A stretch of 49,717 nt of DNA from a virus, in the IMG/VR virus record IMGVR_UViG_3300044630_004419, positions 1-49,717 of that record; one strand, 5' to 3'. Below are positions 1 to 49,717 of the stretch, piece by piece. The notes beneath the pieces are model-generated. The model was not told where the DNA came from, made no database searches, and saw only the letters and a program-made list of their open reading frames with translations. The position numbers and the translations under genes are program-made. How positions within the stretch are numbered: position 1 is the stretch's first letter; the number at the start of each line of letters is the position of its first letter.

Positions 1-690
1 TCCTTGAGAACCTGTAGTTCCTTGAGATCCTGTAGTTCCTTGAGATCCTGTAGTTCCTTGAATTCCTTGAGAACCTGTAGTTCCTTGAATACCTTGTCTT
101 CCTTGAATGCCTTGAGAACCTGTAGTTCCTTGAATTCCTTGAATACCTTGAGATCCTGTAGTTCCTTGAATTCCTTGAGAACCTGTAGTTCCTTGAGAAC
201 CTGTAGTTCCTTGAGAACCTGTAGTTCCTTGAATACCTTGTCTTCCTTGAATACCTTGAGATCCTGTAGTTCCTTGAGATCCTTCAACTCCTTGAATACC
301 TTGAATACCTTGAATTCCTTGAATACCTTGAGTTCCTTGAGTTCCTTGAGTTCCTTGAGTTCCTTGAATACCTTGAGAACCTGTAGTTCCTTGAATACCT
401 TGTCTTCCTTGAATACCTTGAGAACCTGTAGTTCCTTGAATACCTTGAGATCCTGTAGTTCCTTGAGATCCTTCAACTCCTTGAATACCTTGAGAACCTG
501 TAGTTCCTTGAGATCCTTCAACTCCTTGAATTCCTTGAATACCTTGAATACCTTGAATACCTTGAGTTCCTTGAATACCTTGAGAACCTGTAGTTCCTTG
601 AATACCTTGTCTTCCTTGAATACCTTGAATACCTTGAGAACCTGTAGTTCCTTGAATACCTTGTCTTCCTTGAATTCCTTGCAATCCAGC
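1..690 (-). repeat. Collagen-like Gly-X-Y block 5, running off the window
   Basis: GTT, GSQ, GIQ and GRQ triplets from about residue 2181 to the window edge. Near-identical longer units recur, for example those with GVEGSQGTTG on the coding strand. A short block 4 lies at 1318-1430. Confidence 0.8.
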
Positions 691-3600
691 AGCAAATGGA
701 GCAATCCAAGAAACTCCAGCACCAATAGAAACTAAAATAGAACCAGCAACACCAACATTTCCATAAAAATCTTTTAAAGAAGAATCAATTTCTACAATTC
801 CACTAAAGGTAGAAACCCCAGAAACACTTAATTGTGGTGTAATTACTGTCGTATCAGTAACTTGCATACCTCCAGCAGCAAGTCTAACTCCTAATGGAAT
901 TTGTGTAGATCCAATACCAACACCATAATTGAATATCCAAGCATCGGTGTTGAGACCAGTAAAGGAACCAGACTTAAACCACATTAACTGCTTATAGGTA
1001 TCTGGTGTAAGTTCACCACCAGAATTCATACTAATTAATGGGGTCCCCTCAGTAGATGCAATAGCAATACCACCACTACTTGCTGTCGTATCTGTAGAGA
1101 TGTCATTATCAAACGCATCTGTAGTAATACCAAGTACAATATCTTTGTCAGTAACTTTAAGTTCATTTACAGCAATAAATGCTGTAGTGCCACCAATTGT
1201 TATATTCCCACCAACATAAAGATTGGAACCATCAAAAGTTAGATTATTGGATCCAGTAGGATTATTTGAACCATCCTTATAAACAATTTGATTTGTAGAA
1301 CCTGCTACTGGACCAAAAATTCCTTGAATTCCTTGAATTCCTTGGATTCCTTGGATTCCTGTAGTTCCTTGAATTCCTTGGATACCTTGAGTTCCTTGAA
1401 TTCCTTGAGTACCTTGGAGTCCTTGAAGTGCAGCAGTTGCAATTGGAGTCCAACTAACTCCAGCACCAGTAGATACAAGAACTGATGTTGTAGTTCCTAC
1501 AGAGTTATTGAAATCATAAAGTCCAGAACGAAATCTTACATTACCATTAACATCTAATGGTTGTGATGGATTTGTAAGGCCAATACCAATATTACCAGTC
1601 GGTGTTATTCTTAATCTTTCTATTGCATTAGTATATTCATTAACAGTGCCTGTTGCAAAAATAATTCCACCACCAACTGATGTACTGTTATAAAAAATTA
1701 ATTGATTATCATTACTTCCTGCAAAATTACCATTTTTAATTGCAGACTGCTCTACACCACCGTCACCTCTAAAAATAATATAAGCATTATCTCCCTCATT
1801 GTTATTATCAGCATCTGATTCTATAATTAGTTTTGTATCACCAGAACTTGTTTGCAAATGTAAAATTGATTGTGGATTTGTAATACCGATTCCAACACTA
1901 CCAGAAGCAGTAACAACAAAAGGAGTTGTATCTGGATTAGCACTATCTTCAACAACCAGAGCATTACCAGTTCCAAGTTGAGTGATACGAACCATATCAC
2001 TTGATGTGGTTCCAGAGAACAATCCAGCAATAGAAGTTGCTGTTGGAACTACATTTAAAGTTGCTCCTGGATTTGTGATTCCAATACCAAGATTACCAGA
2101 AACATAAGCACCACCAGTTACTTGAAGTCTTTGTGATGCTGTTCCAGTAGTTGTAGCAGTGCCGACTACTAAAGAATATGGAGCATCTATACTTACTATT
2201 TGAAGTGATTTATTCAGTTGTAAAGCATTCTGCGTTCCATCAAAAAAACTAAAAGGTTCTGTACCACCACCAGTTAACCCCACTCTCCAGATTTGACTTC
2301 CACTTTCACTTTCTACTGTAAATTGTGCCCTTCCAGATGAAGAAGATCTTTGAAGTCTTAAATTAACATCACCTGTTGAAGTTGTTTTTATTATTGCATT
2401 TCCAAGAACATCAAGTTTTGATGTTGGATTTGTGGATCCAATTCCAATATAACCATTTGATCTCTTAACATTTAATGCATATTGAACTACTGAATTTTCA
2501 AGGGTTCCAAAAGTAAATAAGTCTGCTACACTATCATATCTTATAATTCCACCATAAGCATCAGTATTAAATTCAGTAATGACAATATCTCTAGTTCCTG
2601 TTCCTCCCCCACCACCGTCAATTCTTAATAGAGTTCCTGCAGAACCAGATATATGAAGAGGATTTTGTGGATTTGTATTACCAATTCCAAGATTACCAGA
2701 AACATAAGCACCACCAGTCACTTGAAGTAGTTGTGATGCTGTTCCTGTAGTTGTGGCAGCACCAATAAGAAGATTAGTTGGTGATGGAATAGTAACAGTA
2801 CTAATCGCACCAGCAGTAGCAGAACCTAAAGAAATTAAAGTTCTTGTATTTGCTGTTCCACCAGCACCAATATTAACAGTCTTTTGGTTGGTTGCAGTAG
2901 TAACACCAGAAGCAATATTTAATGTATGAGCAGAAGCAGACTGGTCTATCGTTATAGTTCCAGTTTGTGCGGTTCCACCAAGTGTTAATGTTCCAGAGGT
3001 TAATCCACCAAAAGCAGTAATGTTAGTTGTAGTATTACCACCAAGAAGTGTTGCAGCAACGTTTCCTGTGGTTATTGTTCCACCAGAAACTGTAAGGTTA
3101 CTACTTGTTGCAACAGAACCATCAATTTGGAGTGATTCCTTAACTGTAACTGGTCTGCTAAAATGAGCAGTATCAGTTACATAAAGACGATTATTCAGTC
3201 TTGTTTCATTGTTAAGAATAATTGAAGACCTTGTGGAAATACCAGCAGATGCAAGTTCTAATGAAGGAACATCAGTATTATATTGATAAACAGTATCATT
3301 GGTAGTTCCAACAACATATGCTTTTGATTGGTCTTCTTGATAGAATATTCCAGTTGGTGTGAGTTCTTGGAAACCAATATAAACATTATCATAAAATACT
3401 GCAGTACTTAAGTCCCAAGCAGAAGATAAATCAAATCTTGCAACTACATCACGAATTTGATCAATAATGTACATCTTTGTTCCAGATGCATTAAAATTAA
3501 TACCAACTGGTGCAGTAAGAGTCAGTGGAAGATTTAATGTATTTGTAGTACCAATAAGAAGGGTATTTGCAAGAGTTACAGTTGAATCAATTTCCCAAGC

Positions 3601-6600
3601 AGTAGAAACCGTATATTCATAAACAGCATCACCAGTGGAACCAACCACATACATCTTGGTTCCATCGTCTTTGAAGTAAACTCCTTGAGGTGCAGTATCA
3701 TTTAAACCGGAGTTAAAGTTTTTATTATCATAAGATGCAGAACTAATGTCCCAAGCAGTTCCTAAAGTATAAGAATAAACTCTGTCACCAGTTGGAGAAA
3801 CTCCAGTCTGACCACAAATATACATTCTGGTTCCATCTGGTTTAAAGTATAAACCAGCAGGATTAGTATCTTGTGCGGCAACACTAAAGTTTGTTGTAAA
3901 TGTTGCGGTATTGACTTCCCAAGCAGTAGAAAGTGCATATTCATTTACATCATTTCCAGTATCACCAAGAATAAACATCTTGGTTCCATCATCTTTGAAG
4001 TAAATGTCTGATGGTGCAGTATCTTGAGCACTTACTGAATCAAATACACCAGCATACTCCCAAGAGTTAATATCAGTTACAGAACGAATAGAGTTTACAG
4101 TAGAAGCATCAGTTCTACCAATTGAGATTGTTCCACGAACATCAAGTGTTGATTGTGGATTTGTGGTTCCTATGCCGACTCTTTGATTTACTGCGTCATA
4201 AACAAAGTTAGTTGCACCCGCAGAAACATTATTATCATTAAAAATAACTTGAGTATTAGAACCTGCAATCGGTCCAGTTAAACCTTGGATTCCTTGAATT
4301 CCTTGATTTCCTTGAAGTCCAGAATTGCCTATAGTTCCATCAATTCCTTGAATTCCTTGAATTCCTTGAACTCCCAGAATTCCTTGAATTCCTTGAATTC
4401 CTTGACCACCTTGAATTCCATCAGATCCTTGAATCCCTTGAATTCCCTGACCACCTTGAATTCCTTGACTACCTTTAGATCCTGAAGTTCCTTGAATGCC
4501 CTGAATTCCTTGACTACCTTGAATTCCTTGAATTCCTTGACCACCTTGAATTCCTTGAATTCCTTGAGTTCCTTGAATTCCTTGAATTCCTTGACCACCT
4601 TGAATTCCTTGAATTCCTTGAGTTCCTTGAATTCCTTGAATTCCTTGAACTCCCAGAATTCCTTGAATTCCTTGAATTCCTTGAGTACCCTGAATTCCCT
4701 GAATACCTTGAACACCTTGAATTCCTTGAATACCCTGAATTCCTTGAGTTCCTTGAGTTCCAGCAAGTGTAAATGGTGCCCAACTTACTCCAACTCCAGT
4801 TGAAATTAATACTGATGATGCAGTTCCTACTTTGTTATTAGAATCATATAATGCTCCACGAAGTCTTATACTTCCAGATACGTCAAGTTTTGCTGTTGCA
4901 TTTGTAGTTCCAATGCCAACATTATCAGCAATATATGCACTTCCAAAAACTTGAAGTTTTTGACTAGATCCAGTTTCTGAGGAAGATCCTAGTATAATAT
5001 TTCCCTTATCTGGACTCAAATAAGTATTTCCATCATTTAAATTGATGACAATTCCATTATGATAAAATATAGATTGTGGTGATCTAGCTTTAACTACAAA
5101 ACATTCTGCATCACCAAAATTTTCTGAAGATCCTATTCTTGTATCTAATCTAAAAATTGCACTAAGGTTATTTTGGTCATAAGATGAAATTTGGTCAATA
5201 TTTATGCCATATGATAAAATAGTTCCGTCAACTTCTGTGAATATTCCAGAATTAATTGGACCAGAAGTATTAAATATAACTCCAGAATCAGTTACTCCCT
5301 GAACAATATCACCAATTTGAATATCACCATCAGTATTATAGATTGTAATTCCATTATCTGTAGTTTCGAATTTTTTATTATTATTATAATAAAGTTCAGA
5401 AGAACCATTCTCAGTATAAACTGCTAAAGTTTCATTGCCAGAATAATTTTGAATATTAAGTTGATTGCTTCTTAAATATAAATTTCCAGATCCAGATTCT
5501 GAAATAAAACTATCAATACCATCACTATAAATCTGTAATACATCATCATCACCAAGATAAACATAATTATTATTACCTAAGTGTATATCATTTGTGAATG
5601 TAGAAATTCCAGATATTAAAACATTATTTGTATAAAAAGTATTCCCATCAAATGTTAAATTTGATGATCCAGTAGCAACATTAGAAGAATCCTTATATAC
5701 AATTTGATATTCTGATCCTGCTACTGGACCAAAAATTCCTTGAATTCCTTGAGATCCTTGAGATCCTATAGATCCTTGAATTCCTTGAGAACCTGTAGTT
5801 CCTTGAATTCCTTGAATTCCCTGAGAACCTGTAGTTCCTTGGATACCTTGAATTCCTTGAATTCCTTGGATACCTTGAGTTCCTTGAATTCCTTGGATAC
5901 CTTGAGTTCCTTGTATTCCTTGTCTCCCTTGAGTTCCTTGAGAACCTGTAGTTCCTTGAAGACCTGTAGTTCCTTGAGTTCCTTGATTTCCTTGAGTTCC
6001 TTGGATACCTTGAGTACCTTGTCTTCCCTGAATACCTTGGATACCTTGGGAACCTGTAGTTCCTGTATTTCCTGTATTTCCTTGAATTCCTTGAAACCCT
6101 GTAGTTCCTTGTCTTCCTTGAATTCCTTGAATTCCTTGAGTTCCTGTAGATCCTTGAATTCCTTGAGAACCTGTAGACCCTTGAATTCCTTGAGAACCTG
6201 TAGATCCTTGAATTCCTTGAGTTCCTGTAGATCCTTGAATTCCTTGAGAACCTGTAGACCCTTGAATTCCTTGAGAACCTGTAGATCCAATTCCTTGAAT
6301 TCCTTGAATTCCTTGAGTACCTTGAGCCGAAGATGTTACTGAAAATGTTATCTTTTTTGGATCTGATGCATATGTCGTTATTGCAATTCCAGGTCCAGCA
6401 ACAAATTCTACAGTATCCTCACCAACAGCAACTAATGAATCTTGTCCATCAACAATCCAAGTTTTAAATGTGCTGTTAAGTTCAACAAATACTTCACCAC
6501 TACCAAGATCTGTAACAGCAAATCCAGTATTACTATCAAATCTTATTGCACTAATATTAGTTACAGCATCTGTACTATTGATACCAGAAACTCCATTTCT

Positions 6601-7230
6601 GGTACTGACAGTTAATGTGGGGGCAGATGGTCCTTGAATACCTTGTATTCCTTGAGTTCCTTGTATTCCTTGTATTCCCTGAATACCTGGAATACCTTGA
6701 ATACCAAAGGAACCTTGAATACCATCAATACCTTGTATTCCTTGAAGTTTAGCATCAGATCCTTGAATACCTTGAGTGCCCTGAATACCAAAGGAACCTT
6801 GAATGCCATCAAAACCTTGTATTCCTTGAGTTCCTTGAAGTTTAGCATCAGATCCTTGAATACCTTGAAAACCTAGAGAACCCTGAAGACCATCAATACC
6901 TTGAGTTCCCTGAATTCCCTGAATTTTGGCATCAGATCCTTGAATACCTTGAAAACCTAGAGAACCCTGAAGACCATCGATACCTTGTATTCCTTGAGTT
7001 CCCTGAATTCCCTGGGGACCTTGTATTCCCTGAATTCCTTGTATTCCCTGAATTCCTTGATTTCCGATCAATCCCTGAATACCAGAAGGTAATGCAGTCG
7101 TTATATCTAAATTGTCTGATGGTGGTATTCCAACATCAATTGAAGTTGATGAAGATACTATATCAATATTATTATTATTGGATAATTCTACGTCTATATT
7201 GGAATTAGATACATTTACTTCGATATCCAT
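1..7230 (-). CDS. Giant collagen-like tail fibre/virion protein, 3' end beyond window
   Basis: The minus strand is open without a stop from an ATG at 7230 to base 1, giving at least 2410 residues; the C-terminus lies outside the window. The start overlaps the stop of the upstream gene as TGATG, so translation is probably coupled. After a short Asn/Ser/Asp-rich N-terminus there are five Gly-X-Y blocks dominated by GIQ, GTQ and GTT triplets, at about residues 52-200, 301-499, 824-984, 1934-1971 and 2181 to the window edge. Between them lie beta-rich fibre modules with GIG-TNP-LDV motifs, and a five-unit propeller-like repeat at about residues 1051-1330. A module reading like SVLVSTGAGVSW precedes three of the collagen blocks. 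It is probably an adhesin or tail fibre; the exact virion location is not visible. Plus-strand open frames here are low-complexity mirror readings. Confidence 0.85.
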   Translation of the reverse strand, partial: MDIEVNVSNSNIDVELSNNNNIDIVSSSTSIDVGIPPSDNLDITTALPSGIQGLIGNQGIQGIQGIQGIQGPQGIQGTQGIQGIDGLQGSLGFQGIQGSDAKIQGIQGTQGIDGLQGSLGFQGIQGSDAKLQGTQGIQGFDGIQGSFGIQGTQGIQGSDAKLQGIQGIDGIQGSFGIQGIPGIQGIQGIQGTQGIQGIQGPSAPTLTVSTRNGVSGINSTDAVTNISAIRFDSNTGFAVTDLGSGEVFVELNSTFKTWIVDGQDSLVAVGEDTVEFVAGPGIAITTYASDPKKITFSVTSSAQGTQGIQGIQGIGSTGSQGIQGSTGSQGIQGSTGTQGIQGSTGSQGIQGSTGSQGIQGSTGTQGIQGIQGRQGTTGFQGIQGNTGNTGTTGSQGIQGIQGRQGTQGIQGTQGNQGTQGTTGLQGTTGSQGTQGRQGIQGTQGIQGIQGTQGIQGIQGIQGIQGTTGSQGIQGIQGTTGSQGIQGSIGSQGSQGIQGIFGPVAGSEYQIVYKDSSNVATGSSNLTFDGNTFYTNNVLISGISTFTNDIHLGNNNYVYLGDDDVLQIYSDGIDSFISESGSGNLYLRSNQLNIQNYSGNETLAVYTENGSSELYYNNNKKFETTDNGITIYNTDGDIQIGDIVQGVTDSGVIFNTSGPINSGIFTEVDGTILSYGINIDQISSYDQNNLSAIFRLDTRIGSSENFGDAECFVVKARSPQSIFYHNGIVINLNDGNTYLSPDKGNIILGSSSETGSSQKLQVFGSAYIADNVGIGTTNATAKLDVSGSIRLRGALYDSNNKVGTASSVLISTGVGVSWAPFTLAGTQGTQGIQGIQGIQGVQGIQGIQGTQGIQGIQGILGVQGIQGIQGTQGIQGIQGGQGIQGIQGTQGIQGIQGGQGIQGIQGSQGIQGIQGTSGSKGSQGIQGGQGIQGIQGSDGIQGGQGIQGIQGILGVQGIQGIQGIDGTIGNSGLQGNQGIQGIQGLTGPIAGSNTQVIFNDNNVSAGATNFVYDAVNQRVGIGTTNPQSTLDVRGTISIGRTDASTVNSIRSVTDINSWEYAGVFDSVSAQDTAPSDIYFKDDGTKMFILGDTGNDVNEYALSTAWEVNTATFTTNFSVAAQDTNPAGLYFKPDGTRMYICGQTGVSPTGDRVYSYTLGTAWDISSASYDNKNFNSGLNDTAPQGVYFKDDGTKMYVVGSTGDAVYEYTVSTAWEIDSTVTLANTLLIGTTNTLNLPLTLTAPVGINFNASGTKMYIIDQIRDVVARFDLSSAWDLSTAVFYDNVYIGFQELTPTGIFYQEDQSKAYVVGTTNDTVYQYNTDVPSLELASAGISTRSSIILNNETRLNNRLYVTDTAHFSRPVTVKESLQIDGSVATSSNLTVSGGTITTGNVAATLLGGNTTTNITAFGGLTSGTLTLGGTAQTGTITIDQSASAHTLNIASGVTTATNQKTVNIGAGGTANTRTLISLGSATAGAISTVTIPSPTNLLIGAATTTGTASQLLQVTGGAYVSGNLGIGNTNPQNPLHISGSAGTLLRIDGGGGGTGTRDIVITEFNTDAYGGIIRYDSVADLFTFGTLENSVVQYALNVKRSNGYIGIGSTNPTSKLDVLGNAIIKTTSTGDVNLRLQRSSSSGRAQFTVESESGSQIWRVGLTGGGTEPFSFFDGTQNALQLNKSLQIVSIDAPYSLVVGTATTTGTASQRLQVTGGAYVSGNLGIGITNPGATLNVVPTATSIAGLFSGTTSSDMVRITQLGTGNALVVEDSANPDTTPFVVTASGSVGIGITNPQSILHLQTSSGDTKLIIESDADNNNEGDNAYIIFRGDGGVEQSAIKNGNFAGSNDNQLIFYNSTSVGGGIIFATGTVNEYTNAIERLRITPTGNIGIGLTNPSQPLDVNGNVRFRSGLYDFNNSVGTTTSVLVSTGAGVSWTPIATAALQGLQGTQGIQGTQGIQGIQGTTGIQGIQGIQGIQGIFGPVAGSTNQIVYKDGSNNPTGSNNLTFDGSNLYVGGNITIGGTTAFIAVNELKVTDKDIVLGITTDAFDNDISTDTTASSGGIAIASTEGTPLISMNSGGELTPDTYKQLMWFKSGSFTGLNTDAWIFNYGVGIGSTQIPLGVRLAAGGMQVTDTTVITPQLSVSGVSTFSGIVEIDSSLKDFYGNVGVAGSILVSIGAGVSWIAPFAAGLQGIQGRQGIQGTTGSQGIQGIQGRQGIQGTTGSQGIQGTQGIQGIQGIQGIQGVEGSQGTTGSQGIQGVEGSQGTTGSQGIQGTTGSQGIQGRQGIQGTTGSQGIQGTQGTQGTQGTQGIQGIQGIQGIQGVEGSQGTTGSQGIQGRQGIQGTTGSQGTTGSQGTTGSQGIQGTTGSQGIQGIQGTTGSQGIQGRQGIQGTTGSQGIQGTTGSQGTTGSQGTTGSQG
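3241..4080 (-). repeat. Five-unit propeller-like repeat inside the collagen fibre
   Basis: The large fibre contains five successive units of roughly 45-60 residues (about residues 1051-1330). Each has a core like YFKDDGTKMYVVG followed by D-VYEY-LSTAWD. The spacing and alternating strand pattern suggest beta-propeller blades. The fifth unit is the most divergent (IFYQEDQSKAYVVG). The family was recognised by eye only. Confidence 0.65.
4280..4760 (-). repeat. Collagen-like Gly-X-Y block 3
   Basis: Almost pure GIQ and GGQ triplets at about residues 824-984 of the large fibre. The N-terminal flank is the SVLISTGVGVSW module. Confidence 0.8.
5735..6330 (-). repeat. Collagen-like Gly-X-Y block 2
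   Basis: Triplet repeats (GIQ, GTT, GSQ, GST, GRQ) cover about residues 301-499 of the large fibre. Threonine-rich GTTGSQ units are common here; the block lacks lysine and has few prolines. Confidence 0.8.
6630..7078 (-). repeat. Collagen-like Gly-X-Y block 1
   Basis: Nine-base-periodic DNA encodes Gly-X-Gln-type triplets (GIQ, GLQ, GSL, GFQ) at about residues 52-200 of the large fibre. It includes several nearly identical longer units with DAKIQG and GIDGLQGSLG, which points to internal duplication. Confidence 0.8.
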
Positions 7231-7571
7231 CAGGATGACGTTCCTTCTACTAAGATTGACCCTTTAAAATATTTGGAAGTAGTTGCTGTTGTTCCAACAC
7301 CAACTGTCCCTATTACATCATAAACATATCTTCCAGGAGAAATTGTTCCAGTTATTGAACTTGCCATTCCAATATTAACTTTTCCCAAAGTATTTGGAAC
7401 GTCTTTGGTTATATTAAAAGCATAATAATCGGAAGCAGCATAATGCTTCCTCATTTTTGCTGAAAAATTATAATTAGTTAAATCAATAGGAGCACCATTT
7501 GATTTAAGTGTTAGTGATAATGAGAAGTCTGTTCCCTGCTCTATGGGGAAATTAATTACTTGTACTGCCAT
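7230..7571 (-). CDS. Small virion-type protein, 113 aa
   Basis: A 113-residue beta-rich protein starting MAVQVINFPIEQG, with an SLTLKSNGAPIDLTNY segment. That pattern resembles the immunoglobulin-like baseplate-upper (BppU-type) domains seen in phage structural genes. A late promoter-like AATAAATA lies about 20 bp upstream, and its stop overlaps the start of the collagen fibre gene (TGATG). It is probably a structural or fibre-associated protein; the assignment is by context and pattern only. Confidence 0.6.
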   Translation of the reverse strand: MAVQVINFPIEQGTDFSLSLTLKSNGAPIDLTNYNFSAKMRKHYAASDYYAFNITKDVPNTLGKVNIGMASSITGTISPGRYVYDVIGTVGVGTTATTSKYFKGSILVEGTSS

Positions 7572-7591
7572 TATCTTTGAACTTTATTAGT

Positions 7592-7599
7592 TATTTATT
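7592..7599 (-). promoter_or_regulatory. Late promoter-like AATAAATA
   Basis: AATAAATA on the minus strand, 21 bases before the ATG of the 113-aa gene. It fits the T4-type late consensus TATAAATA (NATAAATA in cyanophages). Confidence 0.5.
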
Positions 7600-7602
7600 T
7601 GT

Positions 7603-7968
7603 TTAAATTTCAGAATTATTTTTATCTTGCCAAGGATTTTCGATAACTGTTTTCTTTGAAAATAATATTTCAGTTAATTTTTCAATATTATTTTTTTTAT
7701 ACATACCAAAACTTACCACATTCTTGGGGATCCAAGATGCAACTTGATCTTCTGTCAATTCTTCAAAATTAATAAACGATTCCTGTAGATCTATCTCAGA
7801 CACTTTAAATGGAACTGCACCAGAAAAACATTCAACAGTATCTGGAAAATCTTTATGATAAGTTTCTAATGACCATCTACAATGTACGACAACATTATTG
7901 AAGTCATTAAAACTATCTTCAACAGTCAATTGAGTAACTTTTATCGTATGTATAAAATCGTTCTGCAT
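7603..7968 (-). CDS. Conserved-type phage protein, 121 aa
   Basis: A 121-residue soluble protein beginning MQNDFIHTIKVTQLTVEDSF, with a VVHCRWSLE segment and an acidic middle. No catalytic motif is visible. Similar short proteins accompany fibre genes in cyanophages, but I cannot name a function. It has its own late promoter-like site upstream and sits between the two collagen-like fibre genes, suggesting a structural or fibre-assembly role. Confidence 0.6.
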   Translation of the reverse strand: MQNDFIHTIKVTQLTVEDSFNDFNNVVVHCRWSLETYHKDFPDTVECFSGAVPFKVSEIDLQESFINFEELTEDQVASWIPKNVVSFGMYKKNNIEKLTEILFSKKTVIENPWQDKNNSEI

Positions 7969-7989
7969 ACTTAAAATTGTGGTTGTTAC

Positions 7990-7997
7990 TATTTATT
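7990..7997 (-). promoter_or_regulatory. Late promoter-like AATAAATA
   Basis: AATAAATA on the minus strand, about 22 bp before the start of the 121-aa gene and just after the stop of the 1649-aa fibre gene. Confidence 0.5.
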
Positions 7998-8007
7998 ATT
8001 AAAAGCA

Positions 8008-11000
8008 TCAACCACAATATAGAACACAAGTTACGAGATAAGAACCATCACTATAAATTCGTTGTTTGATCGTACTAGTAACTTTTGCGATTGTTTTGCT
8101 TCTGATAATATTATCATCTTGAACCTTTCCACAACCATCACCATTTGATTCAATCAGATCACCAATATTGACAACTTCATTTGGTGCCATTCTAACAAAA
8201 TAATTTCCAATTGCTCCAACATTTAGATCTGTCCAAGGTTCAACTTTGTGTTCATCTTCCCTTTCCATATCAACATCAGTGTCCCAACCAACAAATACTC
8301 CAAATACGGCAGAAGATCCAATCGTATCACTTACTTTTACTTTTACGTGCTTATTTAATGTATCACTATAGACATCATAGGTATTTTCAAGTTCTTTTTG
8401 TTCTAATTTAATAACTCCTGTGTATTGTTGATCATCATATGTAAATTGAATTTCAGAATCAATTTCTACATTTCCATTGTAAGGAATTTTCTTTTTACGA
8501 TAATCGTCTAATAATTCATCAAAATAATCAAATTCAATAATTTTCCATTCAACCAATTCATCAATAGTTTCTAGTATAGTTCCAACCAAAATATCTTGTT
8601 TTTCTCTATTTTCAAGGCAGGACCAGTGTGATCCCATAAATGAATTATAACTGACTGAAGTTCCATTAACAGAAATACTTCCTTCTTGATCACCACCTTG
8701 CCTAATTGAAATTATTGTTCCGTCATTGCCAGTTCTATTCACTCTGATGGGAACATTTTGATATGTTGCCAAATCATATCCACCAGAAGTTAATCTTCCT
8801 CCAGGATTATTTCCTGTAGATCCAGCAGGATCTACTCCAGGAGATGCACCATTAATATAAAGTTCCACAAGTCTGGAGGATCCATATGGATCCACATACC
8901 ATGCAGTATCTACACTATCATAAAATATGTTACTGAATACTCTACCCGAAGAAATATCCCCATTGCTATTTAAATCAATAACAGCACCACCAGTTCTATT
9001 TCCAGATCGGATTCTGACTCCACCACTAAATCTCATACTGCAGTATCCATCATTCATATCAACGATATCTCCATCATCACCAAGAATAATACCACCACCA
9101 GTAGCATTAGATGCATTTGCCCAAATATTTCCTTTACATGCAATATCCCCAGTTCTTGTATTAAATACAATTCTGTTCACATTATCATATGATGGGAATC
9201 CAATTCCATACCAACTTCTAATTGACAAATTAAAGTTGTCAAAAGTGGCATTATCTGCATTACCATTTGTAATATAATTCGTTCCATAAGTGGTCAGAAA
9301 ATACGCATTAGCATAAACATTTTGATAATTTCCACCAGTAGAACTCTGAGCAATAAATCTTATAGATCCATCACTATACATCTTAATACCAGCTGCTGCT
9401 ACATTACTCCAATGGAATGTAAGTCCAGGAGCATATTGACTGCCTGTTTGAGTATTTGCTACGGAATTAATTTCACGAATTTCAATAGAACCTCCCCAAA
9501 CATCATTTGTGGGATTTGTTCCTATTGAATAAAAAGCATTATCTGCTGTTGAATTCACTCCATTAGCAGTAATAGCACCAGTAATATTAGCAGATCCATT
9601 TACGTCAAGTGCAAATGAACTACTTGGAGTTCTATTAATTCCAAGTCTTACTGGAATAGTTGTTTGTCCAGTTGCATCAAGAAGAGTTAAGGTTCTTGTT
9701 ATTGTTGCAAATACTCCAGTATATTGTCTTACATAAATTGGTTCATTTCCATCATCAGCAGTTGCAAGTTCAAGATATCCTGCATCACTAACTCCACCAC
9801 CCTGAACACGAATATAATCATTTGTTGCAACTGTATTATAAATTCTTGTTGCTGTACCTCCACTATAATCTGCATAGTTTGCAGAATTGAGGACAATATT
9901 TCCATTAATTCTTACATTATCATTATCAGGTACATTAAAATTAATACCATCATTTGTTTCATTTAATGATGAAATTTGAAGAACGGATCCAGTTAATCCA
10001 CCAACATTTATAGTATGAATAATAGAAGCAACATCAGTTTCATCACCAACGGTTTCCTTATCATATGCAGTCCAATATAGTCCACGATTTTGATTTGTTA
10101 ATGTATTTGCAAATCCATCAAAATAAATATCTCCTTCTCTACTTACAAATAAATGATCGTTAGAGAGAGCATTTGATGTATTTGAGTCCCCAAAATAAAA
10201 ACCACCACCACCTGATCCTCTTTGGTTTAGAATCCAAGTAGCACCATCACCAGAATTTCGGTTCCAATAAATGTAAGAACCTTGCTGTGTTATATTTGAA
10301 TAATCTGATGATTTTGGTGATAGTACAGTTGCTGCATCTGCTTTATATGATGTTGTACCAACATCACCCTTAATTCCTTGAGTTCCTGTAGTTCCTTGAG
10401 TTCCTGTAGTTCCTTGAAGTCCTCTAGTTCCTTGAATTCCTTGAAGTCCTTGAGATCCTATGGTTCCTTGAGTACCAGCAGCACCTTGAATACCTGTAAA
10501 TCCCTGAAGACCTCTAGTTCCCTGAATTCCTTGAGTACCCTGAATTCCTTGTCTTCCTTGAAGTCCCTGTATACCATAAATTCCTTGGTTGCCAATTCCC
10601 TGAATTCCTTGAACACCTTGTCTTCCTTGAGTACCTGTAAATCCTTGAATTCCTTGGGGACCAGCAACATTACTATCATTTCCAGGGAATCCTTGTGTAC
10701 CACTATTTCCTTGAATACCTTGAATACCTTGGAAACCAGCTCCAGTTATACCTTGAACTCCTTGTCTTCCTTGAAGACCTGAAGTTCCTTGAATTCCTTG
10801 AGATCCTGAAGTTCCTTGGATACCTTGATTTCCAGTTCCACTTATACCCTGAATTCCCTGAATGCCTTGAGTTCCCTGAAGACCTGTAGTTCCTTGAACT
10901 CCTTGATTTCCAGTTCCACTTATACCTTGAATTCCTTGTAATCCTTGCGTTCCGTTAAATCCTTGAAGACCTCTAGCACCTGTAGATCCTTGAATGCCTT

Positions 11001-12957
11001 GAATGCCTTGAACTCCTTGACTTCCAATTCCAGTTATTCCTTGAATTCCTTGAAGACCTTGAACCCCTTGTCTTCCTTGAGAACCTGTAGTTCCTTGAAT
11101 TCCTTGAATTCCTTGAGGTCCTCTAGTTCCTTGAATTCCTTGAGGACCACGAATTACACCAGCATCTGTCCAAGCAGATCCAGTCCAAATCCAAAGATGT
11201 CCATCATCTTCAGTAATGTAAGCATCTGCAACTTGTCCAGTATAAGAACTTGGATATCCTGGTAAATTTGTGTATGTGGGTATTGATCCAAGAATTGTGA
11301 TAGATTTTCCTATTAATCCTTGAATTCCTTGTGTTCCCTGTGTTCCCTGAGAACCTATTAATCCTTGAACACCTTGAATTCCTTGAATGCCCTGAATTCC
11401 TTGGAATCCAAATCTTCCTTGAATTCCCTGAAGACCTTGAATTCCCTGAATTCCCTGAATTCCCTGAACACCTTGAATTCCTTGAGGACCTTGAATTCCT
11501 TGTGGACCTTGAATTCCCTGAGTTCCTTGAGTTCCGACCCCTACAATACCTTGAATACCTTGAAGTCCCTGTATTCCTTGAAGTCCCTGTATTCCCTGAG
11601 ACCCTTGAATTCCTTGGAATCCCCTTGCACCTTGAACTCCTTGTGGACCTTGAATTCCCTGAATTCCCTGCAGTCCCAATAGACCTTGTATTCCCTGTCT
11701 TCCCTGGATTCCCTGTCTTCCCTGAATTCCCTGAATTCCTTGGAAACCAAAAATTCCTTGAGTACCTTGAGAACCATCAAAACCTTGAATTCCCTGAAAA
11801 CCATCAAACCCCTGAATTCCCTGTATTCCCTGAACCCCTTGAATTCCTTGGAATCCTCTTATACCTTGAATTCCTTGCAATCCTATAGAACCTGTAGATC
11901 CTAAGATTCCTTGAATACCTTGAATTCCTTGAATTCCCTGAATTCCTTGAGGTCCAAAATCTCCTTGTAATCCTAGTGAACCTTGTACTCCCTGGATTCC
12001 TTGAGGTCCAAATTGTCCTTGTATTCCCTGGAATCCTAATTGGCCCTGAATTCCTTGAATTCCTTGAGGACCCAAAGCACCCTGAATTCCCTGGAATCCT
12101 AATGATCCTTGAGTTCCTTGTAATCCTTGTGAACCTTGAATTCCCTGAATTCCTTGGAATCCTAATGAACCTTGAATTCCTTGTGTTCCTTGGGTTCCAA
12201 GTATTCCTTGTATTCCTTGAATTCCCTGAATTCCTTGAAGTCCTTGTATTCCTTGCCTACCCTGAATACCTTGAATACCTTGAATACCTCTTTCACCTTG
12301 TGCAAGTGACCAAGTAACACCAAGACCTGGACCAAGTGATTTTAAATATCTATCTTGAGTCTCTGCTCCAAGATTTCCAGATGTATCTGCTACATCTCCA
12401 CCAAGTCTAACTGTTGATGTAATATCAACTGAATATTGTGGTTGTGTTGATCCTAATCCAAGATTTCCACTACTTGGAATGAATACTAAAGATTGTGGTG
12501 CAATATCAAATGTGGTAGTTATTCCTCCAGATCTTACACTGGTAAATCCAATATATCTTGGAGTAGAATCTACGGGTTCTGCTACTAAAGATGCTGAAGA
12601 AACTGTAATTGTTGCAATTCCAAGACCTGCTGTTACAATACCAGTAACAGATACTCCTGGTCCAACAAAATTTAATTGGGTAATTGATCCAATACCAGCA
12701 TTACCACCAATAATATTTCCTTCATCTCTAACAGTAATTCCAAGTTCAATTTGTCCTGGTGGAATTGATACCCAATATCTTTCTCCAGGGTATCCATCAA
12801 CAGATACCAACATATATTGAGAACCAATAGGCAAAGAACCCCCAGGAGGATCACCTAAGTTGGGTTCTGCCTGATTGAGTCCAAGATATCTATATCTATC
12901 TGGAGTCAATCTGGATTGAGGTGTTCTTACAGTTCTTCTGCTTAGGTATCTTGACAT
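8008..12957 (-). CDS. Collagen-like tail fibre, 1649 aa
   Basis: The N-terminal ~220 residues form a beta-rich virion-anchor-like region. Gly-X-Y repeats follow at about residues 220-549 and 604-862, split by a ~55-residue module with DGHLWIWTGSAW. Long beta-rich fibre segments with LDVNGSANITGA-type motifs come next. The C-terminal ~210 residues begin around SHWSCLENREKQ and end in GDLIESNGDGCG and DGSYLVTCVLYC; this resembles the terminal module of other cyanophage fibres. No S74 triad is obvious here. It is probably a long tail fibre or receptor-binding adhesin. It has a late promoter-like AATAAATA upstream and shares a 20-nt leader with the 1448-aa gene. Confidence 0.85.
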   Translation of the reverse strand: MSRYLSRRTVRTPQSRLTPDRYRYLGLNQAEPNLGDPPGGSLPIGSQYMLVSVDGYPGERYWVSIPPGQIELGITVRDEGNIIGGNAGIGSITQLNFVGPGVSVTGIVTAGLGIATITVSSASLVAEPVDSTPRYIGFTSVRSGGITTTFDIAPQSLVFIPSSGNLGLGSTQPQYSVDITSTVRLGGDVADTSGNLGAETQDRYLKSLGPGLGVTWSLAQGERGIQGIQGIQGRQGIQGLQGIQGIQGIQGILGTQGTQGIQGSLGFQGIQGIQGSQGLQGTQGSLGFQGIQGALGPQGIQGIQGQLGFQGIQGQFGPQGIQGVQGSLGLQGDFGPQGIQGIQGIQGIQGILGSTGSIGLQGIQGIRGFQGIQGVQGIQGIQGFDGFQGIQGFDGSQGTQGIFGFQGIQGIQGRQGIQGRQGIQGLLGLQGIQGIQGPQGVQGARGFQGIQGSQGIQGLQGIQGLQGIQGIVGVGTQGTQGIQGPQGIQGPQGIQGVQGIQGIQGIQGLQGIQGRFGFQGIQGIQGIQGVQGLIGSQGTQGTQGIQGLIGKSITILGSIPTYTNLPGYPSSYTGQVADAYITEDDGHLWIWTGSAWTDAGVIRGPQGIQGTRGPQGIQGIQGTTGSQGRQGVQGLQGIQGITGIGSQGVQGIQGIQGSTGARGLQGFNGTQGLQGIQGISGTGNQGVQGTTGLQGTQGIQGIQGISGTGNQGIQGTSGSQGIQGTSGLQGRQGVQGITGAGFQGIQGIQGNSGTQGFPGNDSNVAGPQGIQGFTGTQGRQGVQGIQGIGNQGIYGIQGLQGRQGIQGTQGIQGTRGLQGFTGIQGAAGTQGTIGSQGLQGIQGTRGLQGTTGTQGTTGTQGIKGDVGTTSYKADAATVLSPKSSDYSNITQQGSYIYWNRNSGDGATWILNQRGSGGGGFYFGDSNTSNALSNDHLFVSREGDIYFDGFANTLTNQNRGLYWTAYDKETVGDETDVASIIHTINVGGLTGSVLQISSLNETNDGINFNVPDNDNVRINGNIVLNSANYADYSGGTATRIYNTVATNDYIRVQGGGVSDAGYLELATADDGNEPIYVRQYTGVFATITRTLTLLDATGQTTIPVRLGINRTPSSSFALDVNGSANITGAITANGVNSTADNAFYSIGTNPTNDVWGGSIEIREINSVANTQTGSQYAPGLTFHWSNVAAAGIKMYSDGSIRFIAQSSTGGNYQNVYANAYFLTTYGTNYITNGNADNATFDNFNLSIRSWYGIGFPSYDNVNRIVFNTRTGDIACKGNIWANASNATGGGIILGDDGDIVDMNDGYCSMRFSGGVRIRSGNRTGGAVIDLNSNGDISSGRVFSNIFYDSVDTAWYVDPYGSSRLVELYINGASPGVDPAGSTGNNPGGRLTSGGYDLATYQNVPIRVNRTGNDGTIISIRQGGDQEGSISVNGTSVSYNSFMGSHWSCLENREKQDILVGTILETIDELVEWKIIEFDYFDELLDDYRKKKIPYNGNVEIDSEIQFTYDDQQYTGVIKLEQKELENTYDVYSDTLNKHVKVKVSDTIGSSAVFGVFVGWDTDVDMEREDEHKVEPWTDLNVGAIGNYFVRMAPNEVVNIGDLIESNGDGCGKVQDDNIIRSKTIAKVTSTIKQRIYSDGSYLVTCVLYCG
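10370..11150 (-). repeat. Collagen-like block, second half of 1649-aa fibre
   Basis: About 85 Gly-X-Y triplets at residues 604-862. More Thr, Ser and Arg occur than in the first block, with short interruptions such as GNQG and GNDSNVAG. Confidence 0.85.
11310..12300 (-). repeat. Collagen-like block, first half of 1649-aa fibre
   Basis: About 110 Gly-X-Y triplets, mostly GIQ, GPQ, GFQ and GLQ, at residues 220-549. Gln fills most Y positions. Confidence 0.85.
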
Positions 12958-12958
12958 G

Positions 12959-12978
12959 ATTGGGTTCCACTATCCCCC
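12959..12978 (-). repeat. Shared 20-nt leader, copy A
   Basis: The minus-strand text GGGGGATAGTGGAACCCAAT lies just before the start codon of the 1649-aa fibre gene and is identical to copy B at 17727-17746 before the 1448-aa gene. Confidence 0.85.
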
Positions 12979-12988
12979 GTGATAGTAT

Positions 12989-12996
12989 TATTTATT
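12989..12996 (-). promoter_or_regulatory. Late promoter-like AATAAATA
   Basis: AATAAATA on the minus strand, 32 bases before the ATG of the 1649-aa fibre gene. It is followed by the shared leader and a small ACTATC/GATAGT inverted repeat. Confidence 0.5.
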
Positions 12997-13375
12997 ATTG
13001 ATTAAGAGTCTCTAAAATACTAATAGTATATTTTAGGTGATTTGGTGCTGTAGAGGAAATTCCTATTAATCTAATACTGTCAGTTTTTAGTGCAGTTCTT
13101 TCTAAAACTAGTCTGCCATCCAAAAGAATTAAAGCATCATTTGGAGGGACCAATGCATCAAAAATTAATTCATTTTGATATGTTGAGATTCCACTTTGAC
13201 TTCTGGTTTCTCTTTGATGGTAAAAAGTTACAGTTCCAATTCCTGTTCCAGTATTAGATACTTGACCATATAGAACGATACTAGTATAACCAGTCCTAGT
13301 TCTATAGATTTCCTCATTGGATGTACTTACAATACCAGTTATAGTTTTGTAACTATTTAAGGGTTGTTGTGCCAT
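12995..13375 (-). CDS. Small virion-type protein, 126 aa
   Basis: A 126-residue beta-rich protein (MAQQPLNSYKTITGIV at the start, IVLYGQVSNTGTGIGTVTFYHQ near residue 33). It lies only 6 nt downstream of the 1448-aa fibre gene, so it is co-transcribed. Proteins of this look accompany cyanophage fibre genes. The function is unknown; a structural or accessory fibre role is inferred from context. Confidence 0.65.
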   Translation of the reverse strand: MAQQPLNSYKTITGIVSTSNEEIYRTRTGYTSIVLYGQVSNTGTGIGTVTFYHQRETRSQSGISTYQNELIFDALVPPNDALILLDGRLVLERTALKTDSIRLIGISSTAPNHLKYTISILETLNQ

Positions 13376-13381
13376 GATTGT

Positions 13382-16300
13382 TTATTGTTGTAATGCAATA
13401 ATTAATGGTGTTACTTCTGCCTGAAGACTCTTACTAAATGCTTGACCACTAATTGTCCCAGTATTCTGGTTGATTGTGATACCTTCACTAATTCTAAAGT
13501 CTCCACTTTGGTCTGTGCTTGTGAATGGAACTTTCCCCCCATTTGTAGCAACTATTTGATTTTCATCAATTGGAACTGCACCCTTTGATGGGATAGCATT
13601 TACAATATTTATACCTGTACCAATATATTCAAATGTGATGCTACTTGCGATGATCTTACTTGATTGATAGAAATAAACTGTTTCCCCAATACCAATAATA
13701 GGTGAATATGTAATAAATTCATCAAAAGTGACTGTAGTTGTTCCACCAGCAGAAACTTGAGTTGATAATATTGGATTGAAGAATAATTTCTCCATAACCG
13801 CAACTCCTTCTGCCTGAATTCCACTTGCTGGGGGATCAATAACTACAGTTGGAGGAGTTTCATTATATCCTGTTCCAGAAACTAAAATTTCTACCCCAGA
13901 AATAGTTCCATCAGCATTTATATTGCTTTCAAAAATTGCAGCTTCTGCAGGAATAAACAGATCTGGATTTTGTGGTGGCAAACTAATTGTTATGTTTACT
14001 GGGATATTTGGATCATAACCAGATCCTGGGTTAGTGATTTCAATTCTGCTTATAAAATAATATTGTGTTCCAACAACTACAATTTGTCCATCGTAAGGTC
14101 TTTGACCTTTTGGTAGAATTTTTTCTGGAACTGCTTGAGTTCCAATTCCAATAATACTTGTAATAATTCCTACACGAGACGCAATAAATGAATCAATAAG
14201 TGGTGATGTAGTCATCCCAGAAACTTTCACTTGTGGGAATGATCCAATTCCTATTTGATATGAAACTGGAACATCAAGGTTTCTTACAATGTAAGTAGAA
14301 ATTCCTGCAATGTGTTGAATAGCAGCAATTTCAGCATCTTTAACATATCCAGTAGATAATCCAGTAGGTGGTGGTGAAGTTTCATTTAAATATGTCAATG
14401 ACCCATCTGCAGAATCTCTATATGCTAATCCAGCATCAATTGAGTTGAGATTTCCTAGGTTTAAAATATCTGAACAAATTTGATCAACAATAATTTTAGA
14501 ATCTCTTCTACAAAATTCTCTGCCGTTTACTGAACCACCATAATCAAATACGGTTCCAGCAGCACCAAACGGTCCATTTGTTGATGTGATAAATCCAACA
14601 ACTTCTGATGCAATAAAATCTCTATTTTCTCTTAAAATGGTTACAGAATCTTTAAATTCTTGAGATGCTCCAACACCAACATTGATTACAAGTCTATCTA
14701 CATTATCTCCTGCAGGATTTTCAACTACAGTTCCAGTATATTGAAGAGGAGTTGCACCATTGGAAACTAATCCATAATTACCGAATGAAGAGTTTGAATT
14801 ATTGAGGTCACAAACACCACCACTATCACAGAATACTGCAGTATCACAACAAATGGTAAAGAGTGAAACTAATTGGGCATATCCAAAGTTTGTAATAGAA
14901 ACTCCAATTCCACCTTGATTATATTGAGTGTAAGCATCAAGAACCATGGATTTAAATCCACCTGCTCTGTTACCATCAATTCTCATTCCAATACTATCTG
15001 GAACAAAGTTTGTACAATTCTGAACATAAGGTGATTGCCAATTTTCCTCAGTTCCATTTGCATATCCATATCCCTGAGTTGGGAATGAAACCATTGCCTT
15101 TCCTGGATTTGCTTCACCAACAAAAGACATTTGAGAGACATAACATCCTCTCTTAACATAGAAGAGGTCTGTCTTATCTCTAGTTGTTACTAGAGTTCTT
15201 CTAAGATCTTCTCCAACAACTGCAACTCTTTCATTTAACTGAATTGGACCATCTTCAATATAAAGTCCAGCATATACTTTAATTGTATCCCCTGGTTGTG
15301 CAATTGATGCTGCCTTTTTAATAGTTAAGAATGCATTTCCTGGTCCAGTTCCACCATTTGAATCATCACCAAGTTTGTTTACAAACCACTCATTTCCAAT
15401 TCTTGGTCCAGGTGGTTGCCAAACTAATTCCCCTGATGGATAATTAGTAGTAATTCCAGAAGCAGTAAATCCAACTCCAATAATTGTAGTAACAATTCCT
15501 ACGGCACTGTGAATTGCCGATACTACGTTTGAACATCCATTAATATTTGTATTTGAGTCACCATCGGGGGCAATTTCAGTGTCAATTAACTGACTTACAC
15601 TAGAAACTCCTGATTGATATGATACTGGAGGTCTGCTGTTATTAATAACATATTGTGCCAATGTGGCAATTGAACTAATTCCAGCAAGAGTTGCATATTT
15701 TACATACCCCCCAACATATCCATCAAGTCCAGGTGGTGGGGGATTACTGCTTTCTAAGTAATTTCCTAACGAGTAAGATACTCCAGCACCAACAGATTTA
15801 GAATTTCCCCCTTTAGTAATATCAAATGCAATAGAATCAATGATTAGACCAATATCTCGTTTACATTTAGATCTTCCTGTTTCAATTCCTATTGGACCAT
15901 AATCAAAATTGGGTCCATATAATCCAAATAATCCATCTGTGGAAGTAATAAACCCAACAATCTCCTCGGCAATAAATTCTTTATTTCTTATAAGAAGATT
16001 TGCCGCATCAATAAATCTTCCACTAATGTTAATTGCACCAGAAGATGCAAGAACTGAATATGCATATCCAACTTGATTATTTGAATCTATTATTTCTCCA
16101 CGAACTCTTAAATCACCATCAATATCAAGAGTCCTTGTTGGAATTGTAGTATTAATTCCAACAATTGGTCTAATCTCTTTGATTAGATTTCCTTCTAAGT
16201 CAGTTACTGTTGTAAATCCAAATCCTCTAGCACGAAGTAATGTAGCACCTATTCCAACATCAAGTTTTGCTGTTGTGGTGATTCCAGTAACTAAAAGATT

Positions 16301-17728
16301 TTCAATTTCAGAATCTAAAACTTTTTCTCTGGTAATGGAAGCAATACCAATAGTTGATACACCTACAACTTCTTGAGTAATGGAAGCAATACCTATTGTA
16401 GAGAATCCTACAACCTCATTAGTAATAGATGCTACACCAATTGTAGAGAATCCTACAACCTCATTAGTAATAGATGCTACACCAATTGTAGAGAATCCTA
16501 CAACCTCATTAGTAATAGATGCAACACCAATTGTAGAGAATCCTACAACTTCATTTGTAATGGATGCTACACCAATAGTTGATACTCCTACAACCTCTTG
16601 GGTAATAGAAGCAATACCAATAGTTGATACACCTACAACTTCATTTGTAATGGATGCTACACCAATAGTTGATACTCCTACAACCTCTTGGGTAATAGAA
16701 GCAATACCAATAGTTGATACACCTACAACCTCTTGGGTAATGGAAGCAATACCTATTGTAGAGAATCCTACAACCTCTTGGGTAATGGAAGCAATACCTA
16801 TTGTAGAGAATCCTACAACCTCTTGGGTAATAGAAGCAATACCTATTGTGGATACACCTACAACCTCTTGGGTAATAGAAGCAATGCCAATCGTAGAGAA
16901 TCCTACAACCTCTTGGGTAATAGAAGCAATACCAATAGTTGATACACCTACAACCTCTTGGGTAATAGAAGCAATGCCAATCGTAGAGAATCCTACAACC
17001 TCTTGGGTAATAGAAGCAATACCAATAGTTGATACACCTACAACCTCTTGGGTAATAGAAGCAATACCAATAGTTGATACTCCTACAACCTCTTGGGTAA
17101 TAGAAGCAATACCTATTGTAGAGAATCCTACAAATTCTGATGTTATTGTAGCAAGTCCAGATACTCTTAAATCATTAGCAATATCTACATTATATTCTGG
17201 ATTTAAAACGTTAAAACCAATAAATCCTTGAGAATCAACTACAATATCATAATTATCATCTGCATTTTTATAGTGAATATCATATTCTGGATTTAGAACT
17301 CTTATTCCAATAGAAGAAAATCCAGTGATTACAACACTTTCACCAACCTCTTCTCCAGATAAATGGAATCTCTGTGTTGGATTGGCATTATTTATACCCA
17401 GAGATCCAAACCCAGTGATAACAACTGGATTGTCATCTGCACGATTTACTTGAAAATTTTGAGTTGGATTAGTTACTGCAATACCAACTCCAGAAAATAT
17501 TCCAACTCCTCTTACATCTAATCTTTGAACTGGAACAGTGGTTCCAATACCGATGCTATTGTCAACAAGAATGTCAACATCACTATAAATTGTACCATAT
17601 ACATCAAGAGCATAGTCACCTTCAGTTGCACCAATAGCAACTTTTCCTGACTGAGCATCCGCATATAAAGTGTCTGTACCTACACCTAGACCAGTTTTAA
17701 CTTTAAAGAATGTGTCTTGTGATGCCAT
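13382..17728 (-). CDS. Virion/tail-fibre protein with 15-residue tandem repeats, 1448 aa
   Basis: The N-terminal ~195 residues have repeated GIGT-P-LDVRG and NADDN fibre motifs. Eighteen tandem 15-residue units of the type EVVGVSTIGIASITQ follow (about residues 198-467). Further on are duplicated IASEVVGFITSTNGPFG modules, and near residues 790-1020 a region like a right-handed beta-helix (DTIKVYAGLYIEDGPIQL and AVVGEDLRRT), typical of carbohydrate-interacting phage proteins. The C-terminus resembles other virion proteins. It is probably a long structural fibre; no catalytic site is identified. CATAAATA lies upstream and the shared 20-nt leader overlaps its start. Confidence 0.8.
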   Translation of the reverse strand: MASQDTFFKVKTGLGVGTDTLYADAQSGKVAIGATEGDYALDVYGTIYSDVDILVDNSIGIGTTVPVQRLDVRGVGIFSGVGIAVTNPTQNFQVNRADDNPVVITGFGSLGINNANPTQRFHLSGEEVGESVVITGFSSIGIRVLNPEYDIHYKNADDNYDIVVDSQGFIGFNVLNPEYNVDIANDLRVSGLATITSEFVGFSTIGIASITQEVVGVSTIGIASITQEVVGVSTIGIASITQEVVGFSTIGIASITQEVVGVSTIGIASITQEVVGFSTIGIASITQEVVGVSTIGIASITQEVVGFSTIGIASITQEVVGFSTIGIASITQEVVGVSTIGIASITQEVVGVSTIGVASITNEVVGVSTIGIASITQEVVGVSTIGVASITNEVVGFSTIGVASITNEVVGFSTIGVASITNEVVGFSTIGVASITNEVVGFSTIGIASITQEVVGVSTIGIASITREKVLDSEIENLLVTGITTTAKLDVGIGATLLRARGFGFTTVTDLEGNLIKEIRPIVGINTTIPTRTLDIDGDLRVRGEIIDSNNQVGYAYSVLASSGAINISGRFIDAANLLIRNKEFIAEEIVGFITSTDGLFGLYGPNFDYGPIGIETGRSKCKRDIGLIIDSIAFDITKGGNSKSVGAGVSYSLGNYLESSNPPPPGLDGYVGGYVKYATLAGISSIATLAQYVINNSRPPVSYQSGVSSVSQLIDTEIAPDGDSNTNINGCSNVVSAIHSAVGIVTTIIGVGFTASGITTNYPSGELVWQPPGPRIGNEWFVNKLGDDSNGGTGPGNAFLTIKKAASIAQPGDTIKVYAGLYIEDGPIQLNERVAVVGEDLRRTLVTTRDKTDLFYVKRGCYVSQMSFVGEANPGKAMVSFPTQGYGYANGTEENWQSPYVQNCTNFVPDSIGMRIDGNRAGGFKSMVLDAYTQYNQGGIGVSITNFGYAQLVSLFTICCDTAVFCDSGGVCDLNNSNSSFGNYGLVSNGATPLQYTGTVVENPAGDNVDRLVINVGVGASQEFKDSVTILRENRDFIASEVVGFITSTNGPFGAAGTVFDYGGSVNGREFCRRDSKIIVDQICSDILNLGNLNSIDAGLAYRDSADGSLTYLNETSPPPTGLSTGYVKDAEIAAIQHIAGISTYIVRNLDVPVSYQIGIGSFPQVKVSGMTTSPLIDSFIASRVGIITSIIGIGTQAVPEKILPKGQRPYDGQIVVVGTQYYFISRIEITNPGSGYDPNIPVNITISLPPQNPDLFIPAEAAIFESNINADGTISGVEILVSGTGYNETPPTVVIDPPASGIQAEGVAVMEKLFFNPILSTQVSAGGTTTVTFDEFITYSPIIGIGETVYFYQSSKIIASSITFEYIGTGINIVNAIPSKGAVPIDENQIVATNGGKVPFTSTDQSGDFRISEGITINQNTGTISGQAFSKSLQAEVTPLIIALQQ
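16328..17137 (-). repeat. 18 x 45-bp in-frame tandem repeat
   Basis: Eighteen consecutive 45-bp units encode E-V-V-G-(V/F)-S-T-I-G-(I/V)-A-S-I-T-(Q/N). Two main protein types alternate, and the DNA variants are shuffled among units (gtagagaatcc versus gttgatacacc on the plus strand). This indicates expansion or conversion by recombination. Confidence 0.95.
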
Positions 17729-17746
17729 TGGGTTCCACTATCCCCC
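17727..17746 (-). repeat. Shared 20-nt leader, copy B
   Basis: Identical to copy A at 12959-12978. Here its last bases overlap the ATG of the 1448-aa gene. Confidence 0.85.
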
Positions 17747-17757
17747 TGTTTATGTAT

Positions 17758-17765
17758 TATTTATG
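17758..17765 (-). promoter_or_regulatory. Late promoter-like CATAAATA
   Basis: CATAAATA on the minus strand between the stop of the 1730-aa gene and the shared leader, about 30 bp before the ATG of the 1448-aa gene. Confidence 0.5.
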
Positions 17766-17768
17766 AAA

Positions 17769-20700
17769 TTATCCAATAATTATAAAATTGAAAGGTGCAT
17801 CTACTGCAGATATTCCTCCACTTTGTGCAGCATCAGAAAGTCTAATTTTAACTTTAAAATTGCTATTTGATTTTGAATAAACATAAGGAACTCTTCCAGC
17901 ATCATTATTGCCCTGATCTCCAGGATCTTGATCTATGGTAACTACTACAGAGTAATTGTCATTAAGCATATTTGTAGAAATATTAATAGTGTAATCTCCA
18001 TTGCCTGTTCTATTTGCACCTGATACATTTCCTCCATATGAAAGGTTTCCATTCTCACCGACTCTTCCCCATGCTCTCACACCAAATATTGGGGCAGTTC
18101 CAGTTTGTGCTCCATTTAATTTTTCTGCGGAAATAACTCCATTTGAAACTGAAGATGCTACGGTAGCAGTTCCAGCATTACCAGATACACTTCCAGAAAT
18201 AGTATTACTAAAGGTTTTAGTTCCACCAATGGTTTGATTTCCAGTAGTATAAACTCCATCAGTAACAGTTCCAGCATTACCAGATACACTTCCAGAAATA
18301 GTATTACTAAAGGTTTTAGTTCCACCAATGGTTTGATTTCCAGTAGTATAAACTCCATTAGTAACAGTGCCAGCATTTCCACTAACATTTCCAGTTACAT
18401 TTCCAGTTACATTACCCGATACATTACCTGTTAAGGTTCCTGTAACTGTTACATCTTTTAATGTTGAATTTGCAGTTGAAGCATCTAATTCATTAATAAC
18501 TGTTAACTTGTTTACAGTTAAATCATCAGAGTAATTAGATTGACTTTCTGCTTCTGGAATTCCAAGTAATTCTTCTTCTCCAGTTAGAGCATTAAATTTC
18601 TTTCTTCCAATATAAAATTCTCCATCACTATTCATTCCAGTATAGAGAACAACCCCACCACGAGTTGAAAGTGATTGTGAAATTAATACTTCATCACGAG
18701 TTAAAACTCTATTTTGATTTGTTGGCATACCTGTTGAATAGTTTCCAGGACCAAATCCTGTATATTCAAAAGTATGACCAGATGCACGAAGAATGGAATT
18801 TCTTCTCAATTCAACTGGAATTGGATTAATTTTTTTGACTAATCTATTTCTAGAATGAGCAACTGACTTGGTATTAAATAATCCTCTCAATACTGATATA
18901 CCAGTTCCATTAATATTTGTTATCATCATAATTTCATCATCAATTTGAATAAAATCAGATTTTTCAAATCCCTGAGAATTTGTTACTACGATTGATGTAG
19001 AAGTTGATGAAATATCTCCAGTTGAATTATCTGAGGTTCTAACTGAAATTTCTCCTATTAATGGATATTGTCTTGAAGAAAGATTCTCATTAACTAAATC
19101 TGAATTTTTTAGTGATGGAGATAATGAAATTGGAAATACGTTATAATTTGCTGCTTGTGATGCATCTCCATCTACTACAAATGTAACAGATGATGCAACT
19201 CCAACTACATTGAATGTATTTGATGCAATTGATGAGAAATAAACTTTATTGCCAACAGAAATTGAGTGTGGTATAGAAGTGGTAATTAAAGTTTTTTGAG
19301 TTTCTGAATCATAAGTTGAAGATGCTACTACTAAACCTTCACCAGAGAAAATAGCAACTCCAGAGGAACTTTCTGCAGAACCATTTGAATTTACATATGA
19401 AATTGTATTTTCAGTAAATGAGGTAATTGGGAAAAATCCATCATTCCCAAAATTATTTGTTCCAATAATTTGAATTGACTTAGTGCCAGAAAATACTGAT
19501 GACACAGTTACAGAAATACTTGATCCATTTGTGGATGAATGGGGAATTCCTCTTAATATTAATGTGTTTCCTTGAGCATATCCAGAACCATGATATGAAA
19601 TGTTAGCAGAAATAACTGCACCTCCACTCACCTCAACATTTGCAGTTGCATTAATACCATCTCCACCACATAATGGAATATCATACCAAGTTCCATTCAC
19701 AAACCCAGTGCCAGCAGAACCACCAGAAATACTTAGACTTCTTACTCCTCCCAATCCATGATTTCTAATAGTTGTAATTGTACAAGTTGATCCAGATTTT
19801 GAAATTGAAGAAATTTGGGCACCAACACCAAAATCTTTAAGAAATTCTGATACTGTTTCCTTAGTTACACTATTCTCAGGATCATTGATATTGACTGTTC
19901 CAATTATTTTTCTCGATGCAACAGTCTTAGTTGGAAGTGGATCTGAATTTATATTATCTAAATCAGACTGTGGATATAGATTTTCAATACTTTGAGAAAG
20001 TTTTAAATTATCAGTATTAAATGGAGAAACAGTTGGAGTATTTTTGAATGCATTTAATGTTACATAATAAACTCCATCAGAAACTCCATAAGAATATTTT
20101 TGAATTGTATTTATTTTATAAAGTTGGTACTCAGCATTAATAGATTCGCAAGTAAAATATGGTAAATTTCCTCTAACTGCAGTATCATCATCAATAGTAT
20201 ATGGTGGAACTCTATATGAAGTTGAAGAACAATTTCTTGATGACAACCAAGTATTGTATGTTGTTCCAGTTGTTGTAATTGTTCCAGGATTTATGGCAAT
20301 TTCATATGTAAAATGCAAATCATTAATTACAGATTCAACTACAAAGGATCCATTGAATCCAGTTCCTGTTCCAAGACCTACTGGTGCTGGTTCATTAGAA
20401 CTCTTCAAATTATAAATGTTTACAACATTTCCAGATTTTAAATTGTGTGGAGTTTTTGTTATAATATTTGCAACATTTGGAACTCCTATAGTAATCCACG
20501 CATCAACAATTTGGTTTGTATTTCTGGATTCAGAAATTGACTCTAATGAATTTGGTAAAGTATAATTATCAGAAAGTGCTGAAGATGATCTTTGTAATAT
20601 AAATCCAGTCGATGGTTCTGAAGCATTCACAGAATCTTTTGGAATTACCAATCTTGCACGGTATAATTTATCATCTAAACTTCTGGTATCAACAACTCTC

Positions 20701-22961
20701 TTAATGTAGACTACTGGGTTATTTGCTGCAGATACTGCAGTCACAAATGAAGGATCTGACTGGATACTAATATACCATTTAGAATTTTGTTCATCAAATT
20801 GAATTGGACATGCAGGTTGTCCAGCAAGTCTATCAGATACTTTACTTACAAGTCTTAAATTGCCAGATGTAACACCAATATCAGTTTTGATATCAACAAC
20901 TGAAGAATTTGATTCATTTTCTGATAATTTAAGTTGAGTTGACGTTAATTCTGAAGAATTTACATAATATATTTTTTGTGGTTCAATGCCATCAGGAAGA
21001 ACACCATTATTTGATATGATTCTAACTGCCTGAGATGTATTAATTCCAGTTATTGCTCCAACAGAAAGAGATTCTGATATGGTAATAGTATTAGTGGCAA
21101 TGTCAATAGAAGAAATTTCTACATCAATTTTATAATTTGGGGATACTGTTGCCCCAATGGAAACTCCAGAAGAATTAATATAAATTTTATCATTTTCTCT
21201 ACCACCAATAGTAAATCCTTTAAAACTTGTTGGAGGAACATCTAAAGAATTGTCATAATCTTCTAGATAAATTCTTGTGTTTGAATTGCTAGATGCTAAG
21301 TCTGCAGTTTTTTCCGAATCTATTGATAAACATCTAATAATACTTTCATCTGATAAAATTTCTTTAGGTGGAATTATGTGAGTAATAAATCCATGATTAT
21401 CTTTTTCTAATTGGTAATCCTTAAATCCTCTTGCAGAAAGTGCAATAGCACCGAAATTACTATTTGAGTTGGTGATACTTTGATCACCACCATCATCTGC
21501 TATAAAATGTTTAGAATATCCAATTGCAAAAATAGATACACATTGGATAAACGCATCATTTGATGCCTTAATGTGATAACTTTCCCAAGATGGTTTATAT
21601 ACTGATCTTGAATTTTGATGTAAAAATTCATCTGGATATGAAGATTGGTCATTGTATGTTCCAGAATCTTCATTATAAACTACGAACGCATTATCATCCT
21701 TTTGAAGTGAAATTCCAGTAAACTGTGCAGTTACAATACTCTTAAAACCAGTTGCCTTTGATCCATCAGCATGAAGTCCGTTCATTCCATAAACGGACTT
21801 TAGACTGCAATTGAATACATATGGAGAACTTGAGGATACTGTATCTGATACAGTTGTAATTATAGAATCATTGTTTACTGTTGGTACTAATGTAGATTCT
21901 GGTTCATCAGAAAGTCTATATGTAAATTGTGTAGAATTTACTACTTGTGCTACAGTGAATGCTCCATTATATTCTGATCTTTCCTGAACATTTTGTCCTA
22001 TATTCGAAATTAAAATCGATGTATTTGGAGATAAGTTGTGATTGCTTGTGGTTGTTACAGTTACAATATTTGACGCATCATTGATACCATCACCAGCATA
22101 GAGTGAGTCGATAGAAATAGCACCAAGTCCAAGATCACCAACGATTCTATTTTCTTCAATATTTGGATATAAGTCTGGAGATGCATTTACACCCCAATCA
22201 ATAATTACTGGGATTCCAGAATTTGGTCCAAATCCTTTAGAAACTTTATAATAATACATTTCAAGGTCAGTCTTATCTAGAGTGACCCCATTTTTCACAT
22301 ACTTATTTTTTCCATCAACATATTCAAATGCTGTCAATTTGTGGTGAGAATAACTAGGTGGTGTTTGGAATGTTGATGTTGGAGATGAATACACATTCCC
22401 ATTAGGATCTCCATCAAAGATTGAAAATCCATAAATGTAACAAGCACCAGTTAGTCTGAAAATCGAACTGCGATCAATTAATGAATCTGTTGGTGATGGT
22501 ACATATTTTGGTCTTACTTTAGTTTTCCTAAGATCACTTGCAACAATTGAAACACCTTTAGGAATAATTACTCCACCATCAGCACTATTATATTTGTATA
22601 ACTCGTTTGCTGAGTCAGTAATATCTAAAATACTTTGTAAATTTAATTCTGGAATTGATGTAACTGAACCTCCATAGGTCTTAACAGTATTGCCATCAAC
22701 ATAATATCCAGGACGATTATCAATATAATGAGTTCCAGAAGAGATTAAAATCGTAGTCTGGTCAAATAAGTCATTATTTGCACCTTGGACGTAAGAAAAT
22801 CTGACTGCCTCAAGAAGTGCTCTTTGAATAGTTTTGAACGGTCTTAAGGCAGAATTTCCTCTGTTCTCAATGGAATCTGTTGAATCCAATTGTCCAGGAT
22901 CAACATATAAAATATTGCCATTAAGATTTTTTAGTAAATTTTCGAGTCTCGCTAAAGGCAT
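17769..22961 (-). CDS. Large virion/tail-fibre protein, 1730 aa
   Basis: Begins MPLARLENLLKNLNGNILYVDPGQ, followed by an ALRPFKTIQRALLEAVRFSY segment and beta-helix-like text (ILISSGTHYIDNRPGYYVDG, GVSIVASDLRKTKVRP). This is the usual look of cyanophage pectin-lyase-fold structural proteins. The middle is long and beta-rich. The C-terminus carries NVSGNVTGNVTGN runs, a duplicated 33-residue module with GNQTIGGTKTFSNTISGSV, and a compact end domain. It is probably a tail fibre or virion surface protein. It is transcribed away from the plus-strand gene at 23034, with a GATAAATA site about 35 bp upstream. Confidence 0.8.
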   Translation of the reverse strand: MPLARLENLLKNLNGNILYVDPGQLDSTDSIENRGNSALRPFKTIQRALLEAVRFSYVQGANNDLFDQTTILISSGTHYIDNRPGYYVDGNTVKTYGGSVTSIPELNLQSILDITDSANELYKYNSADGGVIIPKGVSIVASDLRKTKVRPKYVPSPTDSLIDRSSIFRLTGACYIYGFSIFDGDPNGNVYSSPTSTFQTPPSYSHHKLTAFEYVDGKNKYVKNGVTLDKTDLEMYYYKVSKGFGPNSGIPVIIDWGVNASPDLYPNIEENRIVGDLGLGAISIDSLYAGDGINDASNIVTVTTTSNHNLSPNTSILISNIGQNVQERSEYNGAFTVAQVVNSTQFTYRLSDEPESTLVPTVNNDSIITTVSDTVSSSSPYVFNCSLKSVYGMNGLHADGSKATGFKSIVTAQFTGISLQKDDNAFVVYNEDSGTYNDQSSYPDEFLHQNSRSVYKPSWESYHIKASNDAFIQCVSIFAIGYSKHFIADDGGDQSITNSNSNFGAIALSARGFKDYQLEKDNHGFITHIIPPKEILSDESIIRCLSIDSEKTADLASSNSNTRIYLEDYDNSLDVPPTSFKGFTIGGRENDKIYINSSGVSIGATVSPNYKIDVEISSIDIATNTITISESLSVGAITGINTSQAVRIISNNGVLPDGIEPQKIYYVNSSELTSTQLKLSENESNSSVVDIKTDIGVTSGNLRLVSKVSDRLAGQPACPIQFDEQNSKWYISIQSDPSFVTAVSAANNPVVYIKRVVDTRSLDDKLYRARLVIPKDSVNASEPSTGFILQRSSSALSDNYTLPNSLESISESRNTNQIVDAWITIGVPNVANIITKTPHNLKSGNVVNIYNLKSSNEPAPVGLGTGTGFNGSFVVESVINDLHFTYEIAINPGTITTTGTTYNTWLSSRNCSSTSYRVPPYTIDDDTAVRGNLPYFTCESINAEYQLYKINTIQKYSYGVSDGVYYVTLNAFKNTPTVSPFNTDNLKLSQSIENLYPQSDLDNINSDPLPTKTVASRKIIGTVNINDPENSVTKETVSEFLKDFGVGAQISSISKSGSTCTITTIRNHGLGGVRSLSISGGSAGTGFVNGTWYDIPLCGGDGINATANVEVSGGAVISANISYHGSGYAQGNTLILRGIPHSSTNGSSISVTVSSVFSGTKSIQIIGTNNFGNDGFFPITSFTENTISYVNSNGSAESSSGVAIFSGEGLVVASSTYDSETQKTLITTSIPHSISVGNKVYFSSIASNTFNVVGVASSVTFVVDGDASQAANYNVFPISLSPSLKNSDLVNENLSSRQYPLIGEISVRTSDNSTGDISSTSTSIVVTNSQGFEKSDFIQIDDEIMMITNINGTGISVLRGLFNTKSVAHSRNRLVKKINPIPVELRRNSILRASGHTFEYTGFGPGNYSTGMPTNQNRVLTRDEVLISQSLSTRGGVVLYTGMNSDGEFYIGRKKFNALTGEEELLGIPEAESQSNYSDDLTVNKLTVINELDASTANSTLKDVTVTGTLTGNVSGNVTGNVTGNVSGNAGTVTNGVYTTGNQTIGGTKTFSNTISGSVSGNAGTVTDGVYTTGNQTIGGTKTFSNTISGSVSGNAGTATVASSVSNGVISAEKLNGAQTGTAPIFGVRAWGRVGENGNLSYGGNVSGANRTGNGDYTINISTNMLNDNYSVVVTIDQDPGDQGNNDAGRVPYVYSKSNSNFKVKIRLSDAAQSGGISAVDAPFNFIIIG
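18174..18371 (-). repeat. 99-bp direct repeat, two copies
   Basis: Two adjacent nearly identical 99-bp units (33 codons), with boundaries near 18174, 18273 and 18371, encode the YTTGNQTIGGTKTFSNTIS module twice near the C-terminus of the 1730-aa protein. Confidence 0.85.
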
Positions 22962-22994
22962 TTGGAGATTATCCTACTAATTTTTCTTCTGACT

Positions 22995-23002
22995 TATTTA
23001 TC
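22995..23002 (-). promoter_or_regulatory. Late promoter-like GATAAATA, minus arm
   Basis: GATAAATA on the minus strand, about 34 bp upstream of the ATG of the 1730-aa gene. It directly abuts the plus-strand site. Confidence 0.5.
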
Positions 23003-23010
23003 AATAAATA
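23003..23010 (+). promoter_or_regulatory. Late promoter-like AATAAATA, plus arm
   Basis: AATAAATA on the plus strand, about 24 bp before the chosen ATG at 23034. This makes the 72-bp gap a divergent late promoter region. Confidence 0.5.
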
Positions 23011-23033
23011 GGATTATTAATATTTTTGAAAAT

Positions 23034-23771
23034 ATGAGTATCAGTACATATACACAAAATTTGATTGAATATTATGAAAGTAAAAAATCAAATGATGCTA
23101 AACAAAAAGATCAAATTGAACAAACTAAAGTAGGATATACAATAAAACAGGCAGATGGGACTCCAGATATAAAGGTATGGGGAGTTGTTGAAATTTTAAA
23201 TAATTTTGATGCCCCAATAAAATGTATTGATAATAAAATTATTCAAATAAACGATAGTATCAAGGAATTGCAAAATGCAGTCCTTTCAGTGGGACAAACT
23301 GCCAATTCTGTGGGATGTGGCACTATTGGCATCAATTCAATTACTGTTTATGAAGATAGACTTAGGTATCGTGGATGGGGATTAAATGGCACAAATCCAT
23401 TTAATCCTGAAAGTGGTCCATTAAATATATCTAATGCAGGAATTGGAACAGAAAATTATATAAATCCTGTTGCAATTGGAACTTATTATGGTCCAGTTAG
23501 TATTTGCACTGACCCATTACAAATTATCTGTAATGCAACAATTTGCTCTGGGTATGCAACTTCAATATCAAATTTAAATTCTACTATAACTACCAAACAA
23601 TCACAGAGAGATAGTTTAATTCAAAAAGTAAATACTCTAAAAGACAAGAGATCACAATTTGAATTGCAAAAATGGGGATATGATCAAACTTTAGATAAGT
23701 TGGATAATGAAATATCACAATCTGAAGACATATTAGACTTTTTATCTACAACCGATGAGGATTGCTTGTAA
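23034..23771 (+). CDS. Plus-strand virion-type protein, 245 aa
   Basis: The ATG at 23034 (MSISTYTQNLIEYYESKK) is preferred over an in-frame ATG at 22962, because that one lies upstream of the late promoter-like site. The protein has a Lys/Gln-rich N-terminal helix, a middle with five Cys between about residues 148 and 170 (CTDPLQIICNATICSG), and a C-terminal coiled-coil-like stretch (residues ~175-245). The function is not recognised. Its position between fibre and baseplate blocks suggests a structural or tail-associated protein. It ends at a bidirectional terminator. Confidence 0.7.
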   Translation: MSISTYTQNLIEYYESKKSNDAKQKDQIEQTKVGYTIKQADGTPDIKVWGVVEILNNFDAPIKCIDNKIIQINDSIKELQNAVLSVGQTANSVGCGTIGINSITVYEDRLRYRGWGLNGTNPFNPESGPLNISNAGIGTENYINPVAIGTYYGPVSICTDPLQIICNATICSGYATSISNLNSTITTKQSQRDSLIQKVNTLKDKRSQFELQKWGYDQTLDKLDNEISQSEDILDFLSTTDEDCL

Positions 23772-23779
23772 AAACCCTA

Positions 23780-23810
23780 CAGGCAATTTTTGCCTGGAGA
23801 TTTTTTCCCC
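23780..23810. terminator. Bidirectional intrinsic terminator
   Basis: The 7-bp stem CAGGCAA/TTGCCTG at 23780-23796 has a 3-nt loop. It is followed by GGAGATTTTTT on the plus strand and by TAGGGTTTTT on the minus strand. It separates the convergent 245-aa gene and the baseplate operon. Confidence 0.75.
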
Positions 23811-23848
23811 CCTTTTTTGAAATAAAAAGTGAATTTTGATTTGGGGGA

Positions 23849-24022
23849 TCAATTATTATAAGTCAGTTCACCACGAAGTTCGGCAAGTTTAGCAGTAGCA
23901 AGACATTCAACGCAGGTCCAATAAGTTTCTCCACTAATAGGGAAATTCTCATCCGTAAAATGTGCTGCCATATCTTCTTGCATACCTTGGAGATCCTTCA
24001 GTTGCTCTTGAGAAATTTGCAT
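23849..24022 (-). CDS. Small ORF, 57 aa, end of baseplate operon
   Basis: The ATG at 24022 opens a 57-codon frame (MQISQEQLKDLQGMQEDMAA at the start, GETYWTCVECLATAKLAELR near the end), ending TGA at 23849. It has a CVEC pair and a helical Gln/Glu-rich N-terminus. It lies 21 nt after the S74 fibre gene and before the shared terminator, so it is the last gene of the operon. The function is not recognised; amino-acid composition and position support a real gene. Confidence 0.65.
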   Translation of the reverse strand: MQISQEQLKDLQGMQEDMAAHFTDENFPISGETYWTCVECLATAKLAELRGELTYNN

Positions 24023-24043
24023 TCTTGGTGGTCGTAGGGGGAC

Positions 24044-24766
24044 CTATACATCATAGCACAACCCTTGGCATTTCGGGCAGTCTGGGGACAGTTTGGCAAC
24101 CGTCTCCTTAAGGTCATTAATTTGCTTTTGTTGTTCTTGAATAGCACCAATTAAGATTGTTGTTAATTTGCCATAACTAATTTTCTTATATGACTCTCCA
24201 TTGAGTTGAAACTCTCCAACAACTTCTGGTATTACCTCCTCCACTTCTTGAGCAATTAATCCAATCTCACGGTCGGTCTTTAGAAAATATGATGGGACTA
24301 ATTCTTCTTTCCAGTTGAAATAAATTGGATTTAGTTCTAATATTTTTTTTAAGCAGTCTGCAATAGGTTCTATTTGTTTCTTTAAATTTACATCTGATGT
24401 AGAATCTGTTGCCTCATTGGTTATTTCAATTCCATTATACTGCCAATATCCCCACAAATTTCCACTTGGGGAAGAGAAGTCTATGTTTGGAGAAGCACTT
24501 CCCAAAGTAGGTTGTGCATCCATATGACCACCAACATCTACTCCCCAACCAATTCCATTATATGCTCCAGTTTGATTCCAAACACCAACTCCATTATAAG
24601 AACCTATTTGATTGGTCATTCCAACCATATTTGCGGTTCCTAGATTTTGAACAGAAAATGGAACCGATGGGTCCAAACTTGTCCAAAATTCTGCAGTTGC
24701 AGTTGGTGGTGCTCCAGCAGTTCCTGCTTGAATTGATTCAGTTTCTACAGTATTAATGTACGGCAT
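24044..24766 (-). CDS. Short tail fibre with S74 intramolecular chaperone domain, 240 aa
   Basis: The N-terminal ~115 residues are Gly/Tyr/Asn-rich and beta-like. Residues ~120-225 match the peptidase S74 (endosialidase-type chaperone) pattern: Ser124-Asp-Val-Asn-Leu-Lys129 at the self-cleavage site, then LNPIYFNWKEE, EIGLIAQEVEEVIPEVV and a C-terminal coiled coil. In this family the domain trimerises the fibre and cleaves itself off. The protein ends in a CPKCQGLC cysteine cluster. The start overlaps the upstream stop as TAATG. It is probably a short fibre or spike of the baseplate. Confidence 0.85.
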   Translation of the reverse strand: MPYINTVETESIQAGTAGAPPTATAEFWTSLDPSVPFSVQNLGTANMVGMTNQIGSYNGVGVWNQTGAYNGIGWGVDVGGHMDAQPTLGSASPNIDFSSPSGNLWGYWQYNGIEITNEATDSTSDVNLKKQIEPIADCLKKILELNPIYFNWKEELVPSYFLKTDREIGLIAQEVEEVIPEVVGEFQLNGESYKKISYGKLTTILIGAIQEQQKQINDLKETVAKLSPDCPKCQGLCYDV

Positions 24767-25341
24767 TAGAAGAATCCTGGCAATATTGATGAAAATGTTT
24801 GAGTTATTACAGATCCTATACTTGTTGGAAGTAAGGTTTGTTTTGGTTCAGTAATGAGAACACCACCGATACCTCTTATATTTAAGAATCCTTTTGATGT
24901 TAAGAGCAATTTATTTCTTGATGCGATTGCTACATTAGAACCTTCAATTTTAATATGATCTGCTGCATCAAGATCAATATTTTGATTTGATCTTATAGTA
25001 ACTCCACCCTCATCAGATCCAGTAGCATTGATAACAATACTTCTAGCAGTAATTGTTAATTCTCCATTTCCAGCATCAATGTGTATACCTTTTCCATTAC
25101 TATAAATTCCCAAACCATCTTTGGAATTGCTAATAATATTATCTTTCTTTTGTGCTGTTGAATTACTTCTAATGTCAAATCCACCATCACCAAACAGTCT
25201 AATACAACCTAAGGATTGTGATGTTAATTCTATTTGTCTAGGTCTTTTAGAATCAGGATCTTTTCCAATGAATATAGTTCCATCTTGTGGGTCATTAAAA
25301 ACATATCCCGTTGGTTGGGGTTTTGGTTTTTTAAGTGTCAT
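24766..25341 (-). CDS. Baseplate spike-type beta-helix protein, 191 aa
   Basis: A 191-residue protein with regular short beta repeats (IRLFGDGGFDIRSN, GIHIDAGNGELTITARSIVI, GVTIRSNQNIDLDAADHIKI), as in triple-stranded beta-helix spikes. The start overlaps the gp5-like stop (ATGA). Since the gp5-like protein before it has an OB-fold but no spike-like C-terminal beta-helix, this may supply part of the membrane-piercing spike. That role is inferred from position and fold pattern. Confidence 0.7.
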   Translation of the reverse strand: MTLKKPKPQPTGYVFNDPQDGTIFIGKDPDSKRPRQIELTSQSLGCIRLFGDGGFDIRSNSTAQKKDNIISNSKDGLGIYSNGKGIHIDAGNGELTITARSIVINATGSDEGGVTIRSNQNIDLDAADHIKIEGSNVAIASRNKLLLTSKGFLNIRGIGGVLITEPKQTLLPTSIGSVITQTFSSILPGFF

Positions 25342-27359
25342 TCTTTATCAGCACAATAAGTAACAGTTTTTATCTTAGTCGCATCAGTTTCTGTTGTTGA
25401 TACTTCAGTATTAAATGAAAGTATTGGTTTTAATATTGCACCAGAACCAGTATCACTATTTATTGTAAGTTCTGGGAATATGTTAATCGATGTACCTGGA
25501 TTTGTAACTTGAACTCCAATGATTCTTCCATCAGGATCAAGTTCTAGATTGAGTAATACATCACTATCTGAACAAGCAGAATTAACAATAGTATCATTTT
25601 GTGTATATCCCAATCCAGTGTTTTCAATAACAACCCCTGATATATAAGGATAAACTATTGCACCAGAAGATTCGGCAGGTGCAATAGAACAAGCAGAACT
25701 AGTTAAGGTTTCGTCATCAACATTTTCATCAACTCCTGAAGTATCTGGACCTAGATATCCAGAACCAGTATTAACCATTACAGTTGTCCAGACACGACCA
25801 TTTTTAATTGTAGTATATGCAGATGCTCCAGAACCATTCTCACAAGCATCATCAAATGAAACATATGGTGCTGAAGTGTATCCATCTCCAGGATTTGTGA
25901 TATTTACTCCCATAATCTGACCAAATGCATCTACAACTGTGTTTCCTGTAGCACCAGATCCACCACCACCAAAGAAAGTAACTTTAGGCATTCCACATTG
26001 AAGACTTACATCACAACCACCTCCGATTGGTGATAATTCACCACCAGAAATCCCATCTAGGAATCCAGTTGCTTGTGATGTCGCATCATCTAAAAGATTT
26101 CTAACTCCTTGTGATGGAGAATAGTTTAGGATGTTTTGGAATTTAAGATCTCCAGATTTTGGAACGAATCCTTTGTTTATTTCATAATCAAATACTTCTT
26201 TGCAGGGAGATGCTTCACATTGAAGAAAACTTGTTATAGTTTTTGTATATCCAATTGCGGTTTCAACATAAGACATTACAGTTCCTATTCCTCCACCCAA
26301 AAGGGAAGTAACTTCTTCTAATGCAGATCCAATTGAATCCTCAATTTCATTGGTAATAGATTGTAAAATGCTGCCAGTGAGTGTTTCCACTAAACATACA
26401 GGAATGCTAGCAACTTTTCCTATCATATTGAAAAGAAAATCAAAAACAAACTTCTTAATTTTATTAATAATATTTAAAAATAAACACCAAATTCCATCTG
26501 CAATTTCTCCTGCTGCTGCTTTCTTTAAAAACTCTACTTCTTTAGGTAACTTTACAGACTTGAGGAAATCTTTAAGTAAATTATAAATTCCAGTTATTAT
26601 TTCATCTCTTATTCTTTTGACGATTGATATCAATGCATCTGAAATAGCAGATGCAATCTCAGTAATTTCTGAACTTAAATCTGTGATTTTATTTAATACT
26701 GGATTAATATATGTGTTGTTTATATACTTAACTTCATTTAAAAGTTGAATAAATTTTATTAATGCTTTATTGATTTGAGAAACAATATCCTTTCCCTCTT
26801 TGCAGTGTCCAGGAATAGTAATTGTTGGATTCTTGTTTAATTCAATTCCTGCAACTGTTTTTTCTCCATTATGTTTTCCATCTGGTTTTGGTATTGAAGG
26901 TCTTTCAGTATTAATCTTACCATCCTTAACCTGAGTATTATATTGACCAACAATTTCTCCTGGTCTGTTAGAAAATAATTTAAACTCTTTTGTTCCTTTG
27001 TTAAAAGTATTTAAATAATCTACACTATCACCATTATATAAAGCACCAATAATAATGGGTTGTTGTGCATCATCACCGTCTGCAAAAAATCCAACAACAA
27101 CTTCACCACCACGAGTATTCAATGAGACTCCAGCACCTCCAGCACCAGAACCCATATTTGTTGGAACTAATACATGTGCCCAAGGAAGATCCTTATCTTC
27201 TATAATATCTCCAGGATGATACCCAATGATTCTTACCTGAACTCGATATCCATATTCAAGATCAGCACGATCTGGTTTTGTATTTGCAATAATACCAATA
27301 AACCATTTAAACCCATCTCTTCCCGCAAAATTGGGATTAATTAATGACTGTTCTAACAT
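25338..27359 (-). CDS. 5: Baseplate hub gp5-like protein, 673 aa
   Basis: Residues ~15-125 match the gp5/VgrG OB-fold (IIANTKPDRADLEYGYRVQVRI, then LPWAHVLVPTNMGSGAGG and GGEVVVGFFADGD). Next are a helical and hydrophobic region (~185-380) and a Gly/Ser/Asp-rich beta-repeat C-terminus with ITNPGDGYTSAPYVSFDD-type units. No T4-type lysozyme motif is visible, although T4 gp5 carries a lysozyme domain after the OB-fold. In this baseplate, cell-wall cutting may reside in the LT and M15-like hub proteins instead. It is coupled to the gene at 24766-25341 by ATGA. Confidence 0.8.
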   Translation of the reverse strand: MLEQSLINPNFAGRDGFKWFIGIIANTKPDRADLEYGYRVQVRIIGYHPGDIIEDKDLPWAHVLVPTNMGSGAGGAGVSLNTRGGEVVVGFFADGDDAQQPIIIGALYNGDSVDYLNTFNKGTKEFKLFSNRPGEIVGQYNTQVKDGKINTERPSIPKPDGKHNGEKTVAGIELNKNPTITIPGHCKEGKDIVSQINKALIKFIQLLNEVKYINNTYINPVLNKITDLSSEITEIASAISDALISIVKRIRDEIITGIYNLLKDFLKSVKLPKEVEFLKKAAAGEIADGIWCLFLNIINKIKKFVFDFLFNMIGKVASIPVCLVETLTGSILQSITNEIEDSIGSALEEVTSLLGGGIGTVMSYVETAIGYTKTITSFLQCEASPCKEVFDYEINKGFVPKSGDLKFQNILNYSPSQGVRNLLDDATSQATGFLDGISGGELSPIGGGCDVSLQCGMPKVTFFGGGGSGATGNTVVDAFGQIMGVNITNPGDGYTSAPYVSFDDACENGSGASAYTTIKNGRVWTTVMVNTGSGYLGPDTSGVDENVDDETLTSSACSIAPAESSGAIVYPYISGVVIENTGLGYTQNDTIVNSACSDSDVLLNLELDPDGRIIGVQVTNPGTSINIFPELTINSDTGSGAILKPILSFNTEVSTTETDATKIKTVTYCADKE

Positions 27360-27363
27360 ATTC

Positions 27364-28665
27364 TTATGGTTCTCCGTATGAATCTCTTACCAATTTAAGT
27401 CCTGTTAATCCCTTAATGTCAGAAAAATCGTGGGCAAGTTCTTTGATTAAATAAAGTCCAGACTTTTGATCGTCCTTTTCCTTTTCTTGCTTAGTGATCT
27501 TACCTATATTTAATCTAATTACATCACCAACTGCTAAATTTAAATTTAATGGAACAGTAATACTTAAAGACTGACTAAATGCAAGATTATATCTTGCTAC
27601 AGATTGTGATTGATATTTAATTCTGTCATCAATTTTAGAAGTAGGATCTACATTACCTGGAGATTTTACGACACCATCAATAAACTTGACCATCAATCTT
27701 GAAGGACTATCTTCTAATCCTTCTGGTATTTGTGGTCTTTCTTTACTCTTTGATGCATGGTTCATAATATCATAACTTTCAGATAGTTTATACTTATAAG
27801 AATCAAATTTTTTGGTATTCAAATCAAAGAAATAATTCACACTTGAATACATTCCTATTCTCAAATTGTCCAAAACATTTACATTTTTTTCGAATGTTGG
27901 GACAGTCAAAACTTTAAAGTTTGTAGTGTCCCTTGCGTAATCTGTTACATTCTCCGAATAAGAATATGTTTGATATTGTTTTTGATCTGCTGATGCTGGT
28001 AATAATGCAGACATCAATGAGTCTACACTTCTAAAATTATATCCATTTTTATTTTCATAAAATAAGTATCCAGCAGTTCCTTCTGTTGGAGATGACTTTC
28101 CAATTGGAGGAATTGATTTTGGACACAACCAAGACAATATATTAAATGGTTTCTTTGAATTGCCATAAAATGCATAACTATTTTTTGTGGGTTCAATCTC
28201 TCTTTTCTTATCAGTCTTCAGCACATCTTTTAATATTTGATCTATTGAGTCACTAATTTTTTGCTCTCCTCCCTGACTCTTTGGATACCGATTGAATACT
28301 CTTGTAGTTTCATTTTTAAATACTTCAATCGGTGCTAACTCCACTAAGAACATTTCTCTAGTAGACTGAGAAGTTGATCCGTGAACACGATGAATATAAT
28401 ATGGATTCTTAGTTTCATTTAATTCAATTCTCTGTCCAGTTGCTTCTTGAGTAATAATTAATCGTATTCTTTCTCCACCACGAATTGGAAGTGATGAAAT
28501 TAATCCATCAGTATTCACAATTACCATTGAAATGAATACTGCTGGAGAGAATATATCTTCAAAGTATTTAATTGAAGAAACGCAAGTTGTGGCATCAATA
28601 GATTTCGTTCCATCTAAAGATTCAATTACAAACTCTTGAATTTTATAGTTAAAATATGATGCCAT
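27364..28665 (-). CDS. 27: gp27-like baseplate hub protein, 433 aa
   Basis: Starts MASYFNYKIQEFVIESLDGT. Features are VVSSIKYFEDIFSPAVFIS-type beta text near residue 30, RGGERIRLIITQEATG, and a C-terminal PLNLNLAVGDVIRLNIGKI segment typical of gp27-like hub domains. It lies directly upstream of gp5 as in T4 (27 next to the hub genes). T4 gp27 is ~391 aa, close to this length. The start overlaps the upstream stop as TAATG. The assignment is by context and fold pattern. Confidence 0.65.
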   Translation of the reverse strand: MASYFNYKIQEFVIESLDGTKSIDATTCVSSIKYFEDIFSPAVFISMVIVNTDGLISSLPIRGGERIRLIITQEATGQRIELNETKNPYYIHRVHGSTSQSTREMFLVELAPIEVFKNETTRVFNRYPKSQGGEQKISDSIDQILKDVLKTDKKREIEPTKNSYAFYGNSKKPFNILSWLCPKSIPPIGKSSPTEGTAGYLFYENKNGYNFRSVDSLMSALLPASADQKQYQTYSYSENVTDYARDTTNFKVLTVPTFEKNVNVLDNLRIGMYSSVNYFFDLNTKKFDSYKYKLSESYDIMNHASKSKERPQIPEGLEDSPSRLMVKFIDGVVKSPGNVDPTSKIDDRIKYQSQSVARYNLAFSQSLSITVPLNLNLAVGDVIRLNIGKITKQEKEKDDQKSGLYLIKELAHDFSDIKGLTGLKLVRDSYGEP

Positions 28666-30638
28666 TATCCTAACGCTAACATAGTAAGATCCTTAATAGT
28701 ATTTAACTCAGATTTTCCTGAGTTCATTATCAATACCCCTGATTGTGATGCTGGTTGTGGTTGTGGGGATTGTGGTGCTGGTTGATTATATGAAATTAAG
28801 AATGTGTTTCCTGGCATATTATATGGCATATTATGTGCTATGGAATAATCCTTTGGTTTCTGTGTCGAACTAAAGGAATATGGATGATTCCTTTTTACAG
28901 CATCGTATAGATCTTTTGATATTTCTTCTCCATTTTGATAATATTTGCCATTTTTATATTCATATGTATGTCCACCTATAACTACACGTTGTGGTTTTAC
29001 TGCTGGTCTAGGTTGTGGTCTTGGTTGTGCTGCTGCTGGTCTGGGTTTTGCTGCTGCTGGTCTAGGTTGTGGGGTTGGTTGTGCTGCTGGTCTGGGTGGA
29101 TTTGATTTCCCTGAGAAAAATTCTTGTGCTTTATTTTCGGGAACTTCTACGTGAACGTGAGTATAATGACCAGATTCTTTCCATATTACTCTATATCCTT
29201 TTCTTCTCCAAAATTCTGCAACCATATCACCTTCTCTAGATGATTCTGGAACTGGAATATCAAATGCTCTATTTTGCCAATGTCCAGCACCTTTGTGAGC
29301 ATCTTTTTCATATGCAGTGTCATCTGCAAGTGGGTTTATTCTCCAGTTATCTTCCTTCCCACCTTCCCATATTCCAAGTTCTCTTATTTGATAATTTCTT
29401 GGTGATCCAGTTGCAAATTTTTCTTTTGGTGCTCCAAATTGTTTATTTCTAAATTCTCTAAATTCCATAATATCAGATCCTAAATTTCCACTCATTGCAC
29501 CATAATCAACATTATCATTAGGCATATTGTCATTGGTTTCAACATAATCTCTAGATGCGACTTCATCAGATGATTTAAAATTCTTAGAAAATTCTTCAAA
29601 CTTATTCACTACTCTTTCATAACCAACTAAGGTTTTTTCAAAAGACAATCCAGTTTTAGGTTCTTCCTTTTTATCAACAAGTTCTTTTTGTTTTTTAGTT
29701 TGCTCTTTTAGTCTTCCTTTTGTTGTAATATTTTTCTTAGATTCTGCTTCACTCATTCCAGTAATGTCACGAGCAAAATTAACAAGATCTAAAGTGATTG
29801 ATGCAAGACCCAAGAAAGGTGTCGCAATTAATCCAATTCCAGTTGCTGCTGAAGCAGCAGTTGCAGCATCCAATGCAGCAGAGGCACCAGCAATTCTAGA
29901 TCCTGTAATATCACCTTCATCTGCTCTCAGTTTAGCATCAACTGCACCAAGAACTGCACCAACACCAGGAATAATAGATTTTCCAAGTCTTCCAAATGCT
30001 TTTGTTGCCCTTCCACCAGTTGAAACAACATCTGATGTTGTGCCTATATTTTTTAAATTCTGTTTTCCAAATCTATTTTTAAATGCCTTTTCTCCATATC
30101 GATTCAAATATCTTTGTTGAGTAGATTTAGAAACTCTTCTTCCAGAAACATCAAAACCTTTAGGTGCCTTTCCTCTATCAAAGAACTTATTTACTCCTGC
30201 ACCAATTAATCCAGGACCAGCAACCATTCCAGCAGCAACTAATCCAGGAGCAATTGATCCAAGAACGTCTCCGTTTGCTAATTTTTCTAGACTATTAAAT
30301 GCTGCTAATGCTCCAACTGCCTTTAATGGATCACTTGATGCTCCAGGAGCAAAGAACGATCCAGCAAATTTTTTAATATCAGGAAGTTTAACTTTTCTTT
30401 TTGATGCTTTTTTTCTTCTTTCTTCGTCTTCTCTTTCTATAGAATCTAATCTTCTTTTATATCTTCTTAATACTGATAGTTGAGTTTTCTTTTGATAAGA
30501 ATTTTTTTCAAATATCCTTTTTAATTTGTTAGAGGATGTTTTTATTTTGTCGGCAGATTTCTGAAGAGTTTCTATATTCGAAACTCTTGGAACTAGTTTT
30601 GGTTGTTTAGGTTTTACTAATATTTTAGTATCTTCCAT
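28665..30638 (-). CDS. Hub/tape-measure-like protein with M15-type peptidase domain, 657 aa
   Basis: The N-terminal ~85 residues are coiled-coil-like. Residues 88-131 (IKKFAGSFFAPG, then ALAAFNSLEKLANGDVLG) are homologous by eye to residues 285-323 of the 709-aa neighbour. Gly/Ala-rich hydrophobic segments follow to ~295. Residues ~410-505 contain GHWQNRAFDI (His453, Asp460) and HYTHVHVE (His491, 494, 496), the metal-binding pattern of M15-like LD-carboxypeptidases/endopeptidases. A Pro/Ala-rich linker (~517-550) comes next, then a short C-terminal tail. It is probably a baseplate or tail protein that cuts peptidoglycan peptides during infection. Confidence 0.7.
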   Translation of the reverse strand: MEDTKILVKPKQPKLVPRVSNIETLQKSADKIKTSSNKLKRIFEKNSYQKKTQLSVLRRYKRRLDSIEREDEERRKKASKRKVKLPDIKKFAGSFFAPGASSDPLKAVGALAAFNSLEKLANGDVLGSIAPGLVAAGMVAGPGLIGAGVNKFFDRGKAPKGFDVSGRRVSKSTQQRYLNRYGEKAFKNRFGKQNLKNIGTTSDVVSTGGRATKAFGRLGKSIIPGVGAVLGAVDAKLRADEGDITGSRIAGASAALDAATAASAATGIGLIATPFLGLASITLDLVNFARDITGMSEAESKKNITTKGRLKEQTKKQKELVDKKEEPKTGLSFEKTLVGYERVVNKFEEFSKNFKSSDEVASRDYVETNDNMPNDNVDYGAMSGNLGSDIMEFREFRNKQFGAPKEKFATGSPRNYQIRELGIWEGGKEDNWRINPLADDTAYEKDAHKGAGHWQNRAFDIPVPESSREGDMVAEFWRRKGYRVIWKESGHYTHVHVEVPENKAQEFFSGKSNPPRPAAQPTPQPRPAAAKPRPAAAQPRPQPRPAVKPQRVVIGGHTYEYKNGKYYQNGEEISKDLYDAVKRNHPYSFSSTQKPKDYSIAHNMPYNMPGNTFLISYNQPAPQSPQPQPASQSGVLIMNSGKSELNTIKDLTMLALG

Positions 30639-30639
30639 A

Positions 30640-32769
30640 TTATGTTGGGATTACTCCAATATACAATTGAGCAGATTTTTTATATAAATTGTCATAAGAT
30701 GTAGATACTGAAGCAATTTCAGTTCCTCCACTATCTGCTTCGGATAGTGGAGTGGGTTCTTGATTCTGTGAGGGTAATCCAAGAGCAACAATGTTTGGAG
30801 TTACGTTTGGAACTGAAGATACCTCTGGTTCACGTTTTGGTTTTCGTTGTACTACTGGAGGTGGTAATGGAGTTGGGGTTGGTGCTGGTGCTGGTGTTGC
30901 ACCAGATTCAATATTTTGAAATCTTGGAAGTTGTTCACTAAACTTTCTCCAGTGTTCTGTTGGTTGCGAACCAGATAAATTTCCAGCAGGACCTGCATTA
31001 TACATTTTGACCATTGTTTCCACATTTCCTTTTGCTGGTCCTTCAAGCAAGGACTTCATATACATTGCTCCAAGAATTGCACTTGTTCTTGGATTTTTTG
31101 GATCATCAACTAACCCAAAAGATTTTCCATATTTTTCATATTCACCTCTGTAAGTTGTAGGAATCATTTGCATTAATCCAAGAGCACCAGATTTTGATAC
31201 TGCATTTGGATCAAAAGAAGATTCAATTGACATCATTGATGCAATTTGTGATGCAGGAACACCACTTAATTTTGATGCCTCATTAATTATGTCTTTATAT
31301 TCTCCAGCATTTAATTGAGTTGCTTGGGGATTGAAACTTCCAGGTCCACCACCTCCTCCTCTGCCTTGTTGTTGTGTTGGTTGTTCTTTCTGTTTCTTTA
31401 ATAAGAAATCAAGTGCTTTTTCAAATTTAATATTTAAGGATTCAAACTTTTTCAGTGCAGCATCTGGAATTGCTCCAATCCCTTCAGGAGAAACTAATGC
31501 TTTCTGTTCTGTTTCTAGTTCATCTAATCTTTGCTGTTGCGTAGTCGTTTCTTCTTTCTTTGAGGAAAGAAGTCCTGATCCTAGTGCTAATGCACCAGCA
31601 CCTAATCCAGCAATGGCACCGAACTTACCAAGTTTAGGCAATCCAGCAATTGCACCTGCTCCTCTTGCTGCTGCAGCACCTCCTCTAGAAACACCAGCAC
31701 CTTTTGTCGCACCGAGCAATCCACCTAAAACCTTTTTACCAAGCATTCCAGCAATCATTCCTCCAATTGCTGGTAAGTATGTTGCTCCAATTCCGAGAAG
31801 TGGTCCTATCGCACCCAATGGATCACCACTCATGAACTTCTCTAGCATATTGAATAATGCTAGAGAACGAATTGCACCTCCAGTTCCAGAAAAGAAACTG
31901 CCGACATATTTCTTTACTACGTTGGAAACATCTACTTTATTATCACCAAGATCTTTTTTGCCAATCCTTCTTCCACGATTGGCAACTCTCTTTTTATATT
32001 CGTCAACTTCTTTTTTATTGATTTCTCTTGTCTTTGCAATGTCCTCTGACATTACTTCAAAAACTCTTTCAATATTATCACTTGTCTGCTCAAGAGATAA
32101 TGCTAATCTTCCCAAAGACGATACAATTCTCTTTGAACCAGAAATTCCTTCCTCAGTTTCAACTGCTTCTAGTTGTGGTTTTGAAATTTTTTCTACAACA
32201 TCTTGAGGAGTAGATCTTTTTGGAATGATTCCAGTAAGTTTTACAGTCTTAAACTTTACAGTTTTTCCAGGTCTAAAACTAGTAGCACCAGAAATAAAAC
32301 CAGATGCTTTCTTTTTCTTTTCTTCTGATTGTTCTAATTGTTGCTGTTCTTTATCTTTTTGCTTCTGAAGTAATTGTAATCTTACATCTTCTTCATCATT
32401 GATTCTTTTAATCGTAATCTCTGCAAGTTCATAGAATCGAATGAGATAATCACAAACTTCTTTAATATTTTTATTTAATTCTGGAGCATTATAAAATGGA
32501 CCACTATTCAAATATTCAGTATAGTTTTCAAGTTTTCCACCAAAGAATCTTAATTGTCGATATGCAGAATCATATCCCTTATCTGTTGGAGATAAGTATC
32601 CAACTTGCATTGTAAAATCAGCATCTCTTCCTAGAAACTCATCTAATTTATCATAAACTTTAGTTCTATTTTTTGGAGGTGGAAACAAATGAAATCCAGG
32701 AGGAACTAACTTTTCAAGTTCCTCCCTTATCCTTTGCTTTTTAATTTGAAGTAGATCCTTTGTTTCCAT
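30640..32769 (-). CDS. Tape-measure/hub-like protein with lytic transglycosylase domain, 709 aa
   Basis: Residues 1-280 are mostly charged and helical. The segment at 285-323 (VKKYVGSFFSG, ALFNMLEKFMSGDPLGAIGP) is shared with the 657-aa neighbour. Gly/Ala-rich hydrophobic stretches run to ~405. Residues ~490-620 form an SLT lytic transglycosylase: catalytic Glu516 in MSIESSFDPNAVSKSGALG, GLMQM, and MYNAGPAG near 589. A Pro-rich C-terminus follows. It lies directly after the gp26/60-aa pair, the place where tape-measure genes usually sit. At 709 aa it is longer than T4 gp29 (~590). Confidence 0.75.
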   Translation of the reverse strand: METKDLLQIKKQRIREELEKLVPPGFHLFPPPKNRTKVYDKLDEFLGRDADFTMQVGYLSPTDKGYDSAYRQLRFFGGKLENYTEYLNSGPFYNAPELNKNIKEVCDYLIRFYELAEITIKRINDEEDVRLQLLQKQKDKEQQQLEQSEEKKKKASGFISGATSFRPGKTVKFKTVKLTGIIPKRSTPQDVVEKISKPQLEAVETEEGISGSKRIVSSLGRLALSLEQTSDNIERVFEVMSEDIAKTREINKKEVDEYKKRVANRGRRIGKKDLGDNKVDVSNVVKKYVGSFFSGTGGAIRSLALFNMLEKFMSGDPLGAIGPLLGIGATYLPAIGGMIAGMLGKKVLGGLLGATKGAGVSRGGAAAARGAGAIAGLPKLGKFGAIAGLGAGALALGSGLLSSKKEETTTQQQRLDELETEQKALVSPEGIGAIPDAALKKFESLNIKFEKALDFLLKKQKEQPTQQQGRGGGGGPGSFNPQATQLNAGEYKDIINEASKLSGVPASQIASMMSIESSFDPNAVSKSGALGLMQMIPTTYRGEYEKYGKSFGLVDDPKNPRTSAILGAMYMKSLLEGPAKGNVETMVKMYNAGPAGNLSGSQPTEHWRKFSEQLPRFQNIESGATPAPAPTPTPLPPPVVQRKPKREPEVSSVPNVTPNIVALGLPSQNQEPTPLSEADSGGTEIASVSTSYDNLYKKSAQLYIGVIPT

Positions 32770-32952
32770 TTAGAGACTCTGTTTTCTTGATGCTTTCTCT
32801 TCTTCGTCTTTAATGTGATTCTCCAAGAGGGTTAAATATATTTCTCTCTCCCAAGGGATCATATTTTCAATTTCAGTCAATGAATATTTATGATACTGCA
32901 TCAAGGCAAAATTAATTCGATAATAAGATTCTAAGTCTTCGTGACTCATCAT
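32770..32952 (-). CDS. Tail-assembly chaperone-like 60-aa ORF, frameshift partner of gp26
   Basis: A 60-residue acidic and basic helical protein (MMSHEDLESYYRINFALMQY at the start, IENMIPWEREIYLTLLENHI near the end). It starts in a TAATG overlap with the gp26 stop, but in the -1 frame. The slippery T-TTT-TTC lies 5 nt before the gp26 stop; a -1 shift there continues without a stop into this ORF (about 304 aa fused). That mirrors lambda G/GT. Homology to gpT-type domains is inferred from position and the W-ER-Y-LL-H pattern. Confidence 0.7.
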   Translation of the reverse strand: MMSHEDLESYYRINFALMQYHKYSLTEIENMIPWEREIYLTLLENHIKDEEEKASRKQSL

Positions 32953-33683
32953 TATCCGAAAAAACTTGATAACCCTTCTAAAACAATTTCATTTTCTACA
33001 CCAGTTTTTGGATTCTTAATCATCATAGTGTGAGAAAGTTTAGGCATTGTATCAAAGAACTCTTCAATTCCTTTAAACTGATTGGAGTCCATTGTCTCCA
33101 ACCACTCAACAATCTCCTTCTTATTCAAATCTCCTGATGTCCAAGACTCATCCTTTGTATACACCATATCAATACAAGATGCAACTACCTCAAAGGATTT
33201 GTCAATAACTTCTTTACTAGTATTCTGAGTTCCAAAGTCAAAATTATTGGCAATGAATTCTTGTAATGATGGATATTTCATTTTAATAACAATGTTTCCA
33301 TCAACATCAATCTCTGAAGTATGACCATCTGGAATTACAACTGTGATTTCATCAATATTAACCTTGGCATCAACTTGAGTTTGACCATCATCTGGGCAAG
33401 TGATAGTCAACTCTACAGATTCTCCAACAGACTTTGCTCTAATATTAAGAAATAGATATTCAATATCAAAACTTGGCAGAGTATCAATTTTAATTCCTCT
33501 TGTCAAAATACAATCCTTAAGAGTAGTTTTGATTGCATTAGTAATCTCATCAGAATTGCCACTCTCCATCGCAAGAATCAAAATCTTTTCTTCTTTTACA
33601 AGGAATGGACGATACTTAATTGTTTTTTTATTTGATGGTAAAATCAACTCATAAGTTGGAGTTGCAATCTTTGGTAAAGGCAT
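32952..33683 (-). CDS. 26: Baseplate hub/assembly protein gp26-like, 243 aa
   Basis: Matches the T4 baseplate gp26 family pattern (Pfam T4_baseplate): PTYELILPSNKKTIKYRPFL at the start, VKEEKILILAMESG near residue 30, and a C-terminal ELTITCPDD region. T4 gp26 is ~208 aa; this one is somewhat longer. A perfect late promoter TATAAATA lies 27 bp upstream. Its end carries a -1 slippery site fusing it to the next ORF. It acts in hub or tail initiation in T4 relatives. Confidence 0.8.
   Translation of the reverse strand: MPLPKIATPTYELILPSNKKTIKYRPFLVKEEKILILAMESGNSDEITNAIKTTLKDCILTRGIKIDTLPSFDIEYLFLNIRAKSVGESVELTITCPDDGQTQVDAKVNIDEITVVIPDGHTSEIDVDGNIVIKMKYPSLQEFIANNFDFGTQNTSKEVIDKSFEVVASCIDMVYTKDESWTSGDLNKKEIVEWLETMDSNQFKGIEEFFDTMPKLSHTMMIKNPKTGVENEIVLEGLSSFFG
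32961..32967 (-). promoter_or_regulatory. Putative -1 frameshift slippery site TTTTTTC
   Basis: On the minus strand the codons AGT TTT TTC GGA TAA end gp26. T-TTT-TTC is a perfect X-XXY-YYZ heptamer. An SD-like AGAAGGG lies 8 nt upstream, as seen in stimulated bacterial -1 sites. The phage P2 E/E' shift uses T-TTT-TTG (from memory). No clear downstream hairpin is seen. Confidence 0.65.
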
Positions 33684-33708
33684 TTTGAAATATACAATTC
33701 AGGTCTAA

Positions 33709-34353
33709 TTATTTATAGGTAACATTTTGATATGAATAGAAATCATAATTAAATGTGATTGTAGTTCTCAAAATATCTGCTTGGGAATATGATACTGGTA
33801 TTGAAATTATATTAGAAGGAAATGCATTTTTTAATGTGTATGTACACTTGGTTTTAATATTAGGAACTCCTGCGTCTCCCTTAGTTGATAGTCTGGCATT
33901 CGAATCTCTATAATCTCGTTCAAATTTTGTGATCACTACTTCTTTTTTATATGTTACTGGATAATTAAATCTAGCATATCTATTATCTAATTCATTTCTA
34001 CTACCATTAGATTCTTCTCCCTTTGTTTGACATATGGATTGCATCCAATTTTCAAAGAAGGTGGGTACTTTATAATCTGCATTTATATAAAAACTTACAT
34101 CAATTGGTGGATAAACACGTTTATTTGCATATGGTTCTGTGATTCCTTGCCTATCTCCAAATACTTGTCCCAATTCAAAAGATGTTCCAGGAAGAACTGC
34201 TTCATATGCAAAGATATTAATATCATCAGAAGAAACATCTCCAAAGTTGGAGTTTGAAATAAAAACACTAAAGTATGATGTTAATGATGGATTAAATTTT
34301 CTAATCAACTTATCACTATCAATGTGCAGTTGATTTACTTCTACTTGTGCCAT
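33709..34353 (-). CDS. Tail tube-like protein, 214 aa
   Basis: A 214-residue protein starting MAQVEVNQLHIDSDKLIRKF, with SYFSVFISNSNFG, NIFAYEAVLPGTSFELGQVFG, FFENWMQSICQT and a C-terminal TTITFNYDFYSYQNV. These match the T4 tube-fold pattern (gp19/gp54-type). Next to gp48 on the opposite strand, it may be the gp54-like tube initiator or a tube subunit. The start codon lies inside the perfect plus-strand late promoter at 34353. The distinction gp19 versus gp54 is not resolved. Confidence 0.6.
   Translation of the reverse strand: MAQVEVNQLHIDSDKLIRKFNPSLTSYFSVFISNSNFGDVSSDDINIFAYEAVLPGTSFELGQVFGDRQGITEPYANKRVYPPIDVSFYINADYKVPTFFENWMQSICQTKGEESNGSRNELDNRYARFNYPVTYKKEVVITKFERDYRDSNARLSTKGDAGVPNIKTKCTYTLKNAFPSNIISIPVSYSQADILRTTITFNYDFYSYQNVTYK
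33710..33717 (-). promoter_or_regulatory. Perfect late promoter TATAAATA for gp26
   Basis: TATAAATA on the minus strand overlaps the stop codon of the 214-aa gene and lies 27 bp upstream of the gp26 ATG. Confidence 0.75.
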
Positions 34354-34360
34354 ATAAATA
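34353..34360 (+). promoter_or_regulatory. Perfect late promoter TATAAATA for gp4
   Basis: TATAAATA on the plus strand with transcription start expected near 34367. This supports the gp4 start at 34385 over an in-frame ATG at 34367. Its first base is also the A of the minus-strand ATG. Confidence 0.75.
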
Positions 34361-34384
34361 CTTTGAGTGTCTTATATTATATGT

Positions 34385-34819
34385 ATGAGTTATAAGGGAA
34401 TATTCAAACCATCATACTCTGAAAAATACATCGGTGATTATAAAAATATAATTTATAGATCACTGTGGGAATTAAAATTTATGAACTACTGTGATCGAAA
34501 TGAAAATATAATTAAATGGTCATCAGAAGAAATTTCTATTCCTTATATCTCACCAATAGACAATAGAATTCATAGATATTATCCAGATTTTTTTATTAAA
34601 TATAAAGATTCTGATGGAATTATTAAAGAAAGTTTGATTGAAATCAAACCAAAACGACAAGTCAAAGGTCCGAAGATTGCCAAGAAGGTGAATCAAAAAC
34701 AGTTATATGAAATGAAAGAGTTTGCTAAAAACCAAGCAAAGTGGAAAGCGGCAGAAGAGTTTTGTTCTGATAGGAAGTGGTCATTCCAAATATTAACGGA
34801 GGATAATCTTGGCGTATAG
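34385..34819 (+). CDS. 4: Head completion nuclease gp4-like, 144 aa
   Basis: MSYKGIF is the usual start of cyanophage gp4, hence the ATG at 34385. The body shows RSLWELKFMNYC, then YYPDFFIKYKDSDG and SLIEIKPKRQ, consistent with the PD-(D/E)XK endonuclease fold. In T4 relatives gp4 (gp50) completes packaged heads before tail joining. Length ~144 aa fits the family. It overlaps the next gene's TTG start by 11 nt. Confidence 0.75.
   Translation: MSYKGIFKPSYSEKYIGDYKNIIYRSLWELKFMNYCDRNENIIKWSSEEISIPYISPIDNRIHRYYPDFFIKYKDSDGIIKESLIEIKPKRQVKGPKIAKKVNQKQLYEMKEFAKNQAKWKAAEEFCSDRKWSFQILTEDNLGV
34798..34802 (+). promoter_or_regulatory. SD GGAGG deciding a TTG start
   Basis: GGAGG at 34798-34802, 6 nt before the TTG at 34809, decides the start of the 186-aa gene. 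Confidence 0.7.
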
Positions 34820-35369
34820 AACAATCTTCGAAGAAATTAATCAGAAGTCTGGAAATCAAACAAAATCTAGAGACTGGTATAGATCTCAAATTTTCTTTCA
34901 TAGATCTGTGAAGTATGAAACCAATCCAAATTCTCTGATTACTGAAGAACGGGAAGACGAAGCAGACTTTATGGGTGGTCGAGACAAAAATATTGTTAGA
35001 CCCTTTCCAAAATTGTTTAGTCTTATGATGTATGAGTATAGGGCAAAGACAAGAAGAGATCTCCCATACTATGACAAATATCCTCTTGCTTTTATACTAG
35101 ATTTTCAACCGAAATATTTTTTTGCAGTCAACCTACATTACTATTCTCCAGAAGAAAGAATTGGAATTGCAAATACATTAGCAGAAAATAAGATTCCAAG
35201 GTTTGGTAAGGGAGCACATAAATACTTATTAAATGAAGTCCGCAGTCCTTTTTTAGATTTCGATACCCGAGAATGGAACACCATATGTCTATTACCTATC
35301 GAAGAATTTGTACGGGATTTGGGTGGAGTGGAGATTCCAATTCCTTCAGATTTAGTGTGGGGTAGATAG
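34809..35369 (+). CDS. Phage protein of unknown function, TTG start, 186 aa
   Basis: Translation starts at TTG (MAYRTIFEEINQKSG), overlapping the end of gp4 by 11 nt, with a strong GGAGG SD. The protein has a basic/aromatic N-half (SQIFFHRSVKYETN, FMGGRDKNIVRPFPKLF) and a C-half with PLAFILDFQPKYFFAVNLHY and PSDLVWGR. No catalytic motif is recognised. Between gp4 and gp48 it is probably part of head completion or baseplate assembly; a gp2-like role is possible but not supported by motifs. Confidence 0.6.
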   Translation: MAYRTIFEEINQKSGNQTKSRDWYRSQIFFHRSVKYETNPNSLITEEREDEADFMGGRDKNIVRPFPKLFSLMMYEYRAKTRRDLPYYDKYPLAFILDFQPKYFFAVNLHYYSPEERIGIANTLAENKIPRFGKGAHKYLLNEVRSPFLDFDTREWNTICLLPIEEFVRDLGGVEIPIPSDLVWGR

Positions 35370-35371
35370 AT

Positions 35372-36916
35372 ATGGCTTCTAGGGTTTTACAATCTGGAAT
35401 AGATTTTGTTGGAAATGGATCATTCTATACAGATCTAAGATATGATCCAGAAAATGGTAACACTGAACTAGTAGAGCAAGGTCCAGTTGGAAAAATTTTA
35501 TTTAAAAATGGAGAATGGACAGACTATGGAAAAGAAAAAGAACCAAATGAAGAGGTAAGAAGAAATTTTACAAGGCAAATTTCAAACGACATAAGATCTG
35601 CTGCAAAAACAGTCAAAGGCAAAGTTCAACCTTGGGCACAAAATTCAGACACTGCTCAACCAGCACCACCAACACAACCACCAGGAGAACAACCAGCAAC
35701 AGATACAAGTGGAACATCTGGAGACGGGACTACTTTTTCTAATGCATATAGTGGAACATTTGGTGTAACTGTCGAAAACTTTTATGGAGATGGATATAAT
35801 TTAGGGAAACTAAACTCTGCAAAATACCCACTTGATATGAATAAAAATCAAGATAGGGTTGTAATAGTGCAAAGAAAATACGTAGCACCAAACGTATTGG
35901 AGGGGGGAAAAGTACAAGCAAATAAAATAGTGCAAGAATTCTCAAGAGAAAGATTTTCTACTCCAACAGAACTTCTTGGAACTGTTGTTCTTCCAATTCC
36001 AAATGATATATCAGAAACCAATGTGACTGCTTGGGGAGAAGATAGTTTATCATCTCTTGCTGCTTTAGTTGGTGGTGCTGCTATTGGTGGTGCTGGAAAA
36101 CTTGCTGAAGGTAATATTGGTGGAACTATTGAAGAAGTTATGGGTGCTATAGGACAGTTGACTGGAGTTGGTGGTGGTGCAAAAGAAACTATAAAGCAAC
36201 TATTAACACTAAATGCTGCTGCAGCAATCACGAAAAAATTTGGAATCAATATTAATCCAGAAGCATTTAGATCTAGAATTACTGGAACTGCAATTAATCC
36301 AAACTTAGAATTATTATTCCAAGGACCAAAACTCAGAAGTTTTGGATTTCAATTTAAACTGACTCCAAGAAGTAAAGAAGAAGCAGTAGAAATTAGAAAG
36401 ATTATTAAATTTTTTAAGAAAGGAATGGCACCAAAAAGGAGTTTGACAAATGGAGAATCTTCATATTTCCTTGGTGCTCCAAATGTATTTGATATTCACT
36501 TTAGGAGTGACGCTGTTGAAAGTAATGGGTGGGATAATGATCTAAAAAGTATTGTCAAAATTAAAACCTGTGCATTGCAACAATGTGTAGTTAATTATAC
36601 TCCAGATGGATTTTATGCAGCATATAGTGATGAAAAAGCAGGAGGATCTCAACCAATTGCAGTTACTATTCAATTAACATTCACAGAACTTACTCCATTG
36701 TATGATGATAATTATGATGGAGATCAAGATTCTGTTGGTTGGGACAAAATAGATTTTGAAGGATTTACTGCAGAATCTTCCACCAGTACTGGTACTGCAA
36801 CAGGCACAGGAACTGGAACTGGAACTGGAACTGGAGGACCAATACAATTACCAGTAACACCATCAGCACAGACATTACAACCTGGAACTCCAGGGTCATT
36901 AGCACAACAATTATAA
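35372..36916 (+). CDS. 48: gp48-like tail tube cap/baseplate protein, 514 aa
   Basis: A 514-residue structural protein starting MASRVLQSGIDFVGNGSFYT. It has a Pro/Thr-rich linker (~95-130), Gly/Ala-rich hydrophobic segments around residues 230-260, and a C-terminal VFDIHFRSDAVESNGW and IQLTFTELTPLYDDN. In T4 relatives gp48 forms the tube cap on the baseplate. The C-terminus has a low-complexity TGTGTGTG stretch. It precedes gp53 closely, which supports the assignment. Confidence 0.65.
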   Translation: MASRVLQSGIDFVGNGSFYTDLRYDPENGNTELVEQGPVGKILFKNGEWTDYGKEKEPNEEVRRNFTRQISNDIRSAAKTVKGKVQPWAQNSDTAQPAPPTQPPGEQPATDTSGTSGDGTTFSNAYSGTFGVTVENFYGDGYNLGKLNSAKYPLDMNKNQDRVVIVQRKYVAPNVLEGGKVQANKIVQEFSRERFSTPTELLGTVVLPIPNDISETNVTAWGEDSLSSLAALVGGAAIGGAGKLAEGNIGGTIEEVMGAIGQLTGVGGGAKETIKQLLTLNAAAAITKKFGININPEAFRSRITGTAINPNLELLFQGPKLRSFGFQFKLTPRSKEEAVEIRKIIKFFKKGMAPKRSLTNGESSYFLGAPNVFDIHFRSDAVESNGWDNDLKSIVKIKTCALQQCVVNYTPDGFYAAYSDEKAGGSQPIAVTIQLTFTELTPLYDDNYDGDQDSVGWDKIDFEGFTAESSTSTGTATGTGTGTGTGTGGPIQLPVTPSAQTLQPGTPGSLAQQL

Positions 36917-36920
36917 TAAA

Positions 36921-37583
36921 ATGACATATTTCAGAGAAGTATCGGACTTATTTTACCAGTCCCAACAACCAGATAGAAACTCTTCTTATGACTATGCAAA
37001 AGTCAAGAATCTTTTTCGTAGAGCAAAGATTCGTGATGACTTCTTTAATAACGTAACAGTATTTACAAAATACAAAATTTTAGGTGAAGAACGACCAGAA
37101 CAAATTGCAGAGAAAGTTTATGGAAGTCCTTCTTATGATTGGATTGTATTGATTTCAAATAACATTATTAACGTCAGAACTGAATGGCCAATGTCAGATT
37201 ATGAGTTTCAAAATTTCCTACTTAGAAAATACACAGAGCAAGAATTATCTGAAGTTCATCATTGGGAAACAGTTACATACAATGATAATAGAGGACGATT
37301 AATTGTTCCTAGTGGAAAAATCGTAGATAGTCAATTCTCACTTACATACTATGATGAAATTGAGCAATCATCTAAAACAATATCACCAATTAAATCAGTC
37401 TCTAATTATGAATATGAGACTAAAATAAATGATGATAAGAGAAATATTTACTTGTTAAGAACTAGATATTTACAAACTGCTATTGATGATATGAGGGAAA
37501 TTATGTCTTATGGATTCTCTTCACAATACGTAGATGATATAACAAAAAGGGGAGACAATTTAAGAATCATCTCCCCTCGTTAA
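36921..37583 (+). CDS. 53: Baseplate wedge subunit gp53-like, 220 aa
   Basis: Matches the T4 gp53 family: FREVSDLFYQSQQPDR near the N-terminus, NLFRRAKIRDDF, EQIAEKVYGSPSYDWIVLIS near residue 60, and YDEIEQSSKTISPIKSV. Length (220) is close to T4 gp53 (~196). It starts 4 nt after gp48 and ends directly against gp32 on the other strand. Its 3' end contains a hairpin that serves as a gp32 terminator on the minus strand. Confidence 0.8.
   Translation: MTYFREVSDLFYQSQQPDRNSSYDYAKVKNLFRRAKIRDDFFNNVTVFTKYKILGEERPEQIAEKVYGSPSYDWIVLISNNIINVRTEWPMSDYEFQNFLLRKYTEQELSEVHHWETVTYNDNRGRLIVPSGKIVDSQFSLTYYDEIEQSSKTISPIKSVSNYEYETKINDDKRNIYLLRTRYLQTAIDDMREIMSYGFSSQYVDDITKRGDNLRIISPR
37544..37577 (-). terminator. 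gp32-side intrinsic terminator inside gp53 3' end
   Basis: The 8-bp inverted repeat AGGGGAGA/TCTCCCCT (37548-37555 and 37570-37577) has a 14-nt loop. On the minus strand it is followed by TTTTTGTT. It would terminate the gp32 transcript while lying inside the gp53 coding end. Confidence 0.65.
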
Positions 37584-38489
37584 TCACTCTTCTGCTAGTC
37601 GTTGAAAGTAACTCAGAGTGTCGTCTTCATCCTCATCCGAGACTTTATTTGAAGAGAGACTATTGAGTTCAGAACGAAGATCACTAGGTACTGAAGGAGT
37701 ACTACCTTCATCTTCATTCTCGTAAGACTCATCCTGCTTAACAGGTTTCTTACCAAGAACTGCCTTCAGACGAGCATCCAGTTGCTCATAAGATTTGAAT
37801 GCATCTGGTTTTACAAACTCTTCAAGAGAGTATGCTTTTTTCCAGATTGCTTCCAGAGCATCATCATCAAAGTTTCCCAGAGTTCCTGGAGAATCAAACT
37901 CAGACTTATCATAGTTCCAATAACCATCCTTCTTGGTGATCTTCACTTTGAAGTTTGCACCTTGCCAGAAGTCAAAGGGATCAATAGGAGTTTCATCATC
38001 AAACTCGGGTTTCATTGCAGCAGAAATCTTATCAAAGATCTTCTTACCGTACTTGAAGAGGAACACCTTACCTTCGTTTTCTGGGTGTGCCTTATCACTC
38101 ACAACATAGATGTTAGAGTAATAGGAAAGTTTGCGTTTGCGTTGACGCACAATTTCTTGATTTGCTTTGCTTCCCGTGTTCCAGAGTTCACGGTTTGCAT
38201 CACACACTGGGCAGGATTGATTTACCGTTGTCAGGCAATTATCAATCAACCAACCACCAGTGCCTTGAAATGCGTGGTTATACACTTTTGCCCAAGGGAG
38301 TTCTTCACCTTCAGGGGCAGGAAGAAAACGGATAACAGCAAAACCATTACCTGCTTTGTCAACTTCAGGTTTCCAGATACGTTCATCTGAACCACCACCA
38401 CCTGAAGAATTCATTTTCTCAACTTCATTCATAAGTTTAGAAGTGAGAGAACCAAGAGAAGATTTTTTCTTGAGTTCGGAAAAAGACAT
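37584..38489 (-). CDS. 32: Single-stranded DNA-binding protein gp32-like, 301 aa
   Basis: N-terminal SELKKKSSLGSLTSKLMNEV (dimer/LAST-like), then the Zn site with His72, Cys85, Cys93 and Cys96 (NHAFQGTGGWLI, CPVCDANREL), typical of gp32. The C-terminus is acidic (DEDEDDTLSYFQRLAEE), used in T4 for contacts with replication proteins. Length matches T4 gp32 (301). A near-consensus sigma70-like promoter and a phased repeat array precede it; a perfect intrinsic terminator lies inside the convergent gp53 end. Confidence 0.9.
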   Translation of the reverse strand: MSFSELKKKSSLGSLTSKLMNEVEKMNSSGGGGSDERIWKPEVDKAGNGFAVIRFLPAPEGEELPWAKVYNHAFQGTGGWLIDNCLTTVNQSCPVCDANRELWNTGSKANQEIVRQRKRKLSYYSNIYVVSDKAHPENEGKVFLFKYGKKIFDKISAAMKPEFDDETPIDPFDFWQGANFKVKITKKDGYWNYDKSEFDSPGTLGNFDDDALEAIWKKAYSLEEFVKPDAFKSYEQLDARLKAVLGKKPVKQDESYENEDEGSTPSVPSDLRSELNSLSSNKVSDEDEDDTLSYFQRLAEE

Positions 38490-38491
38490 TC

Positions 38492-38535
38492 GGATTACCT
38501 CGGATTAATTGGATTAGTAGGATTAGATAGGATTC
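38492..38535 (-). repeat. Phased TAATCC repeats in gp32 leader
   Basis: On the plus strand GGATTA occurs at 38492, 38502, 38511 and 38520, with GGATTC at 38530, at 9-10 nt spacing; on the transcribed strand these read TAATCC. The last copy abuts the GAGG Shine-Dalgarno and start. The spacing and position suggest an RNA operator for gp32 autoregulation. Confidence 0.6.
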
Positions 38536-38545
38536 CCACCTATGT

Positions 38546-38574
38546 ATCATAGCATAGTTTCAAATGCTTGTCAA
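38546..38574 (-). promoter_or_regulatory. Near-consensus sigma70-like promoter for gp32
   Basis: TTGACA at 38574-38569 and TATGAT at 38551-38546 on the minus strand, spacer 17 nt, with TGC before the -10 (extended -10). The transcription start is expected near 38539. The -35 overlaps the stop of the upstream DUF1825 gene. Confidence 0.75.
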
Positions 38575-38891
38575 TAGGAAGATTTGAGATTTTGGATTGT
38601 CATCTTCATTGACCTGAAGATTGAGTGAATATCTGCATTACCAAATCCCAATAATTTAGAAGATTCTTGAACTTGATTTTTCATCTCAATTGCTTTTGGA
38701 TCATCAGATAAACTGAGTCTTGTATAAAGTAACTGTTGCTTTTCTAGAAGATCTGAAAGAATTTGAATATGATTCTCCTTTTCTTCCTTGGTCATTGTTG
38801 GAAATTTAAATATATCCTTACCAATTTTTAATTGTAAATTGGATATATCTTCTAACTCTTGTTGAACAATCTCTGAATCAAAAAATGACAT
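38571..38891 (-). CDS. DUF1825-like protein, 106 aa
   Basis: MSFFDSEIVQQELEDISNLQ is the signature start of DUF1825 (FFDSEIVQQE), found in cyanobacteria and cyanophages. The rest is helical (LLEKQQLLYTRLSLSDDPKAI). The function is unknown, possibly linked to photosynthetic hosts. Position between gp32 and gp59 suggests it is co-expressed with the replication block. Confidence 0.75.
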   Translation of the reverse strand: MSFFDSEIVQQELEDISNLQLKIGKDIFKFPTMTKEEKENHIQILSDLLEKQQLLYTRLSLSDDPKAIEMKNQVQESSKLLGFGNADIHSIFRSMKMTIQNLKSSY

Positions 38892-39485
38892 TTACTCTCC
38901 TCCAACAATATCTCTAAGTATAATTTTATATTCTTTCACATCAATATTTAGAAATGGGGAATACTTCTTTATCTTTAAAGATACGGATTCCCACACTGGA
39001 TCAATTAAAGTCTTATCAAAATCTTTAGAATAATTGAGAATTTTTTCAAAGATTACTAAAGTCTCAGGAGATATCTGACTACTTAAATATTTTTTTAATA
39101 ATGGTGGATGTTTCTTTGAAGCATCCAGTAAATCATTTAAGTTAACTTCAGACAACATTTTCTCTGCCTGTTCAGAAAACATATACTTTAGACTTTGATT
39201 TCGTTTTAACCATTCCTTGTATATTGTTTCTCCGTTCCTAGTCAATTCCCCGATCCAAAGTCTTCCAGGGTCATCAACTTCTACGAAGTTAGCAATAAAG
39301 AAATTTTTAACTGCCTCATCATCTTTTTGACGAGACAGTTTTTCATACCAATACCTATCTTTTCTTTTATTGAATGCCTCTAATGATGCTCTAGTCTTAC
39401 CTGCATATTTAATATAATCATAATTTGGTTTGCTAAAATGATTCTTTAATGAAAGGTAAGTTTTATAAACATCAAATGGATTCAT
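38892..39485 (-). CDS. 59: Loader of DNA helicase gp59-like, 197 aa
   Basis: FDVYKTYLSLKNHFSKPNYD near the N-terminus and a YWYEKLSRQKDD region followed by VDDPGRLWIGELTRNGETIY match the gp59 helicase-loader pattern; T4 gp59 is 217 aa. It is all-helical. It lies next to gp33 and in the block with gp32, the usual partner. The overlap with gp33 is ATGA. Confidence 0.8.
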   Translation of the reverse strand: MNPFDVYKTYLSLKNHFSKPNYDYIKYAGKTRASLEAFNKRKDRYWYEKLSRQKDDEAVKNFFIANFVEVDDPGRLWIGELTRNGETIYKEWLKRNQSLKYMFSEQAEKMLSEVNLNDLLDASKKHPPLLKKYLSSQISPETLVIFEKILNYSKDFDKTLIDPVWESVSLKIKKYSPFLNIDVKEYKIILRDIVGGE

Positions 39486-39739
39486 AGAAATAGTTTTGCT
39501 TTAGAAGTTCGTTTCATATAGTTTAGATTAATTGCATCACACTTAAGTTTTTCCTTAAGTGGTTTGCTAATCAATTTTGCAACAGAATCAACTTCTAAAT
39601 TGTTCTGTTCACAGTAATAAACTATAGCATCAATATAGTTCATATCGTCATTTTCTTTAACAAGAGTTTCAATAATTTTAGAAAACTTTGCCTGACACAA
39701 GAACTTTGATTCTAATGCTGATTGTAATTTACTTTCCAT
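39482..39739 (-). CDS. 33: Late transcription accessory protein gp33-like, 85 aa
   Basis: A small all-helical protein with FSKIIETLVKENDDMNYIDA and IVYYCEQNNLEVDSVAKLIS, characteristic of cyanophage gp33. In T4, gp33 bridges RNA polymerase and the sliding clamp to activate late promoters. The presence of TATAAATA-type late promoters in this window fits. It overlaps the exonuclease gene by 11 nt. Confidence 0.75.
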   Translation of the reverse strand: MESKLQSALESKFLCQAKFSKIIETLVKENDDMNYIDAIVYYCEQNNLEVDSVAKLISKPLKEKLKCDAINLNYMKRTSKAKLFL

Positions 39740-40409
39740 ATTCTTGTAGTTTAGAGTTTATAAAATCCTTAATGTAAGATGATAACAATTTAATGTACTT
39801 TGCTTTATCATATTCTTCATAGACAACACAATCCCCATCTTCACAAGCCATCATAATGACTAGTTTTTTAACTGGGATTCCCGTGAGTTCATAGAACATA
39901 CACGCATATGCTGCTGCTTGAACAAAGTAATGCTCAATCCAATCTCTTGGTTTTTCTTTTTTTGAAGTCTTAAAGTCAATTACAGCAAGTTCTCCATTAT
40001 ACTCTGCAATACAATCAACTGTTCCTGCAATGCCAAGTATTTCACTATAAAGAGAACTTTCTAGTGCGTAAATATTATTTATCTTATTAAGTTCTGGTTT
40101 AATAATTTTAAATAAATGTTTGGAGATCAAAGAAGTTTCAGGAACTTCTGTTGAATTTAATAGATAATTTTCTGACAATGTGTGCAGATCGGTTCCACGA
40201 CCAGTTGCTTGTTTAGTAATCTTATCTGCTGCTTCTTCTCCAACTTTTTTACGCCAGTTAGCAAAGAACAGTCGGTTTCTATAACTGGTTACAGAAGTAA
40301 TTGAAACTAACTTAAGTACTTTTTCTTCAGTAGGAACTTTATAATATCGAACCCCATCAATAGTCTCCCTCTCAAGTTGAGGGAGACTTACATTACAATG
40401 ATTAAACAT
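39729..40409 (-). CDS. PD-(D/E)XK exonuclease (RecB-family-like), 226 aa
   Basis: The PD-(D/E)XK pattern is present: His76 (RGTDLHTLSE), Glu117 (ALESSLYS), Asp132 (GTVDCIAEY), Asp145-x-Lys147 (VIDFKTSKK) and a QxxxY motif with Gln164 and Tyr168. Such exonucleases process DNA ends during replication or recombination in cyanophages. It is coupled to phoH-like by TAATG. Confidence 0.8.
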   Translation of the reverse strand: MFNHCNVSLPQLERETIDGVRYYKVPTEEKVLKLVSITSVTSYRNRLFFANWRKKVGEEAADKITKQATGRGTDLHTLSENYLLNSTEVPETSLISKHLFKIIKPELNKINNIYALESSLYSEILGIAGTVDCIAEYNGELAVIDFKTSKKEKPRDWIEHYFVQAAAYACMFYELTGIPVKKLVIMMACEDGDCVVYEEYDKAKYIKLLSSYIKDFINSKLQEYGK

Positions 40410-41167
40410 TAAAATCCTGCTGCGATTTTGTTAACGATATAAGACTTAACAAGACCAGATCTAACAATGTCTTCAACACCAAATTCGATTGATTCAAATT
40501 CAGGCATCCTTTGAATGATCTTCATGAAATCTAGAATACCATTCCTTTCGTTAGTCTTAGTAAGGTCAGTCTGAGTTGCATCACCACAGAATACAATTCT
40601 GGAGTTGTCACCAACTCTTGTAATTATACTATCAAGTTCGTGGAAGTTCAAGTTTTGTGCTTCATCAACAATGATAATAGAATTGTCTAAGGTAGTACCT
40701 CTAATGAAGGAAGTACTCCAGAAGGTAATAGTTTCCTGTGCCTTCAGATTACCATAGAGCATTTCAAACTCTGCGTCAGATGGCATTTCAAACATGTACT
40801 TAACCATGTTCTTATATGGAATCTGATAGAGTGCAGATTTGTCATCATGATCTCCAGGAAGAAATCCAATCTCTCTTGTTGCTACAAGAGATCTTACAAT
40901 CACAATCTTTTGATATGGAGTAATCTCATTTAGTACATCTTTAAGTGCTAAGTAAAGAGCACAGAATGTTTTACCTGTACCAGCACATCCATAAACAAAA
41001 AGATGTTTGTCTGAATTATAGGCATCAAATAATTTACCTTGATTATCTGTTGCAGGTTTAATATCTAAAAGCAGATCAGTGTTGATTGGTTTCCTTCTCT
41101 TCATCTGCTTTGCTGTCATACCAATACCAATTGGTTGCAAATCATTACTTCTTTTTCTTCTTGCCAT
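40409..41167 (-). CDS. phoH: PhoH-like ATPase, 252 aa
   Basis: Walker A GCAGTGKT at residues 60-67, then RSLVATREIGFLPGDHDD and SIIIVDEAQNL (Walker B), and FCGDATQTDL. These are the hallmarks of PhoH-like proteins widespread in cyanophages. The cellular role is unclear, though the family is phosphate-stress-linked in bacteria. It overlaps the next gene by TAATG. Confidence 0.9.
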   Translation of the reverse strand: MARRKRSNDLQPIGIGMTAKQMKRRKPINTDLLLDIKPATDNQGKLFDAYNSDKHLFVYGCAGTGKTFCALYLALKDVLNEITPYQKIVIVRSLVATREIGFLPGDHDDKSALYQIPYKNMVKYMFEMPSDAEFEMLYGNLKAQETITFWSTSFIRGTTLDNSIIIVDEAQNLNFHELDSIITRVGDNSRIVFCGDATQTDLTKTNERNGILDFMKIIQRMPEFESIEFGVEDIVRSGLVKSYIVNKIAAGF

Positions 41168-41409
41168 TAGATTTTCTTTACTCTAGAACCAGGGGATTTA
41201 CTTGCCTTTTCAAGAACATCATTCCAACCAGGATTTTTACTGATCAGTTTGTTCTTCCAATCACCGACTTCACCAATTCCAGCACATCCTTTAGACCAAT
41301 CTTTGTCCCAGTCTGGATTGTCCTTTCTCCATTGTTCATATTCGGCAACTGGCATGTAGAGTTCTTTTGTCTCACCAGTACTTTGGTTTATAACAGGATA
41401 TGTTGGCAT
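41167..41409 (-). CDS. Small conserved-type protein, 80 aa
   Basis: MPTYPVINQSTGETKELYMPVAE at the start, then EQWRKDNPDWDKDWSKGC. Proteins of this look are common in cyanomyoviruses, sometimes called FmdB-like, but the paired zinc-ribbon cysteines are absent here (only one Cys). The function is not assigned. A late promoter-like AATAAATA sits 23 bp upstream and it is coupled to phoH-like. Confidence 0.65.
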   Translation of the reverse strand: MPTYPVINQSTGETKELYMPVAEYEQWRKDNPDWDKDWSKGCAGIGEVGDWKNKLISKNPGWNDVLEKASKSPGSRVKKI

Positions 41410-41431
41410 AATGTATAATAATGTACGATTT

Positions 41432-41439
41432 TATTTATT
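41432..41439 (-). promoter_or_regulatory. Late promoter-like AATAAATA
   Basis: AATAAATA on the minus strand, overlapping the thyX stop and 23 bp before the 80-aa gene. Confidence 0.45.
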
Positions 41440-42097
41440 CTAACCATCCCAATGCTTTTGCAGCATCTGGGAATTGTTCATTGAAGATGATCCTACAACC
41501 CTCTGCAATGTCCATATGCTCCTTCTGTGTGCCGTGAGAAGACCTCAGATTGATATAATGGATCCAAGACCTACAACTACCAGTCATATAGATCCTAGTG
41601 GGTGTAGCAAGAGGGAGAACAAATCTTGCACATTCCTTAGCAACATCATGTGAAAGAAGTCGATTATAAAGTTGCTGACCTTTTGAGAAGTATTCTTGAA
41701 TCTCACCTTCAAGAGTAAGTTTAAGATAACCCTCAAGATCATTAGTAGAATTCTGACGATTCTTTTTATCTTGCCTACGAAGTTCGGGAATTTCAGGATT
41801 CTCTGCTAGCAGATTTGTATCTGCATATCTTTGACTAAACTCCTGAAATGTAAAACTCCTATGTCGAAGAACTTGAGCTGCAATACCACGAGTAGTATTG
41901 ATCTCAAGAGTCATAAAAGCATGTTCAAAAATAGACCAGTGCTCATGATTAATACAATACTTCAGAAGACCTGAAGAAGTTTCAAAGTTAAGTTGATTGT
42001 TTGGATTGCTGACACGAGCAATATATGAAATTACTTCTTGAGCATTTTTATCAATTAGATCTCCAGCACCTTGAGTAATAGAAATTAATTTAATCAT
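41435..42097 (-). CDS. thyX: Flavin-dependent thymidylate synthase ThyX, 220 aa
   Basis: The ThyX signature RHRSFTFQEFSQRY is present, with ISYIARVSNPNNQ near the N-terminus and CRSWIHYINLRSSHGTQKEH at the C-terminus. The chosen ATG at 42097 overlaps the end of the 56-aa ORF by 8 nt (coupled). An ATG 45 nt upstream would give MKNWNIETIKDLEKS, which lies inside the other ORF and lacks homology pattern. It makes dTMP with FAD and methylene-THF, supplying phage DNA synthesis. Confidence 0.9.
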   Translation of the reverse strand: MIKLISITQGAGDLIDKNAQEVISYIARVSNPNNQLNFETSSGLLKYCINHEHWSIFEHAFMTLEINTTRGIAAQVLRHRSFTFQEFSQRYADTNLLAENPEIPELRRQDKKNRQNSTNDLEGYLKLTLEGEIQEYFSKGQQLYNRLLSHDVAKECARFVLPLATPTRIYMTGSCRSWIHYINLRSSHGTQKEHMDIAEGCRIIFNEQFPDAAKALGWLE

Positions 42098-42260
42098 ACT
42101 TTTTTCCAAATCCTTTATAGTCTCTATGTTCCAGTTTTTCAATTTCTTCAGTTATCACTTGCAATTGATGTTTCATATAATCCAATTCTGCAAATGAATA
42201 TCGATGAGATTGTTTTTCAGTTGCTTCCTTAAGCATCTTTAGCATCTTTTTAATTTTCAT
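42090..42260 (-). CDS. Small basic ORF, 56 aa
   Basis: Frame from ATG at 42260 to TAA at 42090: MKIKKMLKMLKEATEKQSHR, then SFAELDYMKHQLQVITEEIE, and a basic end. It overlaps the upstream ORF by ATGA and thyX by 8 nt, so the three are translationally coupled. It is helical; the function is not recognised. Confidence 0.65.
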   Translation of the reverse strand: MKIKKMLKMLKEATEKQSHRYSFAELDYMKHQLQVITEEIEKLEHRDYKGFGKKYD

Positions 42261-42427
42261 TCAACAAAAACCTCATCATAATCTTCATATGAATTTTCTT
42301 CTGAGGGAAAAATTGTTTCGGGCATTTCAGAGTAATCTGGTTGGTCTTGCTCATAAAGTTCTTCTTTTAGACATCTTACAAGAGACTCCAGATTTTTAAC
42401 AATCAATTTTACCTTTTCAACATCCAT
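42257..42427 (-). CDS. Small acidic ORF, 56 aa
   Basis: Frame from ATG at 42427 to TGA at 42257: MDVEKVKLIVKNLESLVRCL, then an acidic C-terminus (SEMPETIFPSEENSYEDYDE). It is the first gene after the terminator-embedded promoter. It is coupled by ATGA to the next ORF. The function is not recognised. Confidence 0.65.
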   Translation of the reverse strand: MDVEKVKLIVKNLESLVRCLKEELYEQDQPDYSEMPETIFPSEENSYEDYDEVFVE

Positions 42428-42448
42428 AAATTTATTCGAGTCTTACTA

Positions 42449-42477
42449 ATTTTACACAAAAAAAGGAGAGATGTCAA
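42449..42477 (-). promoter_or_regulatory. Sigma70-like promoter embedded in a terminator
   Basis: TTGACA (42477-42472) and TAAAAT (42454-42449) on the minus strand, spacer 17 nt. The -35 sits in the loop of the preceding terminator and includes the upstream stop codon. It drives the 56-aa ORFs and thyX. Confidence 0.65.
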
Positions 42478-42485
42478 TCTCTCCT
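42458..42485 (-). terminator. Intrinsic terminator with stop codon in loop
   Basis: The 9-bp stem AGGAGAGAT/ATCTCTCCT (42464-42472 and 42477-42485) has loop TGAC, then TTTTTT on the minus strand. The TGA of the 104-aa gene lies in the loop. Confidence 0.8.
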
Positions 42486-42788
42486 CATAGAATCATCGTC
42501 ATCATTGTGAAAGAAGTCTGCAAGTTCATCTGGAGTCATAGGACCCACATGATGTGTAGATGGATCAGCATTTCCCAAATCCATTGTCTGTAGAAATTCA
42601 TCTAGACTTCCTGGATCACCTTTACCCTGAATTGAGATTCTCCTTGCCTTTCTAATAATCTCAGCAGCAGACCTATTTGATTTAGACCATTTCTCTGCCC
42701 ATATCATTTCTTCTAAACTTACCTCATCACCTCTTTCAATTTTACCAGCAATCTCTTGCAATCTCAGTCTGGTTTGAGTTGAAAGCAT
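42474..42788 (-). CDS. Conserved-type cyanophage protein, 104 aa
   Basis: MLSTQTRLRLQEIAGKIERG, EEMIWAEKWSKSNRSAAEII, and an acidic C-terminus (TPDELADFFHNDDDDS). Proteins with this N-terminal pattern recur in cyanomyoviruses; function unknown. SD GGAG is 9 nt upstream. Its stop codon is the loop of a terminator. Confidence 0.7.
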   Translation of the reverse strand: MLSTQTRLRLQEIAGKIERGDEVSLEEMIWAEKWSKSNRSAAEIIRKARRISIQGKGDPGSLDEFLQTMDLGNADPSTHHVGPMTPDELADFFHNDDDDSMRRD

Positions 42789-42810
42789 ATAAAAACTCCA
42801 GATATAGTGT

Positions 42811-42818
42811 TATTTATT
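42811..42818 (-). promoter_or_regulatory. Late promoter-like AATAAATA
   Basis: AATAAATA on the minus strand, 23 bp before the 104-aa gene and right after the speD stop. Confidence 0.4.
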
Positions 42819-42819
42819 G

Positions 42820-43149
42820 TCACCGTTCTATGTAACTAAGTGTGTGAGTCTGTGCATAAAGTTGTTGGATAATAATATCACAACCAATTTTAGGATTACA
42901 ATCCCCACAAGTGTAAACATCTACTGCTGCTTTACCTTCCTCAGGCCAAGTATGAATTGAAATATGACTTTCTGAAAGTAAGCAGATAACAGTGACTCCC
43001 TGTGGTTCAAACTTTTTAAATATAGTCTGAACCACAGTAGCACCACTTGCTGCTGCTGCATTTTCAAGTAAGTCTATAAGACAACGTTCATCGTTCAAAA
43101 GAACAAACGAACATCCATACAAGTTAAGTAAGTAATGCTTCCCCATCAT
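42820..43149 (-). CDS. speD: S-adenosylmethionine decarboxylase SpeD, 109 aa
   Basis: SESHISIHTWPEEGKAAVDV contains the self-cleaving Ser61 (pyruvoyl), with Glu60 and a YTCGDC cysteine motif near 80, as in bacterial SpeD proenzymes. It feeds propylamine for spermidine synthesis. Overlaps the upstream gene by ATGA. A typical cyanophage auxiliary metabolic gene. Confidence 0.9.
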   Translation of the reverse strand: MMGKHYLLNLYGCSFVLLNDERCLIDLLENAAAASGATVVQTIFKKFEPQGVTVICLLSESHISIHTWPEEGKAAVDVYTCGDCNPKIGCDIIIQQLYAQTHTLSYIER

Positions 43150-43412
43150 TTTTTCTTTTTAGGTTTTTCTTGTCCCCATAATTTGGGATTTACTGTTCCA
43201 TTGGTCCATTTGATACTGCAGGGAGATCCTTTCCCATAAGTATCATAATAATAATCAAATATCGATATTTGTGAGGAAGATTTAACTATATCAAAAGTAA
43301 TATTTCCTTCATCAAAATAAGAAACAAGATAAGAATCTATTGGAAGACTCTTATCTTGTGAAAGTTCTAGATCACAGTTCTTGTGAATAATCTTCAACCT
43401 TCCTCTCCCCAT
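43146..43412 (-). CDS. Unknown protein, 88 aa
   Basis: MGRGRLKIIHKNCDLELSQD, then YFDEGNITFDIVKSSSQISI, ending in KKKK. It starts inside the end of the upstream gene. The function is not recognised. Confidence 0.6.
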   Translation of the reverse strand: MGRGRLKIIHKNCDLELSQDKSLPIDSYLVSYFDEGNITFDIVKSSSQISIFDYYYDTYGKGSPCSIKWTNGTVNPKLWGQEKPKKKK

Positions 43413-43837
43413 ACGATTTCAGGAAAAGAATCTTGAACAACTGCTTTTGTAATCTTAAATCTCTTGTGCAGTTGTTTGTCTTTTGTAAGGCAAAGAAGTT
43501 CTGCTTCAGATTTATGAAGTGCCTCACAAAGTTGAATAAACATTACTTCTCTTTTTGTCTGAGCAAGATTGTTTACTCCCTTAACAAAGTGATTAAACTT
43601 TTTCCATTCGTGATTTAATTTAGAATGCTCTGTTCCAATTGGAGCATCATTTGGGGTATAAGGAACCTCTCCATCTGGAATAGCAGATTCAATTCGATTA
43701 TCAAAATTCCAGATTAGAATTGCTCTAAGTGCTGGGGTATCATAATGACGAAGAATTTCTATTTTTTCTTCTCTAGTTTTTGCATTTGATGCTCTCTGAA
43801 TCACTTCAGATACCAATTGATTTGGTGGTAATTTCAT
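43394..43837 (-). CDS. Conserved-type phage protein, 147 aa
   Basis: MKLPPNQLVSEVIQRASNAK and ALRAILIWNFDNRIESAIPD suggest a protein family common in cyanomyoviruses (DUF6433-like); helical. Function unknown. SD GGAG is 7 nt upstream. Confidence 0.65.
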   Translation of the reverse strand: MKLPPNQLVSEVIQRASNAKTREEKIEILRHYDTPALRAILIWNFDNRIESAIPDGEVPYTPNDAPIGTEHSKLNHEWKKFNHFVKGVNNLAQTKREVMFIQLCEALHKSEAELLCLTKDKQLHKRFKITKAVVQDSFPEIVWGEEG

Positions 43838-43854
43838 ACTTTAACTCCATTTAA

Positions 43855-44070
43855 TTAATCTTCGTAATCTTCCTCCGATTCTACTTGCTCAAATCTAAAG
43901 GCAATAATCTCATCAGGAAAAACATTTCCATTTTCATCAAACAATTCTGGATGTAAATTCTCTGGACGTTTAGACCAGACATACTCTCGAAGTATCCATC
44001 CACCCATAATACCAACTGCCAATGACAGCATGACAAAAAGTACTGAAAATACTAAGGTGATTGCTAACAT
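43855..44070 (-). CDS. Small membrane protein, 71 aa
   Basis: N-terminal transmembrane segment (ITLVFSVLFVMLSLAVGIMG) followed by an acidic, Pro-rich soluble tail (SKRPENLHPELFDENG). The fold and role are unknown. Repeated AGGAGTAT SD-like motifs lie upstream, and a perfect TATAAATA at 44257-44250 could drive it. Confidence 0.65.
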   Translation of the reverse strand: MLAITLVFSVLFVMLSLAVGIMGGWILREYVWSKRPENLHPELFDENGNVFPDEIIAFRFEQVESEEDYED

Positions 44071-44085
44071 GTTAATACTCCTATA

Positions 44086-44265
44086 CTACTTATACTCCTT
44101 TATATCAAAGGAAAAATTAAAGTAGATGGTAACTTTTCTATTAAGTAAAGAAACCACCTTTTCAAAACAATAAGAAAATGTTTTTCTCTTGGGTTTTTCT
44201 CTCCTTAATATTAATTCAACACCTCGATTAATTTCCGAGGATTCACTTTTATTTATAGAACTCAT
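44086..44265 (-). CDS. Small basic ORF, 59 aa
   Basis: Frame from ATG at 44265 (TAATG with the glutaredoxin stop) to TAG at 44086. Contains MSSINKSESSEINRGVELIL and a basic, aromatic end (KRKTFSYCFEKVVSLLNRK). A late promoter TATAAATA is inside its early codons, so it could be a genuine coupled gene or merely leader space for the membrane protein. Confidence 0.45.
   Translation of the reverse strand: MSSINKSESSEINRGVELILRREKPKRKTFSYCFEKVVSLLNRKVTIYFNFSFDIKEYK
44250..44257 (-). promoter_or_regulatory. Perfect late promoter TATAAATA
   Basis: TATAAATA on the minus strand inside the beginning of the 59-aa ORF and upstream of the membrane protein gene. Confidence 0.6.
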
Positions 44266-44513
44266 TAAACAATACTATTTTCTTTTAAGTACTTAACAGT
44301 GTCTGAGCATCCACCAATATGAGTGTCATCACAAACAACTTGAGGAAAGGTTGATCCTTGACCAAATTCTGCATAGAAATCATCTTTAGAGAAATGAGTT
44401 CCTAGGGTATATTCTACTATAGGATATCCCTTTTCAGTACTAACATGATTAAGAACTTGTAATACTTTGGTGCAATAAGGACACCCATGTTTTGAATAAA
44501 CTGTAAATTTCAT
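44265..44513 (-). CDS. Glutaredoxin, 82 aa
   Basis: CPYC at residues 11-14 and the glutaredoxin pattern (KFTVYSKHGCPYCTKVLQVL, STFPQVVCDDTHIGGCSD). It transfers electrons from glutathione, for example to ribonucleotide reductase (NrdC-like role). It follows the glycan operon by a few bases. Confidence 0.85.
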   Translation of the reverse strand: MKFTVYSKHGCPYCTKVLQVLNHVSTEKGYPIVEYTLGTHFSKDDFYAEFGQGSTFPQVVCDDTHIGGCSDTVKYLKENSIV

Positions 44514-44519
44514 AAATTT

Positions 44520-46073
44520 TTAAACATCGAAGAAAAACATCTGCCAAAGTCTACCATTTTCTTTGGTATATCCAAAGTATTCAGATGCTGCATGAATACA
44601 ATGACCATCAAAAATAACTAATCTATTAAAAACATTACCTGCAACATCAACTGGTTCATAAGGAGTTCTATCTAAATTACCTGGAGTAAAGGTTTCCATA
44701 ATACCTTCTTCAGAACCATGCCTAATTCTAGTTTTCTTATGTGCATAAAGAGTAGTTCCACATTGATATGGGGCATCTGGAGTCAAGTATATCATACCTG
44801 CCAATTTTTGGGAATCACAATGATAAACTAATGGTTCTCCTGCCCAACATGATTGGAATCTTCCATTCATTCCATAACTTTCCCATTCAGTAATTTTCAT
44901 TCCAATTACTTTTTCAAATGCTTCTTTTAATTGTGGGAATAAAAATTGTTTGTAGGTTCTTCTACCAATGAACCCTCTACCAAAACCACCTTCAATATAT
45001 TCTTGATTCAATGCAAATTCACGAACTGCATGAGGATCTTCATAAAAATTATCAACTATCCACAGTCTTGTATTTGAATTTGAATTTATAGAAAATTGTG
45101 GGATTGTTTGTTTTGGTTCAGGCAATAGATAATTTTTTACTCTAGGCAAATCAAAAATTTCTGGAGGAAGATATTTTATTGGATACTCTTTAAGAACAGC
45201 ATCTTTAAACCCAGATGGAGGTACACCTCCAACTTTAGGTTCATTTTCAATCAAAAATTTTTCCATAGATTCTGAACTATACTTTTCAGAATCTAATAAA
45301 GTAAATTTATCATCATAATGAGTAAATGCTTTACATTTTTCAACCCTAGTCTTGCCATCACCCATCCAAGAGAAATGCCAACCAAGATCTTGAATTACTT
45401 GATTATCATGTACCAAATAAACAATTGGAAATGGATTCAGTACATTAGATCTAATCTGGGTTGGAGTAGATTTTTTTAGTTGAGTTTTTGTTGCAAAGAA
45501 CATTCCACCGTCCCATGGTTTTGGAACATCACTATTTTGATAGAATACTCTAAGATTTGCTCTACCTTCAAGATACACTAAAGGAATCTTAATAATAGAA
45601 TCTTGAGAATTTCTAGTCATATTAGAAATCCAATCAATAGATTCTGGTTTTACAATTTCGTCTGCGTCACTATGAATAAACACAGTGTCATCATCATACT
45701 CATCCAAAACTAAAAGAATAGAATCTTTTTGCATTCTTTCTCTAGTTCTTGCTCTGACGGAGTTTAGATTTGACCCATTTAAACTATTTTCAAAATCATA
45801 ATTTTCAGCACAATTATACCTATCAATCTCATGAATTTCTAATTCATCATCATCGGGAATATCAAGATCGATAATTTTAATCTTATCTTTTGGCAACCCA
45901 AATTCTTCAATTACATTTCTTAAATTATATTCAATTGGGATTCCACTTTGGGTTTTATTGGATTCGCAGATGATAAACTCATCAACATAATCCTTTAACA
46001 TATTAACTCTTAGTTCAAGAATTTGCCTTCCAGTGGGATCAAAATATGGAAAGAAGTCTACAATTTTTTTCAT
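44520..46073 (-). CDS. GT17-like glycosyltransferase fused to 2OG-Fe(II) oxygenase, 517 aa
   Basis: Residues ~1-290 match the GT17 (beta-1,4-N-acetylglucosaminyltransferase-like) pattern: VDFFPYFDPTGRQILELRVN at the start, DEFIICESNKTQSG, and VFIHSDADEIVKP with Asp-Ala-Asp-Glu at 136-139. Residues ~330-517 form a 2-oxoglutarate/Fe(II)-type oxygenase: His418-Cys-Asp420, a distal His494 in GHCIHAASEYFG, and Arg508 in NGRLWQMFFF. The two domains may act on the same target. The start overlaps the methyltransferase stop (ATGA). Substrate unknown. Confidence 0.8.
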   Translation of the reverse strand: MKKIVDFFPYFDPTGRQILELRVNMLKDYVDEFIICESNKTQSGIPIEYNLRNVIEEFGLPKDKIKIIDLDIPDDDELEIHEIDRYNCAENYDFENSLNGSNLNSVRARTRERMQKDSILLVLDEYDDDTVFIHSDADEIVKPESIDWISNMTRNSQDSIIKIPLVYLEGRANLRVFYQNSDVPKPWDGGMFFATKTQLKKSTPTQIRSNVLNPFPIVYLVHDNQVIQDLGWHFSWMGDGKTRVEKCKAFTHYDDKFTLLDSEKYSSESMEKFLIENEPKVGGVPPSGFKDAVLKEYPIKYLPPEIFDLPRVKNYLLPEPKQTIPQFSINSNSNTRLWIVDNFYEDPHAVREFALNQEYIEGGFGRGFIGRRTYKQFLFPQLKEAFEKVIGMKITEWESYGMNGRFQSCWAGEPLVYHCDSQKLAGMIYLTPDAPYQCGTTLYAHKKTRIRHGSEEGIMETFTPGNLDRTPYEPVDVAGNVFNRLVIFDGHCIHAASEYFGYTKENGRLWQMFFFDV

Positions 46074-47194
46074 ACTCTTTCTATTACGGATAGTCCATTA
46101 TTATTTGTTTTATGAATTTTAAATTTCCATTCTGGATTTTCAATCAAAAATTCTATAATCGCAGGAAGAAGACCTAATGGATCTTCCTTATATCCATTAT
46201 CTGTTGTAATGGAATAATTTTCACCCTTTACACCAAATGTATGGGTATCATGAAATGCTATGTACTTCTTAACTTTTTTGGGGTGTATAGCAAGTTCTTG
46301 TTTTAACTGATCGTAACAGTGCCAAGTATCAATGAAGAGAAGATCTGTTTCTTCAATTTCAATATTTAAAACATCTGCTTTGGTATAACTAACATCTTTA
46401 TCAAATTCCTTTGCCTTACTAAACAATGAATTTACTTCATCATCAATATAAAGATCATAAGAACGTAATATTACATCAGTATTCAAAAATGCTCTTGTAC
46501 TTACCCCAGTCCTAACTCCCATTTCAGTAACGTGAGAACATTCTTTTGCAAGTTCAAAAAGTATTGGAAGATTTTCACTGATGTCAGAAAATGTTTCACA
46601 TGCTTTTTTATATTCTAACTCAAAATAATTTTCAGTAACAATTCCAAGTTTATTCATATTATCCAAAACAATATTTTTATCGGTATCAGACATTTCATTA
46701 AAATAATTTTTATATAGATATTCAAATAATGATTTACATTCCACTTTCTTTCCCCACCACCAAGAGGAAATTGCCTTTTCAAGAAGTAGACCATACTTTC
46801 CCAAATATTGAACATCAACAATCAAAGGACTAAGATCAAATTGACAATTTGATAATGCAATTTCTGCCATAGTATATGATTCATTATATTGTGATGTTCT
46901 TTCATAATATCTACTTAGCAAATAATATGCTTCAGGTCTTTTGGGAAGAACACCAATTGCCTGTTGATAAATTCCCTTTACAGTTTGATCACGATTTCCC
47001 TGAATCTCAAAACACAATCCCATCCTCAACAAAGAGGTGTATGATAATTCTAAATCACAAGATCTCTCTGATGCTCTAAGATAGTAAGAAATGGCAGATG
47101 CAGTATGACCAATATTATCATACTCTAATGCCAAGTTAAAATTATATTCAGAATTTTCTGTATCTTGAATATACTTATTAAGTTGTTCAATCAT
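46070..47194 (-). CDS. TPR-like plus methyltransferase domain protein, 374 aa
   Basis: Residues ~1-115 have tetratricopeptide-like helix pairs (YNFNLALEYDNIGHTASAIS, AYYLLSRYYERTSQYNESYT). Residues ~190-374 resemble a class I methyltransferase/CmcI-type domain: EMGVRTGVSTRAFL, DLLFIDTWHCYDQLKQELAI and KKYIAFHDTHTFG. It is coupled to both neighbours and probably modifies a glycan or protein. Confidence 0.7.
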   Translation of the reverse strand: MIEQLNKYIQDTENSEYNFNLALEYDNIGHTASAISYYLRASERSCDLELSYTSLLRMGLCFEIQGNRDQTVKGIYQQAIGVLPKRPEAYYLLSRYYERTSQYNESYTMAEIALSNCQFDLSPLIVDVQYLGKYGLLLEKAISSWWWGKKVECKSLFEYLYKNYFNEMSDTDKNIVLDNMNKLGIVTENYFELEYKKACETFSDISENLPILFELAKECSHVTEMGVRTGVSTRAFLNTDVILRSYDLYIDDEVNSLFSKAKEFDKDVSYTKADVLNIEIEETDLLFIDTWHCYDQLKQELAIHPKKVKKYIAFHDTHTFGVKGENYSITTDNGYKEDPLGLLPAIIEFLIENPEWKFKIHKTNNNGLSVIERV

Positions 47195-48164
47195 CTAAAA
47201 TCTCCTCCATAATGTGATTAGGAACACTTAAAATATAAGCAGCATTATCTTGAAATCCAAATGTAATTAAGAAATCATTTTTTCTTTTTGCAATGCCACA
47301 AGAAAATTCAATCTTTCCACCCATGAAAGAAAAATTTTCAGAGAACTTAATTACATTCCAATTTTTATCCCAATAAGTAAATCTATGTTTATATGTTCCA
47401 TCCTTTCTGCCTGCTTCACTATTATACAAATAAGTCTCATGATTTAGAGTGATGTACCCATCTTTATATGGAATAACTTGAGAACCTCCTCTAAGATCAG
47501 CAGGCATTTGATGATACTGCCCAATATGAACTTGAGTAGTTGTGTGAGATTCTAAATCATATTTGATGACTTCAGTTGGATTTGTCCATTTAACAAAGTG
47601 ATAAGGTTGATCTAAGATTGGCATCCAATTCTTTTCACAATAAGAATTATTCTCTCCTGGTGCTGGGATGCGTACTCTATCTACTTCAAATGCTTTTTGA
47701 TTTCTAAAAACAATTTCAGATAGTTCCATTCTACCTTCACCATGGGTAGTGGTATCCCTACGAACTCCACAGAGATACATTTTGCCATGCCATTTAAATA
47801 ATCTAGCATCTTCAAGACCAACAAATTCCCATAAAGGATTAACATCTAATTTTGATGTATCTACCTTAGAATAAAAATCAATATCTAAATCTTCAGTCAA
47901 TTTACAAATATAGTTGGTAGTTGTTAATGTCTGATCATTTTCTGGGTGAAGATAAACAAGTGGACCCCATTGATGTTCATACTTGTTTAATTCTGCATGA
48001 TACAAGGTATATTGAATATGTCTAATATTTACTAATATATTTTCATATTCATCTACAAATACTGATGGATTAAGTAGTCCAGTTCCTTTAGTATATTCCG
48101 ATGGAATAATTAAAGGTTTTATAAATCCACCATTATCTAATACATTTTTTACAAAATTCATCAT
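47187..48164 (-). CDS. GH130-like/beta-propeller glycan enzyme, 325 aa
   Basis: Five-bladed beta-propeller-like pattern with GLEDARLFKWHGKMYLCGVR at residues 116-135, and a PADLRGGSQVIPYKDGYITL segment, resembling GH130 mannoside phosphorylases. The catalytic Asp would be in the GLEDARLF motif. It overlaps the methyltransferase gene by 8 nt. A weak -35 (AGGACA) and TATAAT lie just upstream. Substrate is unknown. Confidence 0.7.
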   Translation of the reverse strand: MMNFVKNVLDNGGFIKPLIIPSEYTKGTGLLNPSVFVDEYENILVNIRHIQYTLYHAELNKYEHQWGPLVYLHPENDQTLTTTNYICKLTEDLDIDFYSKVDTSKLDVNPLWEFVGLEDARLFKWHGKMYLCGVRRDTTTHGEGRMELSEIVFRNQKAFEVDRVRIPAPGENNSYCEKNWMPILDQPYHFVKWTNPTEVIKYDLESHTTTQVHIGQYHQMPADLRGGSQVIPYKDGYITLNHETYLYNSEAGRKDGTYKHRFTYWDKNWNVIKFSENFSFMGGKIEFSCGIAKRKNDFLITFGFQDNAAYILSVPNHIMEEILDD

Positions 48165-48181
48165 CTATCTAAATTATACTT

Positions 48182-48210
48182 ATTATATATTGACTGGATT
48201 TCCTTGTCCT
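48182..48210 (-). promoter_or_regulatory. Possible sigma70-like promoter of glycan operon
   Basis: AGGACA (48210-48205) and TATAAT (48187-48182) on the minus strand, spacer 17 nt; start expected near 48175, about 11 nt before the ATG at 48164. Confidence 0.4.
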
Positions 48211-48485
48211 GGAGAAAGTACTTTTGAATTTGGACGAGGGTTTAAATTTTCATTTTTAATTACAATAAATTTATCTTTCTTAAGAGTTCCTGCAATTTGT
48301 GTAATGATTGTATCATTAGAATCCCACCCAAGATCTTTCATAATCTTACATACATCCGCAAAGATATATTCAAATTTTTTATCTTCTCTAGATTTTTGTG
48401 CTAAATCTTGAATTAATTTTTTGTGAAGGTCATCAATATTTTTTTCTCCAGATCTAAAGGGATTTCCGTATGTTTCTTTTTTCAT
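48183..48485 (-). CDS. Unknown protein, 100 aa
   Basis: The ATG at 48485 (MKKETYGNPFRSGEKNIDDL) is chosen because the further upstream ATG at 48527 precedes the TATAAT promoter. It has a helical basic region (IADVCKIMKDLGWDSND-type) and a Pro/Asn-rich end. The function is not recognised. Confidence 0.6.
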   Translation of the reverse strand: MKKETYGNPFRSGEKNIDDLHKKLIQDLAQKSREDKKFEYIFADVCKIMKDLGWDSNDTIITQIAGTLKKDKFIVIKNENLNPRPNSKVLSPGQGNPVNI

Positions 48486-48507
48486 ATTGCGAACTTTGGG
48501 ATTTAGT

Positions 48508-48513
48508 ATTATA
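48508..48513 (-). promoter_or_regulatory. Extended -10 promoter TGCTATAAT
   Basis: TATAAT on the minus strand preceded by TGC; the -35 is weak. Transcription start near 48501, giving a ~16 nt leader to the ATG at 48485. Confidence 0.6.
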
Positions 48514-48539
48514 GCATGAATATGCAAATTTTACATGAT

Positions 48540-48674
48540 TTATGTCTTGGATTTCTGATATAACTGTACAGGTGGTTTGAAATCTTTTGATGGTCTATAA
48601 AGATTGGGCCAAGTGTCTCGAATAATGTCTGCAAGTTTTGGTGGTGTTGTAGTAGATATCATAATAGGGGACAT
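48540..48674 (-). CDS. Small ORF, 44 aa, downstream of psbD
   Basis: Frame from ATG at 48674 (or the in-frame ATG at 48662) to TAA at 48540. Contains TTTPPKLADIIRDTWPNLYR and PSKDFKPPVQLYQ. It starts directly after the psbD terminator U-tract, so it needs readthrough. The sequence looks like a real protein; function is not recognised. Confidence 0.55.
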   Translation of the reverse strand: MSPIMISTTTPPKLADIIRDTWPNLYRPSKDFKPPVQLYQKSKT

Positions 48675-48705
48675 AAAAAAAAAGGAGTCCTTTTAGAACT
48701 CCCTT
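48675..48705 (-). terminator. Intrinsic terminator after psbD
   Basis: A 10-bp stem with two G-U pairs (AAGGGAGTTC/GGACTCCTTT on the minus strand, 48681-48705), a 5-nt loop, and a run of Ts after it. It ends the psbD transcript. Confidence 0.8.
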
Positions 48706-48712
48706 ATTTATT
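48705..48712 (-). promoter_or_regulatory. Late promoter-like AATAAATA between psbD and its terminator
   Basis: AATAAATA on the minus strand directly after the psbD stop, immediately before the terminator stem. It may be chance in AT-rich sequence; if active it would drive the 44-aa ORF through the terminator. Confidence 0.25.
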
Positions 48713-49717
48713 TTAGAGTGCATTACCTCTCGGAAGAACTTCCTCAGGGAACACAAAGTTCTCATGAGGTTGATCTGCTGGTGCCATCCAGGCACGAAGA
48801 CCTTCGTTGAGTAGAATGTTCTTCGTGTAGAAGGTTTCAAACTCAGGATCTTCTGCTGCTCTAATCTCCTGACTTACAAAGTCGTAAGCTCTAAGGTTAA
48901 GAGCAAGACCAATAATACCGATAGAAGAAGTCCAGAGACCCATAACGGGAACGAAAAGCATGAAGAAATGAAGCCAACGCTTATTACTGAAAGCAATACC
49001 AAAAATTTGCGACCAGAATCTGTTAGCAGTAACCATTGAATAGGTTTCTTCTTCTTGCGTAGGTTCAAATGCTTTGAATGTATTTGCTTGTTCACTGTCT
49101 TCAAATAGTGTGTTTTCTACAGTTGCTCCATGAATCGCACAGAGCAGTGCTCCTCCCAGTATACCAGCAACTCCCATCATATGGAAGGGGTTGAGGGTCC
49201 AGTTGTGGAAACCTTGAAGGAACAGAAGGAACCTGAAGATTGCAGCAACACCAAAGGAGGGAGCAAAGAACCAACTGGATTGTCCCAGTGGATACATCAA
49301 GAATACAGAAACGAATACTGCAATAGGACCAGAGAATGCGATTGCGTTATAAGGACGAATACCCACCAGACGAGCAATCTCAAACTGACGCAGCATAAAT
49401 CCAATCAGAGCGAAAGATCCGTGGAGTGCCACAAAAGGCCAGAGTCCCCCAAGTTGGCACCACCTGACGAAATCCCCCTGAGACTCAGGACCCCAAAGTA
49501 GAAGAAGAGAATGACCCATAGCATCTGCAGGCGTCGAAACAGCTGCTGTAAGGAAATTAGCACCTTCAAGATAACTAGACGCCAACCCGTGGGTGTACCA
49601 GCTTGTAACAAACGTTGTGCCAGTAAGCCAGCCACCAAGGGCAAGATAAGCAGTGGGAAAAAGTAATAGTCCAGACCAACCCACAAATACAAAGCGATCT
49701 CGTTTAAGCCAGTCATC
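48713..49717 (-). CDS. psbD: Photosystem II D2 protein PsbD, 5' end beyond window
   Basis: The reading frame continues past the window ([16 protein letters not shown] at the edge); 334 residues are visible of an expected ~351, so about 17 N-terminal residues are missing. Hallmarks include [14 protein letters not shown] with the chlorophyll-ligating His, [15 protein letters not shown] with an iron-ligand His, and [13 protein letters not shown] with another. It keeps PSII reaction centres running in the infected cell. The base composition is visibly richer in G and C than its neighbours, consistent with host origin. Confidence 0.95.

Follow-up and report, generated by a model that had tools for sequence, protein, structure and literature searches.

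A conserved slippery heptamer and a probable programmed -1 frameshift at the end of a T4-type gp26 gene

We analysed a 49,717-nucleotide stretch of viral DNA (IMG/VR virus record IMGVR_UViG_3300044630_004419), referred to here as the window. The virus belongs to the T4-like cyanophages. It contains a gp26-like gene and, beginning at the end of that gene, a 60-aa ORF with a gp51-like domain (Table 1). The product of the gp26-like gene matched Pfam T4_baseplate (PF12322; E 1.1e-75) and PHROG 150 (baseplate hub; E 1.5e-81), and a homologue of gp26 is present in 1,418 phage records. The order of genes (tail tube, then gp26, gp51 and a large SLT protein) agrees with a reading of gp26 as a tail assembly chaperone. 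An AlphaFold model of gp26 (pLDDT 85) was compared with structures in the PDB. The HK97 tail assembly chaperone 2ob9_B had the highest probability (0.30), with a non-significant E of 0.75. A profile search of PDB sequences gave no relevant match.

Table 1. Positions of the genes and sequence elements around the end of gp26 in the window.
Feature	Position	Strand	Remarks
Tail tube protein gene	33709..34353	minus	directly upstream of gp26; Pfam Phage_TTP_2 E 2.7e-15, PHROG 45 E 1.2e-27
gp26-like gene, 243 aa	33683..32952	minus	short tail assembly chaperone form (TAC-N), zero-frame product
SD-like AGAAGGG	32979..32973	minus	ends 8 nt before the heptamer; putative internal Shine-Dalgarno stimulator
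Slippery heptamer T_TTT_TTC	32964..32958	minus	-1 frameshift site; sequence and conservation
Predicted RNA hairpin	32919..32956	minus	starts 2 nt past the heptamer; putative 3' stimulator
gp26 zero-frame stop TAA	32954..32952	minus	one codon past the heptamer, within the predicted hairpin
60-aa ORF, -1 frame	32770..32952	minus	gp51-like C-terminal domain (TAC-C); entered from 32958 via the shift
709-aa protein, SLT transglycosylase domain	30640..32769	minus	directly downstream; Pfam SLT E 1.5e-18, two hydrophobic stretches

A first-pass annotation, made from the sequence of the window, had called the next gene tape-measure-like. Its position, its SLT domain and its hydrophobic stretches agree with that description. 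On these three features, we treat the 709-aa protein as a candidate tape measure. Two consecutive large proteins follow gp51 (30640-32769 and 28665-30638, minus strand). Both have hydrophobic stretches and either is a candidate for the tape measure; the SLT domain is found in one of them.

The record of Dickeya phage LIMEstone1 marks gp26 as a confirmed structural protein. In this respect it is unlike the chaperones of lambda, which are absent from virions. A structural gp26 is at odds with a chaperone that leaves the virion, except if part of the protein stays bound.

The gp26-like gene ends with the codons AGT TTT TTC GGA TAA. These include T_TTT_TTC, a heptamer of the form X_XXY_YYZ, as had been noticed in the first-pass annotation. 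The window has 23 non-overlapping ORFs that are 150 aa or longer, with 11,846 codons in all, and T_TTT_TT[ACT] occurred in frame once among them, at the end of gp26. Apart from the gp26 heptamer, no X_XXY_YYZ sequence fell in the final 10 codons of these ORFs. In the -1 frame, TTT TTC is followed by CGG ATA ATG ATG AGT CAC and there is no stop codon until 32772..32770. The predicted fusion has 242 + 62 = 304 amino acids. Thus, the earlier statement agrees with the sequence: a -1 shift enters the 60-aa ORF with no intervening stop and yields a product of about 304 aa. We do not use the open -1 frame as independent evidence. An overlap of the type TAATG places the next gene in the -1 frame by default, so an open -1 frame alone says little.

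The 60-aa ORF matched PHROG 634 ('baseplate hub assembly catalyst', that is, gp51; E 4e-28). It also matched the final 46 positions of PHROG 150, the gp26 family, and this match pointed to the existence of fused proteins. T4 gp51 is one. It is 249 aa long and covers positions 13-280 of the 282 in PHROG 150. Its residues 1-201 matched Pfam T4_baseplate, and its last ~45 residues aligned with the 60-aa ORF of the window (36% identity over 44 aa, E 3e-7). As judged from these alignments, T4 gp51 is a paralogue of gp26 with the conserved downstream domain fused in frame. In contrast, the downstream domain is absent from T4 gp26, and the end of that gene (GAG TTC TTT GAG TTA CTA TAA) has no heptamer. 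Because T4 gp51 resembles gp26 over its full length and has the extra domain, and T4 gp26 does not have it, T4 encodes its short and long forms in two genes. The domains of T4 gp26 and gp51 are homologous to those of the short and long forms in the window; the difference is that in T4 the short form (gp26) and the long form (gp51) come from two separate, divergently placed genes with no frameshift site. T4 gp26 also matched PHROG 1140 (baseplate hub distal subunit, the gp28 family) with an E of 9e-4, and a distant relation between gp26 and gp28 is possible on this basis.

We found that the heptamer is widely conserved. gp26 homologues were gathered from IMG/VR and from named phages, giving 155 distinct sequences. 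In 133 of these, T_TTT_TTN was present no more than 6 codons from the stop and the -1 frame was open. The heptamer was TTTTTTC in 129 of the 133, TTTTTTA in 2 and TTTTTTT in 2, and it was exactly one codon ahead of the stop in 129 of 133. Carriers include Kyanoviridae and the KVP40-like and phiAS5-like Straboviridae, and also phages of Sinorhizobium, Agrobacterium, Stenotrophomonas, Acidovorax, Desulfovibrio and Pseudoalteromonas. It was kept in homologues that are less than 30% identical in protein to the gp26 of the window. The remaining 22 of the 155 had no heptamer near the gp26 stop; these were Tevenvirinae (T4, KMB20), Ackermannviridae and Vibrio phage D531. That is, the conservation proposed as a check in the first-pass annotation was found, for both the heptamer and the open -1 frame, in every homologue outside these three.

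The heptamer is also conserved beyond what its codons require. Clustering at 80% identity gave 82 heptamer-bearing representatives. The base preceding TTT was T in 82 of 82, compared to 51 of 82 expected from codon usage, and the codon that supplies this T specifies any of five amino acids (Ser, Asp, Asn, Ala or Arg). The first Phe codon was TTT in all 82 (usage 67%) and the second codon of the heptamer was TTC in 78 of 82 (usage 33%). The 80 representatives with complete extensions had 55-67 codons in the -1 frame and no premature stop.

We examined the sequences on each side of the heptamer. The SD-like AGAAGGG that had been reported 8 nt upstream is indeed at that position. The Glu codon five before the first Phe codon was GAG in 56 of 67 representatives, compared to 33% elsewhere in the same genes (P about 1e-17, phylogeny ignored). 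GGG followed GAA, as it does in the window (GAA GGG), in 6 of 11, versus 4 of 56 (Fisher P 7e-4, phylogeny ignored); GGG in this place preserves the match to the anti-SD. The mean anti-SD energy was -6.82 kcal/mol, compared to -5.29 kcal/mol in synonymous resampling, and 0 of 200 resamplings were as strong (phylogeny ignored). Codon choice of this kind indicates that the SD-like codons are selected beyond the need for the amino acids.

Downstream, the predicted hairpin of the window has a folding energy of -10.5 kcal/mol, a stability that was matched by just 0.3% of 2000 synonymous sequences (z -3.25). For the 82 representatives, a 39-nt segment starting 2 nt past the heptamer had a mean z of -2.21, with 52% below -2, relative to sequences recoded synonymously for the same -1-frame peptide. 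Other segments, upstream and further downstream, had a mean z of about -0.3, and mostly 4-13% were below -2. Covariation was seen in two register groups, in which paired changes scored above all 500 shuffles; these groups were picked by best register, which favours structure. The test by synonymous resampling is free of such selection. The usual spacing from heptamer to hairpin is 5-8 nt. The base of the gp26 hairpin is nearer, 2 nt from the heptamer, and this counts against the layout of a stimulator.

In some of these phages a shift appears to be needed. The conserved downstream domain begins at about codon 8 of the -1 extension, and in 30 of 82 representatives there was no ATG, GTG or TTG among the first 8 post-shift codons, that is, before the conserved domain. 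Judging from these reading frames, the whole downstream domain in those 30 is producible only by a shift, because no start codon precedes it. The 60-aa ORF of the window has its own ATGATG overlapping the gp26 stop, a feature that is missing in many relatives. Because of this overlap, independent or coupled initiation of the ORF is possible in the window.

The lack of a start codon ahead of the domain accounts for errors in annotation. gp51 was left out in S-CAM1 and ACG-2014d, and in ACG-2014a it was annotated from a start inside the conserved domain, giving 31 aa. Likewise, gp51 is unannotated or begun inside the conserved domain in S-RIM8 and S-RIM12. None of the annotated phage records examined had gp26 and gp51 as a joined CDS. 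The appropriate annotation in all five of these phages is a CDS that joins gp51 to gp26. In the cyanophage records examined, gp51, listed as a separate gene and often missing or given a wrong start, would be the end of a frameshifted gp26.

The gp26 genes of Ackermannviridae end with a conserved ATT TTC ATT TAA that lacks an X_XXY_YYZ heptamer, and their -1 frame is open into a gp51-like domain. In Kuttervirus and related genomes there is no start codon ahead of this domain. A slip site of another kind (T_TTC) may be used in Ackermannviridae, or else an unusual start. Separately, the gp26 in the record OR844944.1 (Enterococcus phage Efm 3-10) and the gp26 of Salmonella phage Det7 are identical, a hint that the Efm 3-10 record is mislabelled or contaminated.

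Based on these results, we think it very likely that gp26 forms a single gene with the small ORF that follows it, and that this gene encodes a short and a long tail assembly chaperone by a programmed -1 frameshift. The first-pass annotation had proposed such a frameshift, like that of lambda G/GT. The conservation of the heptamer, the loss of start codons and the fusion in T4 gp51 argue for it, and the SD-like codons and the downstream hairpin add to the case. The analysis shows the elements, their conservation and the selection on them; we infer slippage, its frequency and the roles of the two proteins as follows. Most ribosomes would stop at the gp26 TAA and produce the short chaperone, TAC-N. 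A fraction would slip by -1 on T_TTT_TTC, with the P-site and A-site tRNA-Phe re-pairing on TTT TTT. These ribosomes would then read 62 more codons and produce the 304-aa TAC-NC, whose extra domain is the counterpart of the T4 gp51 C-terminus. The SD-like sequence upstream and the hairpin past the heptamer probably raise the efficiency of slippage. By analogy with lambda gpG and gpGT, TAC-N would form a coat on the tape measure protein, and TAC-NC would bring in tail tube subunits through its extra domain.

An alternative is that gp51 is a separate gene that uses its own start, by reinitiation at the TAATG overlap, and that the heptamer is incidental. The window and several relatives do have an ATG at the gp26 stop, and GenBank records are annotated in this style. 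However, the 30 representatives without a start codon before the domain lack a start at which to reinitiate, the nearest SD-like sequence is ~20 nt from the ATG of the window, and the phase of the heptamer, the SD-like sequence and the hairpin are conserved beyond coding need. We consider a separate gp51 very unlikely.

Two further explanations address the run of T residues itself. Slippage of RNA polymerase on the T6 run (a transcriptional frameshift) could produce the fusion. The conserved element is a six-T run, and gain or loss of bases also reaches the -1 frame. Still, for transcriptional slippage in bacteria a run of six T before a C is short, and the variants TTTTTTA and TTTTTTT remain within the motif for tandem slippage. 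The selection on the upstream SD-like sequence and the downstream hairpin, known stimulators of ribosomal -1 shifting, also fits poorly with slippage of the polymerase, and we regard this explanation as very unlikely. It could also be that a heptamer occurs by chance at the end of an AT-rich gene. A single sequence could not rule this out, and -1 overlaps are common. The rarity of the heptamer in the window and its presence in 133 distinct homologues, to below 30% protein identity, reduce the probability of chance to a negligible level, and its conservation refutes chance resemblance.

If ribosomal frameshifting joins gp26 to gp51, then these proteins, long called baseplate hub proteins of unclear role, are to be grouped with tail assembly chaperones. 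The conserved stimulators also make the ratio of short to long form in T4-like phages directly testable with reporters. A more elaborate reading, which we hold tentatively and with somewhat less than even confidence, is that the cyanophage signal has three parts (SD-like sequence, heptamer and hairpin), that the compensating hairpin over the zero-frame stop may both stimulate slippage and block independent initiation of gp51, and that the site has been swapped in Ackermannviridae. If this is true, the ratio of short to long form would be set more tightly than in lambda, and in Ackermannviridae the heptamer would be replaced by an undescribed site within ATT TTC ATT TAA.

The abstract of the 2022 study of T4-like chaperones by Vladimirov and colleagues reportedly names T4 genes 26 and 51 and is said to state that several T4-like groups have retained frameshifting. 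Otherwise, the content of this study (Vladimirov, Gautam and Davidson, Virology 2022, doi 10.1016/j.virol.2021.11.003) is given here as described in two papers that cite it, PMC10885494 and PMC12846349. According to these papers, poly-T slippery sequences in the TAC-N genes of T4-like phages are known -1 signals (PMC12846349), and in some T4-like phages one short gene and a separate fused long gene replace frameshifting (PMC10885494). A review from 2016 had described G-T frameshifting as widely conserved 'except T4' (PMC5009743). The first-pass annotation remarked that such a description is unusual for T4-type gp26; this remark is therefore out of date, as far as the citing papers convey the 2022 work. 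As presented in those papers, the mechanism was already known for T4-like phages, and the window is a well-supported new example. The strategy, and apparently the genes, are identical to those in the window, and no difference is established from the citing texts. The bias in the SD-like codons, the hairpin and the odd site in Ackermannviridae are additions, in that we did not find them described in the texts that cite the study.

Similar arrangements are found in other systems. In phage Adele (Vandenendeviridae/Andersonviridae), TAC-N ends in a T-rich slip site, the -1 frame is open, and the chaperone genes were also misannotated as separate (PMC12846349). This phage differs from the window in its motif, GTTTTT, and in belonging to other phage families (PMC12846349). 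Both gpG and gpGT of lambda attach to the tape measure protein, gpGT by its G portion; the T portion of gpGT attaches to the tail tube protein (PMC5009743). The order in lambda is like that in the window (tail tube gene, V, before G; then a short ORF with its -1 extension; then a large tail gene), the -1 shift is likewise at the 3' end, and the long form gains a small C-terminal domain. In contrast to the lambda proteins, those of the window belong to another family by sequence, and the window adds a conserved SD-like sequence and a hairpin. The lambda heptamer, G_GGA_AAG, is unlike T_TTT_TTC. In Escherichia coli dnaX, a cellular gene, an SD-like element about 10 nt upstream and a hairpin about 5-6 nt downstream flank the tandem heptamer A_AAA_AAG. 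Because an SD-like sequence, a heptamer and a hairpin are all present at the end of gp26, its layout resembles that of dnaX, and it appears to be nearer to this three-part signal than to the signal of lambda.
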